Positions 1-64,000 of a DNA stretch of 64,000 bases are shown in pieces. A program made the position numbers and the translations under genes. The stretch is from Aphrocallistes beatrix. Lineage: Eukaryota; Porifera; Hexactinellida; Sceptrulophora; Aphrocallistidae. The DNA lies in contig OY725497.1 of NCBI GenBank assembly GCA_963281255.1, positions 4,270,968-4,334,967 on the forward strand, in the 5' to 3' direction. Every line of letters starts with the position of its first letter. Within the stretch, counting starts at the first letter, position 1. The notes under the pieces were generated by a model. The model was given only the letters and a program-made list of their open reading frames with translations, was not told where the DNA came from and searched no databases.

Positions 1-218
1 GAATCACTCAGATCATTGCGATGATTGATTCCACGATAATCGGCGGATTTTAACAATATGAAAGCCCGAGCCAATGATCGTTTCACTTCGTACTATGGGC
101 AATGAAGTAACTCAATTCGAAAATACCAATAAAGTCATTATAAAAACAAAACAGCACATCTCGGATAATATATAAAGAAATGTAGCAATGAGAATATGTA
201 ATGAAAGGATGAGTAGAG

Positions 219-1268
219 TTAGACTGGGGGTTCATCAGACTGTTCACTAGGGGTCTGGGGTACAGGATTGGGAGTAGCTCCTGAGGAGACGGGAGGGGGT
301 GCAGGGGAAAGGAATCGCTGCTGCAACTCCTGTAGCCCTCGAATTAACACCTCTTCCTCCTCACCGGTGGAGTGAGTCCCGGAGTTGAGGTGCTCTGGCA
401 TCACCTGTCTGTCCAGGAAGAAGCTCCCGCTGGGGAACTCCCTGATCCGCCGAGTCACGCAGAGCCAGTGCGCCGTGTCCGCACCTTGATCCGGGGTCCT
501 GAGTTTGCTTCGGAGCAGTTTGTGGAAGGTAGGCATGGCGGACTCCACTGCTGGAGTGTCCGCCCATCCCGGATGCATCGCGCTGAAGTGAATAGAAGGG
601 TACAGCTTGGCAAAGCTGCGATTCATCACTACCTGCTGACGTTTGTTCTCAGCATACACAAATGTACCATCGAACTTGTGCAATCTGGCAGAGTTGAAGT
701 CATCAGGGACTAGCTTGACAGTGTACATTCCTCCGGAGCTGACGAATATCACTCTGGGGTCCTGCGATTTCTCCAGAAGCGGAATGAACTGGTTGGTTAT
801 GAAATAAGGCGCCAGAGTGTTGGTAGCAAAGTTCACTTCCAAATCGTCCTCATTCGTGGTACGCGTGTGCACCATACATCCCGCGTTATGCACCAGCACG
901 TCTAATGGAGTGCCTGTCCCGACGAATTCGGAACAGAAGCGCAGCACGTCTCGTGTTTGAGAGAGGTCGCATATGTGTAAGTGCACCTTCTGACTTCCGG
1001 TGGCATCCATGATTCGCTGCCTCGCTTCAACACCTCTCTGCTCGTTCCGACACACCATGTGGACAGTGGCCCCTGCCCTGGCTAAGTTGAGAGCTACACA
1101 GTAGCCGATGCCGCTGTTCGCTCCTGTGACCAGACAGCTCCTGCCTGTCATGTCCGTGTCGATGTCTCCTGCTTGGAATGCCTTACTGGCTTTCTCGTAG
1201 CCGCCTCGAGTGAACTCCTTCATGCCCTTCATGAAGAACGAGGCATTGCGGATCCAGGACTGAGACAT
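219..1268 (-). CDS. DHRS12: DHRS12-like short-chain dehydrogenase/reductase
   Basis: Single-exon gene for 349 residues. The SDR Rossmann signature TGANSGIG lies near residues 48-55, followed by an NAG motif (NAGCMV), and the catalytic Tyr/Lys pair is in YAENKRQQ. The N-terminal segment with FMKGMKEFTRGGYEKASKAF and the HPGWADTPAVESAMP block match the vertebrate DHRS12 pattern closely from memory. DHRS12 is a poorly characterised NAD(P)-dependent oxidoreductase, and its substrate is not established. The C-terminal 40 residues are Pro/Ser-rich and lineage-specific. The gene is preceded on its own strand by about 970 bp of intergenic DNA. The start is the first ATG, and it aligns with the family's N-terminus. 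Family assignment is strong; orthology rather than paralogy is inferred. Confidence 0.9.
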   Translation of the reverse strand: MSQSWIRNASFFMKGMKEFTRGGYEKASKAFQAGDIDTDMTGRSCLVTGANSGIGYCVALNLARAGATVHMVCRNEQRGVEARQRIMDATGSQKVHLHICDLSQTRDVLRFCSEFVGTGTPLDVLVHNAGCMVHTRTTNEDDLEVNFATNTLAPYFITNQFIPLLEKSQDPRVIFVSSGGMYTVKLVPDDFNSARLHKFDGTFVYAENKRQQVVMNRSFAKLYPSIHFSAMHPGWADTPAVESAMPTFHKLLRSKLRTPDQGADTAHWLCVTRRIREFPSGSFFLDRQVMPEHLNSGTHSTGEEEEVLIRGLQELQQRFLSPAPPPVSSGATPNPVPQTPSEQSDEPPV

Positions 1269-2237
1269 TAGCTGTTAGAGATGATAATACTATATGTCCT
1301 CGAATAGTAGCTATCATTAATTTTAGCCCATTTACCACCTGAAGGGGAATTAATATTTCAGAAATAAGAGACTTTTCAATGAATGTAACGCGTTCATGAG
1401 GGGCAACTTATGTTCCTGAGAATTTCAACAATGACGAGACTAAAGTTTAATAAGAAGACTGTGTTACAATCGTTACAAATCACCTTTGGCCACCATTTTT
1501 TGGCGAATTTATGACAAAATTCCAAGAAAATTTAATTATAATTTACACTTTGAATCTCAAAAAATCCACCAAAAAATAACCAGCAGTCTTGAGTTAACAA
1601 TTTAAACGGTCATCCATTGTCCATATTTTAACATTTTGGTATCAACCATCGGCCAACCATAGATGAAATATTTATTCCTGAAAAGTTCGAATTATTTGAA
1701 AGGGATGAATAAATCGCTAAAAAGAATGTATCTTAAAAAGTTAATTCAAAATTAGATATATGTTCAGCATAATGATTACATACATGCCAACCTGAGCCAT
1801 GATAAAAACGGGACGCAGCGTTGAATTTCGCGGGACATGGCGGGACGCAATAGAAAAGTATTATACATGAGTAAAGAAAAGCGGGACATAATGAGGAAAT
1901 TTCATGTATAAGCGGGACACTCGAGAAAATTAGCTCAATAGAAGAGTGAAGAAAGCGGGACGTCCCGCCAAAAACGGGACAATTGGCAAGTATGTTATTA
2001 ATACTAACTCTGACCAAATAATTAAATCATTGCAAAATAATGTGATAAAACGATCAGGTCGTATTTTTTATAGACCTCAAACTGAAATGAAAAAAAAGGA
2101 GCATAAATATACAAAACGTAAATGTTGTTAGAGGGAATAATCTACCACAAGAATAGTAGCTGGGTTAAGATAGTAAAGAAACTAAAAAGTTAATCAAATT
2201 TCAAAAGATAAAATAAGACTTAGAATATATTACTTCA
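1269..2237. other. Intergenic region between DHRS12 and the ankyrin-ART gene
   Basis: AT-rich spacer holding the GCGGGAC-rich repeat element listed separately at 1779-1994. The two short open frames here (1733-2017 minus and 1946-2131 plus) overlap that repeat and look like chance frames. I see no other gene. Confidence 0.6.
1779..1994 (+). mobile_element. GCGGGAC-rich miniature DNA transposon-like repeat, copy 1
   Basis: A 216-bp unit that begins CATACATGCCAAC and ends with ATTGGCAAGTATG, giving imperfect terminal inverted repeats of about 12-13 bp. Inside are at least seven CGGGAC or GCGGGAC motifs separated by AT-rich spacers, including a GCGGGACGTCCCGCC palindrome near the right end. A closely similar 218-bp unit lies in the opposite orientation at 35314-35531, which shows dispersal. 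It has no coding capacity, so it is most likely a non-autonomous element (MITE). The target duplication is not clear, so the superfamily is unassigned. Confidence 0.75.
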
Positions 2238-3748
2238 TTAGTAATTTTCTAGTCGGATCCTAAACGTAGTGATCCCGTTAGCTTTCTCAATCTTAGTGAT
2301 ACGGAATCTAGCTCCACTAGGATAGAGGAATTCTTCTTCACGTTGAATATCAGAATGATTCTTGATTCCCTTTGCTGCGTATTTTGTGCCTTGAGTATTG
2401 TCACAAATAAACATGCAGGATCCTGAAAATTGTTTGGCTACACTCTCTTTCAGAGAAGTAGAAGTAAAGCAGAGCCATGTGAAGGTTTCCCCTTCTTTGT
2501 ATGCACTGATTGCATCAGGAGGAAGGTCCATTGCTCTGAATGTAGGTTCATTGGTAGGTATGATGTTAGTCCAGTACATAAGGACTGAGTTCAGTAGGAT
2601 TCCGTAAGCAGCAAAGGCTAGATCTTCTCCGGAGACAAATGAAGTATTAGATCCATGTCCGTGCGTACGTAGAGAGGTATTCAGGGATGAGTAGAATGTA
2701 TTGCTGCTATTTCCACCATACCTCAAATTGATTGGACATTCTTGTGTATACAGTTTAATCACTCGAGAATAAAAATTACTTTTATCCTCGAGCACCTGAT
2801 CCATAATGTTCCCATTTGGATCCTCTGTAGCAAGAAACTTAGCAGCGTATACATCAATGGATTGGAGCTGGAGTGACACCTCCCGTCTGGCTTTCTCCCA
2901 ATTATTCCCTGAGTTAATGAACTTAAATATGTCTGACATCAAAGTGGAATAGACCAAAGAATGCTTAGAATTTAGAGTTTTGGGATGGAGTACATTTTCG
3001 AAACTATTTAAAGTTAACAAAATAGATTCAACTTCAATATCTTGTTCTTTTTTAATGGACACCAAAGTGGGCATTGATTTTGCTTCTAATGACTTCATTT
3101 TAATTTCTTCATAATGTTTGATAAGCGTTTTCACATTGAGATCTTTCGCTATCTGGTAGGCTGTTGATCCAGCTGCGATAACACCATCTCGTGTTTGTTT
3201 TGTTCTTAAGAACGGGTCACATTTGCGATTAGCAAGAATTTTCGTAACAGCATTGTAATCATTGAAATATGCAGCTTGATGCAACAACCCCCATGCTCTG
3301 TCTGGGGGAATGAAGTTCACGATTGCTGGATATTCATCGAGAATTTCAAAAGCCTCTGGAAATTCCCATCTTTTCCAAATGCTATCATTCTTTCGGTTTC
3401 TTCTGAAACGTTAAATGGTTTTTCAATTCTGCACTTTTGTAGTTTAGCCAGGAAAATGACAATATCAAAGCTCAGTTGTTCCTTTGGATCAATTCCAGTC
3501 CCTTCAAAAAGTTTATGTATAGAATGATTTGCAGCTCCAACTTCATCCTCATTGACTTCTACATTGGGGAACAAATCCTTGAGATGGTCAATGGAGATTG
3601 GTTTGTTAGGACACATCGGTTGAGTTGGGTTGTGCGTATGGAATACATTTTGGAATGGCCATCCCCACAATCTTCCAGTATTGCAATATCTGCAATTAGG
3701 GTCACCTGCATTTCCTGGACAATTCGGTTTTGAATCAGAATTACCCAT
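2238..3748 (-). CDS. Ankyrin-like plus mono-ADP-ribosyltransferase protein, reading frame broken once
   Basis: Two overlapping minus-strand frames (3317-3748, 143 residues; 2238-3320, 360 residues) together make one protein. The first starts MGNSDSK, a potential N-myristoylation signal. The second resumes a helical repeat (WEFPEAFEILDEYP, then WGLLHQAAYFND and an ankyrin-like segment). The C-terminal 200 residues carry an R-S-E type ADP-ribosyltransferase core: Arg in TFRAMDLP, the STS motif in CFTSTSLKES, and the EEE acidic motif in REEEFLYPSG. This predicts NAD-dependent mono-ADP-ribosylation, probably of arginine; the target is unknown. The frames meet near 3380-3390 at an AAAA run, and a change of one base would join them. 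That could be an assembly error, a real null allele or, less likely, ribosomal slippage. Ankyrin-ART proteins of this layout are, from memory, common in rotifers. Confidence 0.75.
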
Positions 3749-4774
3749 ATTGTAGTTTCGCGAATCTAGTACTTAGTTGTTATAAATAGTAAATTCAAAG
3801 GCACATTACTATTAGAGGGAGGGGATAGGAACAAAACGACAGTACAATATATCAATTAACTCATTTAGTTAGTAGTTATCTTGCAAGGATTGTCTATCTT
3901 ACAAGTCCGGGTTAAAGATGGGTTGAAAGAGAATTGCAGTGTGTGGCATTCCAATCAATGCTACAATGGTTCACATTTTCATATATTTTCGTTTTACAAA
4001 AAATATACGTACTTTCAAAATATTTTTTTAATATTAATGTAAAGTAATTCATTCTAAGTTAAATTCAAGAGAATAAACCAATTTTTCAATGATTGAAGCG
4101 AGGTCTCTATTCGTTTGTTTCTGTACTGAACTGTCGTGATGACATGATTCAATGTATGGAATGATTTCAATTTAGCTTAAGAAATTGATTTAGTGTAATG
4201 ATTGATTATTAAATTTTGTTGTTAAAGTTGTTGTTATTGCTATTGTAGTTGTTTACGTGGAGATGGGTTATTCTCATATTGTCAGTATTTATAGAAATCG
4301 AATAGATAGAGAGTGTTACATCACAGAAATCTCAACCTTACTACAACCACGCGTTAAACCTGTTAATTAATGGTAATGTGAGAATATGTCCCTTCAGCAA
4401 ATTCCTTTCCGATGCAAAATAGTGAAGTAAACTCAGTATCGTTCGAACTCACAGCTCTTTTGTAATTAAAATAATTTGAAGTAAAAACTTGATAAAAACT
4501 ACATATTAGATAAAGTAAAACAAAAATACTTGTAAAACCGATTCTGACAAAGTCGGAACTCGATAAAACCTATTCTGAAAAACGCTAGTAAAGGAAATTC
4601 TGACTGAACTGACAACTTCAAGATTCTGACAAATGTCGGTGCCCCTCAGTAATAAATACTAGTCAAAGTGTTTTAAAATTATCGCAATAGATCTAAAGCG
4701 TCAGGTCAGAATTTCACTAATAATGAAAATAAATAAATACACACTCTAAAAATATAATACAGCCGGGCTTACGT
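3749..4774. other. Intergenic region upstream of the ankyrin-ART gene
   Basis: About 1 kb of AT-rich DNA with a short GTT/GTTATT-rich stretch near 4215-4250. I see no supported gene, RNA or transposon end here. Confidence 0.5.
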
Positions 4775-7175
4775 TCACGTGAACACCTTAATCCTATTGC
4801 TGATCCTAGACCGACAGCTGGGACAGATGCTCAACAGAGAGGCGCACCTGTCGCACAGCTGATGGTGTCTGCAGGGCATCAGCACGACTGCTCTCTCCGC
4901 GCTCGCACACACCACACACAAGCGCTGACCCTCCAACACCTCCATCTCCTCCTGCAACAGCTGGGAGAGTTCTCGCATTCGGGATTCGGACACAGAGGGG
5001 CCTGCCCCCTGACTGGAGACCAGTTCGTACAGCGCACTGCTCCTCTCCACGAGCATGCACCGCAGCTTCTCTACCTTCTGCTTACTCACCTCGCTGCTAC
5101 GTTCTTGAGACACTCTCTCCTCTTTCAGTTCCGTCTTTAGCCTCTCTGCCACTTCCTCTCTGTGCGCCAGTTCACTCTTCACGTCGACCAGTTGCCCACG
5201 CAGCCCACTTATCTCCTTGCCACTCCTCGCCTCCTCTTCTCTCATCTTGTCGTCGTATGACTGAATGAGCGCCGCCTGTTTGCTCAAGAAGTCCTCCTCC
5301 CCTCTCTCTAGCTTCCCCTCCAGAGCACTCACCTCCCGCTGCAGCTGCTGGTAGTGCCGCAGCATCTCGGACTCGCGGCCCACCATCTGCTGCTTCAGGG
5401 ACTCCAGACTCTGAGTGAGCGCCCGGACCCGATCCTCCTTCTCCTTCCAGCGCAGCTCCTCTCCAGACCCGGCGTGGAGAGGCTGGCAGTAGGGAGGTGC
5501 CAGGCTGCAGGACTGGGACATCAAGCTCCCGAGGAGGACAGCGGATCCGTACGTGACTCCAGACACCATCATATGGTTAGTCGGAAAGCTGCCTGACAGG
5601 GAATGAAGCTAGGTTCGCACACAGAACACAGCTACCTCAGAACTCACCTGCATCCTGCTTCATGGTGGAGAAGATGGAGCTGGCGAGGAATCCATGAGCG
5701 AAGAAGTGCGGCGCCTGTGAGACCTGAGTGTTGAAGTTTTGGCAGACAGCAATGGGGTCTAGCATCCAGCGAGGGATCTCTAGGAACTTCTCGATAGTGA
5801 TTGCTATCCTATCTGCGGGTTGCTGTGTCACCTGGACACTGCCCATTGAGAACTGAGGGTAGACAGTCCTGACTGCTTCCACCGCGTGTCTGAGGACGGC
5901 GAGTTCTTCTTCAGACAAACTCTCCAAAGGGACACTGTCCTCGAGGAGAACTAGCCCCGGAACGGCCTGGGACCGCAGGTAGTCCTGCCTCGAGAGGAAC
6001 ATCCCGGATCGCATCAGGAGGTCTACCAGCATGTTGTTACACAGAACGATGTTCTGTCCGATCTCCAGCTTCAGCTCTGAGAGAGGCGCCCCTGAGGAGC
6101 TGAGGGGGTAGGCCTGCTCCCCGTACCTCTTCAGGAACTCCCGCGCAAGAGACCTCGCAGTCTCTCTATTATCGAAGTAGAACCCTGCGTGTCTCGTGTC
6201 GCAGCAGTTGTCCCCCTTCTCCACCAGCAGACCCAGGTAGACCGGGATCAGCTGTGGATGCATCTCCAGCGCGACCGCCCACATCGCAGAGACCGTGTGG
6301 TCCAGCTCGGACTGGTGCAGCACGGAGCGCCGGTCCCTGTCCAACCGGAGTCTGTGCAGATTCACACCTGCCAGCATCCCGCCGGCCGCCTCGGTCATGT
6401 CCGCCACCCAAATTTGGCGCACGTAGAGCTGTCCTGAAAATCGGTCGCCCATCAGCAGCCAGCCGGCCTCACTCTTGATACATTCCTCAGGAGGAAGCGT
6501 CTCCAGGAAGAGGAAGCGTGCGCAGAACCTTTTCCACTCGGCTTTAAGGAGGGGGTACAGGGTGAGACAGGTGTCCTCCGGAGAGAGCTTCAGAAGGGAG
6601 GTGTCAATATCCACCTCTCCCTCTCCACTCCTCTGCGACACTTGCACTGTCAGGACCTGCTCTTCAAACACCGGGTCGCGTTCCATACAGAACATCCACC
6701 TGTCCCTCTGAGTTTCCATTACAAGCTGTCTCCCCTCTCGGACGAGCGCCAGTGCCCCCACCTTCAGACCCTCTCCAAACTGTCCGATCACTTCCTTCCT
6801 CTCGGATTTATCCGAATACCCCAGCAGTAGAACTTTACGAGCTAACTCAGTGCTGCTGTTGATGAGGTGAAGCGAGCTTTTGACTTTATCCAGGATAATC
6901 CTTCCCAGTGCTACCTTCCTCTCCCCCTCACCATCCGTGCAGTAAACATGAGCCCTGAACACCAAGCCCAATGGTGAGTCGTCCCTGGAGATCACTGGCC
7001 CTCCCAGCTTGGGACTATGCTGTCCTGAACTGGCTAGCTCCTGGGAAATGTGGTCGATTGTAGACAAGAGGCCGTCATACCAGTTCTGCACAATCTCCCT
7101 CAGCCCTTCCCAGATCTTCCAAGATTTGGCATAGTCCTTTGTCAGTGAGAGACGGATCGTGTGCTGCTTACTCAT
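4775..7175 (-). CDS. GHKL-type ATPase domain fused to coiled coil and C-terminal RING finger
   Basis: Two exons, 5648-7175 and 4775-5592, are joined across a 55-bp intron (donor GCAG|GTGAGT, acceptor CTGTCAG|GCAGC) that keeps one frame and gives 781 residues. The N-terminus has a GHKL/HATPase N-box, E27-x3-N31-x2-D34 within LREIVQNWYDG, and a glycine-rich lid motif GQFGEGLK at about 131-138. Residues of about 545-700 form a Glu/Arg/Gln-rich coiled coil. Residues 735-781 form a RING of the Cys-x2-Cys...Cys-x-His type (CVVC, CRHHQLCDRC, CPSC), like those of IAP or Mib proteins. The prediction is an ATP-binding, probably self-associating E3 ubiquitin ligase, but neither activity is shown. Without the splice, the second exon would look like a separate RING protein starting at MMVSG. 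I recognise the domains but no named orthologue. Confidence 0.8.
5593..5647 (-). other. Intron of the GHKL-RING gene
   Basis: A 55-bp GT..AG intron in phase 1. It is predicted because both flanking frames stay open and fuse in frame, and because donor GTGAGT and acceptor CCCTGTCAG fit consensus well. It is the only thing that separates the ATPase and RING frames. Confidence 0.8.
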
Positions 7176-7699
7176 ACCAACTAAATCTTCTTACATTGTA
7201 TAAGATGTACTACTATGTACGGACTAATTCAAGTAAGAGGTTGATTACTTGTGTAGTTATGGTTGACAGGTTTGCTAATTGTGTCTATGTTTTGTAAGTT
7301 TTGTCAATGTTTTTTATCCAGTTCAACTAATTGTGTTAAAATTAATTGGCATTTTACACAGTTTATACTACGCATTTCAAAATAACATTTTAGCTCTAGC
7401 TGCAGCTGTTTTTGCAAATTAAGTATGTTTTTGTTTTTTTATTGTTCAAAACTCTAAACTGTTTTAGAAAGACAAAACCGAAACCGGAAATTTCATCCTG
7501 CAAGCGAATAGCGAGGTAACTAGGGGGAAGGAGACAACACGGACTTTAATCCTGCAGTCCCAGCCCTCCCTAGCTGAGGTAGAATTATATCTAAGGTTCT
7601 ATCTATTTAATTGAAAATACGGACACTCAAAAAAGGTATTCCTCTAAAAGTGATGTGCAGCATCGAGACTATTCTAAATAACTACTCTAAATAAGGGAA
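7176..7699. other. Intergenic region between the Mgm101-like and GHKL-RING genes
   Basis: About 520 bp of T-rich DNA serving as the upstream region of the GHKL-RING gene and the downstream region of the Mgm101-like gene. No repeat or further gene is evident. Confidence 0.5.
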
Positions 7700-8455
7700 T
7701 TATGTGAATTTTGAAGTTGGCCTCCAAGGATAGGAAATAGCTGAGTCATGGCCTTTCTTTCTCCAAAGAAACTTGTTGACTTTAGTTGAGACGTGCTCAC
7801 ACATAATTCTTTCTGCGTACTTCTCTCTCCATGTATTCACAAACTCCTCCTCAATTAGCTGCTGCGTCATCCCAAGGTCTCGACAGCAGCTATGAAGCGC
7901 ATCCCGCTTAGAAACCTCATAGGCAGTCAACACCCCACTCCTCTGCTGGCTAAAACCATAGCACATTGATTCCCCCACTCCCATAGCTAAGAACCTGCCC
8001 TCACAATACAACCCGAATTCCCTTATCAGACACCAGGTGCTATCTTGGATCTGAAACAGTGTCGGTTTAGAGATGGGGACGATGGACCAGCCCCCGATAC
8101 CGAATGCTTTGTTTAGCAAGGACTGGTAGAAATGTTGGTACATGTAGAGACCCCCATCAAAACGCTTTATCTGGATCTCAGAATCTTCAGGGGCTACGTG
8201 TAATATCGAGATTATACTTTGGTCAAGCGGCTTCTCAGACATTCCCATATAAACGTTTGGAGGAGATGAGCAGCCCTCAAAATTAACAGAAGTCAATGAG
8301 TCCGACTGTTTCCTAAATCGCTCATGCTTAGGAAAAGTGGATGAAGGTTCCTCAAGTTCGAAAGTAGTTAGGTCCTCTTTCATTAAAGTAGAAAATTGAA
8401 TGTGAGTAGAAAAGCGAGAGATGGGAAACAAACCTTTACCAAATAGTTTCAGCAT
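7700..8455 (-). CDS. Mgm101-type mitochondrial recombinase
   Basis: Intronless gene for 251 residues. The core (about residues 80-235) matches the Mgm101 pattern I know from fungi: ILHVAPEDSEIQIKRFDGGL, YMYQHFYQSLLNKAFGIGGW, a SIVPISKP segment, LIREFGLYCEGRFLAMGVGE, then a Lys/Cys-rich helix (SKRDALHSCCRDLGM) and a basic tail KFLWRKKG. Mgm101 is a Rad52-like single-strand annealing protein that maintains mitochondrial DNA by recombination. The first 75 residues are variable, with a basic, hydroxylated start (MLKLFGKGLFPISRFSTHIQ) suitable as a mitochondrial targeting peptide. The start is the first ATG. Vertebrates lack this protein as far as I recall, so its presence is a useful lineage marker. 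Confidence 0.85.
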   Translation of the reverse strand: MLKLFGKGLFPISRFSTHIQFSTLMKEDLTTFELEEPSSTFPKHERFRKQSDSLTSVNFEGCSSPPNVYMGMSEKPLDQSIISILHVAPEDSEIQIKRFDGGLYMYQHFYQSLLNKAFGIGGWSIVPISKPTLFQIQDSTWCLIREFGLYCEGRFLAMGVGESMCYGFSQQRSGVLTAYEVSKRDALHSCCRDLGMTQQLIEEEFVNTWREKYAERIMCEHVSTKVNKFLWRKKGHDSAISYPWRPTSKFT

Positions 8456-9626
8456 TGGATCTAAAACTGTTGTGTAGGATCAAATCTAATATCCAAGAGT
8501 TTGCATACATATTTGATAATTAATGATGAATTCACATATAAGAAACTATGATATAGAATGACCCCGCGAGAGTCGGTTTTGCAACTCAAGTATCTACGTA
8601 CTACTCCGCTGCAAATACTAGTTTGAATTATTTTTCTGCAGTTTTGAAAGATTAATATACGTACATCGATCAGAGGAGTTGTAAAAATATGGTTCTATAC
8701 AAATTGCTCATCTCACAACTACACGTATTTGAAAAGTTTTACATCTCTCATTAATGACATCATCATAAACCAAAATGATGAGTAATTGTTAAATTATTAC
8801 GTCACCATACGTATACAAGTTTCAAAAAATTCCACAAAAAATATAGACATTAAAATTGATACACAAATAGTTCGTTGCGTCACGAAGTGTTCATCAGGCG
8901 CACAGCGTTAAGTACGCTCGTATCTTCATATAACGGACCCAATGCAATAATAATAATGAGAAGGATCCACATGCCAAAATTAGGTAAGTAGACCATTATA
9001 TGTATGAGCTATGCTACTACCTATTATCAGAAATATTTGAATTAATACATTTGTAAAGCTTAATTTCTTGATAATTTCCTTTAGTAGATAAAGAAATTAT
9101 AAAATTGTTCAAGAAAATATGTTATTCAATACAAAATATATACCTGCAAGTAAACAATAAATCGACATCGTTGCGGTTAATTTATTAAAGCCTTATTTGA
9201 ATAAAAAATATTTCATCAAGTTAGGAAATGTACAACTTTCACAATCTAATGTGAAAGTATATTAATTTTGGCGAAACGATCAAATAAACAAACCTTAAGT
9301 CTTGTGATGCAACATTTATTGCTAGAATTTATAGAATTATCAATTTAAAACATCAATTCGAATTAAGGTGTTGATATTTTGTACAGTATAAGTGCACAAT
9401 TGTATATAACCACTACATATGAGCATGAGTGCAAATTTGGAGAATACTGACTCCAGCCAAGCAAAATACTAGACAATATCTACGGAAGTTGTTGATAACT
9501 AAAAAGGAATTTTTGCTTACAACGAAACTATATGCAAATAAGAGTTCATCTATAACAATAAAACAAGTTTGGATAGTTTAATTAATTTAAATTGTAAGAA
9601 CAGAACATAATCAATGTGTTAGAACA
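8456..9626. other. Intergenic region between TMEM242-like and Mgm101-like genes
   Basis: About 1.17 kb of AT-rich DNA with no convincing coding frame, RNA gene or transposon terminus. Confidence 0.5.
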
Positions 9627-10067
9627 CTATTCCAATTTGGATTCGTACTCAGAATCTGAAGGTACTTGGATCTCTGATTTTTTCGGTTTCAAAATCCCGA
9701 ACTGATAACGTAGAACAGTCTTTGGGAAGCGATTATCAATCGCTTGGAAAATAGGAGGAACGACTTGCCTCATTTTGGTACTGAATTCTGGAATGTTCCA
9801 CACGTCTAAATACCAACAAACAGCGCCCCCGATCGCGCCAGCTCCTGCTACCGTGAGGAAGGTAGCCCAGCCTAGTGCGCGCAGTGCAAACCTGGTAGGA
9901 TTCTCGTGTTTAGAAGAAACTAATTCGACTTCTGGCTTCTTTGCAATGACAAATCCTCCAAGCAACGCAATAGAAGTACCAATCAATAGAGACATGCCAA
10001 CACCCTTTCCTCGCTTCTTAGTTGTGGATGGATTTAAACTAGAATCTTCATTAATATCTTCCTCCAT
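9627..10067 (-). CDS. TMEM242: TMEM242-like inner mitochondrial membrane protein
   Basis: Intronless gene for 146 residues with two predicted membrane helices (about residues 24-43 and 68-88) flanking a KKPEVELVSS loop. The segment FALRALGWATFLTVAGAGAI corresponds to the conserved LALRALGWGSL motif of TMEM242, and the following STKMRQVVPPIFQ corresponds to its RSKMQSIFPTIP. TMEM242 acts in mitochondria as an assembly factor for ATP synthase (c-ring) and, reportedly, complex I. The acidic N-terminus and the Ser/Glu-rich tail are lineage-specific. The start is the first ATG; the length is close to that of human TMEM242 (about 141 residues). Confidence 0.85.
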   Translation of the reverse strand: MEEDINEDSSLNPSTTKKRGKGVGMSLLIGTSIALLGGFVIAKKPEVELVSSKHENPTRFALRALGWATFLTVAGAGAIGGAVCWYLDVWNIPEFSTKMRQVVPPIFQAIDNRFPKTVLRYQFGILKPKKSEIQVPSDSEYESKLE

Positions 10068-10226
10068 TTAATCAATAAACTAACGTGTTAGAATCATTAT
10101 ACATACCACGAAATTCAATTGTAAATCTTGGCTATTCAAAAAGAGAACTAAAACTGAAGCATAAGTGGAGAGTTGGGAAGATAGGGGTATGAGAGGACCT
10201 TAGGGGAGGATTAGTATGTGTTAAAG

Positions 10227-10515
10227 CACTGTTTCCCAACTTGGGGTGCGCGGACCTTAAGTCGGGGGGTGCACGGGCCAGGAGTAGGAAGTGAAAGCTT
10301 TTTTGAACGAAGAACATATCTGGTTGTGAAAGATGTAGTTGTTATCTACGTAAATTATTACTTTATTCAGACTACTACTCTGCATTGATTGATTACTGAA
10401 TATCCGCACGTCTAATAATTAAAGCAACTCCTAATTGAATTTGAAACTAGGATCTGGGGGTGCACCCTCAAATTTTTAGTTAACTGCACGGATTGAAAAT
10501 GGTTGGGAACCTCTG
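10227..10515 (+). mobile_element. hAT-like MITE with 8-bp target site duplication
   Basis: A 289-bp element with terminal inverted repeats CACTGTTTCCCAAC at the left and, read from the right end inwards, CAGAGGTTCCCAACC. It is bracketed by TGTTAAAG (10219-10226) and TGCTAAAG (10516-10523), an 8-bp duplication with one mismatch. The CAGxGxTTCCCAACC end and 8-bp duplication are the hallmark of hAT (Charlie-type) elements. The interior has GGGGTGCGCGGACC and GGGGGTGCACCCTC blocks and no coding frame. Confidence 0.85.
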
Positions 10516-10726
10516 TGCTAAAGTGGCAGGATTGGGGCAAAGGGGTCCAGGCCTAGAGCAATATTGAAATAGCTACTTTGGGAGTAAAAATGGAACTAAT
10601 GGGAGTATAGTGGGATGGGAAGTATTATTAGTAACTATAATATATTATATACATATGTATGCACATATGCCTTCATTAATATTATAAATATCCAATTGAT
10701 CTAAATCAAATATAATGATTAAAGTA

Positions 10727-10867
10727 TGGTGGAATTCGCTTATTAGCAACCAATTTTCACGTCCCAGGTGAAGATTTTGTGTTAATTATGTTCCCTTATT
10801 AGCAACTTCGCGTATTAGCAACCATTTTATGAGCAAAACTTGAGTTGCTAATAAGCGAATTCCACTG
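10727..10867 (+). mobile_element. TA-flanked MITE (GGAATTCGCTTATTAGCAAC family), copy 1
   Basis: A 141-bp element flanked by TA on both sides. The ends are inverted copies of xxGTGGAATTCGCTTATTAGC; the right end read inward is CAGTGGAATTCGCTTATTAG. Internal blocks read CCAATTTTCACGTCCC and TTCCCTTATTAGCAACTTC. A second copy with the same internal blocks lies at 61079-61258. TA duplication and a CAGT-start terminus suggest a Tc1/mariner-pogo group MITE. Confidence 0.8.
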
Positions 10868-11499
10868 TAATACATTCAAGCAGTAACATTGTTTTCTTTG
10901 AGTAATGAGTGATCTCCTCAATCTCGCTACATTCACTCATGAACAAATTCTATCCATCTGGCGGTGGTGCCACGAGGACGAATAATATCTCTTACAGACC
11001 GCCCATAGATCTAAATGGTCATCACAAACTATACAAATTATCAAGTTTGTTGATCTAAGAATTAATACGGGGTTAGACGTAATGAGATTAGTTCTATATT
11101 GTCTGTCTATTCTACACTGTCAGCATCAGCTAGCTTAAAGTCAGTCAAGAGATCAAGTTTCAATAATAACGCATACTGTATAAATAAAATTATTTGTGAT
11201 AAAGTGAAAATTAGCAAGTCGTAAAATATATATCTTAAACTTAATACAAATCTCCCATGATAATAGATGAAATTTCAACAAATTATTTGCAGCTGAAGAT
11301 GTAATGACCCTGCAACAAATGTCTGGGAAACAGACACAAGTTTGCAAACAAGCAGATAAGTTTGTCAATCCAACGAAGATCAGAAATACCAACAACATTT
11401 TCTCAAACTGTCAATTTATTTAAAAAAGCAAAGCAATAAAAAGCACAAAGAAAAAAGCTTAAAAGGCAAAAAAGGGCATTGATTCTTCGCCTGATTTTG

Positions 11500-11832
11500 T
11501 CAGGCTTCCTTGCTGTAGAGAAGAATTTCTTTCTCGAGATCCTCTTTTTCAAGTATCAACTTATCACGTACTTCCTCTAACTCCGAAATTTCAGAAGAGA
11601 TCGCAAGAATATATTTGTCGTCCCGGACTGCGTAGTTCTTCTTCTTGATACGCCTCCTTTCAGCTCGCAATACCTGGATTATGCTCACATAGTATGAATA
11701 GCTCACGTGCTTCGTTTTTTCATGAATGACATGTCTCAATTGAGTTATGCTATAAGAGTGTAAATCAAATTCATTTATTTTCAAGATACTTAACGCTGAC
11801 AACAGGTTAGGACAGCGGTATTGGCAGGACAT
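11500..11832 (-). CDS. Divergent Maf-like bZIP protein with altered basic region
   Basis: Intronless gene for 110 residues. The layout resembles small Maf proteins: an extended homology region (INEFDLHSYSITQLRHVI, like the LSDDELVSMSVRELNQHLRG block), an Arg/Lys-rich stretch AERRRIKKKNYAVRDDK, then a Glu/Leu-rich heptad helix (SEISELEEVRDKLILEKEDL). Aligned on the Tyr-Ala pair that Maf proteins share, the invariant DNA-contacting Asn is replaced by Lys and the Cys-Arg pair by Asp-Asp, so normal half-site recognition is doubtful. It may work as a dimerisation partner or inhibitor. A TATATAAA element lies 45 bp upstream of the ATG. The similarity is recognised by eye and is moderate; an unrelated coiled-coil protein is the alternative. 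Confidence 0.5.
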   Translation of the reverse strand: MSCQYRCPNLLSALSILKINEFDLHSYSITQLRHVIHEKTKHVSYSYYVSIIQVLRAERRRIKKKNYAVRDDKYILAISSEISELEEVRDKLILEKEDLEKEILLYSKEA

Positions 11833-11877
11833 TATTCACTTTTCTCGCCCATATTTCAAATCTTCAGATCGAACCAT

Positions 11878-11885
11878 TTTATATA
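11878..11885 (-). promoter_or_regulatory. TATA box of the Maf-like gene
   Basis: TATATAAA read on the minus strand, with its near edge 45 bp upstream of the ATG at 11832. The spacing suits a start site about 30 bp downstream and a very short leader. Confidence 0.5.
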
Positions 11886-14800
11886 AAAGTTGAAGCTAAA
11901 TTATCTACCCTTGCTACAAGCCAATAAAATTTGAGGAGCATAATTTTAGGTCCAATCAGAATTCTCCTTTTAAGAAGTGTTGCCCGCCATGAATTAAACG
12001 AAACTGAGGTATACATCATACCTTAGTAACAGAAAATATGAACTTTTAATTGAATCGCTAATAGAAGGTAATGTAACATCTAAACTGGCTGTGAGTGGTA
12101 ATTGGTTCCAAATAGATGAAAAATTCATCTAATTAGAAACATATCCAATTGTTAATTTAAATAAGGAAAATAAACATGTGAAGTATGAGTCTGGCAATTG
12201 GACACAAATAAAACTCTTTTGATCGAGCATACCAAAGGCACGATCGTCAACAAACCTATAGAAATGCATGGGGATTGTACCGAATACAGATATCCCTACC
12301 TCAATACTTTCAGTTCTTATAAATATGTTTCAAACGAGGGTTTTTTTATTGAATTTGATCCGCATTTTTCAATACAATTGACGGGAGAAAAACCTACGAT
12401 TATCTAAACTCGACATGATGGCAGTCTTGTGGTGGAAAATAATTACCTAATCCCTTATTCAATCAGGTACAGTAGTATCAAATATTTGCAAATTCCCCAC
12501 GCATATTATGAATAATTTTTTAAATTAACAATTTGAATTCCAGCATTTATGTTTTTATTGTCTCCCAAACCAAGAATCAATCGGGTTGGAAGCTGGTCTC
12601 TAGCATATTTTTCAAAATTCGTCAAATGGTGTGGAAATATGTATATAAAGGTGTGAAAGATTTCCATTTTTTTGCAGAGTGTGAAAATTTCACTTAGATC
12701 TTCGAACTTAATCGTAGACTCATCATTTGCCAAATTTGCCAATTTTCATAACTCTACGACTTGCCAATTCTTCAATCGATTCGGACAAACAAACAAAAAT
12801 CGTAGCATTTAATTATAAGATATAGTTACAACTATTAGTGGACGCCAACTTGCTACTAACAGCAATTAAATGCTATTAACAGCTGTTAAAAGTAACTAAT
12901 TTGCTGCTACAGTAAAGCAGAAACTGCCTGAGTTGCATATAGAATCCTTGGTGGAAGTTTTTATAAAATATGAATCATAGGAAAGCTCGAATATTGTAAA
13001 TAGCTGATACTTATTTTTTGGTACAATGAAGGAATTACCTCCAAAACAAATTTGCTTGCAAGTTTTTATTATTAATGACACCATACATTTTCTACATTTG
13101 TGTAGTTGCCTTAGGTATTTGAGTATCGACTGGAAATTAGAAGTTGGCAAATTAATCCGGAGATTTAGGCAAGTTAGATTTTTCTTTTGCGAAATAATAA
13201 TCTGAGGTTACTTCTGGGTCGTAAGACTTCACGCAGCCTATCACTCGACATTTCCCCTCGGGGATTGTAAGTTCTACATGCACACAATATCTTACAAATA
13301 TATGCACCCCGAATTAATAAACATTCAAACAGTCAGAACAATATAGGATAAATCCTAAACTCTGTATGGTGACAAGCAAGGCTTTCAACATGCTCTGGTT
13401 GGAGCCAGTACAAGTATCTCAGGTATGCATTCAATCATTGCGTCAAAAGAATAGAGAGTTTAAAATACAATATTTGAATAAATTTCAGAAAATGATATGA
13501 TTGCATCTGTATTAGCTCTAACTATGGCTTACAATCCAGGGTATATTTGCAATTCCGGGATTAATTACAGCGTAATTATACGATTTGTAATATTCAGTAA
13601 TACAGTCGACTCCGCTTAATAGGGCCACTGTTTAATCGGGTCAACCGCTTAATCGAGCCACTTTCGGCAGGACCGAAATAACTCTTACGAGGGTCACTCA
13701 ATATGTTTTGAGCCTGGAGTAGTTCCTTCCGTTTGATTTTATTGAAAATTTCTAGGATTATTCACCTACCTATTATTATCTTTGACTTTGAGTTTGATTT
13801 CAATCGGACAAGTTTCTAAAATATTGTAATGAAGAAATTGTCTAAGATATTTTGTATTAGCATCTATACACACAACCACGAAGTGTTGAATTGAGATATC
13901 TTTGAACATTTATTTATGTTTTGCAAACGAAATTTAAATATGATAATCATAGAATCCCCCCGGATTGTGAATATATCGCATCATTGATAATATTGAATTA
14001 TCAAAAGTTTGTTTCCAACTATCATTTTTCCATAAAGAGAATAAATAAAATTCCATAGGAAATGGCTTGCAAATGTGTCGGAGTCCACAAGAACACTCCA
14101 TTATATGTGGCATAATATTTTAGAAACTTGTCCAATCTAACTCAAAGCCAAAGATACAAGTAATAATAGGTATATGAATAATCCTAGGAATTTTCAACAC
14201 AATCAAATGGAAGCAACTACTCCAGGCTCAAAACTTATCGAGTGACCCTCGTATATATAGAAGCTAATACAAAATATTTTTGGTTAATAGGGTTCTCTGC
14301 TTAATCAGGGCAAAATGTCCTCTGACCGATGTGACCCTATTAAGCGGAGTCGACTGTATATCTCGTTATTCTTGAACACTGGACCCAGATAACAAATAAG
14401 TATCAGCACAAGAGCAAATCATATAGTTTCCTAGGAATGATTATACCATCGAAACCTGATAAGATACTACGTAGTTCCATTGTTCAACGGTGCGGTTAAA
14501 GCAATTAACTAATCCCAGGATTGATCTCCCATATTAAAACATGGAAAGTTTAAAATACGATATTTGAATACATTTGAGAAAATGGATATGGCTGCATTCT
14601 TCTTATCCATTTTAGCTCCAATGTCCAGCACATAATCAGGTATTTGTTAAATATTCTTGCCCAATAATTAGTCATAAAATAATAATTCCACTGGTGGGTT
14701 ATATCTAAATATGGTTAATACTTACACCATAACATCCGGACGATTAGCTGGTAAAACACAAATAATATATTCCTACTTGGTCTATGTAATTAGAAATTAA

Positions 14801-15092
14801 AGGGTGATTGTAATTATGGTATACGGACTTATTAATAACTAGGCACTATTCCAATTAAATGAAAGCTAGAAACAGCTAGTAAATCAAGTTTTAGTTTCAG
14901 TGGAATTAATGATGTTGGGGTTTCATTAGTCGAAATTGGGAAATAAAGTGACTTCAGTTTTCACGTATTCCTAAGTTTCTAATTAACTGACTGACGTGCT
15001 TATCGAACTTGAAGGCAACAAATTGCAAGGTATTGAGTTACGCTTACACAACACACATATAGACACACACCAATCCAGTAGTTTGACTCGAG
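11886..15092. other. Long gene-poor region
   Basis: About 3.2 kb with no gene I can support. It holds the foldback element at 13603-14356. Short frames at 12198-12407, 12506-12742 and 12896-13150 are AT-rich and have no recognisable domains. Confidence 0.55.
13603..14356 (+). mobile_element. Pogo/Tigger-like foldback MITE
   Basis: A 754-bp element with perfect 22-bp terminal inverted repeats beginning CAGTCGACTCCGCTTAATAG, flanked by TA on each side (13601-13602 and 14357-14358). The inverted symmetry continues well inside: the block near 13685-13835 (GAGGGTCACTC, CTGGAGTAGTT, TTTCTAGGATTATTCA, CAAGTTTCTAAAATATT) recurs reverse-complemented near 14110-14250, so each arm is roughly 240 bp. 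It has no transposase frame. TA duplication and the CAGTxGACTCCGCTTA terminus are typical of pogo/Tigger-type ends. Confidence 0.85.
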
Positions 15093-15100
15093 TATATAAG
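15093..15100 (+). promoter_or_regulatory. TATA box of the orphan gene at 15150
   Basis: TATATAAG sits only 7 bp before the first in-frame ATG (15108) but 49 bp before the next (15150). Since transcription normally starts about 30 bp after a TATA box, this favours the ATG at 15150. Confidence 0.5.
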
Positions 15101-15149
15101 GAGTGTAATGGAAGTTGCATCAATATTTATCACACAGCAGGTATATATA

Positions 15150-15686
15150 ATGGCATCGCTAATTTCAAGTTTACAAGTGGGATTAAGAAAGAGATCAATA
15201 ACTTTCAGTACAACAGATATGAATATGAAGAAAGCTTTATTCTTTACTCCAAACTCTCCAAATACTATCAAAGGCCCGAAATGGTGCGGGAAACATAAAC
15301 TTGTATGCCTAAACACAACTCCAGCGCCTTCTTTTCAAAACTCGATGGCCTGTGAGGACTATGTAATCATACAAACAGATTCAAATAAGTACAAAGACCT
15401 ATTTTTAGACCCACTCCCGGAAGTGCCCGATTATGTGCCAGCTCCTCTTCCAGTCAAGTCGTTACCTCTTTCAAAATCAATGCCTGATTTCGGTGAAACC
15501 AGAAAAATAAAAACACATTATCCGAGTCCACTATCTCAAATGGCCTACGCGCCTGCGGACAAGTTAAATCAGGGAGTAGAACTTGAATCTGATAGCTCAG
15601 ATGAAGAGGTAGACCCCAGACTCTATGCCAACCCTCCTCCTCCCCTTAAGCTGCACAAGAATCTGCCCATTCAGAGAGTCTATTAA
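15150..15686 (+). CDS. Orphan protein, Pro/Ser-rich C-terminus
   Basis: Intronless gene for 178 residues starting MASLISSLQVGLRKRS. I do not recognise the family. Visible features are a basic start, a GPKWCGKHKLVCLN segment with two Cys, a long Pro-rich region (DPLPEVPDYVPAPLPVKSLP), an acidic cluster ESDSSDEEVD, and a conserved-looking ending NPPPPLKLHKNLPIQRVY. No membrane helix is evident. The start is placed at 15150 rather than the upstream ATG at 15108 because of the TATA box. It is the only plus-strand gene in the first 35 kb. Its codon use and uninterrupted 3' end make it a credible gene. Confidence 0.6.
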   Translation: MASLISSLQVGLRKRSITFSTTDMNMKKALFFTPNSPNTIKGPKWCGKHKLVCLNTTPAPSFQNSMACEDYVIIQTDSNKYKDLFLDPLPEVPDYVPAPLPVKSLPLSKSMPDFGETRKIKTHYPSPLSQMAYAPADKLNQGVELESDSSDEEVDPRLYANPPPPLKLHKNLPIQRVY

Positions 15687-16704
15687 TCCGTAGCACTGAC
15701 TGGATAATCTAGATATCAAACGAACGAATGTGATACTTTTACTGAATTGTAAATTCAGCAACATTCCTATTACTTTCTATCGTTATTTGGTGTTGTATTT
15801 TCATAATTTTTCCCCTGAAACATGGTATTCACCTCTACTATTAAGACGCAAAGATTGTGTAGATAGGTAGTATGTTTTTACAGACAGATGAATTCCGAAA
15901 TTAGGCATCTTTAGAGCTGCCACTAACCTATAATCTACATGGATAGTATAGTGCAGGAGTTGATGGATCCATCACTCTTGGACTTTCTAGCTAAAATATA
16001 AACTTTTTAAACTAAACAGTACCCATCATGAATAGTTGATTACATGATATGCATAAAAATGGATCTTTACCAACTTTTAGGAAGAAAATATAGTCCAAAA
16101 TCAGGGAATCCCCCATTTTACATATGCATCCATAGTTTAGACAATAGGAGTAATGAGTGCCCATGAGGAACCTACACTCCTCGGTTTCATAAGGTATTTG
16201 ATACGAACAGTGTCACCAGGAACCCAGCGCAGTTGTTTATGATATAAACCAACCACGTTTCCTGTAGTGTGCGTTGTCATTGTTACTTCAGCTCAGATTT
16301 GGAATCGGGTCGAACCTGAATGTGCTAATGAGCTTAATCCCACAATATTCTATAGATTCCACACATGTCGGTTCATAGCTAGGGATAATGCATTGTCACT
16401 CACTAAAACGACTGTTGGTAGTGAATATACGCACTATGAGTCTGCATTTCCTGTGGGAGACCTGATTTGATTTGAGCCCGACCTAAGCCTGAACTCGACC
16501 CGAAAAACCCGATCCACATTCTAACTCTGCTTCAAAAATCTCAGAAATAGGGAAATTAACATAATTGCAAAATGATGTTTGTACCAAACTGTTAGCCGTT
16601 AACCGTAAGAATAATTATCTTGGAATATCACACGTGTGTCTACGTTGGAATAGTTGAAAATAGCGAAATTAGTATAAACTAAAGTGATCAAGTAAATAAA
16701 TAAA
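15687..16704. other. Intergenic region between convergent genes (orphan and MVD)
   Basis: About 1 kb between the 3' ends of a plus-strand and a minus-strand gene. AT-rich; a short frame at 16267-16470 has no support. Nothing else is seen. Confidence 0.5.
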
Positions 16705-17814
16705 CTAAGCCGTTGTTCTATTCAGTGTTTGAGGGCCAGGCCCCACTCCTGTATGAATGACATACTTCAACCCGTCCAGCTGTGGGGCCAGTCCAAAGTT
16801 AGAAAGATCAGGTGGAAGCTCTGGGAGAGCATCGCCCGTAGATTTGCCGATGATAAATTTATCCCGGTTACTCGGCGGGAAAAGGTTTTGGATTAGAGCT
16901 AGCATCTGATCTACGTGTTGCTTGAGGAGGATAAGACAGGCATTCGGACCAGCGTCAAAGGTGTACCCCACCCTTACCTCCCCGCAGATCTCATTGTAGA
17001 GATGCACCATGTTGATGATCTTATGCGATACTCCGCTGAGGTAGAAGAGTGGAGGGAAGGTATCCATACAAACTGAATGGAACTGGTTGCTCTCCATCAT
17101 GGTCAGATTAGCTAGCATCTTAAAGTCACGATTAGCGATAGCCGTCTTCATAATTCCAATGCGTTCTGGAACAACTGTGTCTGCTCGAAAGCGGATAAAG
17201 CGACTGGTCTCGACAGACCGCTGCATCCCGATGCTACTCGAGGTTTGCTTCTTCTGGTCGCTAACGACAAGAATTAGCACCTGTAGATCTGGCCAGTGGT
17301 CATGACCAAAGACTTGGATGGCTCGGCTATCCTCTCCACCTGGCACCTGCCCACACTGCCACTCCACGAACCCTCCGTACATGCTCCTACAAGCACTGCC
17401 AGAACCGAGACGTGCAATCACGGATAATTCACATTCCAGTCCGTAAAGCTGCGACAGTGAGTACACTAGACAAGCGAACCCTGCAGCAGAAGAGGCTAGT
17501 CCAGCGGCTGTAGGGAAGTTATTGACCGACTCGATACAAACTAACTCCTGCTTCCCACTCAGACTGCGGAGTGTTCTCAAGCAGGAGTTATAACGGGGCG
17601 TGTCTAGTGTTTGAGTAGTCCCGTTGATTGATAGCGTGTCTTGTGTAAGCGAGGGGTCAGTGTATACGCGATTCTTGGTACAGAGATCCTCTTGATCAAG
17701 CGTGATACTGAGGGAGGAGTTTAGAGGAAGGATCAATTTATTGTCTCTCTTTCCCCAGTATTTCACTAGTGCGATGTTGACTGGAGCACTGCATTCTACT
17801 TCCCTATGAGCCAT
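16705..17814 (-). CDS. MVD: Mevalonate diphosphate decarboxylase
   Basis: Intronless gene for 369 residues. It catalyses ATP-dependent decarboxylation of mevalonate diphosphate to isopentenyl diphosphate, the last step of the mevalonate pathway. GHMP-kinase-fold signatures are clear: APVNIALVKYWGKRD at the N-terminus, PLNSSLSITL, the phosphate-binding NNFPTAAGLASSAAGFA, GSGSACRSMYGGFVEW, and YTFDAGPNA with the catalytic Asp region near residue 285. The length is slightly short of the human enzyme (400 residues), mainly at the C-terminus. The start is the first ATG, and the N-terminus aligns with family members. Intronless structure is notable for an animal MVD but fits the compact genome. Confidence 0.95.
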   Translation of the reverse strand: MAHREVECSAPVNIALVKYWGKRDNKLILPLNSSLSITLDQEDLCTKNRVYTDPSLTQDTLSINGTTQTLDTPRYNSCLRTLRSLSGKQELVCIESVNNFPTAAGLASSAAGFACLVYSLSQLYGLECELSVIARLGSGSACRSMYGGFVEWQCGQVPGGEDSRAIQVFGHDHWPDLQVLILVVSDQKKQTSSSIGMQRSVETSRFIRFRADTVVPERIGIMKTAIANRDFKMLANLTMMESNQFHSVCMDTFPPLFYLSGVSHKIINMVHLYNEICGEVRVGYTFDAGPNACLILLKQHVDQMLALIQNLFPPSNRDKFIIGKSTGDALPELPPDLSNFGLAPQLDGLKYVIHTGVGPGPQTLNRTTA

Positions 17815-18884
17815 TCATGGACTAACTAAATTCTTCAACGTATCACTGGTGTGGACATACACCACGTGCTTTACACTGTAAAATCAAGGTTGGAGTTTAA
17901 TAAACCCATGGTAAATCGTTTTGGGTTTCCTAGCAGCTCAGGTTAAACTCGAGTCTAACAGTGAACTTTATACTTGTCAGTTTACCTCATTATATAATTC
18001 CAAATTCATATAATTATATTAAATTATCCTATGTTTGATGGATCAAATCTCCATTGCGGGTCGCCCTAGTCACTAGCTACCATAGCCTCCAGGTTATGAT
18101 TTGGAGACCAGACCAGTCAGTCAGGCCCCAGGTTTGGTATTATGTATTTCCAAAACTTGGCGCCATATTAGGAACTATTCGCGTCGGAGATGTGATGCAA
18201 CTACAGGGGCGTAGACACCAGGGGAGCTGCTAGCCCCCTCCTACATCGTGTCTACGGCCCTGTACTGGGGATTCAGGCCATGCTTCTAAACAAATTTTAA
18301 GGAAACTTAGCTTCGTTATTGAAATGCTATTTCCTGAATTCTGAGACTATTTGAAGTATTGAATGAATTGAACTTGTCTACAAATGAAAGATCCTTTATT
18401 TGTGAAGAAATTCAGATTTCAGCGCTCGTGCGCATCAGCTGATTTCAACCTAAACTGCAAAACTGTAGGTCACTTGGGACCATCGCAATATTGTTCTATT
18501 ATTAATTAACGTAAATATATGAAGTCAACAATTGATATGGGACAGTACAACACTATTTCAATACTCAGAATGGTGTTAAGTCGATTACCTAGTGCTATGC
18601 TAGCTTCCTATATTCATCTACGTATATGTATGTACATACTCCACATCTCTTCACTAGAACTGGTAATAATTATGTTCAGTTGAGCCCCTTTCCCGTAATC
18701 AGGATTATAATACGTATATCAACAAAATTATTATTATTATTATCATAAACAATAACCTGAACCACAAAAATACCCAAACACACGTGAGCTAAGTAAATAC
18801 CCTATAAGTCAATAGCTTACATAAAAAAACTAATAATGAATTAGTGCTCCTAGTAATGTCAGAGCTACACACTGAACTGGGCAG
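17815..18884. other. Intergenic region between transgelin and MVD
   Basis: About 1.07 kb. Contains a 63-bp terminal-inverted-repeat unit at 18202-18264 and a short TTA microsatellite near 18728-18745. No gene is supported. Confidence 0.5.
18202..18264 (+). repeat. Tiny inverted-repeat element (TACAGGGGCGTAGACAC arms)
   Basis: Arms TACAGGGGCGTAGACAC (18202-18218) and its near-perfect reverse complement GTGTCTACGGCCCTGTA (18248-18264) differ at one base and enclose about 29 bp. The CAGGGGCGTAG start resembles hAT-type termini, so it may be a highly deleted MITE. No clear target duplication is seen. Confidence 0.55.
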
Positions 18885-19451
18885 CTAGTTGATGTGCCTT
18901 CTAGTTCCAGGTGCACCCATGCCTGATTGACTCGCACCTGTGTTAGAACCAGCCTGTAAGCCTATAATCTTCTTCCCTTCAGCAAGCGTTTCCTCCGAAA
19001 ATTCTCTGACGTTTGCATCTGCCTCTTTGGGGGACAGAAGCGGACCATCCCAACCTAGCTTATGAGCCTTTCTATCGAGTGCAAATAGAGTAGCTATCAC
19101 TTGAGCAAGGTCATTGGCCTCGAAAAGATCGAGTGTAACGAAGCAATCTTTCTCACTGACTCCATACTTTTTGGCCGCATCGAGGAATACCCCGATCGTT
19201 TCCATCTGTTTGAAAGGCATAGTAGTTGCCTTCATAAATTTGGATGCTACTGACCCTGGAGCTATTTCATTGATAAGTTTACACAGAACTATGCCATTTT
19301 TGAGCCATGCATGAAAGTTGTCTTCCATCTTTTCATCAATGATCGTTTCAATCCAAGCGATGGATTTCGCTTCATCTTCGAATGGATAAGTCTCCATCTT
19401 CTTCTTTTGGATATCTGCAGCAATGCCAGATTTTTCTGCTCTATGTGCCAT
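18885..19451 (-). CDS. Transgelin/calponin-like actin-binding protein (paralogue 1)
   Basis: Intronless gene for 188 residues. It has a single calponin-homology domain (about residues 22-135, with AWLKNGIVLCKLINEIAPG and FVTLDLFEANDLAQVIATL) followed by one calponin-like repeat, IIGLQAGSNTGASQSGMGAP, then GTRRHIN. This is the transgelin/SM22/NP20 architecture: actin bundling and stabilisation in muscle or contractile cells. It opens HRAEKSGIAADIQKKKMETYP, nearly the same as the nested paralogue at 45213-45785. A TATAAATAG box lies 71 bp upstream. Confidence 0.9.
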   Translation of the reverse strand: MAHRAEKSGIAADIQKKKMETYPFEDEAKSIAWIETIIDEKMEDNFHAWLKNGIVLCKLINEIAPGSVASKFMKATTMPFKQMETIGVFLDAAKKYGVSEKDCFVTLDLFEANDLAQVIATLFALDRKAHKLGWDGPLLSPKEADANVREFSEETLAEGKKIIGLQAGSNTGASQSGMGAPGTRRHIN

Positions 19452-19522
19452 TTGCGTATTGTAAATCTGTTCAAGTTAAAATATATTTATTAACTAGCTC
19501 TGCATAATGGATAAACGATTCC

Positions 19523-19531
19523 CTATTTATA
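19523..19531 (-). promoter_or_regulatory. TATA box of transgelin paralogue 1
   Basis: TATAAATAG on the minus strand, 71 bp upstream of the ATG at 19451. The same sequence occurs before the orphan membrane protein genes. Confidence 0.55.
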
Positions 19532-19762
19532 CTTTCTAGAGTACATTGCTATTTACTCCACCATGTATGGTGCAGAGAAAGCTGAATCCGTATGTAATAG
19601 AGCAATTAGATGAAATAGTGTAAGAATCAAACTCCATTGGTAGTCATTAATTTATTTCAAATGTACTACGTACACAATATATGCTCCCACTTCAAAAAGT
19701 GTATTAATATTTATATATTGAACTTTAAATCACGCTGAGTGATGATAAGGAAAAATAGAATA

Positions 19763-20000
19763 CAATTGACTCCGCTTATTGGGACACCCAGGGGCGCCGA
19801 CCTTTTCGAAATTTAAGGACAATTTCGGGGTTTCAGGGGGGGGCTCGGCGCCGATGGAGACACCAGTTAGTGATCGGGAGAACCGCAAAATTGGGACAAA
19901 TCTCCAGGAACGAAATCATTTCCATACATAGAAGCTAATATTAAATTACATAGGGTAATTGGAACCCCGATTAATTGGGGAAAAATATCGCAACTTGATG
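19763..20000 (+). mobile_element. Decayed relative of the pogo-like MITE
   Basis: Begins TACAATTGACTCCGCTTATT, a diverged form of the CAGTCGACTCCGCTTAATAG terminus of the element at 13603. Further on, ATAGAAGCTAATATTAAATTA followed by a TTAATTGGGG block resembles that element's right half. The matching right terminus is missing, so the copy is truncated; the right boundary is approximate. Confidence 0.5.
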
Positions 20001-20208
20001 TGTTCAAATGGTAATAATCAATGAATTGCAAACCCTAAGAGTCGATGAATTGATGCGTCCCTTAAGAAGGGTAAACGCGGTTCTAGAGTCTCTAAACTAG
20101 TCGTCACAAAATATAAATAGAAAATGAGTAAAATAGAAATTCTAGTCTTTCGAGTAATCACGAAGTTTCTAAAACGAACAAATCTAAAAATCTAACTATT
20201 TGGAGCTA

Positions 20209-21120
20209 TTAGAGGAGGAATGGAACGATAGCGCGACGATGGCGTGGAAAATCCTTAAACTCTTTCTTATAATTTTTGTGTTTACCGAGAGCCCAGATCG
20301 CCATTTGCAGAAAACCGGCTAGAGTGAAGAAAAGCGCGGGCAGGGATTGAGTCATGATGGAGAAACCAAACCAGGCTGCAACCTCATACGTGTAGTTGGG
20401 ACAGGATACCAGTGCAAAGAGCCAAGTGAATGGGTTAAGGGTAGGCTGTGGCACTCTACGTTCTCTCGTGCCAGTGGTTCTCAGGTTGGAAAGCGCCACG
20501 TGAATGCTAAAGTTGCCTAGCTCAGACAAAACGAAGATGCCGATACCAAGGTAGAGCTGTAGGTCTCCGTAAGCAGGGGGCGTGTACTTGGGATGGTTAA
20601 TGTAGTAAGCAATGAAAGCCCCAAACCCCCAATAGTAGGAGCTGTTCTTGAATAGGTTGAGTATCGGCATCGTGCCGTGTGAGAATTTGTGGATAAAGAA
20701 AGTCTCCAAAATTCGCTTTAGATAATGGAATACCCAACAGCCTGCTGCTAGCTGGACTACCAAGTGGTGCTTAGGAATGGCAACACCATAAAAAACTTGC
20801 GGGAAAAAGAAGAAAAGCGGATAGATAGAAAATGGACCGAAGTATTCCCAGAAAAAAACAGTTCCCCAGTTTATTTGAGAGCCTAGGTCTTTGAAGTAGA
20901 GCGTATCATTGTCCTTGATCTTCAGCTCCTCCAAGGTTTTATCGTCAGGGAGAGCTCGTTCTTTTAGGTTGGATTTCAACTGCTGGCGTGAGGTGTAATA
21001 CTTTGGCTTTTCTTTGGCATACAGTTTCTTTACGTCGAGGATGGTTGAATCAGGCTTTAGGTCAGATAGTGTGCAGATGACTTTATCTGGTGACCGTTGA
21101 TGAACGATTTTTAGTAGCAT
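20209..21120 (-). CDS. TECR: Very-long-chain enoyl-CoA reductase
   Basis: Intronless gene for 303 residues. The enzyme (TECR, yeast Tsc13) reduces trans-2-enoyl-CoA in the last step of the ER fatty acid elongation cycle and is also used in sphingolipid metabolism. The N-terminus (about residues 1-80) is a ubiquitin-like domain ending DDKTLEELKIKDNDTLYFKD. Several membrane helices follow, with the motif VFHYLKRILETFFIHKFSHG and a C-terminal steroid-reductase-type region (CPNYTYEVAAWFGFSIMTQS, then WALGKHKNYKKEFKDFP, ending in the conserved PFLL). The length equals the human protein within a few residues. Confidence 0.95.
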   Translation of the reverse strand: MLLKIVHQRSPDKVICTLSDLKPDSTILDVKKLYAKEKPKYYTSRQQLKSNLKERALPDDKTLEELKIKDNDTLYFKDLGSQINWGTVFFWEYFGPFSIYPLFFFFPQVFYGVAIPKHHLVVQLAAGCWVFHYLKRILETFFIHKFSHGTMPILNLFKNSSYYWGFGAFIAYYINHPKYTPPAYGDLQLYLGIGIFVLSELGNFSIHVALSNLRTTGTRERRVPQPTLNPFTWLFALVSCPNYTYEVAAWFGFSIMTQSLPALFFTLAGFLQMAIWALGKHKNYKKEFKDFPRHRRAIVPFLL

Positions 21121-22062
21121 GCTACTTTCTGGGCTAATAATGAAATATGTACAATTATTTTTTAAAATGTAGCCAAGAGAGCTAATCTTTAATTGTTATT
21201 AATAATTATATTTTACAAGTTTCCTAGTGTACTCCAGAATTTACACCTTTTAAAATAATTCGGCAAAATCCTCAAATTAGGTATCGATTAAGTAATCGAG
21301 CCACATCAAATTGAATCAAGATAGCTAACTACGTTATGACTAATAAATGGCATGCGTAGTAACTTTATCTCGCAAATACAGAAACTGATCTTAGACCACC
21401 TAATGTGAAATAGGATACTAAAGCAACAAGTTTATGTAGACAATCTTACAATTATTATAATATCGACCGTATTGAATGGTTGGGGCTTGTCCCCCGGTCT
21501 CCATTTGGTCACTCGCTTTTGACCCTCCCCCTGGCTACATATCTCTTGTGTGGAAAAGATGAAACGATTTTATGAGTAGGATGATATGTGCTTTGGTGGC
21601 GTAGGTTTATCTGAATCTAATTAAATGTGTCGGTTCCAATATAAGTTCCACTGTGCTCATGTATACATAATTGCAGTCAGCAATTGTGGTTATTTCTACA
21701 ACCGTTATTAGGAACTAATTACAGGATATCAGTGGTGAAGTTGTGGAAAAGAACAACTCACCAAAGTAAAATATAAAGAATTCCAAGAACCTTTGTAGCG
21801 ACCAATGCCGACCATAACATCTTATATCAAAGATGTTAATTAGAACTTATCTAGATAATATTGGAAAGGAAGTAGGGAAATAATCGGTCAATCGATTCTT
21901 CATTTAGAAAAAAATCAAAATTGAATTATATTTCAATGGTTTAATTATGAACGTAGAAGTCGTCGTCATACTCGAGATGAAATTAGATAACAAACACAAA
22001 TTTTAAGATCCACAAAAGCAAATAATTTAGGCGGCACAACTTATTCTAAAGTGAATAATGAT
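21121..22062. other. Intergenic region between TTI2 and TECR
   Basis: About 940 bp of AT-rich DNA in which I find no gene, terminal inverted repeat or RNA. Confidence 0.5.
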
Positions 22063-23301
22063 TCAGTCAGATTTCTCAATAGAAATTCGCCTAATCACAT
22101 CATTAAGCGTAATTCTAACATAAGAACTTCCTCCTTTAACCTGTTCCACAGCTTTCAGATATTGTAACAATTGATCACTGCATCCATCGCACTCATTTAA
22201 TCGTTCGTAACACTCGACAACTTTGTGGGAGAGCTGTTGGTACAGTTGAGACTTAGGTTTCGTGTCCAGTTTGGATTGTGAACACTGGGTCAGGACTTTT
22301 ATAAGCGCCAGAACTATCCGAAACAAATAGAATTTGATTCTCGGAGAGCAGTATTGACAAATGAGAAGAAGAACATCGAGAGTAAGGAAGCGTGTCTCCT
22401 CTCTTGACTTGTCAGGAATTTCAAGGTACCTCTCAGCTATGATGACAATTTGATGGAGATGAGGATAGAGAGATGCTCCGAAAGACAGAATGCACTGTAG
22501 CAGTATTTTTATGCGTGTTCGTTTTATTTCTATGAAGGAAGAAGACATGAGTGTTTGAAGTAGCTTTTCTAAGTACTTGTCATGCTTAGTGAGGCCCAGC
22601 ATATGGGGGCTTACTCCCTTATAAGGAGGTTGCTCGACGATGGAGAGGAGTTTCGATACTAATGGCTGTAGATTGGATAGCACATCGGTGTAGTCTGTAT
22701 AGAGAAATCCATCTAAAGCAGACAGCAACACCTCAGCTCTGTTATGGATGAGCAGATCAGCTTGTGCAACACGTTCTGTCATATGTAGACAGCTCTTGAG
22801 AGCTAAAACTTTGTTGTCTGGAATGAAGTCATCTAGCAGCTTGAGCAAGATTGGGAAGAAGAGATGGAGATAGGAGCCGAGGGTTGGGTAGGTGAGTTGA
22901 TCCTGTAACCAGAGAGCTAAGAGCTTAGCAGTGGGCGAAGAGCTCCAGTCATTGCCAGTGAATAGCAGTTGTATGGGCCTGAATAGAGCAAATATGAGTG
23001 CATCACCAGCCTGTGTAAGCACCATGAAATCCGTGAGATTGTCAACATTGCGATGCTCGTAGAAGTGTTGAAGCAGCTCGTTGGAGAGGGCGAGGGTGTT
23101 TGGTGACTGCCAAGTGCCAGGGATGTGGTGCAGAGCCGCTAACAGGAAGAGTGGAGGGAGAGTGTCAGGAGACTCAGGAGGGTGAAAATTCGAGAGAATT
23201 TCATTTAAAATGGACTCAAATGTGAACGAATTACTAACGCAGAATTCACCGGATATTTGACTGAGACCGCAATGCTCGAGTATTCTCCGATCGGAAAGCA
23301 T
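22063..23301 (-). CDS. TTI2: TELO2-interacting protein 2 (TTT complex)
   Basis: Intronless gene for 412 residues, all-helical and rich in Leu, as expected for a HEAT-repeat protein. The stretch DDFIPDNKVLALKSCLHMTE, then VLLSALDGFLYTD, matches the most conserved part of TTI2 (the NKVLGLHCLHHI...ALFNHLYTR region). TTI2 works with TELO2 and TTI1 in a co-chaperone complex that stabilises PIKK kinases such as mTOR, ATM and DNA-PK. The gene lies about 160 bp downstream of POLR2D on the same strand. TTI2 is poorly conserved in sequence, so confidence is less than for enzymes. Confidence 0.8.
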   Translation of the reverse strand: MLSDRRILEHCGLSQISGEFCVSNSFTFESILNEILSNFHPPESPDTLPPLFLLAALHHIPGTWQSPNTLALSNELLQHFYEHRNVDNLTDFMVLTQAGDALIFALFRPIQLLFTGNDWSSSPTAKLLALWLQDQLTYPTLGSYLHLFFPILLKLLDDFIPDNKVLALKSCLHMTERVAQADLLIHNRAEVLLSALDGFLYTDYTDVLSNLQPLVSKLLSIVEQPPYKGVSPHMLGLTKHDKYLEKLLQTLMSSSFIEIKRTRIKILLQCILSFGASLYPHLHQIVIIAERYLEIPDKSREETRFLTLDVLLLICQYCSPRIKFYLFRIVLALIKVLTQCSQSKLDTKPKSQLYQQLSHKVVECYERLNECDGCSDQLLQYLKAVEQVKGGSSYVRITLNDVIRRISIEKSD

Positions 23302-23464
23302 TAAAAATAGATTTTAGTGCAAAGTGTAATATGTCTAAACCTAAATTGTGAAATCAGCATAGTAGTTTCAAGTAAAATGTTATTAATTAAAATCATTTTA
23401 AACTTAGATAATCAATACCTGATGAATAATTCTCAATAGTTCAATGCATTATCTAAGCAGGAAC

Positions 23465-23896
23465 TCAATACTGATAACTGATATGTGTTCTGAGTTCATC
23501 CAGCATCTCCTGCAGTTCTTCATCTTGTATCCTTCCTTCCAAACTTCTGATGTAAGACTTGGCTTCATCCGATTGTTCGGGACAGAGATTCGCCAATGCG
23601 ACCAGCTCGAATTGGTGGAGGTGTTTGGTTGCTAGGGTTTGTCGGACTGTCTTCACGGTCTGCTCGTTAGTGAACTTACTGAAATGCTGCACATACTCAT
23701 AAGTCTTCTGGAAAACTTCAGGTAGGTCCTGGTCCTCGTTGGATGTTTCTTGGAATTTCTTCCTCTCTTCGAGGAGCAGTTTCACTTCGCTATTCATCAG
23801 CGCTTGGGCGTTGTCGAACTCCTTGTTGAATCTCAGTTCGTTCGCATCCTCTTGGTTCTCCAGACCATCTGACATCACGCTACTTCCTGCTGCCAT
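23465..23896 (-). CDS. POLR2D: RNA polymerase II subunit RPB4
   Basis: Intronless gene for 143 residues, nearly the length of human POLR2D (142). The conserved core NAQALMNSEVKLLLEERK, the YVQHFSKFTNEQTV segment and the HRDC-like tail HLHQFELVALANLCPEQSDE with AKSYIRSLEGR are diagnostic. RPB4 pairs with RPB7 to form the Pol II stalk, which works in initiation and mRNA export or decay. The short N-terminal extension rich in Gly, Asp and Glu is typical. The start is the first ATG. Confidence 0.96.
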   Translation of the reverse strand: MAAGSSVMSDGLENQEDANELRFNKEFDNAQALMNSEVKLLLEERKKFQETSNEDQDLPEVFQKTYEYVQHFSKFTNEQTVKTVRQTLATKHLHQFELVALANLCPEQSDEAKSYIRSLEGRIQDEELQEMLDELRTHISYQY

Positions 23897-26054
23897 ACTA
23901 GAAGACGGGGGTTAATAGTTTGCCAATATTAATTCAACTTCTTTCAATAAGAAACTATCAGGCACATGCTATTAATAACAGCCACGTATTATGGAATTAC
24001 AATACTGATACCACATCTACACAATCGAATTAAAACTATGGTGTCACCAACGAAGAGGTTAAGTTGCGAACAAATGATGAGGGAGGAATGTTATGTAGTG
24101 TTCTATGTAATAACCAACTGTAGGAAAGGAACACAAAACCGAATTATGCTTCCATGTCTTAATTAAGGAAATCGTTTCCTACGAACAAATGATCTGTTTT
24201 AAAAGGTACACACACAACACGAAGCATCTTTAAAAGTGTATCCGTATATTGTTTCACAGTTTTAATCTCTCTTATCTCTCCCTCGCCTTATAATGATAGT
24301 GTACCAGATAAGAGATATTAGAGTTCAGTTACAGAACTGAGAAGTGTAAGTACTAGCGGAATGCGAATATTATATGTATAGTTAATCTTGCCTCTCGATC
24401 TCGCAATATCACTAAATATAATTAACTGAACAGAAAACATGTATATGTTGCAGTATAACTACATAGTCATAAATAAATCGTTGCTTTATTGCCAATAATA
24501 ATAGAAATTTATAATAGAAAATGACGGTGCAACGAATGTAAATTACATTTCGACACCAAAGAATTATTGCTACAACATTACGATTTAAATTCAGTTCATA
24601 TATTTTAGAGGTAGCACATCATTAAGTTTTACTAAGAAATAATTGAGGTAATTCGAGAGGCTCGAAGAACAGTTTACAAGACCGTAAATGCTCCCGTCAT
24701 GAAGAGATATCTATTTGGAATTGATCAAATCAATGAGAATCATATGACGTAACATCTGAATACTCCAACTGACAGTTATGTAAGATTAAATTCTTGACAT
24801 TGCTATGATAACAAATATTATGTATGATTTCTCTTGATAAATGGAAGTTTATAAAAACCATCAAGGAGATTCTAGTAGTGGAGTAGATTACTTCTGAACC
24901 TAAACGACCTCATTCGTTCCGAATCATCGGAGAAAAGGAAAAATGAGGCCAGACCAATGTGTGTATAGGGAAACAGTGATCGGAAGTGTGAAAATATGAA
25001 TGTACAGTGCCACTCGGATATACGCCACCGCTTTATCTGTAAAAACGTTCAGAACGCGGCAATTTTCGTGTACCAATTGATTCGTACAATATTTTATATA
25101 TATTATACCAATTGATTCGTACTATATTACATATATTATAGGATGTTGGATAACCCACCACATATTTGGCTGCACCAATTGTGGCGGATTATTCGAGTGG
25201 AATTGTACTCAAACACACAAATTATAAATTCGGGGAAATAAGGCCAGGTGCAGATATACATAATAGAATGATTCTGTATCAGAAATATTGTCAGCACCCA
25301 TGCCATAAAGCATCCCCTATCCGAGCTGCAGTAAAGGTCATTCTGGATAATGCTATCGCAGTCTAATTTAGTCCACAAACGTCCATGAGTCCATTATTCT
25401 GTAGCCGATGCAGTAGCTTAAACTTTCAAGTTGTCCACGTAAAAGGAAGCTAGCAAGTTAAACAAATCAATATTATTATTACAATCATCTCGCGTAGGCA
25501 AAATAGGTTTTGTTTGATTCAAGCTCGCTTACATCAACAACATGTGCACAGAATACATATTAGGAAGTGAACTGGATACAGTTCTAATAACCTAAAAGTC
25601 TTAGTTCCAATAACTTTGTAAGGGAAAACCAACATCTATCCAACGCATAATTATAATTTCAATCACAAACGAAATCGAGTCGGAGAAATTGAAGAAACAA
25701 AAATACAAATCTAAACTTGAATTTTTGATGCCTATTTCTAGGACTCGATACCGCCGTCTTAATAACATTCACAATAGGAATGTGTACAACCTAGTTTAGA
25801 ACCAGATGCTGACTCCATAAAGCTTAAAAGCATCCGAAATCCCAACTAGTAAATCATTACCTATTATGAAAGCATAAAGTTTGATCACAAAAGTATACAT
25901 GAATAGAATCCGTATGGAGTATGGAGGGAGCTAGGGGGGAGAAACGCTCTGAAGCAAGCTATGCCTAAACGAGGATAAAAGCTGAGTTCAATCCTAGATC
26001 CTAGACTACGGAGACGTAGCCATGGAATTGTGTTACTTACTCATTCCTGCAGTT
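23897..26054. other. Intergenic region upstream of POLR2D
   Basis: About 2.1 kb, AT-rich, with a two-copy tandem repeat at 25072-25139. Near 24999 a TACAGTGCCACTCGGATATA stretch looks like a single TA-CAGT transposon terminus, but I find no partner end. The short frames at 23966-24166 and 25136-25378 are not supported. Confidence 0.5.
25072..25139 (+). repeat. Two-copy tandem repeat, about 34 bp
   Basis: The unit starting ACCAATTGATTCGTACAATA (25072-25106) is followed directly by a second copy starting ACCAATTGATTCGTACTATA (25107-25139), with AT-rich ends that differ slightly. Confidence 0.75.
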
Positions 26055-27588
26055 TCAGTAATACCTAGGCTGAGAACCACGGTAACCTCCGCCGTACACC
26101 TGTCCCCGTAGTCCGCGGATCAACACCCGCGCACCCCGGCTCCTCCCGCGGGGGTAGCGGGGAGTGGCAGGGTTTGCTCGGGTCTGTTGCTTTCTTTCGT
26201 CCGAGGTGTCGTCCACAGTGTCGTTGGTGGTGGAGGGCGGTTCTACACGGGGCCTCTTCTCGGAGAGAGGGGGGCTCGCAGGGGTATGACCAGTGTCCTT
26301 GCTCTCTAACTTCTTAGCTTCCGACTGAGCCTGCGAGTCGGGATCGAATTCTTCAGTCTCGGGCGTAACGTCGGGCGCCGTTTCTTCTCCGGTTTCAACC
26401 GCATCGCCTTCTGCATCATCGGCGTTACCCAACTCCGTCAGATCCTGATGCCGGCGCTTCCTGTCCTCGGAGCTCTGGTAGGGGAGGATCTTAGGGTACT
26501 TGGAGTCCAGGTTTAGGTTCTTGATGGCGAGCAGAGCTGCCTCGTACTTGGCCTGTCGCTTGTTCGGCAGGACGTCGCTCGAGTAGGCGTAGGATTCCCC
26601 AGCTTGTTTGATGGTCACGGTGCAGGGATGGGCGATCGTCTCCTGCTTGAAAGAAACGTTCCTTACGCCGTACTCCCGCAATAGAAGTGACACGGGGTGG
26701 AACTCGATCGAGGACGCGTCCAAATAGTTCTCTTGCACCCGCTCCAATTTTCGGTCGAATTTCGGGAACTCCATCCCTTCCATCTCCTTCAGAGCTTTCG
26801 CACAGGCTAGCATCTTGGCGAGTTGGTAGTTCCCTCCGGGGACATTGACTGCGAATTCCTGCTCATCGACAGTTACCGTGCAGGACACCTCGGCCTTATA
26901 ACGGGTGTCGGGGTGTTTTTCTTTCAGGATTGCAAATGGAGTCTTTACAGCTTTCTCCGATGTCTTCTGGGAGATGTTCCCCTTTTTCGGAGTGGAGTCC
27001 ACCTGCTGGTACTGCGGGGCTGGAATTGGCACCATGTAGCCAGGTGGTGGGTGTGCCATCTGCCCCCATGAACCAGTTGGGCCTGGGAGAGGCTGCATGT
27101 AGGTGCCTCGGACCTTCTTCGGAGATTTGATATCCAATCCCTCAGGGACGTTGCTAGGGTCTGATAGATACTCGACTGCACTCTGTGCCGCCGCCTTCCG
27201 CGCCTAAATCACAAAATTTCAATTAATTATAAGAAATGAAATGCAGATAATCAACTCAAATCTGCTCTACCTTTTTCTTCGCGGCTGCTGACCCAGTGAA
27301 GGTTCTGTCGATTCCTTCTAGCTTCAGCTGGAAGGAGTAAATGTTGTGTGGGTCATTCGTAGTGCCAGATGTTTCGGTGAATTGGAGATTCTTGAATCCC
27401 ATCATCATCAGGTCTTGCGAGGGGTTGTCTGCCTGGATCATTGGCGCGTAGTACCCTGTCATCGGGAAGGGGGATGGGTAGAATCCGTGAGGGGTTGTGT
27501 AGGGTTGTGGGTAGGAGAATCCGTACTTGTTCATCTGTCCAGGAGTTCCATAGTCCGAAGAGAAATCTTGCGATTCCGCCGATGCCAT
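26055..27588 (-). CDS. RNA-binding protein with three dsRBD-like domains and RG-rich tail
   Basis: Two exons, 27271-27588 and 26055-27203, are joined in phase 0 by a 67-bp intron (AAAAAG|GTAGAG, TTTAG|GCGCGG), giving 488 residues. The N-terminal 60 residues are Tyr/Pro/Gly-rich. dsRBD 1 (about 85-120) spans the splice: FQLKLEGIDRTFTGSAAAKK then ARKAAAQSAVEYL. dsRBD 2 (about 194-245) contains FAVNVPGGNYQLAKMLACAK, and dsRBD 3 (about 274-330) contains FHPVSLLLREYG and NKRQAKYEAALLAIKNL. A Glu/Ser-rich linker and an Arg/Gly-rich C-terminus (RYPRGRSRGARVLIRG) follow. This suggests double-stranded RNA binding in splicing, editing or localisation. It resembles Staufen or ILF3-type proteins, but I see no DZF or deaminase domain, so no orthologue is named. 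Confidence 0.8.
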
Positions 27589-27781
27589 TATGATGAAGCC
27601 CTGTGAGCTAACTAACTAACACTTGAGTGCAAGTACTGATTACAAGTTTGAGACAATGGACTAGACGTGTATTGTACTAAGTACACGCATTCTATTGTAA
27701 CGAGATCTATTCAAATGCACATGCACAACAATGAGATTAAAGGATAAGTGCCACGTGGTTAGTAATTAAGGGAATGGAATG
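27589..27781. other. Short spacer between PFN4 and the dsRBD gene
   Basis: About 190 bp; contains the leader of the dsRBD gene and the 3' end of PFN4. No further feature is seen. Confidence 0.4.
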
Positions 27782-28168
27782 CTACTTTCCCTTCTCCTTG
27801 AAGTAGCTAGCTAGGTTCTCAGTCGCCTCAATGCACACACTGGGAAAGTGCGGGCTCATCCAAGTAGTGAATATAACCAGCGTCTTGGTCCGCACCAGGA
27901 CCAGCCCCGCCCCTTCCAGCACTGCGTAGATGGAATGCTTGTCTGCCCTCATCGTCCTGTAGGAGCTGCCGTTGAAAGGGACGCCCTCTTCTCTGCAGTT
28001 TGCCAGCTCATCGAACAAGGCCACGAAACTGGCTATCTCGTCTGCGCTAACAGTGAGCCCTGCGCTAGCAACGCGGAGAGAATGGTCCTGTCTGCGAAAG
28101 ATAGCCGCGTGCTCCACGTGTCCAGTCTCTATCACGCGCTTCTGTATCAAGTTCTGGAGTTCATTCAT
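27782..28168 (-). CDS. PFN4: Profilin-4-like protein
   Basis: Intronless gene for 128 residues, the same length as mammalian profilin-4 (129). The match runs end to end: MNELQNLIQKRVIETGHVEH at the start, a YRTMRADKHSIYAV segment, LVLVRTKTLVIF, then FPSVCIEATENLASYFKEKG at the end. Profilin-4 is a divergent, testis-enriched profilin involved in sperm head shaping; it binds phospholipids and binds actin weakly if at all. The typical profilin N-terminal Trp pair is missing, as in other profilin-4 proteins. It lies next to RIBC2, another sperm/cilium gene, though chance proximity is possible. Confidence 0.9.
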   Translation of the reverse strand: MNELQNLIQKRVIETGHVEHAAIFRRQDHSLRVASAGLTVSADEIASFVALFDELANCREEGVPFNGSSYRTMRADKHSIYAVLEGAGLVLVRTKTLVIFTTWMSPHFPSVCIEATENLASYFKEKGK

Positions 28169-28345
28169 TCCTACTCGACTCTACACTTCAATTGCTAATC
28201 AATTGAATCGCATTACAATAATAAACGTCAATAGTGTACTCATATACGTAATGGTATATGCTGATAATAGTATGGTGTACAGTGATAAAGTGTTGGTGAG
28301 TAAATACATATCAGTGTGTTGCGATTCGTGTGGGTAAGAGATCGG

Positions 28346-29999
28346 TTAGCGAGTGGTCGTGTTGAACTGGGCGAAGTATTCACGTGAAGGTTGGTTGGTG
28401 TAGAGTTCGTGGTCCAAGAAATTCTTACGCCCCCTCTGGTCCTCCGCTAGCCTCTTGTTCTCATCCACCAGATCCAGGTCCTGTCCCGCCCGTCTGCGGG
28501 TCTCTCGCGTCTCTAGGATGGAACCGAGTCTCGCTTGAGCGATTCTGTTCCGGTCCCACTCCAACTCCTCCTGGAGATCCTGTGCATGCTGTTCCCTCTT
28601 CTCCTGACGCTGTACCTTCTGTCCTTCTAGGAACCTCTGTCTCTGTAGAAACACATACGAGTATGAGCACAGGAAGCTAGAGCAAGCAGCACAGACTACA
28701 GACCTGTTCCGGAGTGAACCCCTTCCATCTGTCCGTCACCACGCGGTGAGAGCCGAGAGCGGACTTGGACACGTCGGGGTTCTCGGACAGCAGGTCCGAG
28801 TTAATCCAGTTGGAGAGCTCTGCGTAATTGTCGTCCTGTGTCTGCGCCTGTTCATTATGTCTCCTGGTCCGGAACCCTTCCGCCTGACTGAGATTGTCCG
28901 ACTTCCTCTCCATCTCTAAGCGGAGTCTGCTCTCCTCGGACGTTCTGCTCAGCTCCACGGCACGCTTGTCCAGCTCCCGAGACTTCAGCTCGTACTGTCT
29001 GTTCGACTCTCTCTTCTCCGAGGCATCCCGCTGCTTCTCAGAAATCTGAGCCGTCAGCCACTCGCGCATCTGCTCCTGCTGGAACTTGCGGCGTTTCTCT
29101 GAGCTCAGATCTTCTCCGGAGAAGCTACGGGTTAGAATCCTGACCGACAGATTCACTCAAAACTGAGAAAACATACGTATCCTTTGTTCCAGGTATAATG
29201 AACAGCTTTATATGCTGGTTTCAACATGTATCAAGCAACAGTGATTTTGTCAAATCAGTTGAAATCGGATAATATCTTCGAAGTGTGCGTAGTGTGTATT
29301 ATCATCAGGGGCGGTTAAATACCATTGTCTTATGTGTAAGGATAAAATTTCGTGAAACAGCATTATTAATCTCAGTAGTAGCAGTAACGGCAAATTTTTT
29401 ATTAGATGTAAGTGATTCAATTATTTAGGACTGTCGTGATCCTTGGATAATATCGTATCAGTATTTCTTTAAAAGATTTAAAAAAATATTCCGAATTCTC
29501 AACAGATTCCATTCCTCACCTCTGCATTCCGGATACGGTGAGTCGGGGATCATCATCTCCGATTCTAGCTGGATGATCCATCAGCTTGGACTGTGGATTA
29601 TTTATATCGAACTCCAGTCTGTCGTTGAACCTCTGATTCTCCTGCCGGTACCTGACTATCGAGTGAGACAGCTCTTTAGATTGTTCAGCGCGTCGCTGGT
29701 CCATAATCTGACAGAACTTGTCGTTTTGGATCATTTCTCTTCCGAACGCATTCGTTCTATTCGCCTCCTCTCCTTCTAACCTCTTCCTCTCGTCTATCTA
29801 AACACGGACAGATAACACTCCATGTAGACACAGATCAGCTGTGATCGATCCTTACTTGTTTGGATATGGTGTTGAGGTCCAGTCCCATCGTCCTCTCCCT
29901 AGCATTGAATATTCTATCCTTCCGTTCCTCTTCTCTCTTCCTCCGCGCTTCCACTGCAAGCTTCTCTCGCTGGTCTGGAGGGATGTCCACCTTGTACAT
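28346..29999 (-). CDS. RIBC2: RIB43A-type ciliary microtubule inner protein
   Basis: Four exons, 29856-29999, 29520-29797, 28704-29124 and 28346-28642, splice in consistent phases (0, 2, 0) to 379 residues, the size of human RIBC1/RIBC2. The protein is almost wholly helical and charged. Family blocks are the N-terminal YKVDIPPDQREKLAVEARRK, the FGREMIQNDKFCQI and RLEFDINNP segments, the LTVSGMQ-SFSGED junction across intron 2, KRRKFQQEQMREWL and the final REYFAQFNTTTR. RIB43A proteins lie inside the doublet A-tubule at the protofilament ribbon of motile cilia and flagella, so the animal has motile cilia. Introns are 58, 395 and 61 bp. RIBC1 versus RIBC2 is not resolved. Confidence 0.9.
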
Positions 30000-30161
30000 T
30001 GTATATCTATATTCTCTATCACACAAGCACACACACGATAAGTAAGAGTAACACTGAATCGATCTGCAGGATAGATATTTGGAGTGGAACTAATAAATAC
30101 TATATAAGCCAACTTGTATACCTAAGTGCAATAATATACAAAAGTATCCTAGAACCCGAGT

Positions 30162-32002
30162 TCAGTCCAAGCCGTGCATGGCATAGAACTCGTGAATCTG
30201 ATGAGTGATTCGAGAGAGCTCCCCTGTGATCAGCTTCATCTGATGGATGTTGGCAGCCTCTCTCTCAGAGTTTCCTTTGCACAGAGTGAGGACGATGTCA
30301 GAGCGAGTGGGTGCTTGGTGCATCAGCAGAGAGAACAGGCCTCTCATGATGAAGTTGTGGTAGGGCATGAGGGCCACGGCGTATGCTCTGTTGAGAGCAG
30401 CTGACGTCTCGAGACCGTCTTCCCCCAGTCCAGAGAAGAAGGCCTGGATGAAGTGGAGAGTTCGGTTCAACCATAAGACCCCCGTCCTAGCGGACATATC
30501 CACGTTATGTTCCCCTTTCTCCATCTCAGCTAGCAACAGCGCCTGTACTGTGGAATGTTCCTTCTCGTACTGCGTGTGCTTGCTCATTATCTTCGCTACG
30601 TTCTGTAACATGTCGGACTTAATCGGAGTGAAGATTGTTCCAAACGTTGAGATTACAATTTCCGGGATCAATTTAGATGTAGCAATGAATGGTTCTATTA
30701 GAATATGTCCCCCAACTGATGGAGATAAGATAGTCGTTACTAACTCTGCCAGGGGAAAGAGGATGGTCCCAGAGTGAGAGTGAGGAGGGGGAGGAATTTG
30801 AGGGCTAGGGGGGAGACTTTCTCTGATGGTGTCATCTTTCGGAGACGCAGGAGTGAGGGACTTTTCCGAATTCGTAGGTGTGGGAGCATAAGTGTCAAGC
30901 GAAGAGCTCGTGAGATCGTGCAGAGGAATTAGGTATGCTGGCCTTATTCTGTTTTGAACCTAATGTGAAAAAAAATTGTGAACTCCAGTGTCTATATAAA
31001 CAGATAAGTTCTAGCGAGTAACTTCAACTAGTGGCACTACCTCATGCTTAGCTATTGTAGAACTAGATCTATAGATCATACTGGTTGTATCAAAGAGATA
31101 AATTCAGGGTGGAAATTGAAATGAACAATGTTGACAGCAAACAACTGCAAATATATACAAAACAAGATAAGTTTGTAAGAGAGAAGCTATGAGTTACATG
31201 AGAGATCAGAGACCTCTGTGGGAGTGTCAGAGAGAGCGGGTCTGGACCGTGAAGGGGCCGGCAGGAGAGGAGGGAAGTGAGGACGGGAAGGAGAACCAGA
31301 GGGAGAGGGGAGTGAAACGACGGGCTCCAATTCCGAAAAAACAGCCGATTGAAGCGAGACCCTGTCATGGATCGTGATGCAGTCGTCCAGAGAATTGATG
31401 AACTTGTCGCAGGTGGCCGATGCCAACAGTCCTAGAGACCGCACCTTCTGAACATCTCCCTCCTTCTCCAGCGCCACTGAGTCGATCTCTTTCTTCAGAG
31501 CTGCGATCTGGAAAGGAATTATCTTTAACTTGAATAGAATGTACATCCGTACCATGGATGAACGATGTTAGCTATAGTTACTATTGATTGGTTGACAAAC
31601 CTGTCGCAGCAACAGCTGCCGAGTGAGGTGCAGCTCCTTGCGTCTTTCCTTCAGTAGTCTAGCGTCCCCCTCTCTCCGTCCAGGCGTCCCCGCCGCCACT
31701 TCTCCTCCCCTCCCCTCGCCCTCTATCTTGGAGTTGGCCAGGGCAATCAGCCACTGCTGGCGCTCTGAGGCGGTGGAGGCTCTCAGGTAGAGGTACTGCT
31801 TGGACGGGAGGATGATGTCCAGTCTGCAGTGGTCGAACGGGTGTGAAACTGTCCGACAGTGAACCACACGCACTGAGCCTCTGCACCCTGCCCCCACCTC
31901 TTCGCTTGACAGGTAGTAAGAGAGCTCGCCTTGGTTTAGGACGAAGTAGCGCGGTTTCCACCCCGACAAGTAGTTCGTCCACTTGCTGAGATAACCCTCC
32001 AT
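30162..32002 (-). CDS. PLEKHA8: PH and GLTP domain glycolipid transfer protein (FAPP2 type)
   Basis: Three exons. Exon 1 (31601-32002) encodes a PH domain starting MEGYLSKWTNYLSGWKPRYF, the PI4P-binding FAPP signature. Exon 2 (from 31507 to about 31190) is a coiled-coil and Pro/Ser linker. Exon 3 (from about 30957 to 30162) is a linker plus a C-terminal GLTP fold with FGTIFTPIKSDMLQNVAK, the glycolipid-headgroup motif region VLWLNRTLHFIQAF, and SLLMHQAPTRSDIV. FAPP2 carries glucosylceramide from cis- to trans-Golgi and is recruited by PI4P and ARF1. Intron 1 (31508-31600) is clear. The exon 2/3 junction is ambiguous: donor T|GTAACT with acceptor AG|CATACC, or donor GAG|GTCTCT with acceptor TTAG|GTTCAA; both keep the frame. 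Confidence 0.9.
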
Positions 32003-32161
32003 CTCTGCTAGCTATAACCAATGGAAGTGAATATAAGGAGGGTGTGTCATGCTATTTCAATATACGTATACTCCGACTCGGATACAGTGTAACTTCCATG
32101 CAGAAATGTATACAAATCGGGTACTTGATAGATGGAGGATTTCGAGTCTATTAAAAATGAA

Positions 32162-33978
32162 TTAATTGAAATCATCAACAAGTTTATCGAACTGCTGCCT
32201 AGAAATCTTCCCCATTTTCAATTTTTTAAGAAGTCTAGCCTCTCTAGCCAAATCATCCAACTCTTCAATAGAGAACTTCTGACTTTTCTGTTTGGTCATC
32301 GTCTTCTTCTTTTTCAGCCTTTTCTTACGAGTAAGGCTCCTAGCTTCCACTTTCTTAATCCTAATACTGCTCACTTCCTTCTTCTTACCAGTTCCTTCTC
32401 TAATCATCTTCTGTCTCCGTTTCTCTCTAGCCTTGTCCTTAAAACGAATGCTCGAGTAATCCATCAGCAAAGGTTCGAACCCAGCTCCACTCACTCTCTT
32501 ATTTCTGAGCTCAGGCATTGAGGGGAGGTGTAGGAGACCGTACCCCATGGCGAGTCCTCCAAAATCTAGCTCTTTCAGTCTGAAAATGAGGTTACACTCG
32601 TGCTTGGCATAGAACTGGATGAAAGACACAATAGCTCTCAGCCCTTTCTCATACAAGTCTCTGTCTCGCCTAGCTAGCTTCCGTATTCTGTCTGTCAGGG
32701 GAGTGACGTCACTTTGTAGGTTCAGCTGGTACAGTTCTACCTTTTGGTTGTACTTGATAAAGTCGGTGTACTCCAGTTCATTGGGGAGGAGGAATAGAAG
32801 GGACCTGCCCTCCTCACCACAGCGAGCAGTGCGGCCCACGCGGTGCACGAAGAAGGAAGCCATCGAGGGAGGATCGAACTGCACAACCCAGTCCACGTTA
32901 GGAATGTCAATCCCTCTAGCCATGACATCTGTGCACATCAATATGCCTGTCTCGAGATCTCTGAATTTATCGAATATCTTGAACCGTTTCTCCTTCATCC
33001 TACCGTGTATCGAGAGCACATTGACGTCCTTGAGTTCTTCAGCTAGTATCTTGCCGAAATATTCTACACCAACACACGTTGACAGGAAGAGAATCATCTT
33101 AGCAACGGGATTCTCCCTTAGGAATGCGATCAGTGACGCGAGCTTGAGACTGGCTGGAGTGACGGTGTAGTAGTTCAGCAGTGAGGATGGGGTGCTGACT
33201 GTAGAGTTGATTTGAGAGACGTTAATCCTGACTGGATTCCTCAGGCCGACTCTTATCAACTTCTCGACATCCCTGGTCTGTGTGGCTGAGAATAAACCAG
33301 TGCGTCTCTGTTTGGGGAGAGATTTCAGCAAACAGGTGACAGCCTCTTCGAAGCCCATGTTCAGCAGTCTGTCCGCCTCATCGAGCACTAGGACCTCCAA
33401 GCTGCGTAAACTGCTGCCTAGGCAACAGTCTTTCTGCAGCAGTAGGTCATACAGCTTGCCTAGCGAAAGCAAGAATATCATACTACGTATCTGGTTGAAT
33501 TAAATAGCATTGGTTCTACTCAAACGAACGTTGAGGTGAAGAAAGACATACCAGGTGTTCCTATGAGAATGTGCGGTTGAACATCTCTCAACTTGTTCAC
33601 ATCTATGTGTGTGTTGTACCCTCCAACCACCAGCAGCTTTCTGAGACCTGAGAACTCAGTCAGACACTGGGACAGCACTAGCTCGATCTGATAGGCCAGC
33701 TCTCGCGTGGGTGTGACAATGAGAGACAGAATTCCTGCGTTCTCCTTTGGTAGAGATAGACTGGAGAGTTTCTCTAGGATTGGAATTAGAAATGCTAGGG
33801 TCTTGCCAGAACCAGTCACTGCCTCTGCGACGATGTCTTTGTTGGAAAGGAAGTGAGGGATGACTGAAGCTTGGACGGGAGTGGCCTCAGGAAACCCGAG
33901 TCGAGAGAGAGCTCGTAGGGTAGGAGGAGAAAGGGGAGGCCGGATGTCTTTCCAACTAAGAGTCAAGCTCTTATCCAT
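32162..33978 (-). CDS. DDX55: DEAD-box RNA helicase DDX55/Spb4
   Basis: Two exons, 33552-33978 and 32162-33459, are joined across a 92-bp intron (CACCTG|GTATGT, TTCGCTAG|GCAAG; phase 1) to 574 residues. Helicase motifs in order: the Q-motif region GFPEATPVQASVIP, motif I AVTGSGKT, Ia PTRELA, GG, Ib GTPGKL across the splice, II VLDEADRLL, III SATQT, IV region LFLSTCVGVEYF, V ARGIDIPNVDWVVQFDPP, VI HRVGRTARCG. The C-terminus has the YTDFIKYNQKVELYQ and FIQFYAKHECNLIFRLKELD block that marks DDX55/Spb4, then a Lys-rich tail. It is a nucleolar helicase required for 60S ribosomal subunit maturation. The 3' end lies 160 bp from the PLEKHA8 start on the same strand. Confidence 0.95.
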
Positions 33979-34196
33979 CAGAATTAAACTCTAATGTAAA
34001 AGAGGAGTATCATAGATACGACAGATATGAAATGGAGGATTTATATAAGATAGTTGGTTGAGAGGGAATTTTGAGAAAAAAATTCAAAAAAATTCAAAAA
34101 AGGTTTGAGGATGCCCTTCACCAGATCATGTATGGTCGAATAAGATTAATCCAACAACAACAAAGATACATTCAAATTTATCGCTTCACAGAGATC

Positions 34197-34730
34197 TCAG
34201 AATTCAGATTTTCTTTGCTTTCTATAGAACTTCATACGTCTTCTCGCCTCCTCCGCTCTCACTTTCAACTCAGCTATTTTTTTCAGTTTCTCTTCCGATG
34301 GGACACCTGGCTCCTTATACACTTCTTCGATTATGGTCTGAAGTTTGGTTATCGCCACTTTTCTGTTGTTTTCTTGGGAACGGGAGGCTTGTGACTCGAG
34401 TAGCAATTCTCCGTCTTTTGTAAGTTTGTTTTTATGTTTCTCAAAAATTGCATCTCGAACAATTTCCGGGAGCCATTCCGCTTCCTTCACTTTGAAACGA
34501 AGCTGAACTCTCGAGTTTACTTTGTTTACATTCTGTCCCCCGGGACCCCTGCTCTTGGTGAATTTTAAATCCAACTTTTCGATCGGAATGCAGCCATACT
34601 GAGTCGAGTAGATGTCTGTGTCTAATTTAGCTACAAAGGAAGTGTTCCGGGGAGTACGTGTGGCGAGGGGGCGCATGCAATGAGAGCGGAGGTGAGGAAA
34701 CAATTGTACAACTAGTCTCGGCCGGAACAT
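34197..34730 (-). CDS. MRPL58: Mitochondrial ribosome-associated peptidyl-tRNA hydrolase ICT1
   Basis: Intronless gene for 177 residues. The GGQ release-factor domain is clear (FTKSRGPGGQNVNKVNSRVQ), followed by helical segments and a basic tail ending EARRRMKFYRKQRKSEF. ICT1/MRPL58 is built into the mitochondrial large subunit and hydrolyses peptidyl-tRNA on stalled mitoribosomes. The N-terminal 40 residues (MFRPRLVVQLFPHLRSHCMR) form a basic, non-acidic presequence fitting mitochondrial import. The length is close to human ICT1 (206 including presequence). Confidence 0.93.
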   Translation of the reverse strand: MFRPRLVVQLFPHLRSHCMRPLATRTPRNTSFVAKLDTDIYSTQYGCIPIEKLDLKFTKSRGPGGQNVNKVNSRVQLRFKVKEAEWLPEIVRDAIFEKHKNKLTKDGELLLESQASRSQENNRKVAITKLQTIIEEVYKEPGVPSEEKLKKIAELKVRAEEARRRMKFYRKQRKSEF

Positions 34731-35010
34731 AGAAATCTAGCACTGATGTAATGAGTATTTAGGAGTACGGTTGTCTGGCATCTTACTGCACTTGTTTCTT
34801 AGCGGGTAAATGTTTTGTTATTTTACAGCACCCCTTTTCTGATTCTATACCCGTTACTCGAAGAACCAATGGAACCCATATTTACCCGAATTAAGACTGA
34901 AACTTACATTTCTAAAAATTTGAGTTGATTTCCTGTTGATTTATTCTAAAAATTGTGATATTTTATTTGGTAGAGATATCGTCATACTGTAAAAATAGTG
35001 AGAATGTGAC

Positions 35011-35047
35011 CATAGCATTCTATATACATAGTATATAGAATGCTATG
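35011..35047 (+). repeat. Perfect 17-bp inverted repeat (hairpin)
   Basis: CATAGCATTCTATATAC (35011-35027), loop ATA, then its exact reverse complement (35031-35047). Confidence 0.9.
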
Positions 35048-35313
35048 ATGTGACATATCTCTCAAAGTCAGGAGAGACCTGTAAAAAGTTACCAAATTAC
35101 CAGGAATTGATAGGAGCTCTATTCTAGTAGGAGTTCAGAATACTGTGTTTGGTTCTTACGAGTAAAGTGAAATATTTCCATGAAAAATCTAAATACGTAA
35201 ATATTGAATCTATCGCCCTACGCTTTAAACGCTTCTTCACACATTTATGAGAAGAGTCAAATATTTATATTTCACAAACCATAGCAGATTATATGCCTTG
35301 TCTTAATAACCTG

Positions 35314-35531
35314 CATACTTGCCAACTGTCCCGTTTATGGCGGGATGTCCCGCTTTTTTTCACTCTTCTATTGAGTTAATTTTCTCGAATGTCCCGCTTT
35401 TACATGAAATTTCCCCATTATGTCCCGCTTTTTTGTATTCTATGCATAGTACTTTTATATTGCATCCCGCCATGTCCCGCTAAATTCAACGCTGCGTCCC
35501 GCTTTTATCATGGCTCAGGTTGGCATGTATG
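35314..35531 (-). mobile_element. GCGGGAC-rich miniature DNA transposon-like repeat, copy 2
   Basis: A 218-bp unit starting CATACTTGCCAACTGTCCCG and ending GGTTGGCATGTATG, the reverse-complement orientation of the copy at 1779-1994. GTCCCGC motifs repeat throughout with the same spacers. The high similarity shows fairly recent movement. Confidence 0.75.
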
Positions 35532-35792
35532 AACCATTGAACCTGGATGCTATCTGAATGGGTACGATTCTAAAGAAGTACTAGTAAGGAGATAGTGTGC
35601 AACTGAAAAGTTGAGAATACGTATGATTGGGGGCTTTATCTGTTATAGACATTTCTTCTGTGTCAAGTTGCGGGATGGTTTTGAAAGAATTAATACAATT
35701 CATTTCCAAGAAACCTCCACTAGTCTCTTTCTATGATTGAAGTGTTCTACTTGATAAATGTAGTGGCGCTTCGCTAGTTAAAGCCCATTCTT

Positions 35793-35800
35793 TATAAATA
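35793..35800 (+). promoter_or_regulatory. TATA box of the B4GALNT-like gene
   Basis: TATAAATA, 59 bp upstream of the ATG at 35860. Confidence 0.5.
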
Positions 35801-35859
35801 TAATTATTCTATTCATTTTGATTCATCTATTCCTCGCTGGTTAGCATTCTTCTATTAAT

Positions 35860-37931
35860 ATGCATTGTATCATGAAGAAATGCTTTGCGGGTATTTTGAA
35901 GAAATTCAAGAGAAGATCAAGGCTAATCCGTTTATTTTCTATTTGTTTATGTCTATATTGTTTTTATATAATATTTAACAATTTTATGCAAACCGTCACT
36001 AAGTGGAGAGCGATTCAAAATGCTGATCCTGTTTACATTTCCAGAGTCTTATCTTCTTTAAAACAATCACAAAAAGAAAGTAAAGATTTTAGCACTACAA
36101 CCCCCTCTACTGATTTGAATATTGAATTTGATCCAAATTTACCAAACTTGAGGAAGCGAATCGTAAGAGTGGTTGACAGCAAAACTATCTTCACAAATCC
36201 TGAAGCATTATATGATAGTAACATTCAAAAGAACTTCATTCCAATTCCCGTCAGTGGTTCAGTAAACGTGTATGTGTGGAGAGACCACTGTTCTCAGTCT
36301 ATCGATCTTTTGAAGGCAAGACTGGGGTTTCCTTATAACCCTTGGAAGAAATACTTCACACTCTAATATTGCAAGATCGATATGAAGGTTTTGGGCAGAG
36401 AGTATTCGGCTATCTAACCCCTCCGATTAGTGGAGAATATTCTCTGGAGTTGACATTCTCAGGGAGTATCGAAGTATGGCTATCTCCTGACGACCAACCC
36501 TCTAATGCTGCGAAGCAAGAGTTCAGCTCAACTAACAATATTGTTCGACTCTTCAAGAGAATTGTATTTGGTAAGATTGAGCAGGTAACATACGTTCAAG
36601 CCAACCTTGTAGCCAACAAGAAGCAATACTTCGAGATAATGCACACGAGCAGTGATATCCGTGTGCTAGTGGTGAAATGGCGGAGATTTGACAGTGACAA
36701 GTACCAACCGATAGAACCTAACTATCTCTCGCCTTACGTTAGTGATTATACTTCTACACTTGTCCCAGAGACGTATGACCATTTTCCTCTTCATGATCCG
36801 AGTCCTCAGATGAAGCAGTTTTACCATCCTCTTGATGAGAGAGATAGGACCTACTCTCTTCCAGCTGTGGATATTAGTGCCATTGGAGATCAGGAGAGCT
36901 GGGCTATCCCTCTGTGTCAATATCGACCCTCCTACACCGAGAAAGGTTCAATAACGAATGCTCATGACTTAAACTTGTTGAGTACACACCCATACACTAA
37001 ACTCTACTCCCGTTTGGTGGAGCCTTGGGTATTTAATGCTGTCATCAGTTCGTCTCATAAAGAGAGTCTGATACGCCTCTTCATGTATCATATAACCTTC
37101 ACCTACCCCAATGTTCAGCTGTCTCGCTTCCTTAACATGGAGAGACTTGCTGACTCAACTAACGGAGATCTCTACCTCATAGAAGTGTTAGTAACTGTTG
37201 ATGGATTGAGTGACAGAGAAGTTTTGATATCTGAATATGTTGTGTTAGGACATATTTCCCTGCCTTGGCTGATTCTCTGTCAGCCGACAGCTATGAAGAT
37301 GCGAAGAGACACGTTTGTACACTTCCTTGTAACTCACAGGAATTTTGCTCATATGTTGAAGGGGTTTATTCGGAATATGGAACGAATATATATTGAAACA
37401 GGTGACGAAAATTTCGGTGTAATCATAGTTAACTATCAATCTGCTGATATTAGTGTTGCAAGCTTGATGCAGCAGAGCAAACTGAAACACTGGTCTATCA
37501 TTGAAATAGACGGACCTTGGGAGAAGACAACTGCCATCAACCTTGGAATTGACAGCGTGAGCAATCCTGATGACATCATATTCAGTACAGATCTCTCCAT
37601 TCCTTCCTATCTGCCTGACTCCATCCGTAAGCACACGTTCCAAGGCTATTCTGGGTTTGCTCCAATCGTCTTCTACTTCGCATGTGATTTCTCAGTGAGC
37701 AGTTTGTACAAAGGCTTTTATTCTCTGAATGGATTCGGCCTTATCAGCTTGTACAAGTCGGACTGGCTGAAGGTAGGAGGGATGGACAGCAGGCGTTTCA
37801 AGGGTAAATGGGGTTTGGAAGATAACGACTTTGCTAACCGTATAATTGCAAAGGGCTATGTCCTGTTCAGGTTAGTGATGCGCGATTTCTACCATCAAAA
37901 TCACACTTATTCTGGAATGTGGGAAATGTAG
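35860..37931 (+). CDS. Beta-1,4-N-acetylgalactosaminyltransferase 3/4-like, frame broken once
   Basis: Two frames (35860-36366; from about 36342 to 37931) encode one type II Golgi enzyme. The N-terminus is cytosolic and basic (FKRRSRL), then one membrane helix (LFSICLCLYCFYIIFNNF), a stem, a PA14-like domain (FGQRVFGYLTPPISGEYSLE, then SIEVWLSPDDQPS) and a C-terminal chondroitin-GalNAc-transferase-type domain with FSTDLSIPSYLP (the DxD region is replaced by TDLS), YSGFAPIVF, LNGFGLISLYKSDW, GGMDSRRFKGKWGLEDNDF and FYHQNHTYSGMW. It transfers GalNAc to terminal GlcNAc (LacdiNAc synthesis) in vertebrates. The frame breaks near 36345-36352 at GAAGAAATAC; one base more in the A-run would restore it. 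Either it is a pseudogene or the assembly has an error. Confidence 0.8.
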
Positions 37932-38320
37932 AAGTTCAGTTGAGAGGGTGTATTTGTATACTACTGGTGTTTATTATTGTTTTGTTGATTCTCTGATTGT
38001 AATTATAATGCACTTATTCTACACGGTTCACCTTAGCTCTTTATGAAGAGTGTTGAATGACGCACATAACGCGCTTCGATGGAACAATTTTCCAATACTA
38101 TTAGCATTATTAACAATATTATTTATAATATACTATATGGATCGCAAACTTGATCTGTTTGTGTTCCAGTTCCTGCATTCAAGGGACCTTTCTGGGATGT
38201 TTCAAAAATTTGTATCACAGTTTCTATAGATTGAAGGTTAATTTTGTACTTCAGATACACAGTTTAATACTTAATATATTGAAAGTAAATTGCACCCAAT
38301 GGTCAAAAATGGGTTTTAAA
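37932..38320. other. Intergenic region between convergent genes
   Basis: About 390 bp of AT-rich 3' flanks. No feature is seen. Confidence 0.4.
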
Positions 38321-39493
38321 TTAATATTTCACAGAAGTTCTGATGTCTTGAATGAACGGAGGTCTCCGTTGAATTTGCATCGTTTCTAGGCTGGCCCGAT
38401 ATCTTTCCATGAGAGGATGAGTTATCCAGTCATTAATGTGATCAAACTTCCTTTTTCTGATAATCAATTTAACTACGATTCCTACACACACTACAATGTA
38501 GGAGAGGAGCATCATAACCTCGACTATTCCCACACAGATTAACTGGATGATGTAAAGGTATTTAGTGATCAAAACCTCGGATATTTCTTTGCTTGAGTCC
38601 GAGACGCTGAAGCTTGGAAAGTATCCTAGCGATATGTAGTCCAGGAGACACGGATTAGTTATGAACACTCGTATCGGTACTCTTGAGAAATCGATCAAGC
38701 AATCAACTATCAAAAGAATGAACGCTGCTATTGTGAATAGCTGCATGTAGAAGAATTGATTCAGCACTTTGGATCTGTTGAGATAATCTAATTTTGTTGA
38801 GTGCCAACGAGCTTCGTCTCTTCTTCCTTTCAATAAAAGGTAGAAACTGCGACAACAAGTGATGTAGATGTAGAAATCAACAAAGAGGAAAGGTAGATAT
38901 AATAAGTGTGCCAAGTAGAATGTCTGTATGAAACAGCTCAAGAGTATCAGGCCGGAAAACCTGCAGAAAATGAAGATTGAGTATCTTATTATCCAGCGCT
39001 TGTAAGGAAGATCTAGGAAGAGCCTCCTTAGCACTATGAGGAATAGGCATAATAAGGGAGGGAACTGGTTGAGGAGAATTTCAACGAAGCTTGAAATCCA
39101 ATACACGAATGGTTCGTCTCTGAAGAGCCCGATTAATATAGTATCCGTTGTATAGCAGGAATTTGTTAAATGCATCGTTTTTGGGGCGGAGTTTTTTGCA
39201 ATGTATAGAATGTCGTACTGGTATATCTGTCCTACACCCCACAAGAGGTTCACTGACAATTCCCAGAATGCGATTACAAGGATGAAGTTGTAGATCACTG
39301 ACTGGATTTGCAAATTCTTCTTCACTTTGTTTAAATTGACTTGGAAAATGGTGGACAATGGAACATTTTGTATTTGTACTATAAGACGGCATTTCTGATG
39401 AATGAAATAAGCTATAACAAATAGCATTATTGAGAGGACAGGGACTATTATGAAGGGACGAATTTTCGTCAAAAACGTATAGAATGAGAGCAT
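38321..39493 (-). CDS. Orphan multi-pass membrane protein, receptor-like (paralogue A)
   Basis: Intronless gene for 390 residues with about seven to eight hydrophobic segments (for example near residues 11-30, 63-85, 130-155, 165-195, 200-220, 255-275 and 325-350). I do not recognise a family. A loop motif LLKGRRDEARWHS, followed by a helix entering QLFTIAAFILLIVDCLID, aligns with VLKWRAQDARYDC and CLLIAVGLFIISINLDLLID in the gene at 49775-50824, so the two are paralogues. The C-terminal tail is cytosolic and basic (KLIIRKRKFDH). A TATAAATAG box lies 35 bp upstream of the ATG. It could be a lineage-specific chemoreceptor-like protein, but nothing shows ligand or signalling. Confidence 0.6.
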   Translation of the reverse strand: MLSFYTFLTKIRPFIIVPVLSIMLFVIAYFIHQKCRLIVQIQNVPLSTIFQVNLNKVKKNLQIQSVIYNFILVIAFWELSVNLLWGVGQIYQYDILYIAKNSAPKTMHLTNSCYTTDTILIGLFRDEPFVYWISSFVEILLNQFPPLLCLFLIVLRRLFLDLPYKRWIIRYSIFIFCRFSGLILLSCFIQTFYLAHLLYLPFLFVDFYIYITCCRSFYLLLKGRRDEARWHSTKLDYLNRSKVLNQFFYMQLFTIAAFILLIVDCLIDFSRVPIRVFITNPCLLDYISLGYFPSFSVSDSSKEISEVLITKYLYIIQLICVGIVEVMMLLSYIVVCVGIVVKLIIRKRKFDHINDWITHPLMERYRASLETMQIQRRPPFIQDIRTSVKY

Positions 39494-39528
39494 TGGAGGA
39501 GATTTTAATTTTTCTGTACAATTATCCC

Positions 39529-39537
39529 CTATTTATA
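39529..39537 (-). promoter_or_regulatory. TATA box of membrane protein paralogue A
   Basis: TATAAATAG on the minus strand with 35 bp between it and the ATG, so the leader would be only a few bases. Sequence and spacing almost match paralogue B. Confidence 0.65.
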
Positions 39538-39978
39538 CAGGAATAACATTCTTTTGAATTGAGATTGTTAGTTAAATATTCAAATCGGAAGTTTAAGCAT
39601 AGAGAAATGTGTGAAGTGAAGATGAATCTTTTGATTGGCGAGCTTAATTGTACATTTATCATAATTAACGGTTTGAGTTCATAAAACAGAAAGTAACAAG
39701 ATATTTTTACTGAAGATGCTGCTGCATCATTGCATTGTCCTTAATGATTTACTAATCAATGTATATTCAAACAGTGTGCGAAAAAATTGTTGAATAATCA
39801 GGTGGTGAATCGTTAAGCGTATTAATGGTCTCATTCCTCTGTTTTGACACTCTTGAATTAGTTTCTATTCGCAAATAACCAAATCATTCTAAAAATAAAA
39901 TTTAACATTTGACGAATACCTCGTTCTCATACAATTGTTGTTTCAGCGAAAGTATTCTGTTAGGAAAAGAACATTTTG
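39538..39978. other. Divergent intergenic region before HDHD3
   Basis: About 440 bp between divergently transcribed genes. AT-rich; no further motif is recognised. Confidence 0.4.
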
Positions 39979-40008
39979 ATGCACAATCATTGCTATTCGT
40001 TACTAGTC

Positions 40009-40752
40009 ATGTTGCGTCCTGTAAGATTTATAACTTTCGATCTCTACGAGACTTGTCTTTACATTAAAGGTTCCTTGTCTCTGCATTACAAGCGAGTAGC
40101 AGAGAGACATGGAGTTCATCTGCTACAACCAGTTGTAGAGGAGAATTTTCGTGCCGTCTACAGGAAATTCTGCACTGAGTACCCGAACTATGGGCAGGGA
40201 GTAGGAATGGAATCTGGTGCATGGTGGCATAAAGTGGCATTCAAGACTCTCATCCTCTCAATACGAGGGCAAGCTACGCATCTGCTAGATCAGCTGTCTT
40301 GGGAGATATTCGAGGAGTTCAAAGATGTGAAGTGTTGGGGAGTGTATCCAGATGCAGCCGAGTTCTTGCTCTGGTGTCACAAAAATAAGGTTAGCGTAGC
40401 TGGAGTCTCAAACTTTGATGAAAGGCTAACTCCTCTCCTTGAGAAGTTAGAAATTAGAAAATACTTTAAGTTTGTATTGGATCGAGCCAACAAACCTGAG
40501 ACAAACGGATTTATTCGCGCCCTGAAACGATCTGGTTTCCAACCGTCCGATTCCTGTCACGTCGGGAACAGTGTAAAGGAGGATTGCGTGCCTGCAATCT
40601 CTGTGGGAATGAGACCCGTCCTCCTCAACAGGTCAGAGAGTGAAGGGGAGCTGAATGAACAATTACACTCAGCAGGATTAGACAGGAAAGATGTAGTTGT
40701 GATTCAATCTCTTTCTATGCTGCAAGAAAAATTAAATATTCTGACTGACTGA
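40009..40752 (+). CDS. HDHD3: HDHD3-like haloacid dehalogenase-fold protein
   Basis: Intronless gene for 247 residues from the ATG at 40009; an upstream in-frame ATG at 39979 would add ten residues. MLRPVRFITFDLYET aligns with the start of HDHD3, which favours 40009. Family blocks are PNYGQGVGMESGAWWHKVAF, the SNFDERLTPLLEKL motif II region and NKPETNGFIRALKR with the motif III Lys. Motif I keeps the nucleophile position (Asp in TFDLYET) but, as in other HDHD3 proteins, lacks the usual DxD second Asp. In motif IV the family GD becomes GN (HVGNSVKEDC), which may weaken Mg2+ binding. The substrate of HDHD3 is unknown. Confidence 0.85.
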   Translation: MLRPVRFITFDLYETCLYIKGSLSLHYKRVAERHGVHLLQPVVEENFRAVYRKFCTEYPNYGQGVGMESGAWWHKVAFKTLILSIRGQATHLLDQLSWEIFEEFKDVKCWGVYPDAAEFLLWCHKNKVSVAGVSNFDERLTPLLEKLEIRKYFKFVLDRANKPETNGFIRALKRSGFQPSDSCHVGNSVKEDCVPAISVGMRPVLLNRSESEGELNEQLHSAGLDRKDVVVIQSLSMLQEKLNILTD

Positions 40753-40844
40753 TAAATTGAAATATATCTATATTTAAAAATCTTATTCGCAAATTCGTTA
40801 TACTTTTGCATCTAAACGTCAGCAATATATTCTGATATAGCATA

Positions 40845-41718
40845 ATGACTTTCTTACTAATGGGCCTCAAACGATTCACTGGTGTCTCCACACTTCAAAA
40901 TGTCCTACGCTCAGTTTCTCATTATGGAAATGATGCAACAGACAAAATATACGAATTCAGACAATACAATATCAAGCCTGATTCTGTCGCTGAGTTCATG
41001 AAGGTTTGTTGATAGATATATTGTTGTCATATTTGTTGACTTATTTATTGCATTGCGATTAATTTTAGATATCTAAAGAAAAATTTCATCTCCGATTAGC
41101 TCACAGCAAATTAATCGGTTATTTCATGGCAGAATTCGGAGGGATCAACCAGGCGCTCCACGTGTGGGAATATGACTCTTATGAACACCGACGGAGCGTG
41201 AGAGAGAAACTCTCAAACGATCCTGATTGGATCGCTCAGTACGTCCAGCCTGTGTTCCCCCTCTTCACCCTCCAGACCAATGCCCTCCTTAGGAGGGTGC
41301 AGGGTTGGGGGGCAGGGTTCGATGCAAATGGTTAGAGCAGATAAGACGGATTAATAGCATTACATTATAGCATTTGATTATAATTATGTCTCTAGCTGGT
41401 GAATCTAAGTCTGTGTACGAGATGCGAATACGCCTATTAAAACCGGGGGCAGAAACGCTAGTGATACACAGACTCGAAGAGTCCCATCTCTACCACTCCC
41501 CTCCCGCGCACATGCTAGCTCTGTGGAGAGGAGTGTTCGGACCCACCCCCTCCCTCTACTCCCTGCACAGGTTCTCCTCGTTCGACGACAGAGACGATAA
41601 GGTGAGGGACGACATGCTGAATGAGCAGATCCGTGAAACGAACAAATTCTTAGATTCATTCTCACTGCAAGTCAGCAACCTTGCTCTAACTCCCACGCCA
41701 TGGTCTCCTCTTAAATAA
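40845..41718 (+). CDS. NIPSNAP family protein
   Basis: Three exons, 40845-41003, 41069-41330 and 41396-41718, with introns of 65 and 65 bp in phases 0 and 1, give 247 residues. The protein has two NIPSNAP-type ferredoxin-like domains: IYEFRQYNIKPDSVAEFMK opening the first, with the GGINQALHVWEYDSYEHR core, and VYEMRIRLLKPGAETLVIHR opening the second. NIPSNAPs are mitochondrial matrix or surface proteins linked to mitophagy and trafficking; NIPSNAP3A/B are the closest in length. The N-terminus (MTFLLMGLKRFTGVSTLQNV) is basic and hydroxylated, fitting mitochondrial import. The exon ends fit GT..AG, and all junctions keep the frame. Confidence 0.88.
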
Positions 41719-42185
41719 GAAGTATTAGCAATTATTTATTTTCTCGAATATTATCACTTCATTATTTGTTTACGAATTTGTTAGTTTTCGATCTTCCTTC
41801 CTATTTCCTATAACATAAATTTGGAAATGTTAATTAACAGTAAACTCCACATTCCATTCATGCCATGCACTCACCCACCAATTAGTTTGTTGATGGTTTT
41901 CAAGTTCAACACTTTGCTCTGACATTCGATCTAATTATAGGTATTGCATGATTGTATAGTTATTCAATTCTTATGAAGTTGTACTGCCTCTCTTGGTTGA
42001 ATCTCATTTCATTCTATTGCTTCTCAAATTGGATCTAGGTTTCCTCTCATTCTATTCTCTCATTTGGTTTCTCAGTCAATAATAACTTTTCTGCTATAAA
42101 TGAATGTAGATTTCATTGAACTACTACCAGAATACTCAATACTGTATGAACACACATTGTAATACTCCACTAATCGAGACTTAAG
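41719..42185. other. Intergenic region upstream of the SH3 gene
   Basis: About 470 bp, T-rich, with no recognisable feature. Confidence 0.4.
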
Positions 42186-45100
42186 ATGGCTGCACATTTC
42201 TTATTCTGTCCTGGCTCTTCTGACTCGAAGAAACAAAAGTCGAAAGCAAGTATGTTAGCAGTGATTATTAATATTTATATGTAATATCTTGATTTCGAAA
42301 ACGAGATAGAATAGACCCTTATGTTACTGGTCCACATTTCACACACGTCATTTGATATACTTAGCTTATATATTAGTGAATTTCTTTTCAGGCAAATTCA
42401 AGCATTTCAGCTTCAAGTCGATCGATCCAGTTGACCCCCTCTATGAAACAGTTCCTGTCCAAGCTAAATACTCAGAAAGCAGTCGAGGGAAAAATGCCTT
42501 CGAGCAGACAGGCAGACAGCCTCTCAGCTCTCAACAAACTCGCAAGAAAGCTGCCACTGTTCTCTCCAGCTACTCGCCCTCTTCTGCCAGTCAGAGCCAG
42601 GAGTTGAGTGTTGAGGCAGGGGAGACTGTATACATCTTGTATCAGGACCAGGGATGGAGTTATGTTGCAAACAAACTGAATCGGATGGGCTATGTTCCTT
42701 CTGGGGTGTTGGCAGGAGGAAGAGAGGAGGACAGCTCAACTGCTGTATCTGGAACTTCCTTCAGAAGCGAGACGCAGATGACGGTAAGTTCATTTTCTCT
42801 CGAAATCCTATAAATATAGCAGTGGGAATTTTTTCGTAATCTCAAAACTCACCATTCCCATTTTGATGGGTTTATGCACATGGGAAATTATTTATTAATT
42901 TGAAAAGGATTTGGTTATTATGCTTCATGAGAGACCAGAAAGACCTTTTGCTATGTACACTGTCCATAAATAGAGCACCGTAACACACCGTATTAGGAAA
43001 CATAGTACACATGAATAATAACCTCAAAATATTCCTAGAAAAATATTTTCGTGAGCTTCTTGTCTGTATGAACTAATGGTACAGTACATGATGTCATCTT
43101 TGTGTTGTGTACTGCTATTGCTTCTTATGAGTATAAATTCACTTAAACGCGATGCCTTTCATGATCCATGCCAGTATAGATTCCTTTGTAGCCATTTCAG
43201 ATAATTTATCAAATCAAATTTCCCTGTTCGATGAATATGCACTTCACTAGCTGTAATCTTGAACGTAAACTAAACACAGTAGGATCAGGAATCGAGATAT
43301 AAAATGGTTGATATTCATCATTGTGATGTTCCTGTTACTAAACTAGCTTAAATTTTACTTGTTGTGTTCTATTTTTAGTATATACCATTACGCCTCGAGC
43401 AAATCGTACGAATATAGTTCGAAATCTGATTATTTTGAGGTCTATAGTTATTCAATTAACCTGCATAATCATGATCATCCATCAAATTAGATGAATTCTT
43501 CCATTTTAATAAATCGCACATTCATAGACACAGAACAGATTTGGCTGATGCAGGAGGCTCATGTAATATATATTTAATTTCATTATGGACTTACATCTAG
43601 ATTCTAAAACAAACTCCCAACCCTACCGATTCGCCCCTCCCCTATACGCAAATGTAAATTATTGGTTATTAAAAGCTATTTATAAAATACGCAAACGATT
43701 AAACGTTTTATTATTAGGAAGCATTTCATTAGTGTAAGAATCCATGGAATCTATTTGTACTACAACTACGAGTTAATTATACGAGAAGTGTAGCTCCTTC
43801 CTTTCTTTCATGCACATGCCATTTTGATAGAGATTCACTCATAACTTATAATATCCCCAATTTATAGTATAATGCCATTTGCCTGGATTCTGTTCAAAGT
43901 TATCAGGCCTTGATTTCGCATGTATGCCATCCTACATGGTATCGTTTGGTTTTGGTGTCATTTATTTATACGATGGCTTCGATTCAATTTGTACTATAAA
44001 TAGTGCTTTAATTCTGTGTATTTGTTCCAATCATAGCATTGCTTAAAATAAAAATTGATTCATCGCCATGATAATAGAGAATCTCGTCATCTACAGACAG
44101 GTACATAGTACAAGCTTTGGTGTTGGGCGTATTTTGATCATTTTAATCAATGCACTTTCCCACAGAATCCCTCCCAACCTTCCTCCGCTACTCCTACAGA
44201 CAGCGCATACAGTAAAGTGAATAAACTGAGGAGACCACGGTCTTCTTCACACACTTCTGCCTCCAGCCGCGTCCTAACTGCATCTCCGCACCAGAACAGT
44301 GACAACTTCCACAATTCTTTCACGACTTTCAGCAAGTCTCCCCGCGAAATCCGCGCACTGCTGTACAGCTATGTACCGGTGCAGGAGAACGACCTCACCG
44401 TCAGGAAGGGGGAGCAGGTCACAGTCTTGAACAACTCGGACCAGGATTGGCTGTGGGTTGTCAGAGGTGACGGAGAAGAGGGGTTTATCCCTGCATCACA
44501 CTCTGCTCCCGTTTCTTGCTACAGTTATGGTTAGTTAGAAATTTGGCCACTAAATGCTTTAGTATTGGTACGAATGCCAGCACAATTCAATGGTCTAATA
44601 ATTAACAATGTGATAAATTATTTGTCTAAAAGATCGTATTTCTTAGATCTGTCTATGTATGTAGAACTATACCTTTGCATACAAATTCCTTTTTTGGTCT
44701 GATAATCATCAATAAATGTAGATTTCACACTACTGTATTAGAAATACAATTCCGATTGAAGAATCCTTTTGCAAAAATCTGAATCACACCAATGCACTTA
44801 TTAAAATATTTCTTACTATTATTGCGTAAGGTAATGCCATCCGAATCTTCGAGTGTGTACGGGTTCTCTTTGTAAGGTAAACCAATTGAGCTCTTTTGTG
44901 TACTGGAGTTTCACTCGTATCACGTGACCCCAGCCAACCCTTGAGGCTACTTTCAATTGGAGTAATGCCGAGATCCAGATGTCTCGTTGCTTCATTCAAA
45001 CACAACCAAATATTCTACACCATGTTTTGCTCTTCTCCAGAAACCCTACCTTTCCTTACGTCATTCACTGTTTTCCTGGTTATTCTTAGTGCGTGTCACG

Positions 45101-46749
45101 AAATCAGCTTAGCGCTTTTGGTGTTGCAATCTGGGTTCTTATCTATAAAAGCAGTTCTTTCCTGAAATGTTATATCAGTACTCTTTCTACACAACATTCT
45201 ATCCCAGTTATAATGTATAGAGCCGAGAAATCTGGCCTGGCTGCTGACATCCAACAGAAACGTTTTGATACTTATCCAAAGCACGATGAGAGGCGAGTGA
45301 TAGATTGGATGGAAGATGTTTTGGGGGAAGAGATGGAGTGCAACTTTTATGAATGGCTTCGCGATGGCTGCGTTCTTTGTAGGCTCTTCAACGAAATAGA
45401 AGATGACCTGAGTAACAAAATCCCATCAAAGCACTGCAAGCCTACAACGATCCTCTTCAAGCAGCTAGAGAACATCGACATGTTCATCAAAGCTTGCAAG
45501 AGCTACGGTCTGTCTGAATGCGATTGCTTCGTTACCCTCGACCTCCACGAATTGAATGACCTTGCGCAAGTACTCACTACCGTATTCGCGCTGGACAGAA
45601 AGGCACACAAGAAAGGATGGGACGGTCCCTACCTCTCCCCTAAAGAAGCGGACGAGAACAAACGAGAATTTTCAGAAGATCAAATGAGGGCGAGTGCTGG
45701 GTTGATGCCTCTGCAGTCTGCCTTTCCCGCGGGCGCCTCGCAGAAAGGGATGACGGCCCCTGGCACCCGTCGACAGCTCATATAAACTGAATTGTAGCAA
45801 ATTGTAAATGACATTATGCTGATAAAGTTATATGTACTACCTCTAAGTGTCCATAAATTAAATCCATCAAACTTAAATAATGAATTGCTTATGTTCCGTC
45901 TCTGTCAAGTAATTACACTCCGTTCCATTCATAGGCAATGGCTCCATCCCTTCTCAGCCCAAACACGCGAAGCTGTCGAAGCAACACAGCTCCAGCACTG
46001 GCTACCGCTCCTCCTCTTCAATCACGAATTCGATCAATCAAATGTCGGCAGCATTCTCAGATCACGTCCGCGTAACCCCGGACCGATCGCTTCCTCACTC
46101 CCCCGTCGACGTAAACCCTCCCTGCCACCAGCAGGCCATCTCCGACCCGACTGCTGATAAGAACAGGTCGCAGAGACGAACGCCGTCCCGCGAGAGCAGG
46201 AGCAGGACCCCAGACAGTCTCATTCAGAGGAGAACCAACTCCTCCGAATTCTCCGACAAGAAATATCGAAACGCTATTTCTCCTGTTCCGCGAGTTTCTG
46301 AGCTTCAAAGGACTTCCTCTTCGCTACAGAGACCGTGCAACTCCTCTGACTTCGCAGCACAGAACGTGAGGCCGCTCGTGTACAATTACCCAGTGCAGCG
46401 ACCGACCCGTCCCGCCCCGTCCCCCCCGGAGGAGTACATCTACCAGAACCTACATATCATGTACCCCAGCCCCGTGCAGTACCCACAGCTCCTGCCACAA
46501 GCGGGCCTACACGAGAACATCTACATGAACACTGTTGAAGTGGATGCGAATGGGAAACCGAGTTTAGTCCCCTCTATCATGACCATGCAAGACCGGATAC
46601 AGCTGCTGGACAGGAACCCTGCGCACTTCTCTCACAGCACTTCTGAAAACAGCCTCGCTCAGACCTCTTCTCTTGGAGACATAAACTCAGTTTCGGAATT
46701 TAATCAGCACTACATGAACAATAGGGTTTTGAAGGAGGACGTGGTGTGA
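42186..46749 (+). CDS. Adaptor protein with two SH3 domains, hosting a nested gene
   Basis: Four exons, 42186-42249, 42392-42783, 44166-44529 and 45935-46749, splice in matching phases (1, 0, 1) to 544 residues. SH3-1 lies at about residues 80-145 (AGETVYILYQDQGWSYVANK then GYVPSGVL). SH3-2 lies at about 210-270 (ALLYSYVPVQENDLTVRKGE, then DWLWVVRGDGEEGFIPAS). The C-terminal 270 residues are disordered, Ser/Pro/Arg-rich, with Tyr motifs (EEYIYQNLHIMYPSP, HENIYMNTVEV) that could be phosphorylated. This suggests a cytoskeletal or signalling scaffold, somewhat like Dlish-type SH3 proteins, but no orthologue is claimed. Intron 3 (44530-45934) contains the whole transgelin gene 45213-45785 on the same strand. 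Exon 1 is the least certain; its donor A|GTATGT restores the frame. Confidence 0.7.
42784..44165 (+). other. Long intron 2 of the SH3 gene
   Basis: 1382 bp with donor ACG|GTAAGT and acceptor CCCACAG|AATCC, phase 0. AT-rich; I see no gene or clear mobile element inside. Confidence 0.65.
45144..45151 (+). promoter_or_regulatory. TATA box of the nested transgelin gene
   Basis: TATAAAAG, 61 bp upstream of the ATG at 45213 and inside intron 3 of the SH3 gene. It supports an independent promoter for the nested gene. Confidence 0.6.
45213..45785 (+). CDS. Transgelin-like protein (paralogue 2), nested in an intron
   Basis: Intronless gene for 190 residues starting MYRAEKSGLAADIQQKRFDT. The frame is open further upstream to 45093, but the ATG at 45213 aligns with the paralogue at 18885-19451 and follows a TATA box. 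One calponin-homology domain (EWLRDGCVLCRLFNEI, FVTLDLHELNDLAQVLTT) is followed by one calponin repeat (LMPLQSAFPAGASQKGMTAP, then GTRRQLI). It is presumed to bind actin. The two paralogues share most of the core but differ at the acidic loop (EDDLSNKIPSKHCKP versus the SVASKF region). Lack of introns in both suggests the family is intronless here or spread by retroposition. Confidence 0.88.
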   Translation: MYRAEKSGLAADIQQKRFDTYPKHDERRVIDWMEDVLGEEMECNFYEWLRDGCVLCRLFNEIEDDLSNKIPSKHCKPTTILFKQLENIDMFIKACKSYGLSECDCFVTLDLHELNDLAQVLTTVFALDRKAHKKGWDGPYLSPKEADENKREFSEDQMRASAGLMPLQSAFPAGASQKGMTAPGTRRQLI

Positions 46750-46983
46750 TGACGTCATCTCACATGCGCCTTTGCCGTTGTCACTTATTTGTAATACAAC
46801 TTGTTACTGAAGTTTATTTTATTAGCGTTCTCGCTCTCGCTCTTTCTACTGATCTCTTATTTCTATTTCCTGAATTGTAACTGAATAATCACTGAAAGCC
46901 AATTTTACAATATTCGTTTCTCATATTTATGAACGGTTTTACTAAGTTAGTATTCGTTGTTGTTATTGTTGTTGTTGTTAACA

Positions 46984-47898
46984 ATGTCGCGGGTCACTCA
47001 AAGGAAAGTTTCTGGTCACCAGGAAGACAGAGACTCCAGTTCTAACTACAAACTGCCCGACTTATCTTACCGCGAGGAGACTGTCTACCACTCCGTGCTA
47101 TGGCTGTTCATAGCGTCACAGAACATAATTCTGGACTTCGGCCGTCCTTTCCTAGCGCTGCTCTACACGAAGGACTACTTCCCGCTGAACATGCCCAGCC
47201 TGGGAGACTACGCACACATGCTGCACAACATCACCATGTCATTCTCCATGCTATCAATGCTGCGCGACAAGACGCCCGGCTGGCTCAAGCACCTGCTAGT
47301 CACGGTGTATGTGATGGGTGCCAGCATTCACTTAGTGGGGGATTCCATCAACCACAGACTGGCACTGTCTGGTTACAAGAACTATCTCAGTGTGGAGGAT
47401 AACCCAATCATGCAGCGACTTGAGCCGAAGTCTCTGGTCTTCTCATTCCAGTTGCTCTACTTCTATGACGAGTACCTTGGCCACTTCATGTGGTACCTGC
47501 CTCTCTTCTTTACGTTCTACCTCTACTACTCGAATTCGTTCTCAAAGAATAGGCTCTCACTGAAGTCAGCTGGTTGCATGTTCTATCTGAATCTAGTCCT
47601 GAACATGGGCTCCTTCTGGTACCTGATCACTGAGGGACAGATGATAGAGATGTACCTTGTCTTGATGACGTCATTCTTAGTAACGAGCGTGACTGAGTTG
47701 GGCAAGGGGCGGTATCCGGACGTGAACGGAATGTTCATTTTTCTCTGTTTCTCCCTCACTGGCATTTTGGTTGCTATCTGGGTCTACTACCTCTGGGATG
47801 ACCCCGTTCTCAGGGCGAGGTACCCAGGCGTTCTTTACGTGCCCGAACCTTGGTCTGTGGTTCCAATGAAAGTAAACTTATCTGACATATTTAACTGA
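46984..47898 (+). CDS. CLN6: CLN6-like ER membrane protein
   Basis: Intronless gene for 304 residues. The start is the ATG at 46984 after a GTT-repeat leader; the frame is open upstream without another plausible ATG. Several membrane helices are predicted. Nearly identical family blocks are LDFGRPFLALLYTKDYFPLN, GASIHLVGDSINHRL, LLYFYDEYLGHFMWYLP, DVNGMFIFLCFSLT and the C-terminal LWDDPVLRARYPGVLYVPEP. CLN6 works with CLN8 in the EGRESS complex, which recruits lysosomal enzymes for ER export; human mutations cause neuronal ceroid lipofuscinosis. The length is close to human (311). Confidence 0.96.
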   Translation: MSRVTQRKVSGHQEDRDSSSNYKLPDLSYREETVYHSVLWLFIASQNIILDFGRPFLALLYTKDYFPLNMPSLGDYAHMLHNITMSFSMLSMLRDKTPGWLKHLLVTVYVMGASIHLVGDSINHRLALSGYKNYLSVEDNPIMQRLEPKSLVFSFQLLYFYDEYLGHFMWYLPLFFTFYLYYSNSFSKNRLSLKSAGCMFYLNLVLNMGSFWYLITEGQMIEMYLVLMTSFLVTSVTELGKGRYPDVNGMFIFLCFSLTGILVAIWVYYLWDDPVLRARYPGVLYVPEPWSVVPMKVNLSDIFN

Positions 47899-48017
47899 GG
47901 TGTATATCTAACTGAATAGGTTTTAAGTCTTGTGATTGGCTATTGAATTATACTTAGAAAAGTGATTATATTAAGGTTTAATTACAGTACGACTCGATTA
48001 GTTACTGAATACAGAGG

Positions 48018-48818
48018 ATGGTGTACTTCGTGTGGTTATCAGCAGACGCCTATCTCGTCTGCATGACCCACGCCCTGTCCACAGAGAAGGAGGAGATCAT
48101 GGGTCTGCTTTTTGGAGAGACCCTCCCAGGAGGGGATGCCGTGTGGATATACGGGGTTTACATGATGAGGCGTTCAGACAAGCGGGCTGACCGGGTGGAG
48201 ATATCGCCGGAGCAGTTGTCCGCCGCACTCACAGAATCCCAGACCCTCTCTCAGCAGCTGGGGAAGGAGGTGCGTGTGTTGGGTTGGTACCATTCACACC
48301 CTCACATAACGATCTCCCCGTCCCACGTAGACGTACGCACGCAGTTCCAGTACCAGAGCCTGGACCCTAACTTCTTCGGACTTATCATATCGGCCTTCCA
48401 CGAGGAAATGGATCGAAGCGGTTCGATCAAGATAACATGCTTCCAGGCCGAAAGAGAGGCAAACCCCACAGGAGAGGTGTTTGTCAAGAGAGAGATCCCT
48501 TTCGCCATCCAGAATAGCGGAGTGTCAATAGGCCCCGCCTGTCTCAACGCATACCTGCAGCTGCCCAGGATCCTGTTCCAGGAGGAAGAGGAGGGCTACA
48601 GAGAATTCCAGGGAGCGGATGCCAGCGACTTCCTTACGACGGTCTACAACAGCTCTGTGTACACACAGAACTTGGAACTGATCCTCTCCGACATTTGCAA
48701 CCCAGTGCTCCGCGTACTGGAATCTCACCTCCAGTCTCAGGTGCAGCTGATTAAGTCCCTGGAAGATGAGATGGACCGACTCAAGCAGGAGATGAGTGGA
48801 GCTCACCAAGTTATTTAA
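48018..48818 (+). CDS. BRCC3: BRCC36-like K63-specific deubiquitinase
   Basis: Intronless gene for 266 residues with an MPN+ domain. The JAMM zinc site is complete: Glu in EKEEIMGLLFGE and the GWYHSHPHITISPSHVDVRT motif supplying two His and the Asp. The C-terminal helices (LESHLQSQVQLIKSLEDEMD) form the coiled coil that pairs with Abraxas or KIAA0157. BRCC36 cleaves Lys63-linked ubiquitin in the BRCA1-A complex and in BRISC. The start MVYFVWLSADAYLVCMTHAL aligns with the family N-terminus. The 120-bp gap from CLN6 on the same strand is among the shortest in the window. Confidence 0.95.
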   Translation: MVYFVWLSADAYLVCMTHALSTEKEEIMGLLFGETLPGGDAVWIYGVYMMRRSDKRADRVEISPEQLSAALTESQTLSQQLGKEVRVLGWYHSHPHITISPSHVDVRTQFQYQSLDPNFFGLIISAFHEEMDRSGSIKITCFQAEREANPTGEVFVKREIPFAIQNSGVSIGPACLNAYLQLPRILFQEEEEGYREFQGADASDFLTTVYNSSVYTQNLELILSDICNPVLRVLESHLQSQVQLIKSLEDEMDRLKQEMSGAHQVI

Positions 48819-49731
48819 CCAACCATTCTCAAGATGTATTTTTGAATTGTTAGAGTATATCATGAATTAATTAAAACTACAATGCTACCACTGTAGTATC
48901 TGCGAAATCAAGAGCAGAACCTGCATAATCCAGCATTTCCTCTATCCACATGGTCGTCAAGGTTATGCAATTATGCTGCACAATCCAACAGTAGGTATTA
49001 ACATCCCCACTGAGTGTGGTTATGCAGTTTCTTGTATTCGTCACGAATCATTTGCTTAAGTATACGATATTAATTGTAGTTACTTTCATTTGTATCTTCA
49101 TATCAGAAATTATTTCTGATATGAAGATATAATTTAATTCAGAACCCACCGTGTATTCTTCGTAAGAGATTCTCTGTAGAAATATTGATATTTTAGGTGC
49201 TGTGGTGCAGTAGGATGATACCCTATTAGGTATCGGTACGGATGGTTTGATCATCATACAGACTATTGTCTAATCGAGACACGACGTGTACCATTCCTTG
49301 CTATCCCTTTTGATGTTTACATAGTGACTTCAAGCAGAAAATTATGATCTGAAATTATTTAAAAAATTAATTTCACAATTTTGACCTAAATCCATCCCTA
49401 AAGATTTATGAGGCTGATAAACAATAATACTTGAATATTTTCAAGATTTACTGTGTTAAGCAAAGTGGTTAGAGTTGATTTATTATTATCGCAGCTGCAG
49501 CTTATCGATATACTAATTTATGTAGATTACTTGATTTGCTGTTAAAAATAAATTAAGACAGAGATCAATACGACTTTACTTATTTCGGCTACTGATAAAT
49601 TAGCCACAATTTCTACAGATGCCTTCTTGAGTAGCCGGAAAAATCTGGTTAGAGATAAAATAATGAAATTAAGTACAGACCCTGTCGCGTTCCGAGAGAA
49701 AGTGGCTACCAAAATATTGTTGAAACTAAGG
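48819..49731. other. Intergenic region between BRCC3 and the membrane protein
   Basis: About 900 bp, AT-rich, with a perfect hairpin at 49093-49129. A small minus-strand frame (49048-49257) spans the hairpin and is not supported. Confidence 0.5.
49093..49129 (+). repeat. Perfect 18-bp inverted repeat (hairpin)
   Basis: TATCTTCATATCAGAAAT (49093-49110), a one-base spacer, then its exact reverse complement (49112-49129). Confidence 0.9.
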
Positions 49732-49740
49732 TATAAATAG
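49732..49740 (+). promoter_or_regulatory. TATA box of membrane protein paralogue B
   Basis: TATAAATAG with 34 bp between it and the ATG at 49775. This places the likely start of transcription just before that ATG and argues against starts further upstream in the open frame (49751). Confidence 0.65.
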
Positions 49741-49774
49741 ACCCATTCCAGTGAAGTTGTTACTTGAAAAGATC

Positions 49775-50824
49775 ATGCAAGCAAAACTATTATTAGAAGG
49801 CATTGTCACCTTCTCTGGTTACCCGATAATCATCTTTGGGATATTCGTATGCTCCGTCTGGATTGGTGTAATCTCTGTTTACATTCAACTGAGCAAGAAG
49901 AAGATTCGGGATTTAAGATTGCCTAATGATCCCATGGAAGAAAAAAAGCTGCGTACTGAGATAATCAAATATAAACTAATGTTAGTAGTCATCGTGATTG
50001 AAATGTTGATGAGTTTCTCGTTACTGCTTCAGCTTTTGGGAATTTCGATCCACATTGCCACTCATCCGTGTCTCACGCAGATTGAAACTTTGAAATACTT
50101 TCTCCTCATTACAGGCACTGCCCCTTATACCCTGATAATATGTTTGATCGGAGCATTAACTGCTTTAGTCCTTTATGTGAAAAACACCCTCAATAGGAGT
50201 AATGGAGTCAATGTCATAAAGAAAGTTGCAGCTTGGATTATCGTGCAGTTAATAGTATTAATTCCTCTTAATTTAATATCACAGATCAACCTGTTTTCAA
50301 GCTACGCGTATTTTGTGTGCAATACGGTGAATCTGATTCTTTTCTACAGAGGAGTGCGGGGGTTGGGACGTGTTTTGAAGTGGAGGGCACAAGACGCCAG
50401 ATATGACTGTAACGTAGATTCCCTACGAGTGCGGTCATTCAGCAGAATTGAACGAAATTATCATATAATGTCAACATGCTTGCTAATTGCAGTCGGACTG
50501 TTCATAATTTCAATCAACTTAGATCTTTTAATTGATGCTGGAATTCTGGAGCCAATTTTATCCGAGTGCAATTACTATCTTGTGATTACAGAGCTGAGCC
50601 ATCTTGTCAAGCAATACGAACTAAGAGAATATCTCGATAGTTTAAGAATTTTTTTCCAAGGTCTGAGACTCGTAACAGGATTTTCTTGGGGATTAGTTTT
50701 CATTATTCTCTACACTACTGTGCTAGTTAGAATGTGGATTCAAAAGGTGAAGAAACCTAAGTGCGTTCGTTTCAAAGTTGTTTATTCCCCTTCACTGCAA
50801 CGTCCTCTGTTGAAGCCGATTTGA
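49775..50824 (+). CDS. Orphan multi-pass membrane protein, receptor-like (paralogue B)
   Basis: Intronless gene for 349 residues from the first ATG (MQAKLLLEG). It has about seven hydrophobic segments (near residues 12-35, 70-92, 108-135, 150-178, 222-245 and 295-318). The central loop VLKWRAQDARYDC and the next helix align with paralogue A at 38321-39493, as does the general spacing of helices. The C-terminal tail is short and basic (WIQKVKKPKCVRFKV). I recognise no family such as rhodopsin-type GPCRs. The shared TATA box and spacing suggest a common regulatory design for this family. Confidence 0.6.
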   Translation: MQAKLLLEGIVTFSGYPIIIFGIFVCSVWIGVISVYIQLSKKKIRDLRLPNDPMEEKKLRTEIIKYKLMLVVIVIEMLMSFSLLLQLLGISIHIATHPCLTQIETLKYFLLITGTAPYTLIICLIGALTALVLYVKNTLNRSNGVNVIKKVAAWIIVQLIVLIPLNLISQINLFSSYAYFVCNTVNLILFYRGVRGLGRVLKWRAQDARYDCNVDSLRVRSFSRIERNYHIMSTCLLIAVGLFIISINLDLLIDAGILEPILSECNYYLVITELSHLVKQYELREYLDSLRIFFQGLRLVTGFSWGLVFIILYTTVLVRMWIQKVKKPKCVRFKVVYSPSLQRPLLKPI

Positions 50825-51385
50825 TTGTTTATTTTAGATACGATTTAGTCAGGATTTGCATGAATTAAAGGAAATTGTGGAAGTAACTTGCTAATAAACA
50901 TGTTTAAAGTACATTTTAACTTTTTAATATATGGTACTAAGGGAAATACAACATTTAAATCTAAGAACCACAAACTTTTTTAGTTCTCTAAGTATAGATG
51001 ATAATGCATGGGTGACGTGTAACGTACGTTACACGTCTACCTACATCAACCATTCCTGAAAAATCTTATTGTACCCGGGTGCAAATTTATTGAAATATTG
51101 ACACCTTTTAACAGAGGTGTTTAATTGTATTATACAATCATATTCCAATAATTTCGCGTCAGAGCTAGCTTTGAGAAGAATTGATTGAAACCACAACCCT
51201 TAATAATGATGATAATTATGTGATTTGAGTCGAACCTCTCAAGTTCATTTTGCATCATCACAACAATCTTGTCATAGTAACAGTGTATAAACATTTCTAC
51301 TCTCTATATTATACTGATACAACTGAATAGCTTGTTGTATAATTTCTGTATTCTTCCCACTTCATTATCTGCTGGCACCTTTGCA
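50825..51385. other. Intergenic region upstream of the TRIM-like gene
   Basis: About 560 bp, AT-rich. A palindromic stretch GTGTAACGTACGTTACAC is seen near 51015-51032; no gene is supported. Confidence 0.45.
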
Positions 51386-54340
51386 ATGGGCTGTGCATCC
51401 AGCTCCTCCGCCAAAATACAGGTGAGTGTCGCCCCCGTACAGGAACAGGATGACACCCCTTCCACTGACCGTCTCAGCCTCAGCAGTCGGCGAACCGAGA
51501 ACTCAGCTCCAGTCGGACTCAACGCATCGCAAGGCATATCCCGATCCAGATCCAATACCAGCGCGTCTCTCCGCTCCGTCTCCACCCCGCACTGGGGAAA
51601 TGCCAAGTGAGCTACGACAACTGGCATGGGATAGTTTTCCGCACTTTCCTCTTTCACAGTAAAGCAACAGGATTATTAGCACCACTAATAACCCTGTTCG
51701 AAATTGCAGTTCCACTGCGTTGCCATGTCAAGCTGTAACCTCTGAAGACACCGCAGACTTGTTAAATATTCATAAAACAATCTTCTTTTAGAGATTCGCA
51801 GTCGCGACAGAGCTCTCGTGCTGGGAGCTCCACGCGCAGAGAGCTGAGTGGATTCCGTCGCTCGAGAGCTGGAAGCAACACTGGTCAGATTGGCTTATCG
51901 AACTCTGGAAGGTTCAATCGATCCTTTCAGGTTATTGATTAGTAACTAATTCGTTAGTTCATTCAATTGTTTTATTAATTCATAATGGATTATAAAACTG
52001 AATAATTTATTTCAGCAAAGCTTTGATCGTGAGAAGGAGAGAGAGAAAGAAGTCACTATTTTCAGGGTCGATTCCACAGATGACAGTCTAGCAATCCTCA
52101 CTCCCTCCACTGACCAGACAGACTTGGACTGTAGCCAGAACTTGGGAGAGTCTCGAAACAGATCTCTCAACCTCAGTTTCTCCTCCCCGGCCCTATCCCT
52201 TCCCTCCCGGATTTGTCCCCTTTGTCAGAGCCTATTCAGCAGCAAAGGCAGTCACCTCCCTCTGCTGCTCCTCTGTGGACATTCATTCTGTAAGACCTGC
52301 TTAGATCGGATAACTTCTAATCCAGATTTATACCGGATCAAGTGTCCCTGTGGAGTAGAGACCTGTGTAGAGCAACAGAACGAGTACATTCTAGCGCGTA
52401 ACCATGCTCTGCTCGAGATGCTAGAAGTGGAACAGCTGCACTCTCAGAAGCCTGTAGCCAGGTGCGCACCTATTACCTAGTCAGCTCAAGTATTTGGTAA
52501 AGTATCCATGGTCCGAATTATTGTATCCTGTTTGGTTTCCAGGAAGGAAGAAGGCTGTGCGGAGTGCGAGAGCGCCGCGGCTACTCGCTGGTGCTCCGAG
52601 TGCGGAGCTCCGTACTGTGAGTCCTGCTGCCAGGCTGCTCACGAGAAGCTACGCGTCCTCTCCTACCACAAACCAGTCCCTATCTCCCAGCGCCCCCTCC
52701 CGGCGCCCATGTGCAAGGTGCACCCGGGTCAGAGCTACAAGCTCTACTGCGAGACGGACCAGGTACGCTAACTAGGAGGTGTTCCTGCCCCAGACCTCAC
52801 ACAGCGCTTTACGCAGGTCCCGATGTGTCTGATGTGCAAGTACTCCAACCAGCACAGAGGCCACCAGTTCGACCTGCTCACCCGCATCTCGCAGCGCTAC
52901 CTCTCCTCCCTGCAGGAGCAGACCAAGAAGCTGCACAGCCTCAAGATGGACCTCACACGACGCAGTCTGGAGACGCACAGCAAGTGGGCCAGCATCCGCA
53001 TGGAGGCCAGAGGGCAGCAGCAACAGCTGGAGTCCCACTTCGCCGCTCTCAGAAAGGAGCTGATCTCAGTGCTGGACCTGAGAGAGAGCCGACTGCTGCA
53101 CCTGCTGGACAGCCAGGTCCAGGCCAAGCAGGACATGGCGCACGAGTTCATGCTGGAGCTGTGTCTCAGCCTGTCCAAGGTGGAGGATGGATTTTCACTT
53201 TAAAGTATGCAGATATTCTAGTGCGTATTCATGCTTGTGACAGGTGATAGCCGCGGAACAAGAGTCGGAGCGCCTCCTGAGTGTCAACCCGGTCACTTTG
53301 CTCCTGAGCAAGAACCACATGGAGGAGGTGATGGGCCATGTTCTTCTGCTGAACCTGTCCTCCCTCTCCCACAACGACCCCCCCATCCCCATGAGTCTCC
53401 CCATGGCCACCTATGAGACTCTCCGCGGGCTGGTGAGCACGCACGGAGATGTCCTACAGATCCCCGGGGAGCCGTGGTTCACGGATGTGAGGGTCGGGAC
53501 GAGGAAGATCCACATTGAGTGGGAAGCCATCTCAATCCCCGAGAAGGGCGGACAGAAGCAAAGCAAGACTTTCTCTCTTCAGTTCTACGCAGTGCTCAAG
53601 GACGCCCGGAGACAAGCCATCGCAGACGATCTCAACCGCAGCAACAGCAAGCACCTCATGGAGTATGTCGGTGAGAATATCGAACCGAAGTGTTATGAGA
53701 TATATCACATATCTATGCTACTGACTTGTTGCTAGGCTGGAGGACGAAATCCCAGCGAGGCAATCGCCTGGAAGGAGCGACAGAGGCGGACAGCGGCGTC
53801 CACTCAGCTTCGATCGACCAGTCCGCGGAGCAGTCCTCTCACGGGAGGTGCAGCGTCCCTCCGGTGCAGCCCGAAGATGCACTCATCTCCCGCACCGTGG
53901 ACAGCCAGAACTCAATCGCGTCCTTCTCCAGCTCGAGTCAGCGGCCCCTGAAGCTCCCTCCCCTCATCAACCTCAAGACGCAGGAGGAATTCAAGAGCAG
54001 GGAGGGGGTCTCCCACAGCTTCCAAGAGGACGCATCACTCTCAGACCCTCACTTGGATCCCGAGGAGAGCGGGACTAGTACCCAGTCTCTCTCCTTGCAG
54101 GGCAGTGACTACAACCGGTTCGAGTATGACCAGCAGCCCTCCCCGGCGCTTCCCTACCAGGAGGCCTTCTCCGGGGTGGAATCCAAGTTCACGCACAAGA
54201 GTCTGCTGCCCGGAGGCACCTACTACTACCGCGTGCGCTGCAAGAACGCGGCAGGATGGGGGCCTTGGAGCAAGATACTCAAATGCACCACCAAGTCCTC
54301 GACTCACATGCTGGCCTCCTTCAACATTCTCAGCACCTGA
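51386..54340 (+). CDS. TRIM-like RING/B-box/coiled-coil protein with C-terminal FN3
   Basis: Seven exons, 51386-51606, 51792-51930, 52016-52461, 52543-52762, 52817-53179, 53244-53670 and 53736-54340, join in consistent phases to 806 residues. The N-terminus MGCASSSSAKIQ fits myristoylation plus palmitoylation, which would tether it to membranes. A Ser/Arg-rich region is followed by a RING (about residues 187-235: CPLCQ, CGHSFCKTCLDR, KCPCG), two B-box-like zinc segments (CAECES with WCSECGAPYCESC; CKVHPGQSYKLYCE with CLMCK), a coiled coil (about 365-470) and, at the end, a fibronectin-III segment (GGTYYYRVRCKNAAGWGPWS). No SPRY domain follows. It is predicted to be an E3 ubiquitin ligase resembling the FN3-bearing TRIM classes; no orthologue is named. 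A Ser-rich insert seems to split the FN3. Introns are 50-190 bp. Confidence 0.8.
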
Positions 54341-54685
54341 CCGACTAGCTTTAGTGCTAGCAATTGTTAATTGACCCTATTTTTACTTTTTACTTTTTAC
54401 TTTTGTATATTCAGATTTGTATCTGTTCCAAGTTTGAATTTCCACATTCAGTAAGCCCTTTCCTATCCATTCCACGGCTTTTAGTGATTACGTATGTTAC
54501 CAAAAGGAATCGATGAAATTTTACGTAGCAGTTACGTTAGAGACTTCAGTGTCTTGTGACTTCGAAATCTACTCTCAAAGACACGAGTTCACATTGTAAA
54601 CTGATATCCATGAACAGATCGAGGTGTGGTATAAATGCCTCGTCCAGGAAAGTAGGACTAGTTTTCCTGTTTGATCGATCGCACA
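54341..54685. other. Spacer between the TRIM-like and GVIN-like genes
   Basis: About 345 bp with a short TTTTTACTTTTTAC repeat near 54378-54402 and a TATAAAT element at 54630-54636, which lies 49 bp before the GVIN-like ATG. Confidence 0.5.
54630..54636 (+). promoter_or_regulatory. TATA box of the GVIN-like gene
   Basis: TATAAAT, 49 bp upstream of the ATG at 54686. It supports a separate promoter and start rather than read-through from the TRIM-like gene. Confidence 0.5.
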
Positions 54686-57600
54686 ATGGAACAGTTCCTC
54701 AGCTCACTTGGGATAAAGAAGCGCCATCAAATCACCTTCAGTTCGGCTGTCCAGATCAGGACGGTACAACCCATGAAGTCGGCGCCCCCTAATATGTACC
54801 CTGAGTACATGCTGCTGCAGATAATGCGAGCTAGCAGTCTCTGTCGGTCCTTGCCCCCACCCCCCGATCCTCTCCCCAGATATCCGATGGATGCGTTCTC
54901 GGATGATGAAGACTCGGAGGAGAGCTCCTGCGTTCATCCAATGGACGTGCTCACCTACCTCTTCCAGTGTTCACACCCACTCTTCACACAGACCCTCTCC
55001 CTGCAACTCTCCAAATGCCAACTCTCCATCCCACTCGTGATCCCCGCCCCAGACACCTCCCAGCCCGTCTACTACCAGTTCGCACTCCGGCCCCTCATCA
55101 GGAACTACTCCCGGGGCACGCGGGATACGCCCCTCTCTCTGGCCGTCGCCAGCCAGCAGCTGCCGGTGGTCTGCTTCCTGCGGGTGGGCGAGTACGGCCG
55201 CACTTCGCACTCGAAGTCCCGCCTCCTGAACCGGGTGTTCGGGAATCGGAGCGAGTGCTTCTTCAACAGGAGCCTCACTGGCAGCATTCAGAAACGCCTG
55301 CTCTTCAACGGCACGATAGAAACGGCTTGGTATGTACCAAATGATAGTAAAACAGACCTCTATAGCACCCCAGTCACATTCCTCAACCTAAGAGGGGACG
55401 CCCTTCTCTACCCCAAACAGCGATCCCTCCTCGCTTCCGTCTCCACTCTCGCATTCGTGTTCTTCTCCATGGAACATCTGAGCGAGGGAGAGTTCCAGCA
55501 GCTGAAGCAGATCTATACAGAGTGCGAGAGCAAGAAAATAGTGCTAGTCATTGTCACCGTAGACAAAAAAAAGTTGCAGGCTTTTAGGGAGGCGTTTTCT
55601 GACCCATTCGATTCCTTCAAACTGCAGAACGGAGCAGAGGGTGCCGATGTGGAGAAGCTAGAGGCGAGTATTCAAAGGGGATTGAAGGAGCGCGGAGGGG
55701 AATTCAAAATATCTCTCGACGCGATAGCAGCTGAAGCGGAGAAGCTAGGGATGCGACTGGACACATCTCAGCTTCCTCACCTGACCACACAGGGTGTGGA
55801 GGACCTGACCTCCCTCCTCCACTCCCCCTCCCCTCCAGGGGAGAGTCCTGCCGAGTTCTCCCTCCCCCTCCAACACGTCGGCTGGCCGGATTGGTGTCTT
55901 GCTCAGCGAGAGCGGCACACGATGCACGCGGTGGGAGAGAACATGGGGGAGATGTCACGGCGAATCCGTCAGAAGTGCAAGTCTGCGATACGCAAGCAGG
56001 TTGAAGTTCTGGACCAGAGCGTCCCTTTCCTACGCAAGTTCTTGCACTACTGCAAGGTACTCACTCTACAGTCAGGCACGTTCGAATACCTCTGGAAGAT
56101 GCTCATCACGCAGCTGGACATCGACAGCAACACGCAGAGACACCACCGGCAGCCCTCCTTCTCCTCTCTGAATCTGCAGTACAGCACGGAGAGCTTCCAG
56201 ATGAGAGCGCTGACCGGGAGCGTTCCTGTGGTGGGAGAGGGGACGAAAGCGATGTACTCCTGTATCCGCGGGGAGCACATCCTGCGGGAGTTAGGTCAGC
56301 TGTTCCAGCTGTACGAGAGTGTCTCCCTGAGTGAGAGGAACAATATCGACGGGATCCTCCCCTACTCCCCCAGCCATCTCCCACAGCTCGCAGCCGAGCT
56401 CCTGCTGAGGGGCCACACCTTCGAGATCATGGACGGAGACGTGAACCACGTCCCTGTGCGCTGGGTCAAGCAAGTGCTGGAGACGCTCAGCACCAGAATC
56501 GGAGGCAACCAGCGCGTCTTCGTCATCGCAGTCCTCGGCGTTCAGAGCAGCGGAAAGTCCACACTGCTCAACACGATGTTCGGCCAGCACTTCGCTGTCA
56601 GCTCAGCCCGCTGCACTCGCGGCGTCCTGATGCAGCTCGTGAAGGCGGAGACCAAGGAGACAGGGTTCGACTACATCGTCCTGTTGGACACGGAAGGACT
56701 CGCCAACCGAGAGCTGGACTCAGAGCTGAGTCGGAAGCACGATAACGAGCTGGCTACGTTCGTGGTCGGTCTTTCCGACCTGACGATCGTGAATCTCTCG
56801 ATGGAAGTGAACCTCGAAGTCCAGAACATTCTGCAGATCACGGTGCTCGCACTCATCCGCATGCAGCTGGCCTACTGCAGGCCCAAGTGCATATTCGTGC
56901 ATCAGAACGTGACTGACGTGATGGCGCCCGTCACTCTGGAGAGGGAGAGAGAGGCGCTCATTACGCACCTCAACGAGAGCACGCGCTCTGCCGCTATCTT
57001 CAAGCATCAGACGGACAGGATGATCAAATTCACTGACGTCATTAATTTCGATCCCAACAAGGACGTCCGCTACTTCCCCTGCTTCCTGGAGGGGAACCAG
57101 CCCATGACCTGGGTCTCCGAGAACTACTCGAGAGCAGCGGAGGACCTCAAGCACTACATCCTGGAAACGAACTGTCGAGACAGGAAGATGTTCTCCACAA
57201 TCGGGGAATGGGGCTGCAAACTGGAGAATATATGGCGCTGTGTCCTGAAAGAGGATTTCGTGTTCCACTACACCAATGTCAAAGAGATCAACGACCATTT
57301 CGAGCTGGATTCAGTTCTCGCTGGGTGGTCCTTCAGGTTCTCGAACGAAATGTCCCACTGGTCCTCCAACGCGATCAACAAGATATCCAACGCGGGGAGG
57401 GACGAGGTCACGAAGGTGTGGAATGAGGTTAAAAATGAGCTCGGAGGTGTCTGTCGGACAGCTGTGTCCGAGAGGGAGCTAGAGATCTTAGAAGAATACT
57501 TTGAGTCTTCTCACAAGAAGCAAAGCTTCCTCAAGTGGAAGGATCGAACCGTGGATTTCTTCGCGAGAACTCGCAAGTGCGAACAGCAGCGCATCGAGCC

Positions 57601-59530
57601 AGACTGCTTCAACGTGTTCGCGGCGCAGTTGAAGCTACACACCATTAACCAATACTTCGAGAAAACGAAGCGATTTTTGTCTGAGAAAGTGAGAGATTTG
57701 TTGGAGCAAATGAAGAGCGAAAATAGATCCTTTGAAAATCCAGAAGTGATAGATCAGGTTTTCGAGGAACAGTGGAACGAATGGATTTCAAGCGTCCCCT
57801 CTTGTATTTCCATTCCACTGATAGAAAGAAATCTGAAGGACGACATCCAGCTCTCTATCCTCAACTCCCAGTGTCTGCAGGCCATCCAGAACCAGGACAA
57901 GACCAACCTCTTCGATGTCATCGCCGACTACTCAGTCATAAGAAAAATCGAGTTTGAACTGGGAGAGCACCACTTCTCTGTGCAGAATAACGCAGAGGGC
58001 TTGATCGAGCTGATCAAGAGGCCTTACCGCACATTCCTACAGCTGATGGAAGCTGTCAAAGCTACGACAGGCCTATTTGCTACATCCAGTCCGGACCCTG
58101 AGAGTTTCCACTTCTCCAAAGCTCAGCAGTACACAACCATACTGAATGGGAAGTGTGACGAGTTCGTTCACAATCTACCTACAAATGCCAACTACAGCCC
58201 TGCCTACTTCACATCTCTAATCGAGCTGATAGCCACGGAGACGAGAAAGATTAACGACGAGGAGAAATCGAGTGCAGATGTAACCATCGAGTTCTCCAAC
58301 CTGTTCATCCTGGAGTTCTCCTTCTACCAGTGCTGTAGGGCTAGCGTCCAATTCCAGAAGCTACAGGACTCATTTCTAGAAAGAACCAACCCAGAGAATC
58401 AACTCATCACGCTGAAGACGGACCTCAAGGCCGTATTCACCTCGCTCTGTGAAGGCATCCAGAAAGAGGATTCCGCCGCTTCCCTGCTCGCCTCCCTCCT
58501 CATGGAGGGCGTGAGGAAGGCGCTGACGGACACGGTGCAGCGGGAGGCCGTGCTGAGGTTCACACAGGAGCCAGATCACGGGAATATTTACAGAACGAGA
58601 CAGCTGCTACAGCTGGAGGTGCTCAAGAGTCTGGCGAAGAGGAAGGACTTCAAAGACTACATGCATTACATCCAGTACCCGCTCCAGTACATGGAGAGCT
58701 GGATCAAGAACAACCTGACGCTCTACTGCACCATGGACATCACGATCGAGAGGCTGTGGCGGGAGGTGCTGGAGCCAGCTCTCAAGCAGAAGAGAGCGCT
58801 CATTTGCAGCTCCGGAGTTGACTCTACTCCCGACGCATGTCCTGCTGAGTTTAGCTCCGAGGTGTGGGAGAAGTGGAAAGTGGATTTCCATTCTAAAATC
58901 TCATCAAGTGTGCGAGATGTCGGCCTTGATACATTATCTCGAATTGACACATACTCTGTAGTAAACCTGTCCCAGTTCTGTGAGTTCCTGTCTCAGCATC
59001 TCACGCAGCGATGCGACCAGTTCGATTGGACCAATTGGATCAAAGGCCTCATGCTGAGAGGCCTGCCCTCTCAATCCCTGGTTAACAACCTCCTGGAATG
59101 TCGTGCACTTTGCCCCTTCTGCCGAGAACCTTGTCAGAGGGGCGGGACGCGACACGAACACTACTGCGGTTCCTTCCACAGACCTAAGGGCATTGGAGGT
59201 TGTTACCATAACAGCATCAACACCCTGTCAGTGACAGACTGCACGAATTCTGTCGGGAGCAAGAGGAGGTTCTGGTACGGAGAGCGTAGCTATGCGTATG
59301 CGGACTATAGGAATATCAACGATATGTTCGCTTCCTGGCGAATCGTGCCTGAGGATGCGATTGAGTCGCGCTACTGGCAGTGGGTGATGTACCACTTCCA
59401 GGACCAGCTCTGCACCCGGTACAAATACTCCCGGAATCCAGAGGTGGAGGAGTGGAGACATTTGAGCGAGGAGGAGATAATTGAGGATTTAGAGAAACAT
59501 TATCAGAATTACTGTTTTAAGACGAGGTGA
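54686..59530 (+). CDS. Very large GTPase of the GVIN/URGCP family
   Basis: Intronless gene for 1614 residues. The N-terminal third matches URGCP/GVIN: MDVLTYLFQCSHPLFTQTLS, LSIPLVIP, LRVGEYGRTSHSKSRLLNRV, TPVTFLNLRGD and STLAFVFFSMEHL. The G domain begins near residue 614 with P-loop LGVQSSGKSTLLNTMFG, then the switch I Thr region CTRGVLM, the G3 motif LLDTEGL (about 667) and a CIFVHQNVTD segment near 735. A long helical region follows. The C-terminus (from about 1474) has the conserved Cys/His pattern CPFCREPCQRGG, HRPKGIGG and the ending with YRNINDMFASWRIVP. In vertebrates the family is interferon-induced, but GTPase function is poorly known. It is shorter than mouse GVIN1 (about 2400). 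The start is the first ATG after a TATA box. Confidence 0.93.
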   Translation: MEQFLSSLGIKKRHQITFSSAVQIRTVQPMKSAPPNMYPEYMLLQIMRASSLCRSLPPPPDPLPRYPMDAFSDDEDSEESSCVHPMDVLTYLFQCSHPLFTQTLSLQLSKCQLSIPLVIPAPDTSQPVYYQFALRPLIRNYSRGTRDTPLSLAVASQQLPVVCFLRVGEYGRTSHSKSRLLNRVFGNRSECFFNRSLTGSIQKRLLFNGTIETAWYVPNDSKTDLYSTPVTFLNLRGDALLYPKQRSLLASVSTLAFVFFSMEHLSEGEFQQLKQIYTECESKKIVLVIVTVDKKKLQAFREAFSDPFDSFKLQNGAEGADVEKLEASIQRGLKERGGEFKISLDAIAAEAEKLGMRLDTSQLPHLTTQGVEDLTSLLHSPSPPGESPAEFSLPLQHVGWPDWCLAQRERHTMHAVGENMGEMSRRIRQKCKSAIRKQVEVLDQSVPFLRKFLHYCKVLTLQSGTFEYLWKMLITQLDIDSNTQRHHRQPSFSSLNLQYSTESFQMRALTGSVPVVGEGTKAMYSCIRGEHILRELGQLFQLYESVSLSERNNIDGILPYSPSHLPQLAAELLLRGHTFEIMDGDVNHVPVRWVKQVLETLSTRIGGNQRVFVIAVLGVQSSGKSTLLNTMFGQHFAVSSARCTRGVLMQLVKAETKETGFDYIVLLDTEGLANRELDSELSRKHDNELATFVVGLSDLTIVNLSMEVNLEVQNILQITVLALIRMQLAYCRPKCIFVHQNVTDVMAPVTLEREREALITHLNESTRSAAIFKHQTDRMIKFTDVINFDPNKDVRYFPCFLEGNQPMTWVSENYSRAAEDLKHYILETNCRDRKMFSTIGEWGCKLENIWRCVLKEDFVFHYTNVKEINDHFELDSVLAGWSFRFSNEMSHWSSNAINKISNAGRDEVTKVWNEVKNELGGVCRTAVSERELEILEEYFESSHKKQSFLKWKDRTVDFFARTRKCEQQRIEPDCFNVFAAQLKLHTINQYFEKTKRFLSEKVRDLLEQMKSENRSFENPEVIDQVFEEQWNEWISSVPSCISIPLIERNLKDDIQLSILNSQCLQAIQNQDKTNLFDVIADYSVIRKIEFELGEHHFSVQNNAEGLIELIKRPYRTFLQLMEAVKATTGLFATSSPDPESFHFSKAQQYTTILNGKCDEFVHNLPTNANYSPAYFTSLIELIATETRKINDEEKSSADVTIEFSNLFILEFSFYQCCRASVQFQKLQDSFLERTNPENQLITLKTDLKAVFTSLCEGIQKEDSAASLLASLLMEGVRKALTDTVQREAVLRFTQEPDHGNIYRTRQLLQLEVLKSLAKRKDFKDYMHYIQYPLQYMESWIKNNLTLYCTMDITIERLWREVLEPALKQKRALICSSGVDSTPDACPAEFSSEVWEKWKVDFHSKISSSVRDVGLDTLSRIDTYSVVNLSQFCEFLSQHLTQRCDQFDWTNWIKGLMLRGLPSQSLVNNLLECRALCPFCREPCQRGGTRHEHYCGSFHRPKGIGGCYHNSINTLSVTDCTNSVGSKRRFWYGERSYAYADYRNINDMFASWRIVPEDAIESRYWQWVMYHFQDQLCTRYKYSRNPEVEEWRHLSEEEIIEDLEKHYQNYCFKTR

Positions 59531-59722
59531 TCTCTACCAATGTGCTGTTTTAAAATTTGAGAATAATAATTTATTTTATATTTTCGAATGAATGTTTAAT
59601 AGTATTATGGGTCCGAATGTCCGATTCGTGCTGAATTGTTGATATAAGCAACACCTAAGCTTAATCATAGTTATACTCTAGCTCTGCCTCCTTTACAGAG
59701 TTCGATTTCAACACTATGGACA

Positions 59723-60613
59723 ATGAAGTGTAGCATAAAGCTGATATATTTAATAACCCTTCCATTCTTTGCGGTTTTATTCACCCTTGCAATATACTTT
59801 TATTCTCGAACGTACGAATCGGGCGCAGACTGCATTCCGATCACTTACCCCTCCACACCCCCACTCGTTACCAGTCCAATTCCAACCAGGGTTTACGGTA
59901 ACCTCACATGTCCCATTCCTCTAAGTCTCCTCCCTTCATCTGGACCGAAAGTTGCCCTAGCAAGCTTTCCAGGTTCCGGGAACACTTGGGTCCGGTTTTT
60001 ACTGCAACAGAGTACCGGTTTCCACACCGGCTCTGTCTACATTGACCATCAACTCTCGAGCTATGGCTTCCTCGAATCAGTTTTCAACGGTTCCGTTATC
60101 GCTATTAAAACGCATGAATCGTACGCAACAATAAACAAATATTTCTTCAAAGCAGTGGACTACGACAAATGTATTCTCTTGGTCAGAAACCCCAAACAGA
60201 CAATAGCTGCTGAAGTGAATCGGTATTTTACAAAGCACCATACGAACAGACTACACCCTTCCAGATGGAAGAGTGAGTATGTACAGCAAAAACTGCTTGA
60301 ATTGATTCTTGCTTGGAAATATTTCATCTTCTCATGGTCCAAGTTCAACCAGCCTTTGCTAGTAATACAGTTTGAAAAGCTAGTGTTTAATTACAAGCAT
60401 GAGCTCGGAAGAATTTTGGATTTTCTCGAGCTCGATTTTAATCCAGAAGGGATGCAGTGTCTCACTGCCGATAACTCGGGTTATTTTACGAGAAGTCGAA
60501 AATCGGATCCTTCCTTTTCTGCAGAAGTGTTGCTTGTCACACAACACGTGTATTCTATAGTAAAGCCTTTCTTGGCTCTTCACGACATCTCTTATCAAGA
60601 ATTTGATGTCTGA
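59723..60613 (+). CDS. WSCD-like Golgi sulfotransferase without WSC domains
   Basis: Intronless gene for 296 residues. A type II membrane anchor (LIYLITLPFFAVLFTLAIYF, residues 7-27) is followed by a short stem and a sulfotransferase domain. The 5'-phosphosulfate-binding loop is ASFPGSGNTWVRFLLQQSTG (about 80-99) and the 3'-phosphate-binding region is CILLVRNPKQTI (about 153-165); the helix KYFIFSWSKF and QFEKLVFNYKHEL also match WSCD1/2. These enzymes transfer sulfate from PAPS; WSCD1/2 act on sialic acid or glycans in the Golgi. The two WSC domains of vertebrate WSCD proteins are absent, so the protein is half their length. Confidence 0.88.
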   Translation: MKCSIKLIYLITLPFFAVLFTLAIYFYSRTYESGADCIPITYPSTPPLVTSPIPTRVYGNLTCPIPLSLLPSSGPKVALASFPGSGNTWVRFLLQQSTGFHTGSVYIDHQLSSYGFLESVFNGSVIAIKTHESYATINKYFFKAVDYDKCILLVRNPKQTIAAEVNRYFTKHHTNRLHPSRWKSEYVQQKLLELILAWKYFIFSWSKFNQPLLVIQFEKLVFNYKHELGRILDFLELDFNPEGMQCLTADNSGYFTRSRKSDPSFSAEVLLVTQHVYSIVKPFLALHDISYQEFDV

Positions 60614-60816
60614 AATTATTGCAACTCTCTTCCTTACTTTCCTAACTAAATTAGATGAAATTTCTTTCACGTTACTTAAATTACTGAATGAGGTAAATAA
60701 AATACTCTAGCTAATTACGTAACTCTCCTTCTAATAGTCTTTATATTGAGTCAGGTATTACTAAGGCATAATATCGTTACCAGTGAAGGAGAAATAAGAG
60801 TGTTTAAGAGTTTGAA
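60614..60816. other. Spacer before the small MGCCCC gene
   Basis: About 200 bp, AT-rich; no clear TATA box or other feature. Confidence 0.35.
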
Positions 60817-60954
60817 ATGGGCTGCTGCTGCTGCTGGAGAAATAAAGAGGATAAGAATGAAGAAGATAACGAGCAAACTCCGATAATAAACCGCCATAAC
60901 CCATACCAGCCACAAGGCAGAGAGATCCTTCAAAATTTGCTGTCACCGAAGTGA
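60817..60954 (+). CDS. Small putative lipidated peptide, 45 residues
   Basis: ATG at 60817 opens MGCCCCWRNKEDKNEEDNEQ, then TPIINRHNPYQPQGREILQN and a short end LLSPK before TGA at 60952-60954. Gly2 followed by a Cys cluster is the classic signal for myristoylation with palmitoylation, and the rest is acidic and hydrophilic with a final amphipathic segment. The layout recalls the N-terminus of LAMTOR1 (MGCCYSSEN..., then LLLDP), but the protein is far too short to be a full LAMTOR1. It could be exon 1 of a larger gene, or a chance frame. An AATAAA signal lies just past the stop at 60957-60962. Moderate to low certainty. Confidence 0.4.
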   Translation: MGCCCCWRNKEDKNEEDNEQTPIINRHNPYQPQGREILQNLLSPK

Positions 60955-61485
60955 TTAATAAAGAAACTTTAGAGAGAACTAAATCTAAATGAATACCGTA
61001 TACATTTTGTTTGATCTTTTAACGATACTATTTTATAATTTGATGATCTATGTTATTTTTGGCAAAAACATACAAGTACAGTGGAGTTCTCATAATTAGT
61101 ATTAGTAACTCCCCTAATAGCACATTGCTCTATTAGCAACCAATTTTCACGTCCCGAGTATAGATTTTGTACTAATTCTGTTCCCTTATTAGCAACTTCA
61201 CGTATTAGCAACCTTTTCATAAAACAAAACCCGAGTTGCTAAGAAGCGAATTCCACTCTACAATGTACATCTATTAACCTTTACATTAAGGATTCGGCAA
61301 GAGTTTAATGCTCAATATATCCAAGTTGGAGAGGATACTCTTCTCAATACTGCATATGTAACATATCAAGGTGAATACGTTTGGGGCTCTAAAAAATTCA
61401 GTTTATCGAACTTGAATAACATTTGATGATTCAAATAAACGTACGTACATAGTATTATTATTAACAACTCCTTGTAATACATTTC
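60955..61485. other. Intergenic region with a MITE before the EEPD1-like 3' end
   Basis: About 530 bp, with the second copy of the TA-flanked MITE at 61079-61258. The rest is AT-rich without features. Confidence 0.5.
61079..61258 (+). mobile_element. TA-flanked MITE (GGAATTCGCTTATTAGCAAC family), copy 2
   Basis: A 180-bp copy flanked by TA (61077-61078 and 61259-61260). The left end reads CAGTGGAGTTCTCATAATTA and has diverged; the right end, GTTGCTAAGAAGCGAATTCC, keeps the family sequence. Internal blocks CCAATTTTCACGTCCC and CTGTTCCCTTATTAGCAACT match copy 1 at 10727, with about 40 bp more at the left end. Confidence 0.8.
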
Positions 61486-62550
61486 TCAGATTTTGAAGCT
61501 GGCCCATACGGGACAGTGGTCAGAGATCGTTGGTTCTCTATTCTCCCGTATAACTGCCTCATCGACCAGACCCTCTCTGATCACGCCATTCTCCCCGCCG
61601 TACACGGTGTGTAGGGTCTCGATGGATACCCAGATGTTATCATAGCTCCGGGAGCCCCTTGGGTTCCGCGCACTGATGTTAGTGGGAGTATCCTTTGGCA
61701 GTAAGTTCTGGTAGCCAGTGAGGTAGAACTTGTTGAAGTCAGAGTTAGGTGACAAGTTGAAGTCTCCTAGTAGGAGGGTGTGGACGGAAGAGTTGGATGT
61801 CATATTGTAGATCGATTCTATTAGGATAGATAGCGAATCCACTTCCCCTCGAGTTCGCTCGATATCTTCTCCCGACAATCCAACTGCCTTGAGGTGCACA
61901 TTAACCATAAGCAGGTTCTGTTTGTTAATCTTGAAATTTGCGAGATACGGACTACGTGCGAAGCTCTTGTTTCCAGTTAGAAGCCGATCGCTCTTTATAT
62001 CGATTGCCCTGCTACTGTTCCATAGATACCCCAGGTACTCGCTGGACCTGTACATCTTCCCTGCTCTCTCCGAAACTTTGCATTGCCAGGTTCCGGTATT
62101 GGTGTTGTTCAGCTCTGCGCAGACTACCTTCAATCCTTCCCTGTCCGCTAGCTCCTGCACTGCTACCACGTCCAGCCGGTTGTTCAGGATGATGCCGACT
62201 ATGGTCTGCAGCACGTTTGGATCGGATGATTTTGTCTTTGAGAAGGACAAAAGGTTCCAGGTCGCTATCCTGTAGTCCCCTTGCCCTCGCGTGAGAGTGT
62301 ACTTCCTAGAGAGAATGGAGCTATTGCGAGTGGCCTTTCTGTTCAGTCCAAGACTAAAATTTGCATTATTAGCTGAGATGTGTTGGTCCATTGGCGCAGA
62401 CTGGGAACGTCTTTGATTCGGAGTATTTGAACCAAGGAGCGGTGATTCCTCATTGTTTGCTGCTGAGTCACGATTCCTTTGTCCAGGTGCAGAGTTTGGT
62501 CTCAGAAGATCAGACTCATTAGCCTTATTTCTTGAACTCATGCAGCCCAT
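61486..62550 (-). CDS. EEPD1-like endonuclease/exonuclease/phosphatase protein
   Basis: Intronless gene for 354 residues. The N-terminus MGCMSSRNKANESDLLRPNS suggests myristoylation/palmitoylation and a Ser/Asn-rich linker. The EEP domain (about residues 92-354) has YRIATWNLLSF, VVAVQELADREGLKVVCAEL, the VNVHLKA segment, LLLGDFNLSPNSDFNKF and TISDHCPVWASF, giving the metal-binding Asn/Glu/Asp and catalytic His-Asp set. GSRSYDNIWVSIETL and VREGLVDEAV match EEPD1. Human EEPD1 is membrane-anchored at its N-terminus, linked to ABCA1 and replication-fork repair, and has two helix-hairpin-helix units; these are missing here. It is divergent from CFDP1 with only 154 bp between starts. Confidence 0.85.
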   Translation of the reverse strand: MGCMSSRNKANESDLLRPNSAPGQRNRDSAANNEESPLLGSNTPNQRRSQSAPMDQHISANNANFSLGLNRKATRNSSILSRKYTLTRGQGDYRIATWNLLSFSKTKSSDPNVLQTIVGIILNNRLDVVAVQELADREGLKVVCAELNNTNTGTWQCKVSERAGKMYRSSEYLGYLWNSSRAIDIKSDRLLTGNKSFARSPYLANFKINKQNLLMVNVHLKAVGLSGEDIERTRGEVDSLSILIESIYNMTSNSSVHTLLLGDFNLSPNSDFNKFYLTGYQNLLPKDTPTNISARNPRGSRSYDNIWVSIETLHTVYGGENGVIREGLVDEAVIRENREPTISDHCPVWASFKI

Positions 62551-62704
62551 TTTAAAGATTCTATATTCTTTTTGAGTTACCTAATCAGACATATTATAGT
62601 ATTACTCAATGGCTTAGTGGCCTATTATGATAAAGTAACATATACGCACAAGTAACGTTATACCTACACAATATAATTTTGGAAATCCTATTTTTCATAG
62701 AGTA
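62551..62704. promoter_or_regulatory. Short divergent intergenic region, probable bidirectional promoter
   Basis: 154 bp separate the EEPD1-like ATG (minus) and the CFDP1 ATG (plus). Both promoters must lie here or overlap the genes. No consensus TATA box is seen on the plus side. Confidence 0.6.
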
Positions 62705-63286
62705 ATGAGTGATCAGAATGAGTCGAGCGATGAATCGGACGAGGAATACGTTCCACCGACTAAACAGTCTAAACCCACGAATTCAGGGAGTGAAGATCAA
62801 GAGCAGGACTTAGCACAAAAAGATCACAAATGCAACTCTCTTGATAAACAGACGCTGGATGCCTTGTGGCAGGATTTCAAGCAAGACACTGCTTCCTTTG
62901 TTTCCCCTTTTGTTCCGAATCAAGAAACCGAATCAAAGACGAAGGAAAACAAACCAATAGAAACAAAGTCTAAGTACGAAGAAGAGGTATCGAATCTGCC
63001 ACCAAGGAAATGTTCTTCAAGAGTCGATGAGACTGAAATCCGTGCTCCAAGGAAGTCGCGTTTGAACCATCTCCTGACCGCACGAGCCATGAAGAAGCGA
63101 GATAAACCTGAGAATATTCTGCACAGCTCAAAACATGATTGGGAACGGTTGAAGGTTCGTGAGGATTTGTCAGAAGAGCTGACTCACCACAATAAAGATG
63201 GATTCATCCAGAGACAAGATTTCCTGAAACGATGCGAAGAGAGAGAGCACGATGACCTCCTGGATGCGAAGAAGAGAAAGAAATGA
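62705..63286 (+). CDS. CFDP1: CFDP1/Bucentaur (Swc5) chromatin factor
   Basis: Intronless gene for 193 residues. An acidic N-terminus (ESSDESDEEYVPP) and a central TLDALWQDFKQDTASF motif lead to the C-terminal BCNT domain: KHDWERLKVREDLSEELTHH, NKDGFIQRQDFLKRC and the basic end DAKKRKK. CFDP1, yeast Swc5, is a subunit of the SRCAP/SWR1 remodeller that loads H2A.Z. The protein is shorter than human CFDP1 (299) mainly in the linker. The start is the first ATG and gives the expected acidic head. Confidence 0.93.
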   Translation: MSDQNESSDESDEEYVPPTKQSKPTNSGSEDQEQDLAQKDHKCNSLDKQTLDALWQDFKQDTASFVSPFVPNQETESKTKENKPIETKSKYEEEVSNLPPRKCSSRVDETEIRAPRKSRLNHLLTARAMKKRDKPENILHSSKHDWERLKVREDLSEELTHHNKDGFIQRQDFLKRCEEREHDDLLDAKKRKK

Positions 63287-63422
63287 GTGACAGGCACTCT
63301 GGTATGACGTAGTTGAGTTAGGTTATAAACTTTAATTAAGATAACTGTATTGTAAGTTGAGATCTCTGTCAACGAATCAGATTGCAGGGAGGCAACGCGC
63401 TATTTTTGAAATGCACATATCC

Positions 63423-63430
63423 TATAAATA
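63423..63430 (+). promoter_or_regulatory. TATA box of the TSSK-like gene
   Basis: TATAAATA followed by GGAG, 62 bp upstream of the ATG at 63493. Confidence 0.55.
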
Positions 63431-63492
63431 GGAGCGAATAGTCCCAGTAACATTCCATTCCTTTTCTTATTTCCATCTGCTTCAAAACTTCA

Positions 63493-64000
63493 ATGGCCAA
63501 GGCTTGTACTAAAATCTTTCACTCGTCCAGTTCTTCCTCCCCGGACCGATCTTCCCAGCTCGACTCTCTTCTCAGAGAGGAGGGATACCTCCCAGGCCGC
63601 ACTCTCGGTGCCGGCGCCTACGCCAAGGTCAAAGAGGCGTGTCACGTTCAGAAGAAATGCATGGTGGCATTGAAGATTATTGACCTCAGCAAAGCGCCAG
63701 ACAATCTGATGAAAAAGTTTCTACCACGCGAACTCGACTCTCTCCGCGAGATAGACCATCCCAACGTCCTTCGCATGCTGAGCTCCCTGCACCTCCCTTC
63801 CCAGCACCTGGTCCTCGTCACGGAGCTAGCGGAGAATGGAGACCTCCTGGACTACATCAACAAGAACCGCAGACTCTCCGAGGAGAAAGCTAGAGACATT
63901 TTCATCGATTTGATCAACGGAATGGACTACCTCCACGGACGCGGGATAATGCACCGCGACCTCAAGTGCGAGAACCTCCTGCTCGGGAAGGAGAATAACC
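63493..64000 (+). CDS. TSSK-like protein kinase, 5' part only
   Basis: The first 169 codons of a kinase cut by the window end. Kinase motifs: the Gly-rich loop LGAGAYAKVKEA, the ATP-binding Lys in VALKIIDLSK, the regulatory Glu in RELDSLREIDHPNVLRML, and the catalytic loop HRDLKCENLLLG with Asp and Asn. The sequence, and HRDLKCEN in particular, matches the testis-specific serine kinase (TSSK) family, which works in spermatid maturation. The Ser-rich leader (SSSSSSPDRSS) is lineage-specific. No intron is seen in this part. Other CAMK-type kinases remain possible. Confidence 0.85.
   Translation, partial: MAKACTKIFHSSSSSSPDRSSQLDSLLREEGYLPGRTLGAGAYAKVKEACHVQKKCMVALKIIDLSKAPDNLMKKFLPRELDSLREIDHPNVLRMLSSLHLPSQHLVLVTELAENGDLLDYINKNRRLSEEKARDIFIDLINGMDYLHGRGIMHRDLKCENLLLGKENN

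Follow-up and report, generated by a model that had tools for sequence, protein, structure and literature searches.

Gene structure and predicted splicing

The gene lies on the minus strand at positions 7175-4775 of the window, the whole 64-kb stretch of DNA that was analysed, and its two predicted exons would together encode a product of 781 aa (Table 1). Exon 1 carries the GHKL ATPase region and aligns to a whole phage-type GHKL protein, and exon 2 carries a coiled coil and a RING. The earlier note had joined the two parts by a short intron, and the sequence signals agreed with this claim in length, GT-AG borders, phase and frame. The donor reads CAG/GTGAGT and the acceptor TTCATTCCCTGTCAG/G (slash, splice point); the acceptor is preceded by a pyrimidine-rich stretch, the reading frame is maintained over the junction, and in-frame stops appear if the intron is read through, the TGA of the exon-1 frame beginning 8 nt inside it. 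The donor 9-mer CAGGTGAGT was present in 2 exact copies over both strands of the window, a number that is unremarkable against shuffled sequence (mean 0.58; at least 2 copies in 12 of 100 shuffles), so that its value as a splice argument comes from its position at the extreme end of the exon-1 frame and not from its copy number. GC3 was alike in the two exons (0.71 in exon 1, 0.75 in exon 2), and two other frames of the window reached 0.65 and 0.72.

Homology over the exon junction was negative: a shuffled exon-2 head scored equal or better in 64 of 150 trials. The case for the fusion is therefore made by the splice signals, and because shuffling the exon-2 head left the score unchanged, the viral homology stops at the end of exon 1. 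A third zinc-ligand His was placed in exon 2 by one MAFFT mode out of three, and homology running through the splice junction was rejected by the same shuffles.

Table 1. Features of the gene, with positions in the window and residues of the predicted product
Feature	Position	Strand	Residues and remarks
Exon 1 (predicted)	5648..7175	-	1-509 and first base of codon 510
Exon-1 open reading frame	5637-7190	-	stop-to-stop, 517 codons
Bergerat (GHKL) ATP-binding domain	6576..7163	-	about 5-200
N-box REIVQNWYD	7074..7100	-	26-34 (E27, N31, D34)
G2/lid motif GQFGEGLK	6762..6785	-	131-138 (G131-K138)
Middle (transducer-like) domain with LYV...LDRDR	6006..6560	-	about 206-390; Hsp90 middle domain in fold comparison
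RDR motif	6330..6338	-	280-282
Degenerate zincin-like region	5649..5933	-	about 415-509
Intron (predicted)	5593..5647	-	55 bp, GT-AG, phase 1; TGA of exon-1 frame at 5639-5637
Exon 2 (predicted)	4775..5592	-	remaining two bases of codon 510, 511-781, stop codon
Coiled coil	5021..5464	-	553-700
C3HC4 RING and C-terminal tail	4778..4918	-	RING 735-769; tail to 781 with R770, F780

Genomic surroundings

Eight of ten neighbouring frames gave matches, and the genes around include those for short-chain dehydrogenase, ADP-ribosyltransferase, Mgm101, mevalonate diphosphate decarboxylase, a calponin-homology protein, TECR, a DEAD helicase and a chondroitin GalNAc-transferase. The Mgm101p gene (window 7703-8479, minus strand; PF06420, E 6.1e-37) lies about 0.5 kb upstream and is the one match in the genome; Mgm101p is a fungal mitochondrial recombinase. 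Downstream, likewise on the minus strand (window 2241-3410), is an arginine ADP-ribosyltransferase domain (PF01129, E 2.4e-8). The DEAD-box helicase gene is apparently interrupted by a short GTATGT...CTAG gap, as read by eye from the frames; the donor pattern of the script gave no candidate there. In the genome as a whole, two nuclear-receptor DNA-binding domains were observed, and a Wnt search, run without a positive control, gave no match; such a gene content would be in keeping with a glass sponge.

Coiled coil and IAP-type RING of exon 2

Both features that the earlier note had read in the C-terminal part were recovered. Residues 553-700 contain no proline and 42% charged residues, and their heptad contrast was matched by 0 of 2000 shuffles. 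PF13920 recognised the RING at residues 732-774, with E 6.7e-11 and a score of 42.3 bits (cut-off 27), and all eight C3HC4 zinc ligands are present. The nearest solved RINGs were those of BIRC3, BIRC2, CGRRF1 and XIAP (E 1.1e-8 to 8e-8), and F780 was aligned to the terminal Phe of BIRC3, BIRC2 and XIAP. In IAP ligases, RING dimerisation and activity are supported by a C-terminal aromatic residue and by an Arg that follows the last Cys. When exon 2 was searched against its own genome, it found itself and 34 other places, all weaker (best E 3.2e-6), so no clear RING donor was apparent there.

GHKL motifs and predicted fold of exon 1

The N-terminal motifs named in the earlier note, E27, N31 and D34 of the N-box and the lid GQFGEGLK, are present in exon 1 and recur in its relatives. 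The N-box pattern W..[RK]E was found in 98 of 111 relatives, with N in 94 and D in 93 of these, the E being built into the search pattern and many of the relatives having been recovered through the N-box motif itself. The lid G[KQRSG][FYW]GEG was present in 106/111 relatives, which were largely found by this motif. The RDR string, which was absent from all scan patterns, was present in 111/111. Profile alignment to the HtpG middle domain gave a second, weak stretch, and RDR was aligned to HtpG 'LNVSRE', a position that we take to be near the catalytic-arginine loop of Hsp90.

The GHKL assignment of the earlier note stood in part. Nothing in Pfam was listed for exon 1 at E≤1, GHKL/HATPase models included, and the assignment is based on the match to a phage family and on the AlphaFold2 model. 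The predicted model has a Bergerat fold, the lack of which the earlier note had named as refuting its reading; in fold comparison (VIA-align), residues 8-347 were superposed on Hsp90B 21-455, and Hsp90 was the best fold match. Pfam GHKL models matched 3 of 5 relatives, every match below cut-off.

The G1 box DxGxG was absent from the animal protein, which reads N106-S-S-T-E, without the Asp and Gly. Of the 106 relatives scored, 101 lack this Asp as well (D in 5), with the register set from the following LLLG motif; in the 27 zincin-bearing relatives, Asn occupies the Asp column in 19 and the following Gly is kept in 22. With the animal box reading NSSTE, ATP binding could be lost.

Membership of a phage protein family

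Against PHROGs, exon 1 matched phrog_6077 at E 4.8e-29 (best stretch, profile positions 43-307 of 366) and, more weakly, phrog_8203 at E 2.1e-4; both families are annotated without function. The reverse search of the animal's own genome with phrog_6077 recovered exon 1 at E 6.1e-19 (43-307) with a second stretch at 3-31, and the animal protein carries the family motifs RExxQNxxD (N-box), GxFGEGxK (lid) and RDR. By three queries, exon 1 was the sole family member in its 100.5-Mb genome. HATPase_c_3 gave 11 places in this genome at E≤1, none of which answered to exon 1. Weak HATPase_c_3 matches fell in very long open frames at C7:1097589, C3:6232701 and C3:6500148 (5153, 2325 and 4040 codons, respectively), which are possibly sacsin-like giant proteins in single exons.

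In tblastn (E≤1), exon 1 matched 92 records in a phage set of 50,697, the strongest at E 9e-12, and a protein of phage 4MG matched the relative L015. Profile-guided scans of IMG/VR, with the best 80 kept per scan, confirmed 98 of 151 and 126 of 174 candidate stretches, the best at E 1e-35 over residues 7-387 (E-values relative to the candidates only). A second scan of genome contigs gave at least 25 loci among 586 candidate stretches, and 3 of 72,556 plasmid records matched at E≤0.01. Scans with exon 1 as a single protein, using exact peptide patterns, found no relative in viral or genome contigs, and a single-protein scan with the relative L015 recovered L015 alone. The relatives scored throughout are 111 distinct sequences, namely 80 and 35 of the best 80 from the two IMG/VR scans and 9 of the 25 genome loci, after deduplication. 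Among 14 control genomes, Thermus composti and Deinobacterium chartae gave phrog_6077 matches, so the family reaches bacterial genomes. Two open frames, one of 755 codons (L115 3998-6262) and one of 788 (L117 3896-6259), in Nomurabacteria and Paceibacterota bins apparently hold tandem GHKL units with a lid motif each.

No NCBIfam or PADLOC model matched exon 1 at E≤0.1. PADLOC TmtA gave weak matches in four relatives tested and none for exon 1, and the sacsin-type ATP-binding model NF047352 matched 4/4 relatives (L134, L095, L080 and L147) below its curated cut-off and gave no exon-1 match.

Zincin domain of the relatives and its putative remnant

An HExxH near the C-terminus, followed 6-14 residues on by H, D or E, was present in 27 of the 111 relatives. 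Metallopeptidase Pfam families (SprT-like, M90 and others) matched the zincin parts of 3 of 5 relatives below cut-off and did not match the zincin-like stretch of the animal. PDB fold searches with L134 gave no zincin chain among the matches listed, a list filled by GHKL proteins, so that the zincin reading of the relatives is based on HExxH and the predicted topology. One zincin-bearing viral relative (L136 3001-4443) has a cysteine-rich insertion within its GHKL domain, before the G1 region.

In the animal protein HExxH is absent; MAFFT alignments place H490-F-F-A-H494 there, and the third-ligand stretch is missing or displaced. A hand alignment that set VCQNFNT at HExxH was dropped because the MAFFT runs place HFFAH at this point. 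On the animal protein, a profile of 19 zincin-bearing relatives scored 187 bits and its match extended through residues 6-455, as compared to an end at 382 for the best phrog_6077 stretch. The animal score in the zincin profile test was -2.1; 150 full shuffles averaged -15.6 (sd 4.8, best -1.4), and when residues 471-510 alone were shuffled the animal score was reached by 2 of 150. Residues 395-560 alone ranked first among 500 shuffles, narrowly (E 0.0035 vs 0.0086). With hhalign, the single animal C-terminus matched a profile of nine zincin-bearing relatives at E 0.092, the aligned stretch lying before HExxH. AlphaFold2 gave pLDDT <50 over much of residues about 415-509 and did not model the remnant. 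A zincin remnant in exon 1 is likely but weakly supported by these alignments.

Kinship and origin

A tree was built from 57 hand-chosen rows, comprising viral and bacterial relatives and the animal as the one eukaryote, on the GHKL and middle parts only, which kept the zincin from shaping the grouping. The animal fell in a set of 19 rows whose 18 other members all bear a zincin (support 97/94); these are 17 viral-contig rows and one bacterial bin (L095, Candidatus Aerophobetes). In the starred set next in size, 22 of 23 rows bear a zincin (support 98/95). The end branch of the animal is 2.88 and was flagged as long, so its exact place in the tree is unsure. The terminase profile phrog_2 matched 4 of 14 virus records of the zincin clade, two at E 1e-17 or better, and 11 of 14 bacterial and archaeal control genomes as well, so the tailed-phage status of these viruses is only partly supported. 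Within 3 kb of 18 zincin-clade loci, no partner was common to more than two loci.

The exon-1 gene was probably acquired by the animal lineage from a phage or from the bacterial host of one. The family was seen here in phage, viral-contig and bacterial sequences and in the animal, and it may occur in other eukaryotes too.

Interpretation and alternative explanations

The explanation that we consider somewhat better than even is that the gene is a fusion of a diverged, full-length, phage-family Hsp90-like GHKL ATPase with a coiled coil plus an IAP-type RING, a probable capture that probably gave rise to a dimeric E3 ligase. The nearest phage-family members end in a putative zincin metallopeptidase domain; the animal copy would have lost the peptidase active site and gained its RING exon via an intron set immediately ahead of the former stop codon. 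The resulting protein would probably be a dimeric E3 ubiquitin ligase, with the coiled coil and RING holding the halves together. ATP binding would close the Hsp90-like clamp on a target, or bring the two halves into an active arrangement, and the RINGs would take ubiquitin from an E2 and attach it either to the target or to the ligase itself. We offer more tentatively the fuller version, that a whole phage Hsp90-like GHKL-zincin protein was domesticated, its stop codon swallowed by the new intron and a RING added, giving an ATP-gated ubiquitin ligase with a sensing half drawn from virus-host conflict. In this version the ligase may tag complexes that are foreign or misassembled in cells of the animal.

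It is rather unlikely that the GHKL part is a pseudo-ATPase without ATP binding or hydrolysis, a target-binding and dimerising platform for the RING. The NSSTE box, the long branch and the vanished HExxH, a sign that decay has occurred elsewhere in the protein, speak for such a scaffold; E27, N31, D34, the lid and RDR are nevertheless retained, and most relatives scored lack the G1 Asp too. We regard as fairly improbable a pair of separate or alternative products, in which the intron is often retained or not real and the locus yields two proteins, a phage-like one of 512 residues that has the GHKL part and no RING, and a separate one with the coiled coil and RING. Exon 1 does remain open to a stop 8 nt beyond the splice point, ending where the viral proteins end, Met codons lie near the start of the exon-2 frame, and junction-spanning homology is absent; but the exact donor CAGGTGAGT stands at the extreme end of the exon-1 frame, the acceptor has its pyrimidine tract and keeps the frame, GC3 is similarly high in the two exons (0.65 and 0.72 in the two other frames of the window), and only about 65 bp separate the first stop from the first Met of the second frame.

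An ordinary vertical animal gene of a little-studied GHKL family, related to MORC or sacsin and with the phage proteins as derived borrowers, appears very unlikely. By structure or by profile, MORC2 and sacsin are remotely related to it, and fusions of sacsin-like proteins with death domains are reported for the sponge Amphimedon (PMC3710099). Against this, exon 1 matches a phage family strongly and no model of Pfam (E≤1), NCBIfam or PADLOC (E≤0.1), has no paralogue in a genome whose HATPase_c_3 places do not answer to it, and sits among viral and bacterial rows, in a tree without other eukaryotic rows.

Under the fusion that we favour, an animal ubiquitin ligase would have a recognition or motor half of phage-bacterial origin. 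It would also provide a testable handle on a phage family annotated without function, which has over 100 viral-contig relatives (126 confirmed), in some of which the metallopeptidase motif is intact. Since the GHKL clamp and the IAP-type RING are both dimeric in relatives, the fusion raises ATP-gated ubiquitin transfer as a direct question. The earlier reading, an ATP-gated GHKL clamp with a ligase output, was partly supported, and the phage kinship of the ATPase half is a more interesting fact than the GHKL-RING fusion itself.

Comparison with known systems

No fusion of a GHKL, Bergerat or HATPase domain to a RING, and no phage-derived RING ATPase, was recognised in the open-licence literature, as judged mainly by titles and the starts of abstracts. 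T4 rIIA-type phage proteins are alike in layout, with an N-terminal GHKL domain and a variable C-terminus, and a feature labelled RIIA in one phage record lay under an exon-1 tblastn match. One source lists rIIA orthologues (GHKL with variable tails) among poorly understood phage counter-defence systems (PMC7824862), which makes a conflict-related past plausible, rather than shown, for the exon-1 family.

Hsp90, HtpG and TRAP1 have a Bergerat domain and, behind it, a middle domain that carries an arginine loop. The animal protein shares this order and differs in lacking the G1 Asp and in ending in a coiled coil and RING; Pfam HSP90 gave no match at E≤1 in the 781-aa product. MORC ATPases have the same GHKL fold, and their overall layout likewise includes a coiled coil and a zinc-binding module. 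A CW-type zinc finger is typical of MORC, whereas the zinc module of the animal protein is a RING, and no CW-type match was found in the product at E≤1. The profile match to MORC2 was weak, and the fold score of the animal model was lower for MORC than for Hsp90. The IAP-type ligases BIRC2, BIRC3 and XIAP have RING sequence and the C-terminal aromatic residue in common with the animal protein, in which the RING is instead preceded by a GHKL ATPase; no BIR domain was matched by Pfam in the product at E≤1. The closest likeness is to the phrog_6077 phage proteins and the zincin-bearing viral-contig relatives, to which the whole of exon 1 is alignable, with N-box, lid, RDR and domain order in common. 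Relative to these proteins, the one from the animal has the coiled coil and RING in addition, carries an insertion at about residues 45-97, has lost HExxH and sits on a long branch.
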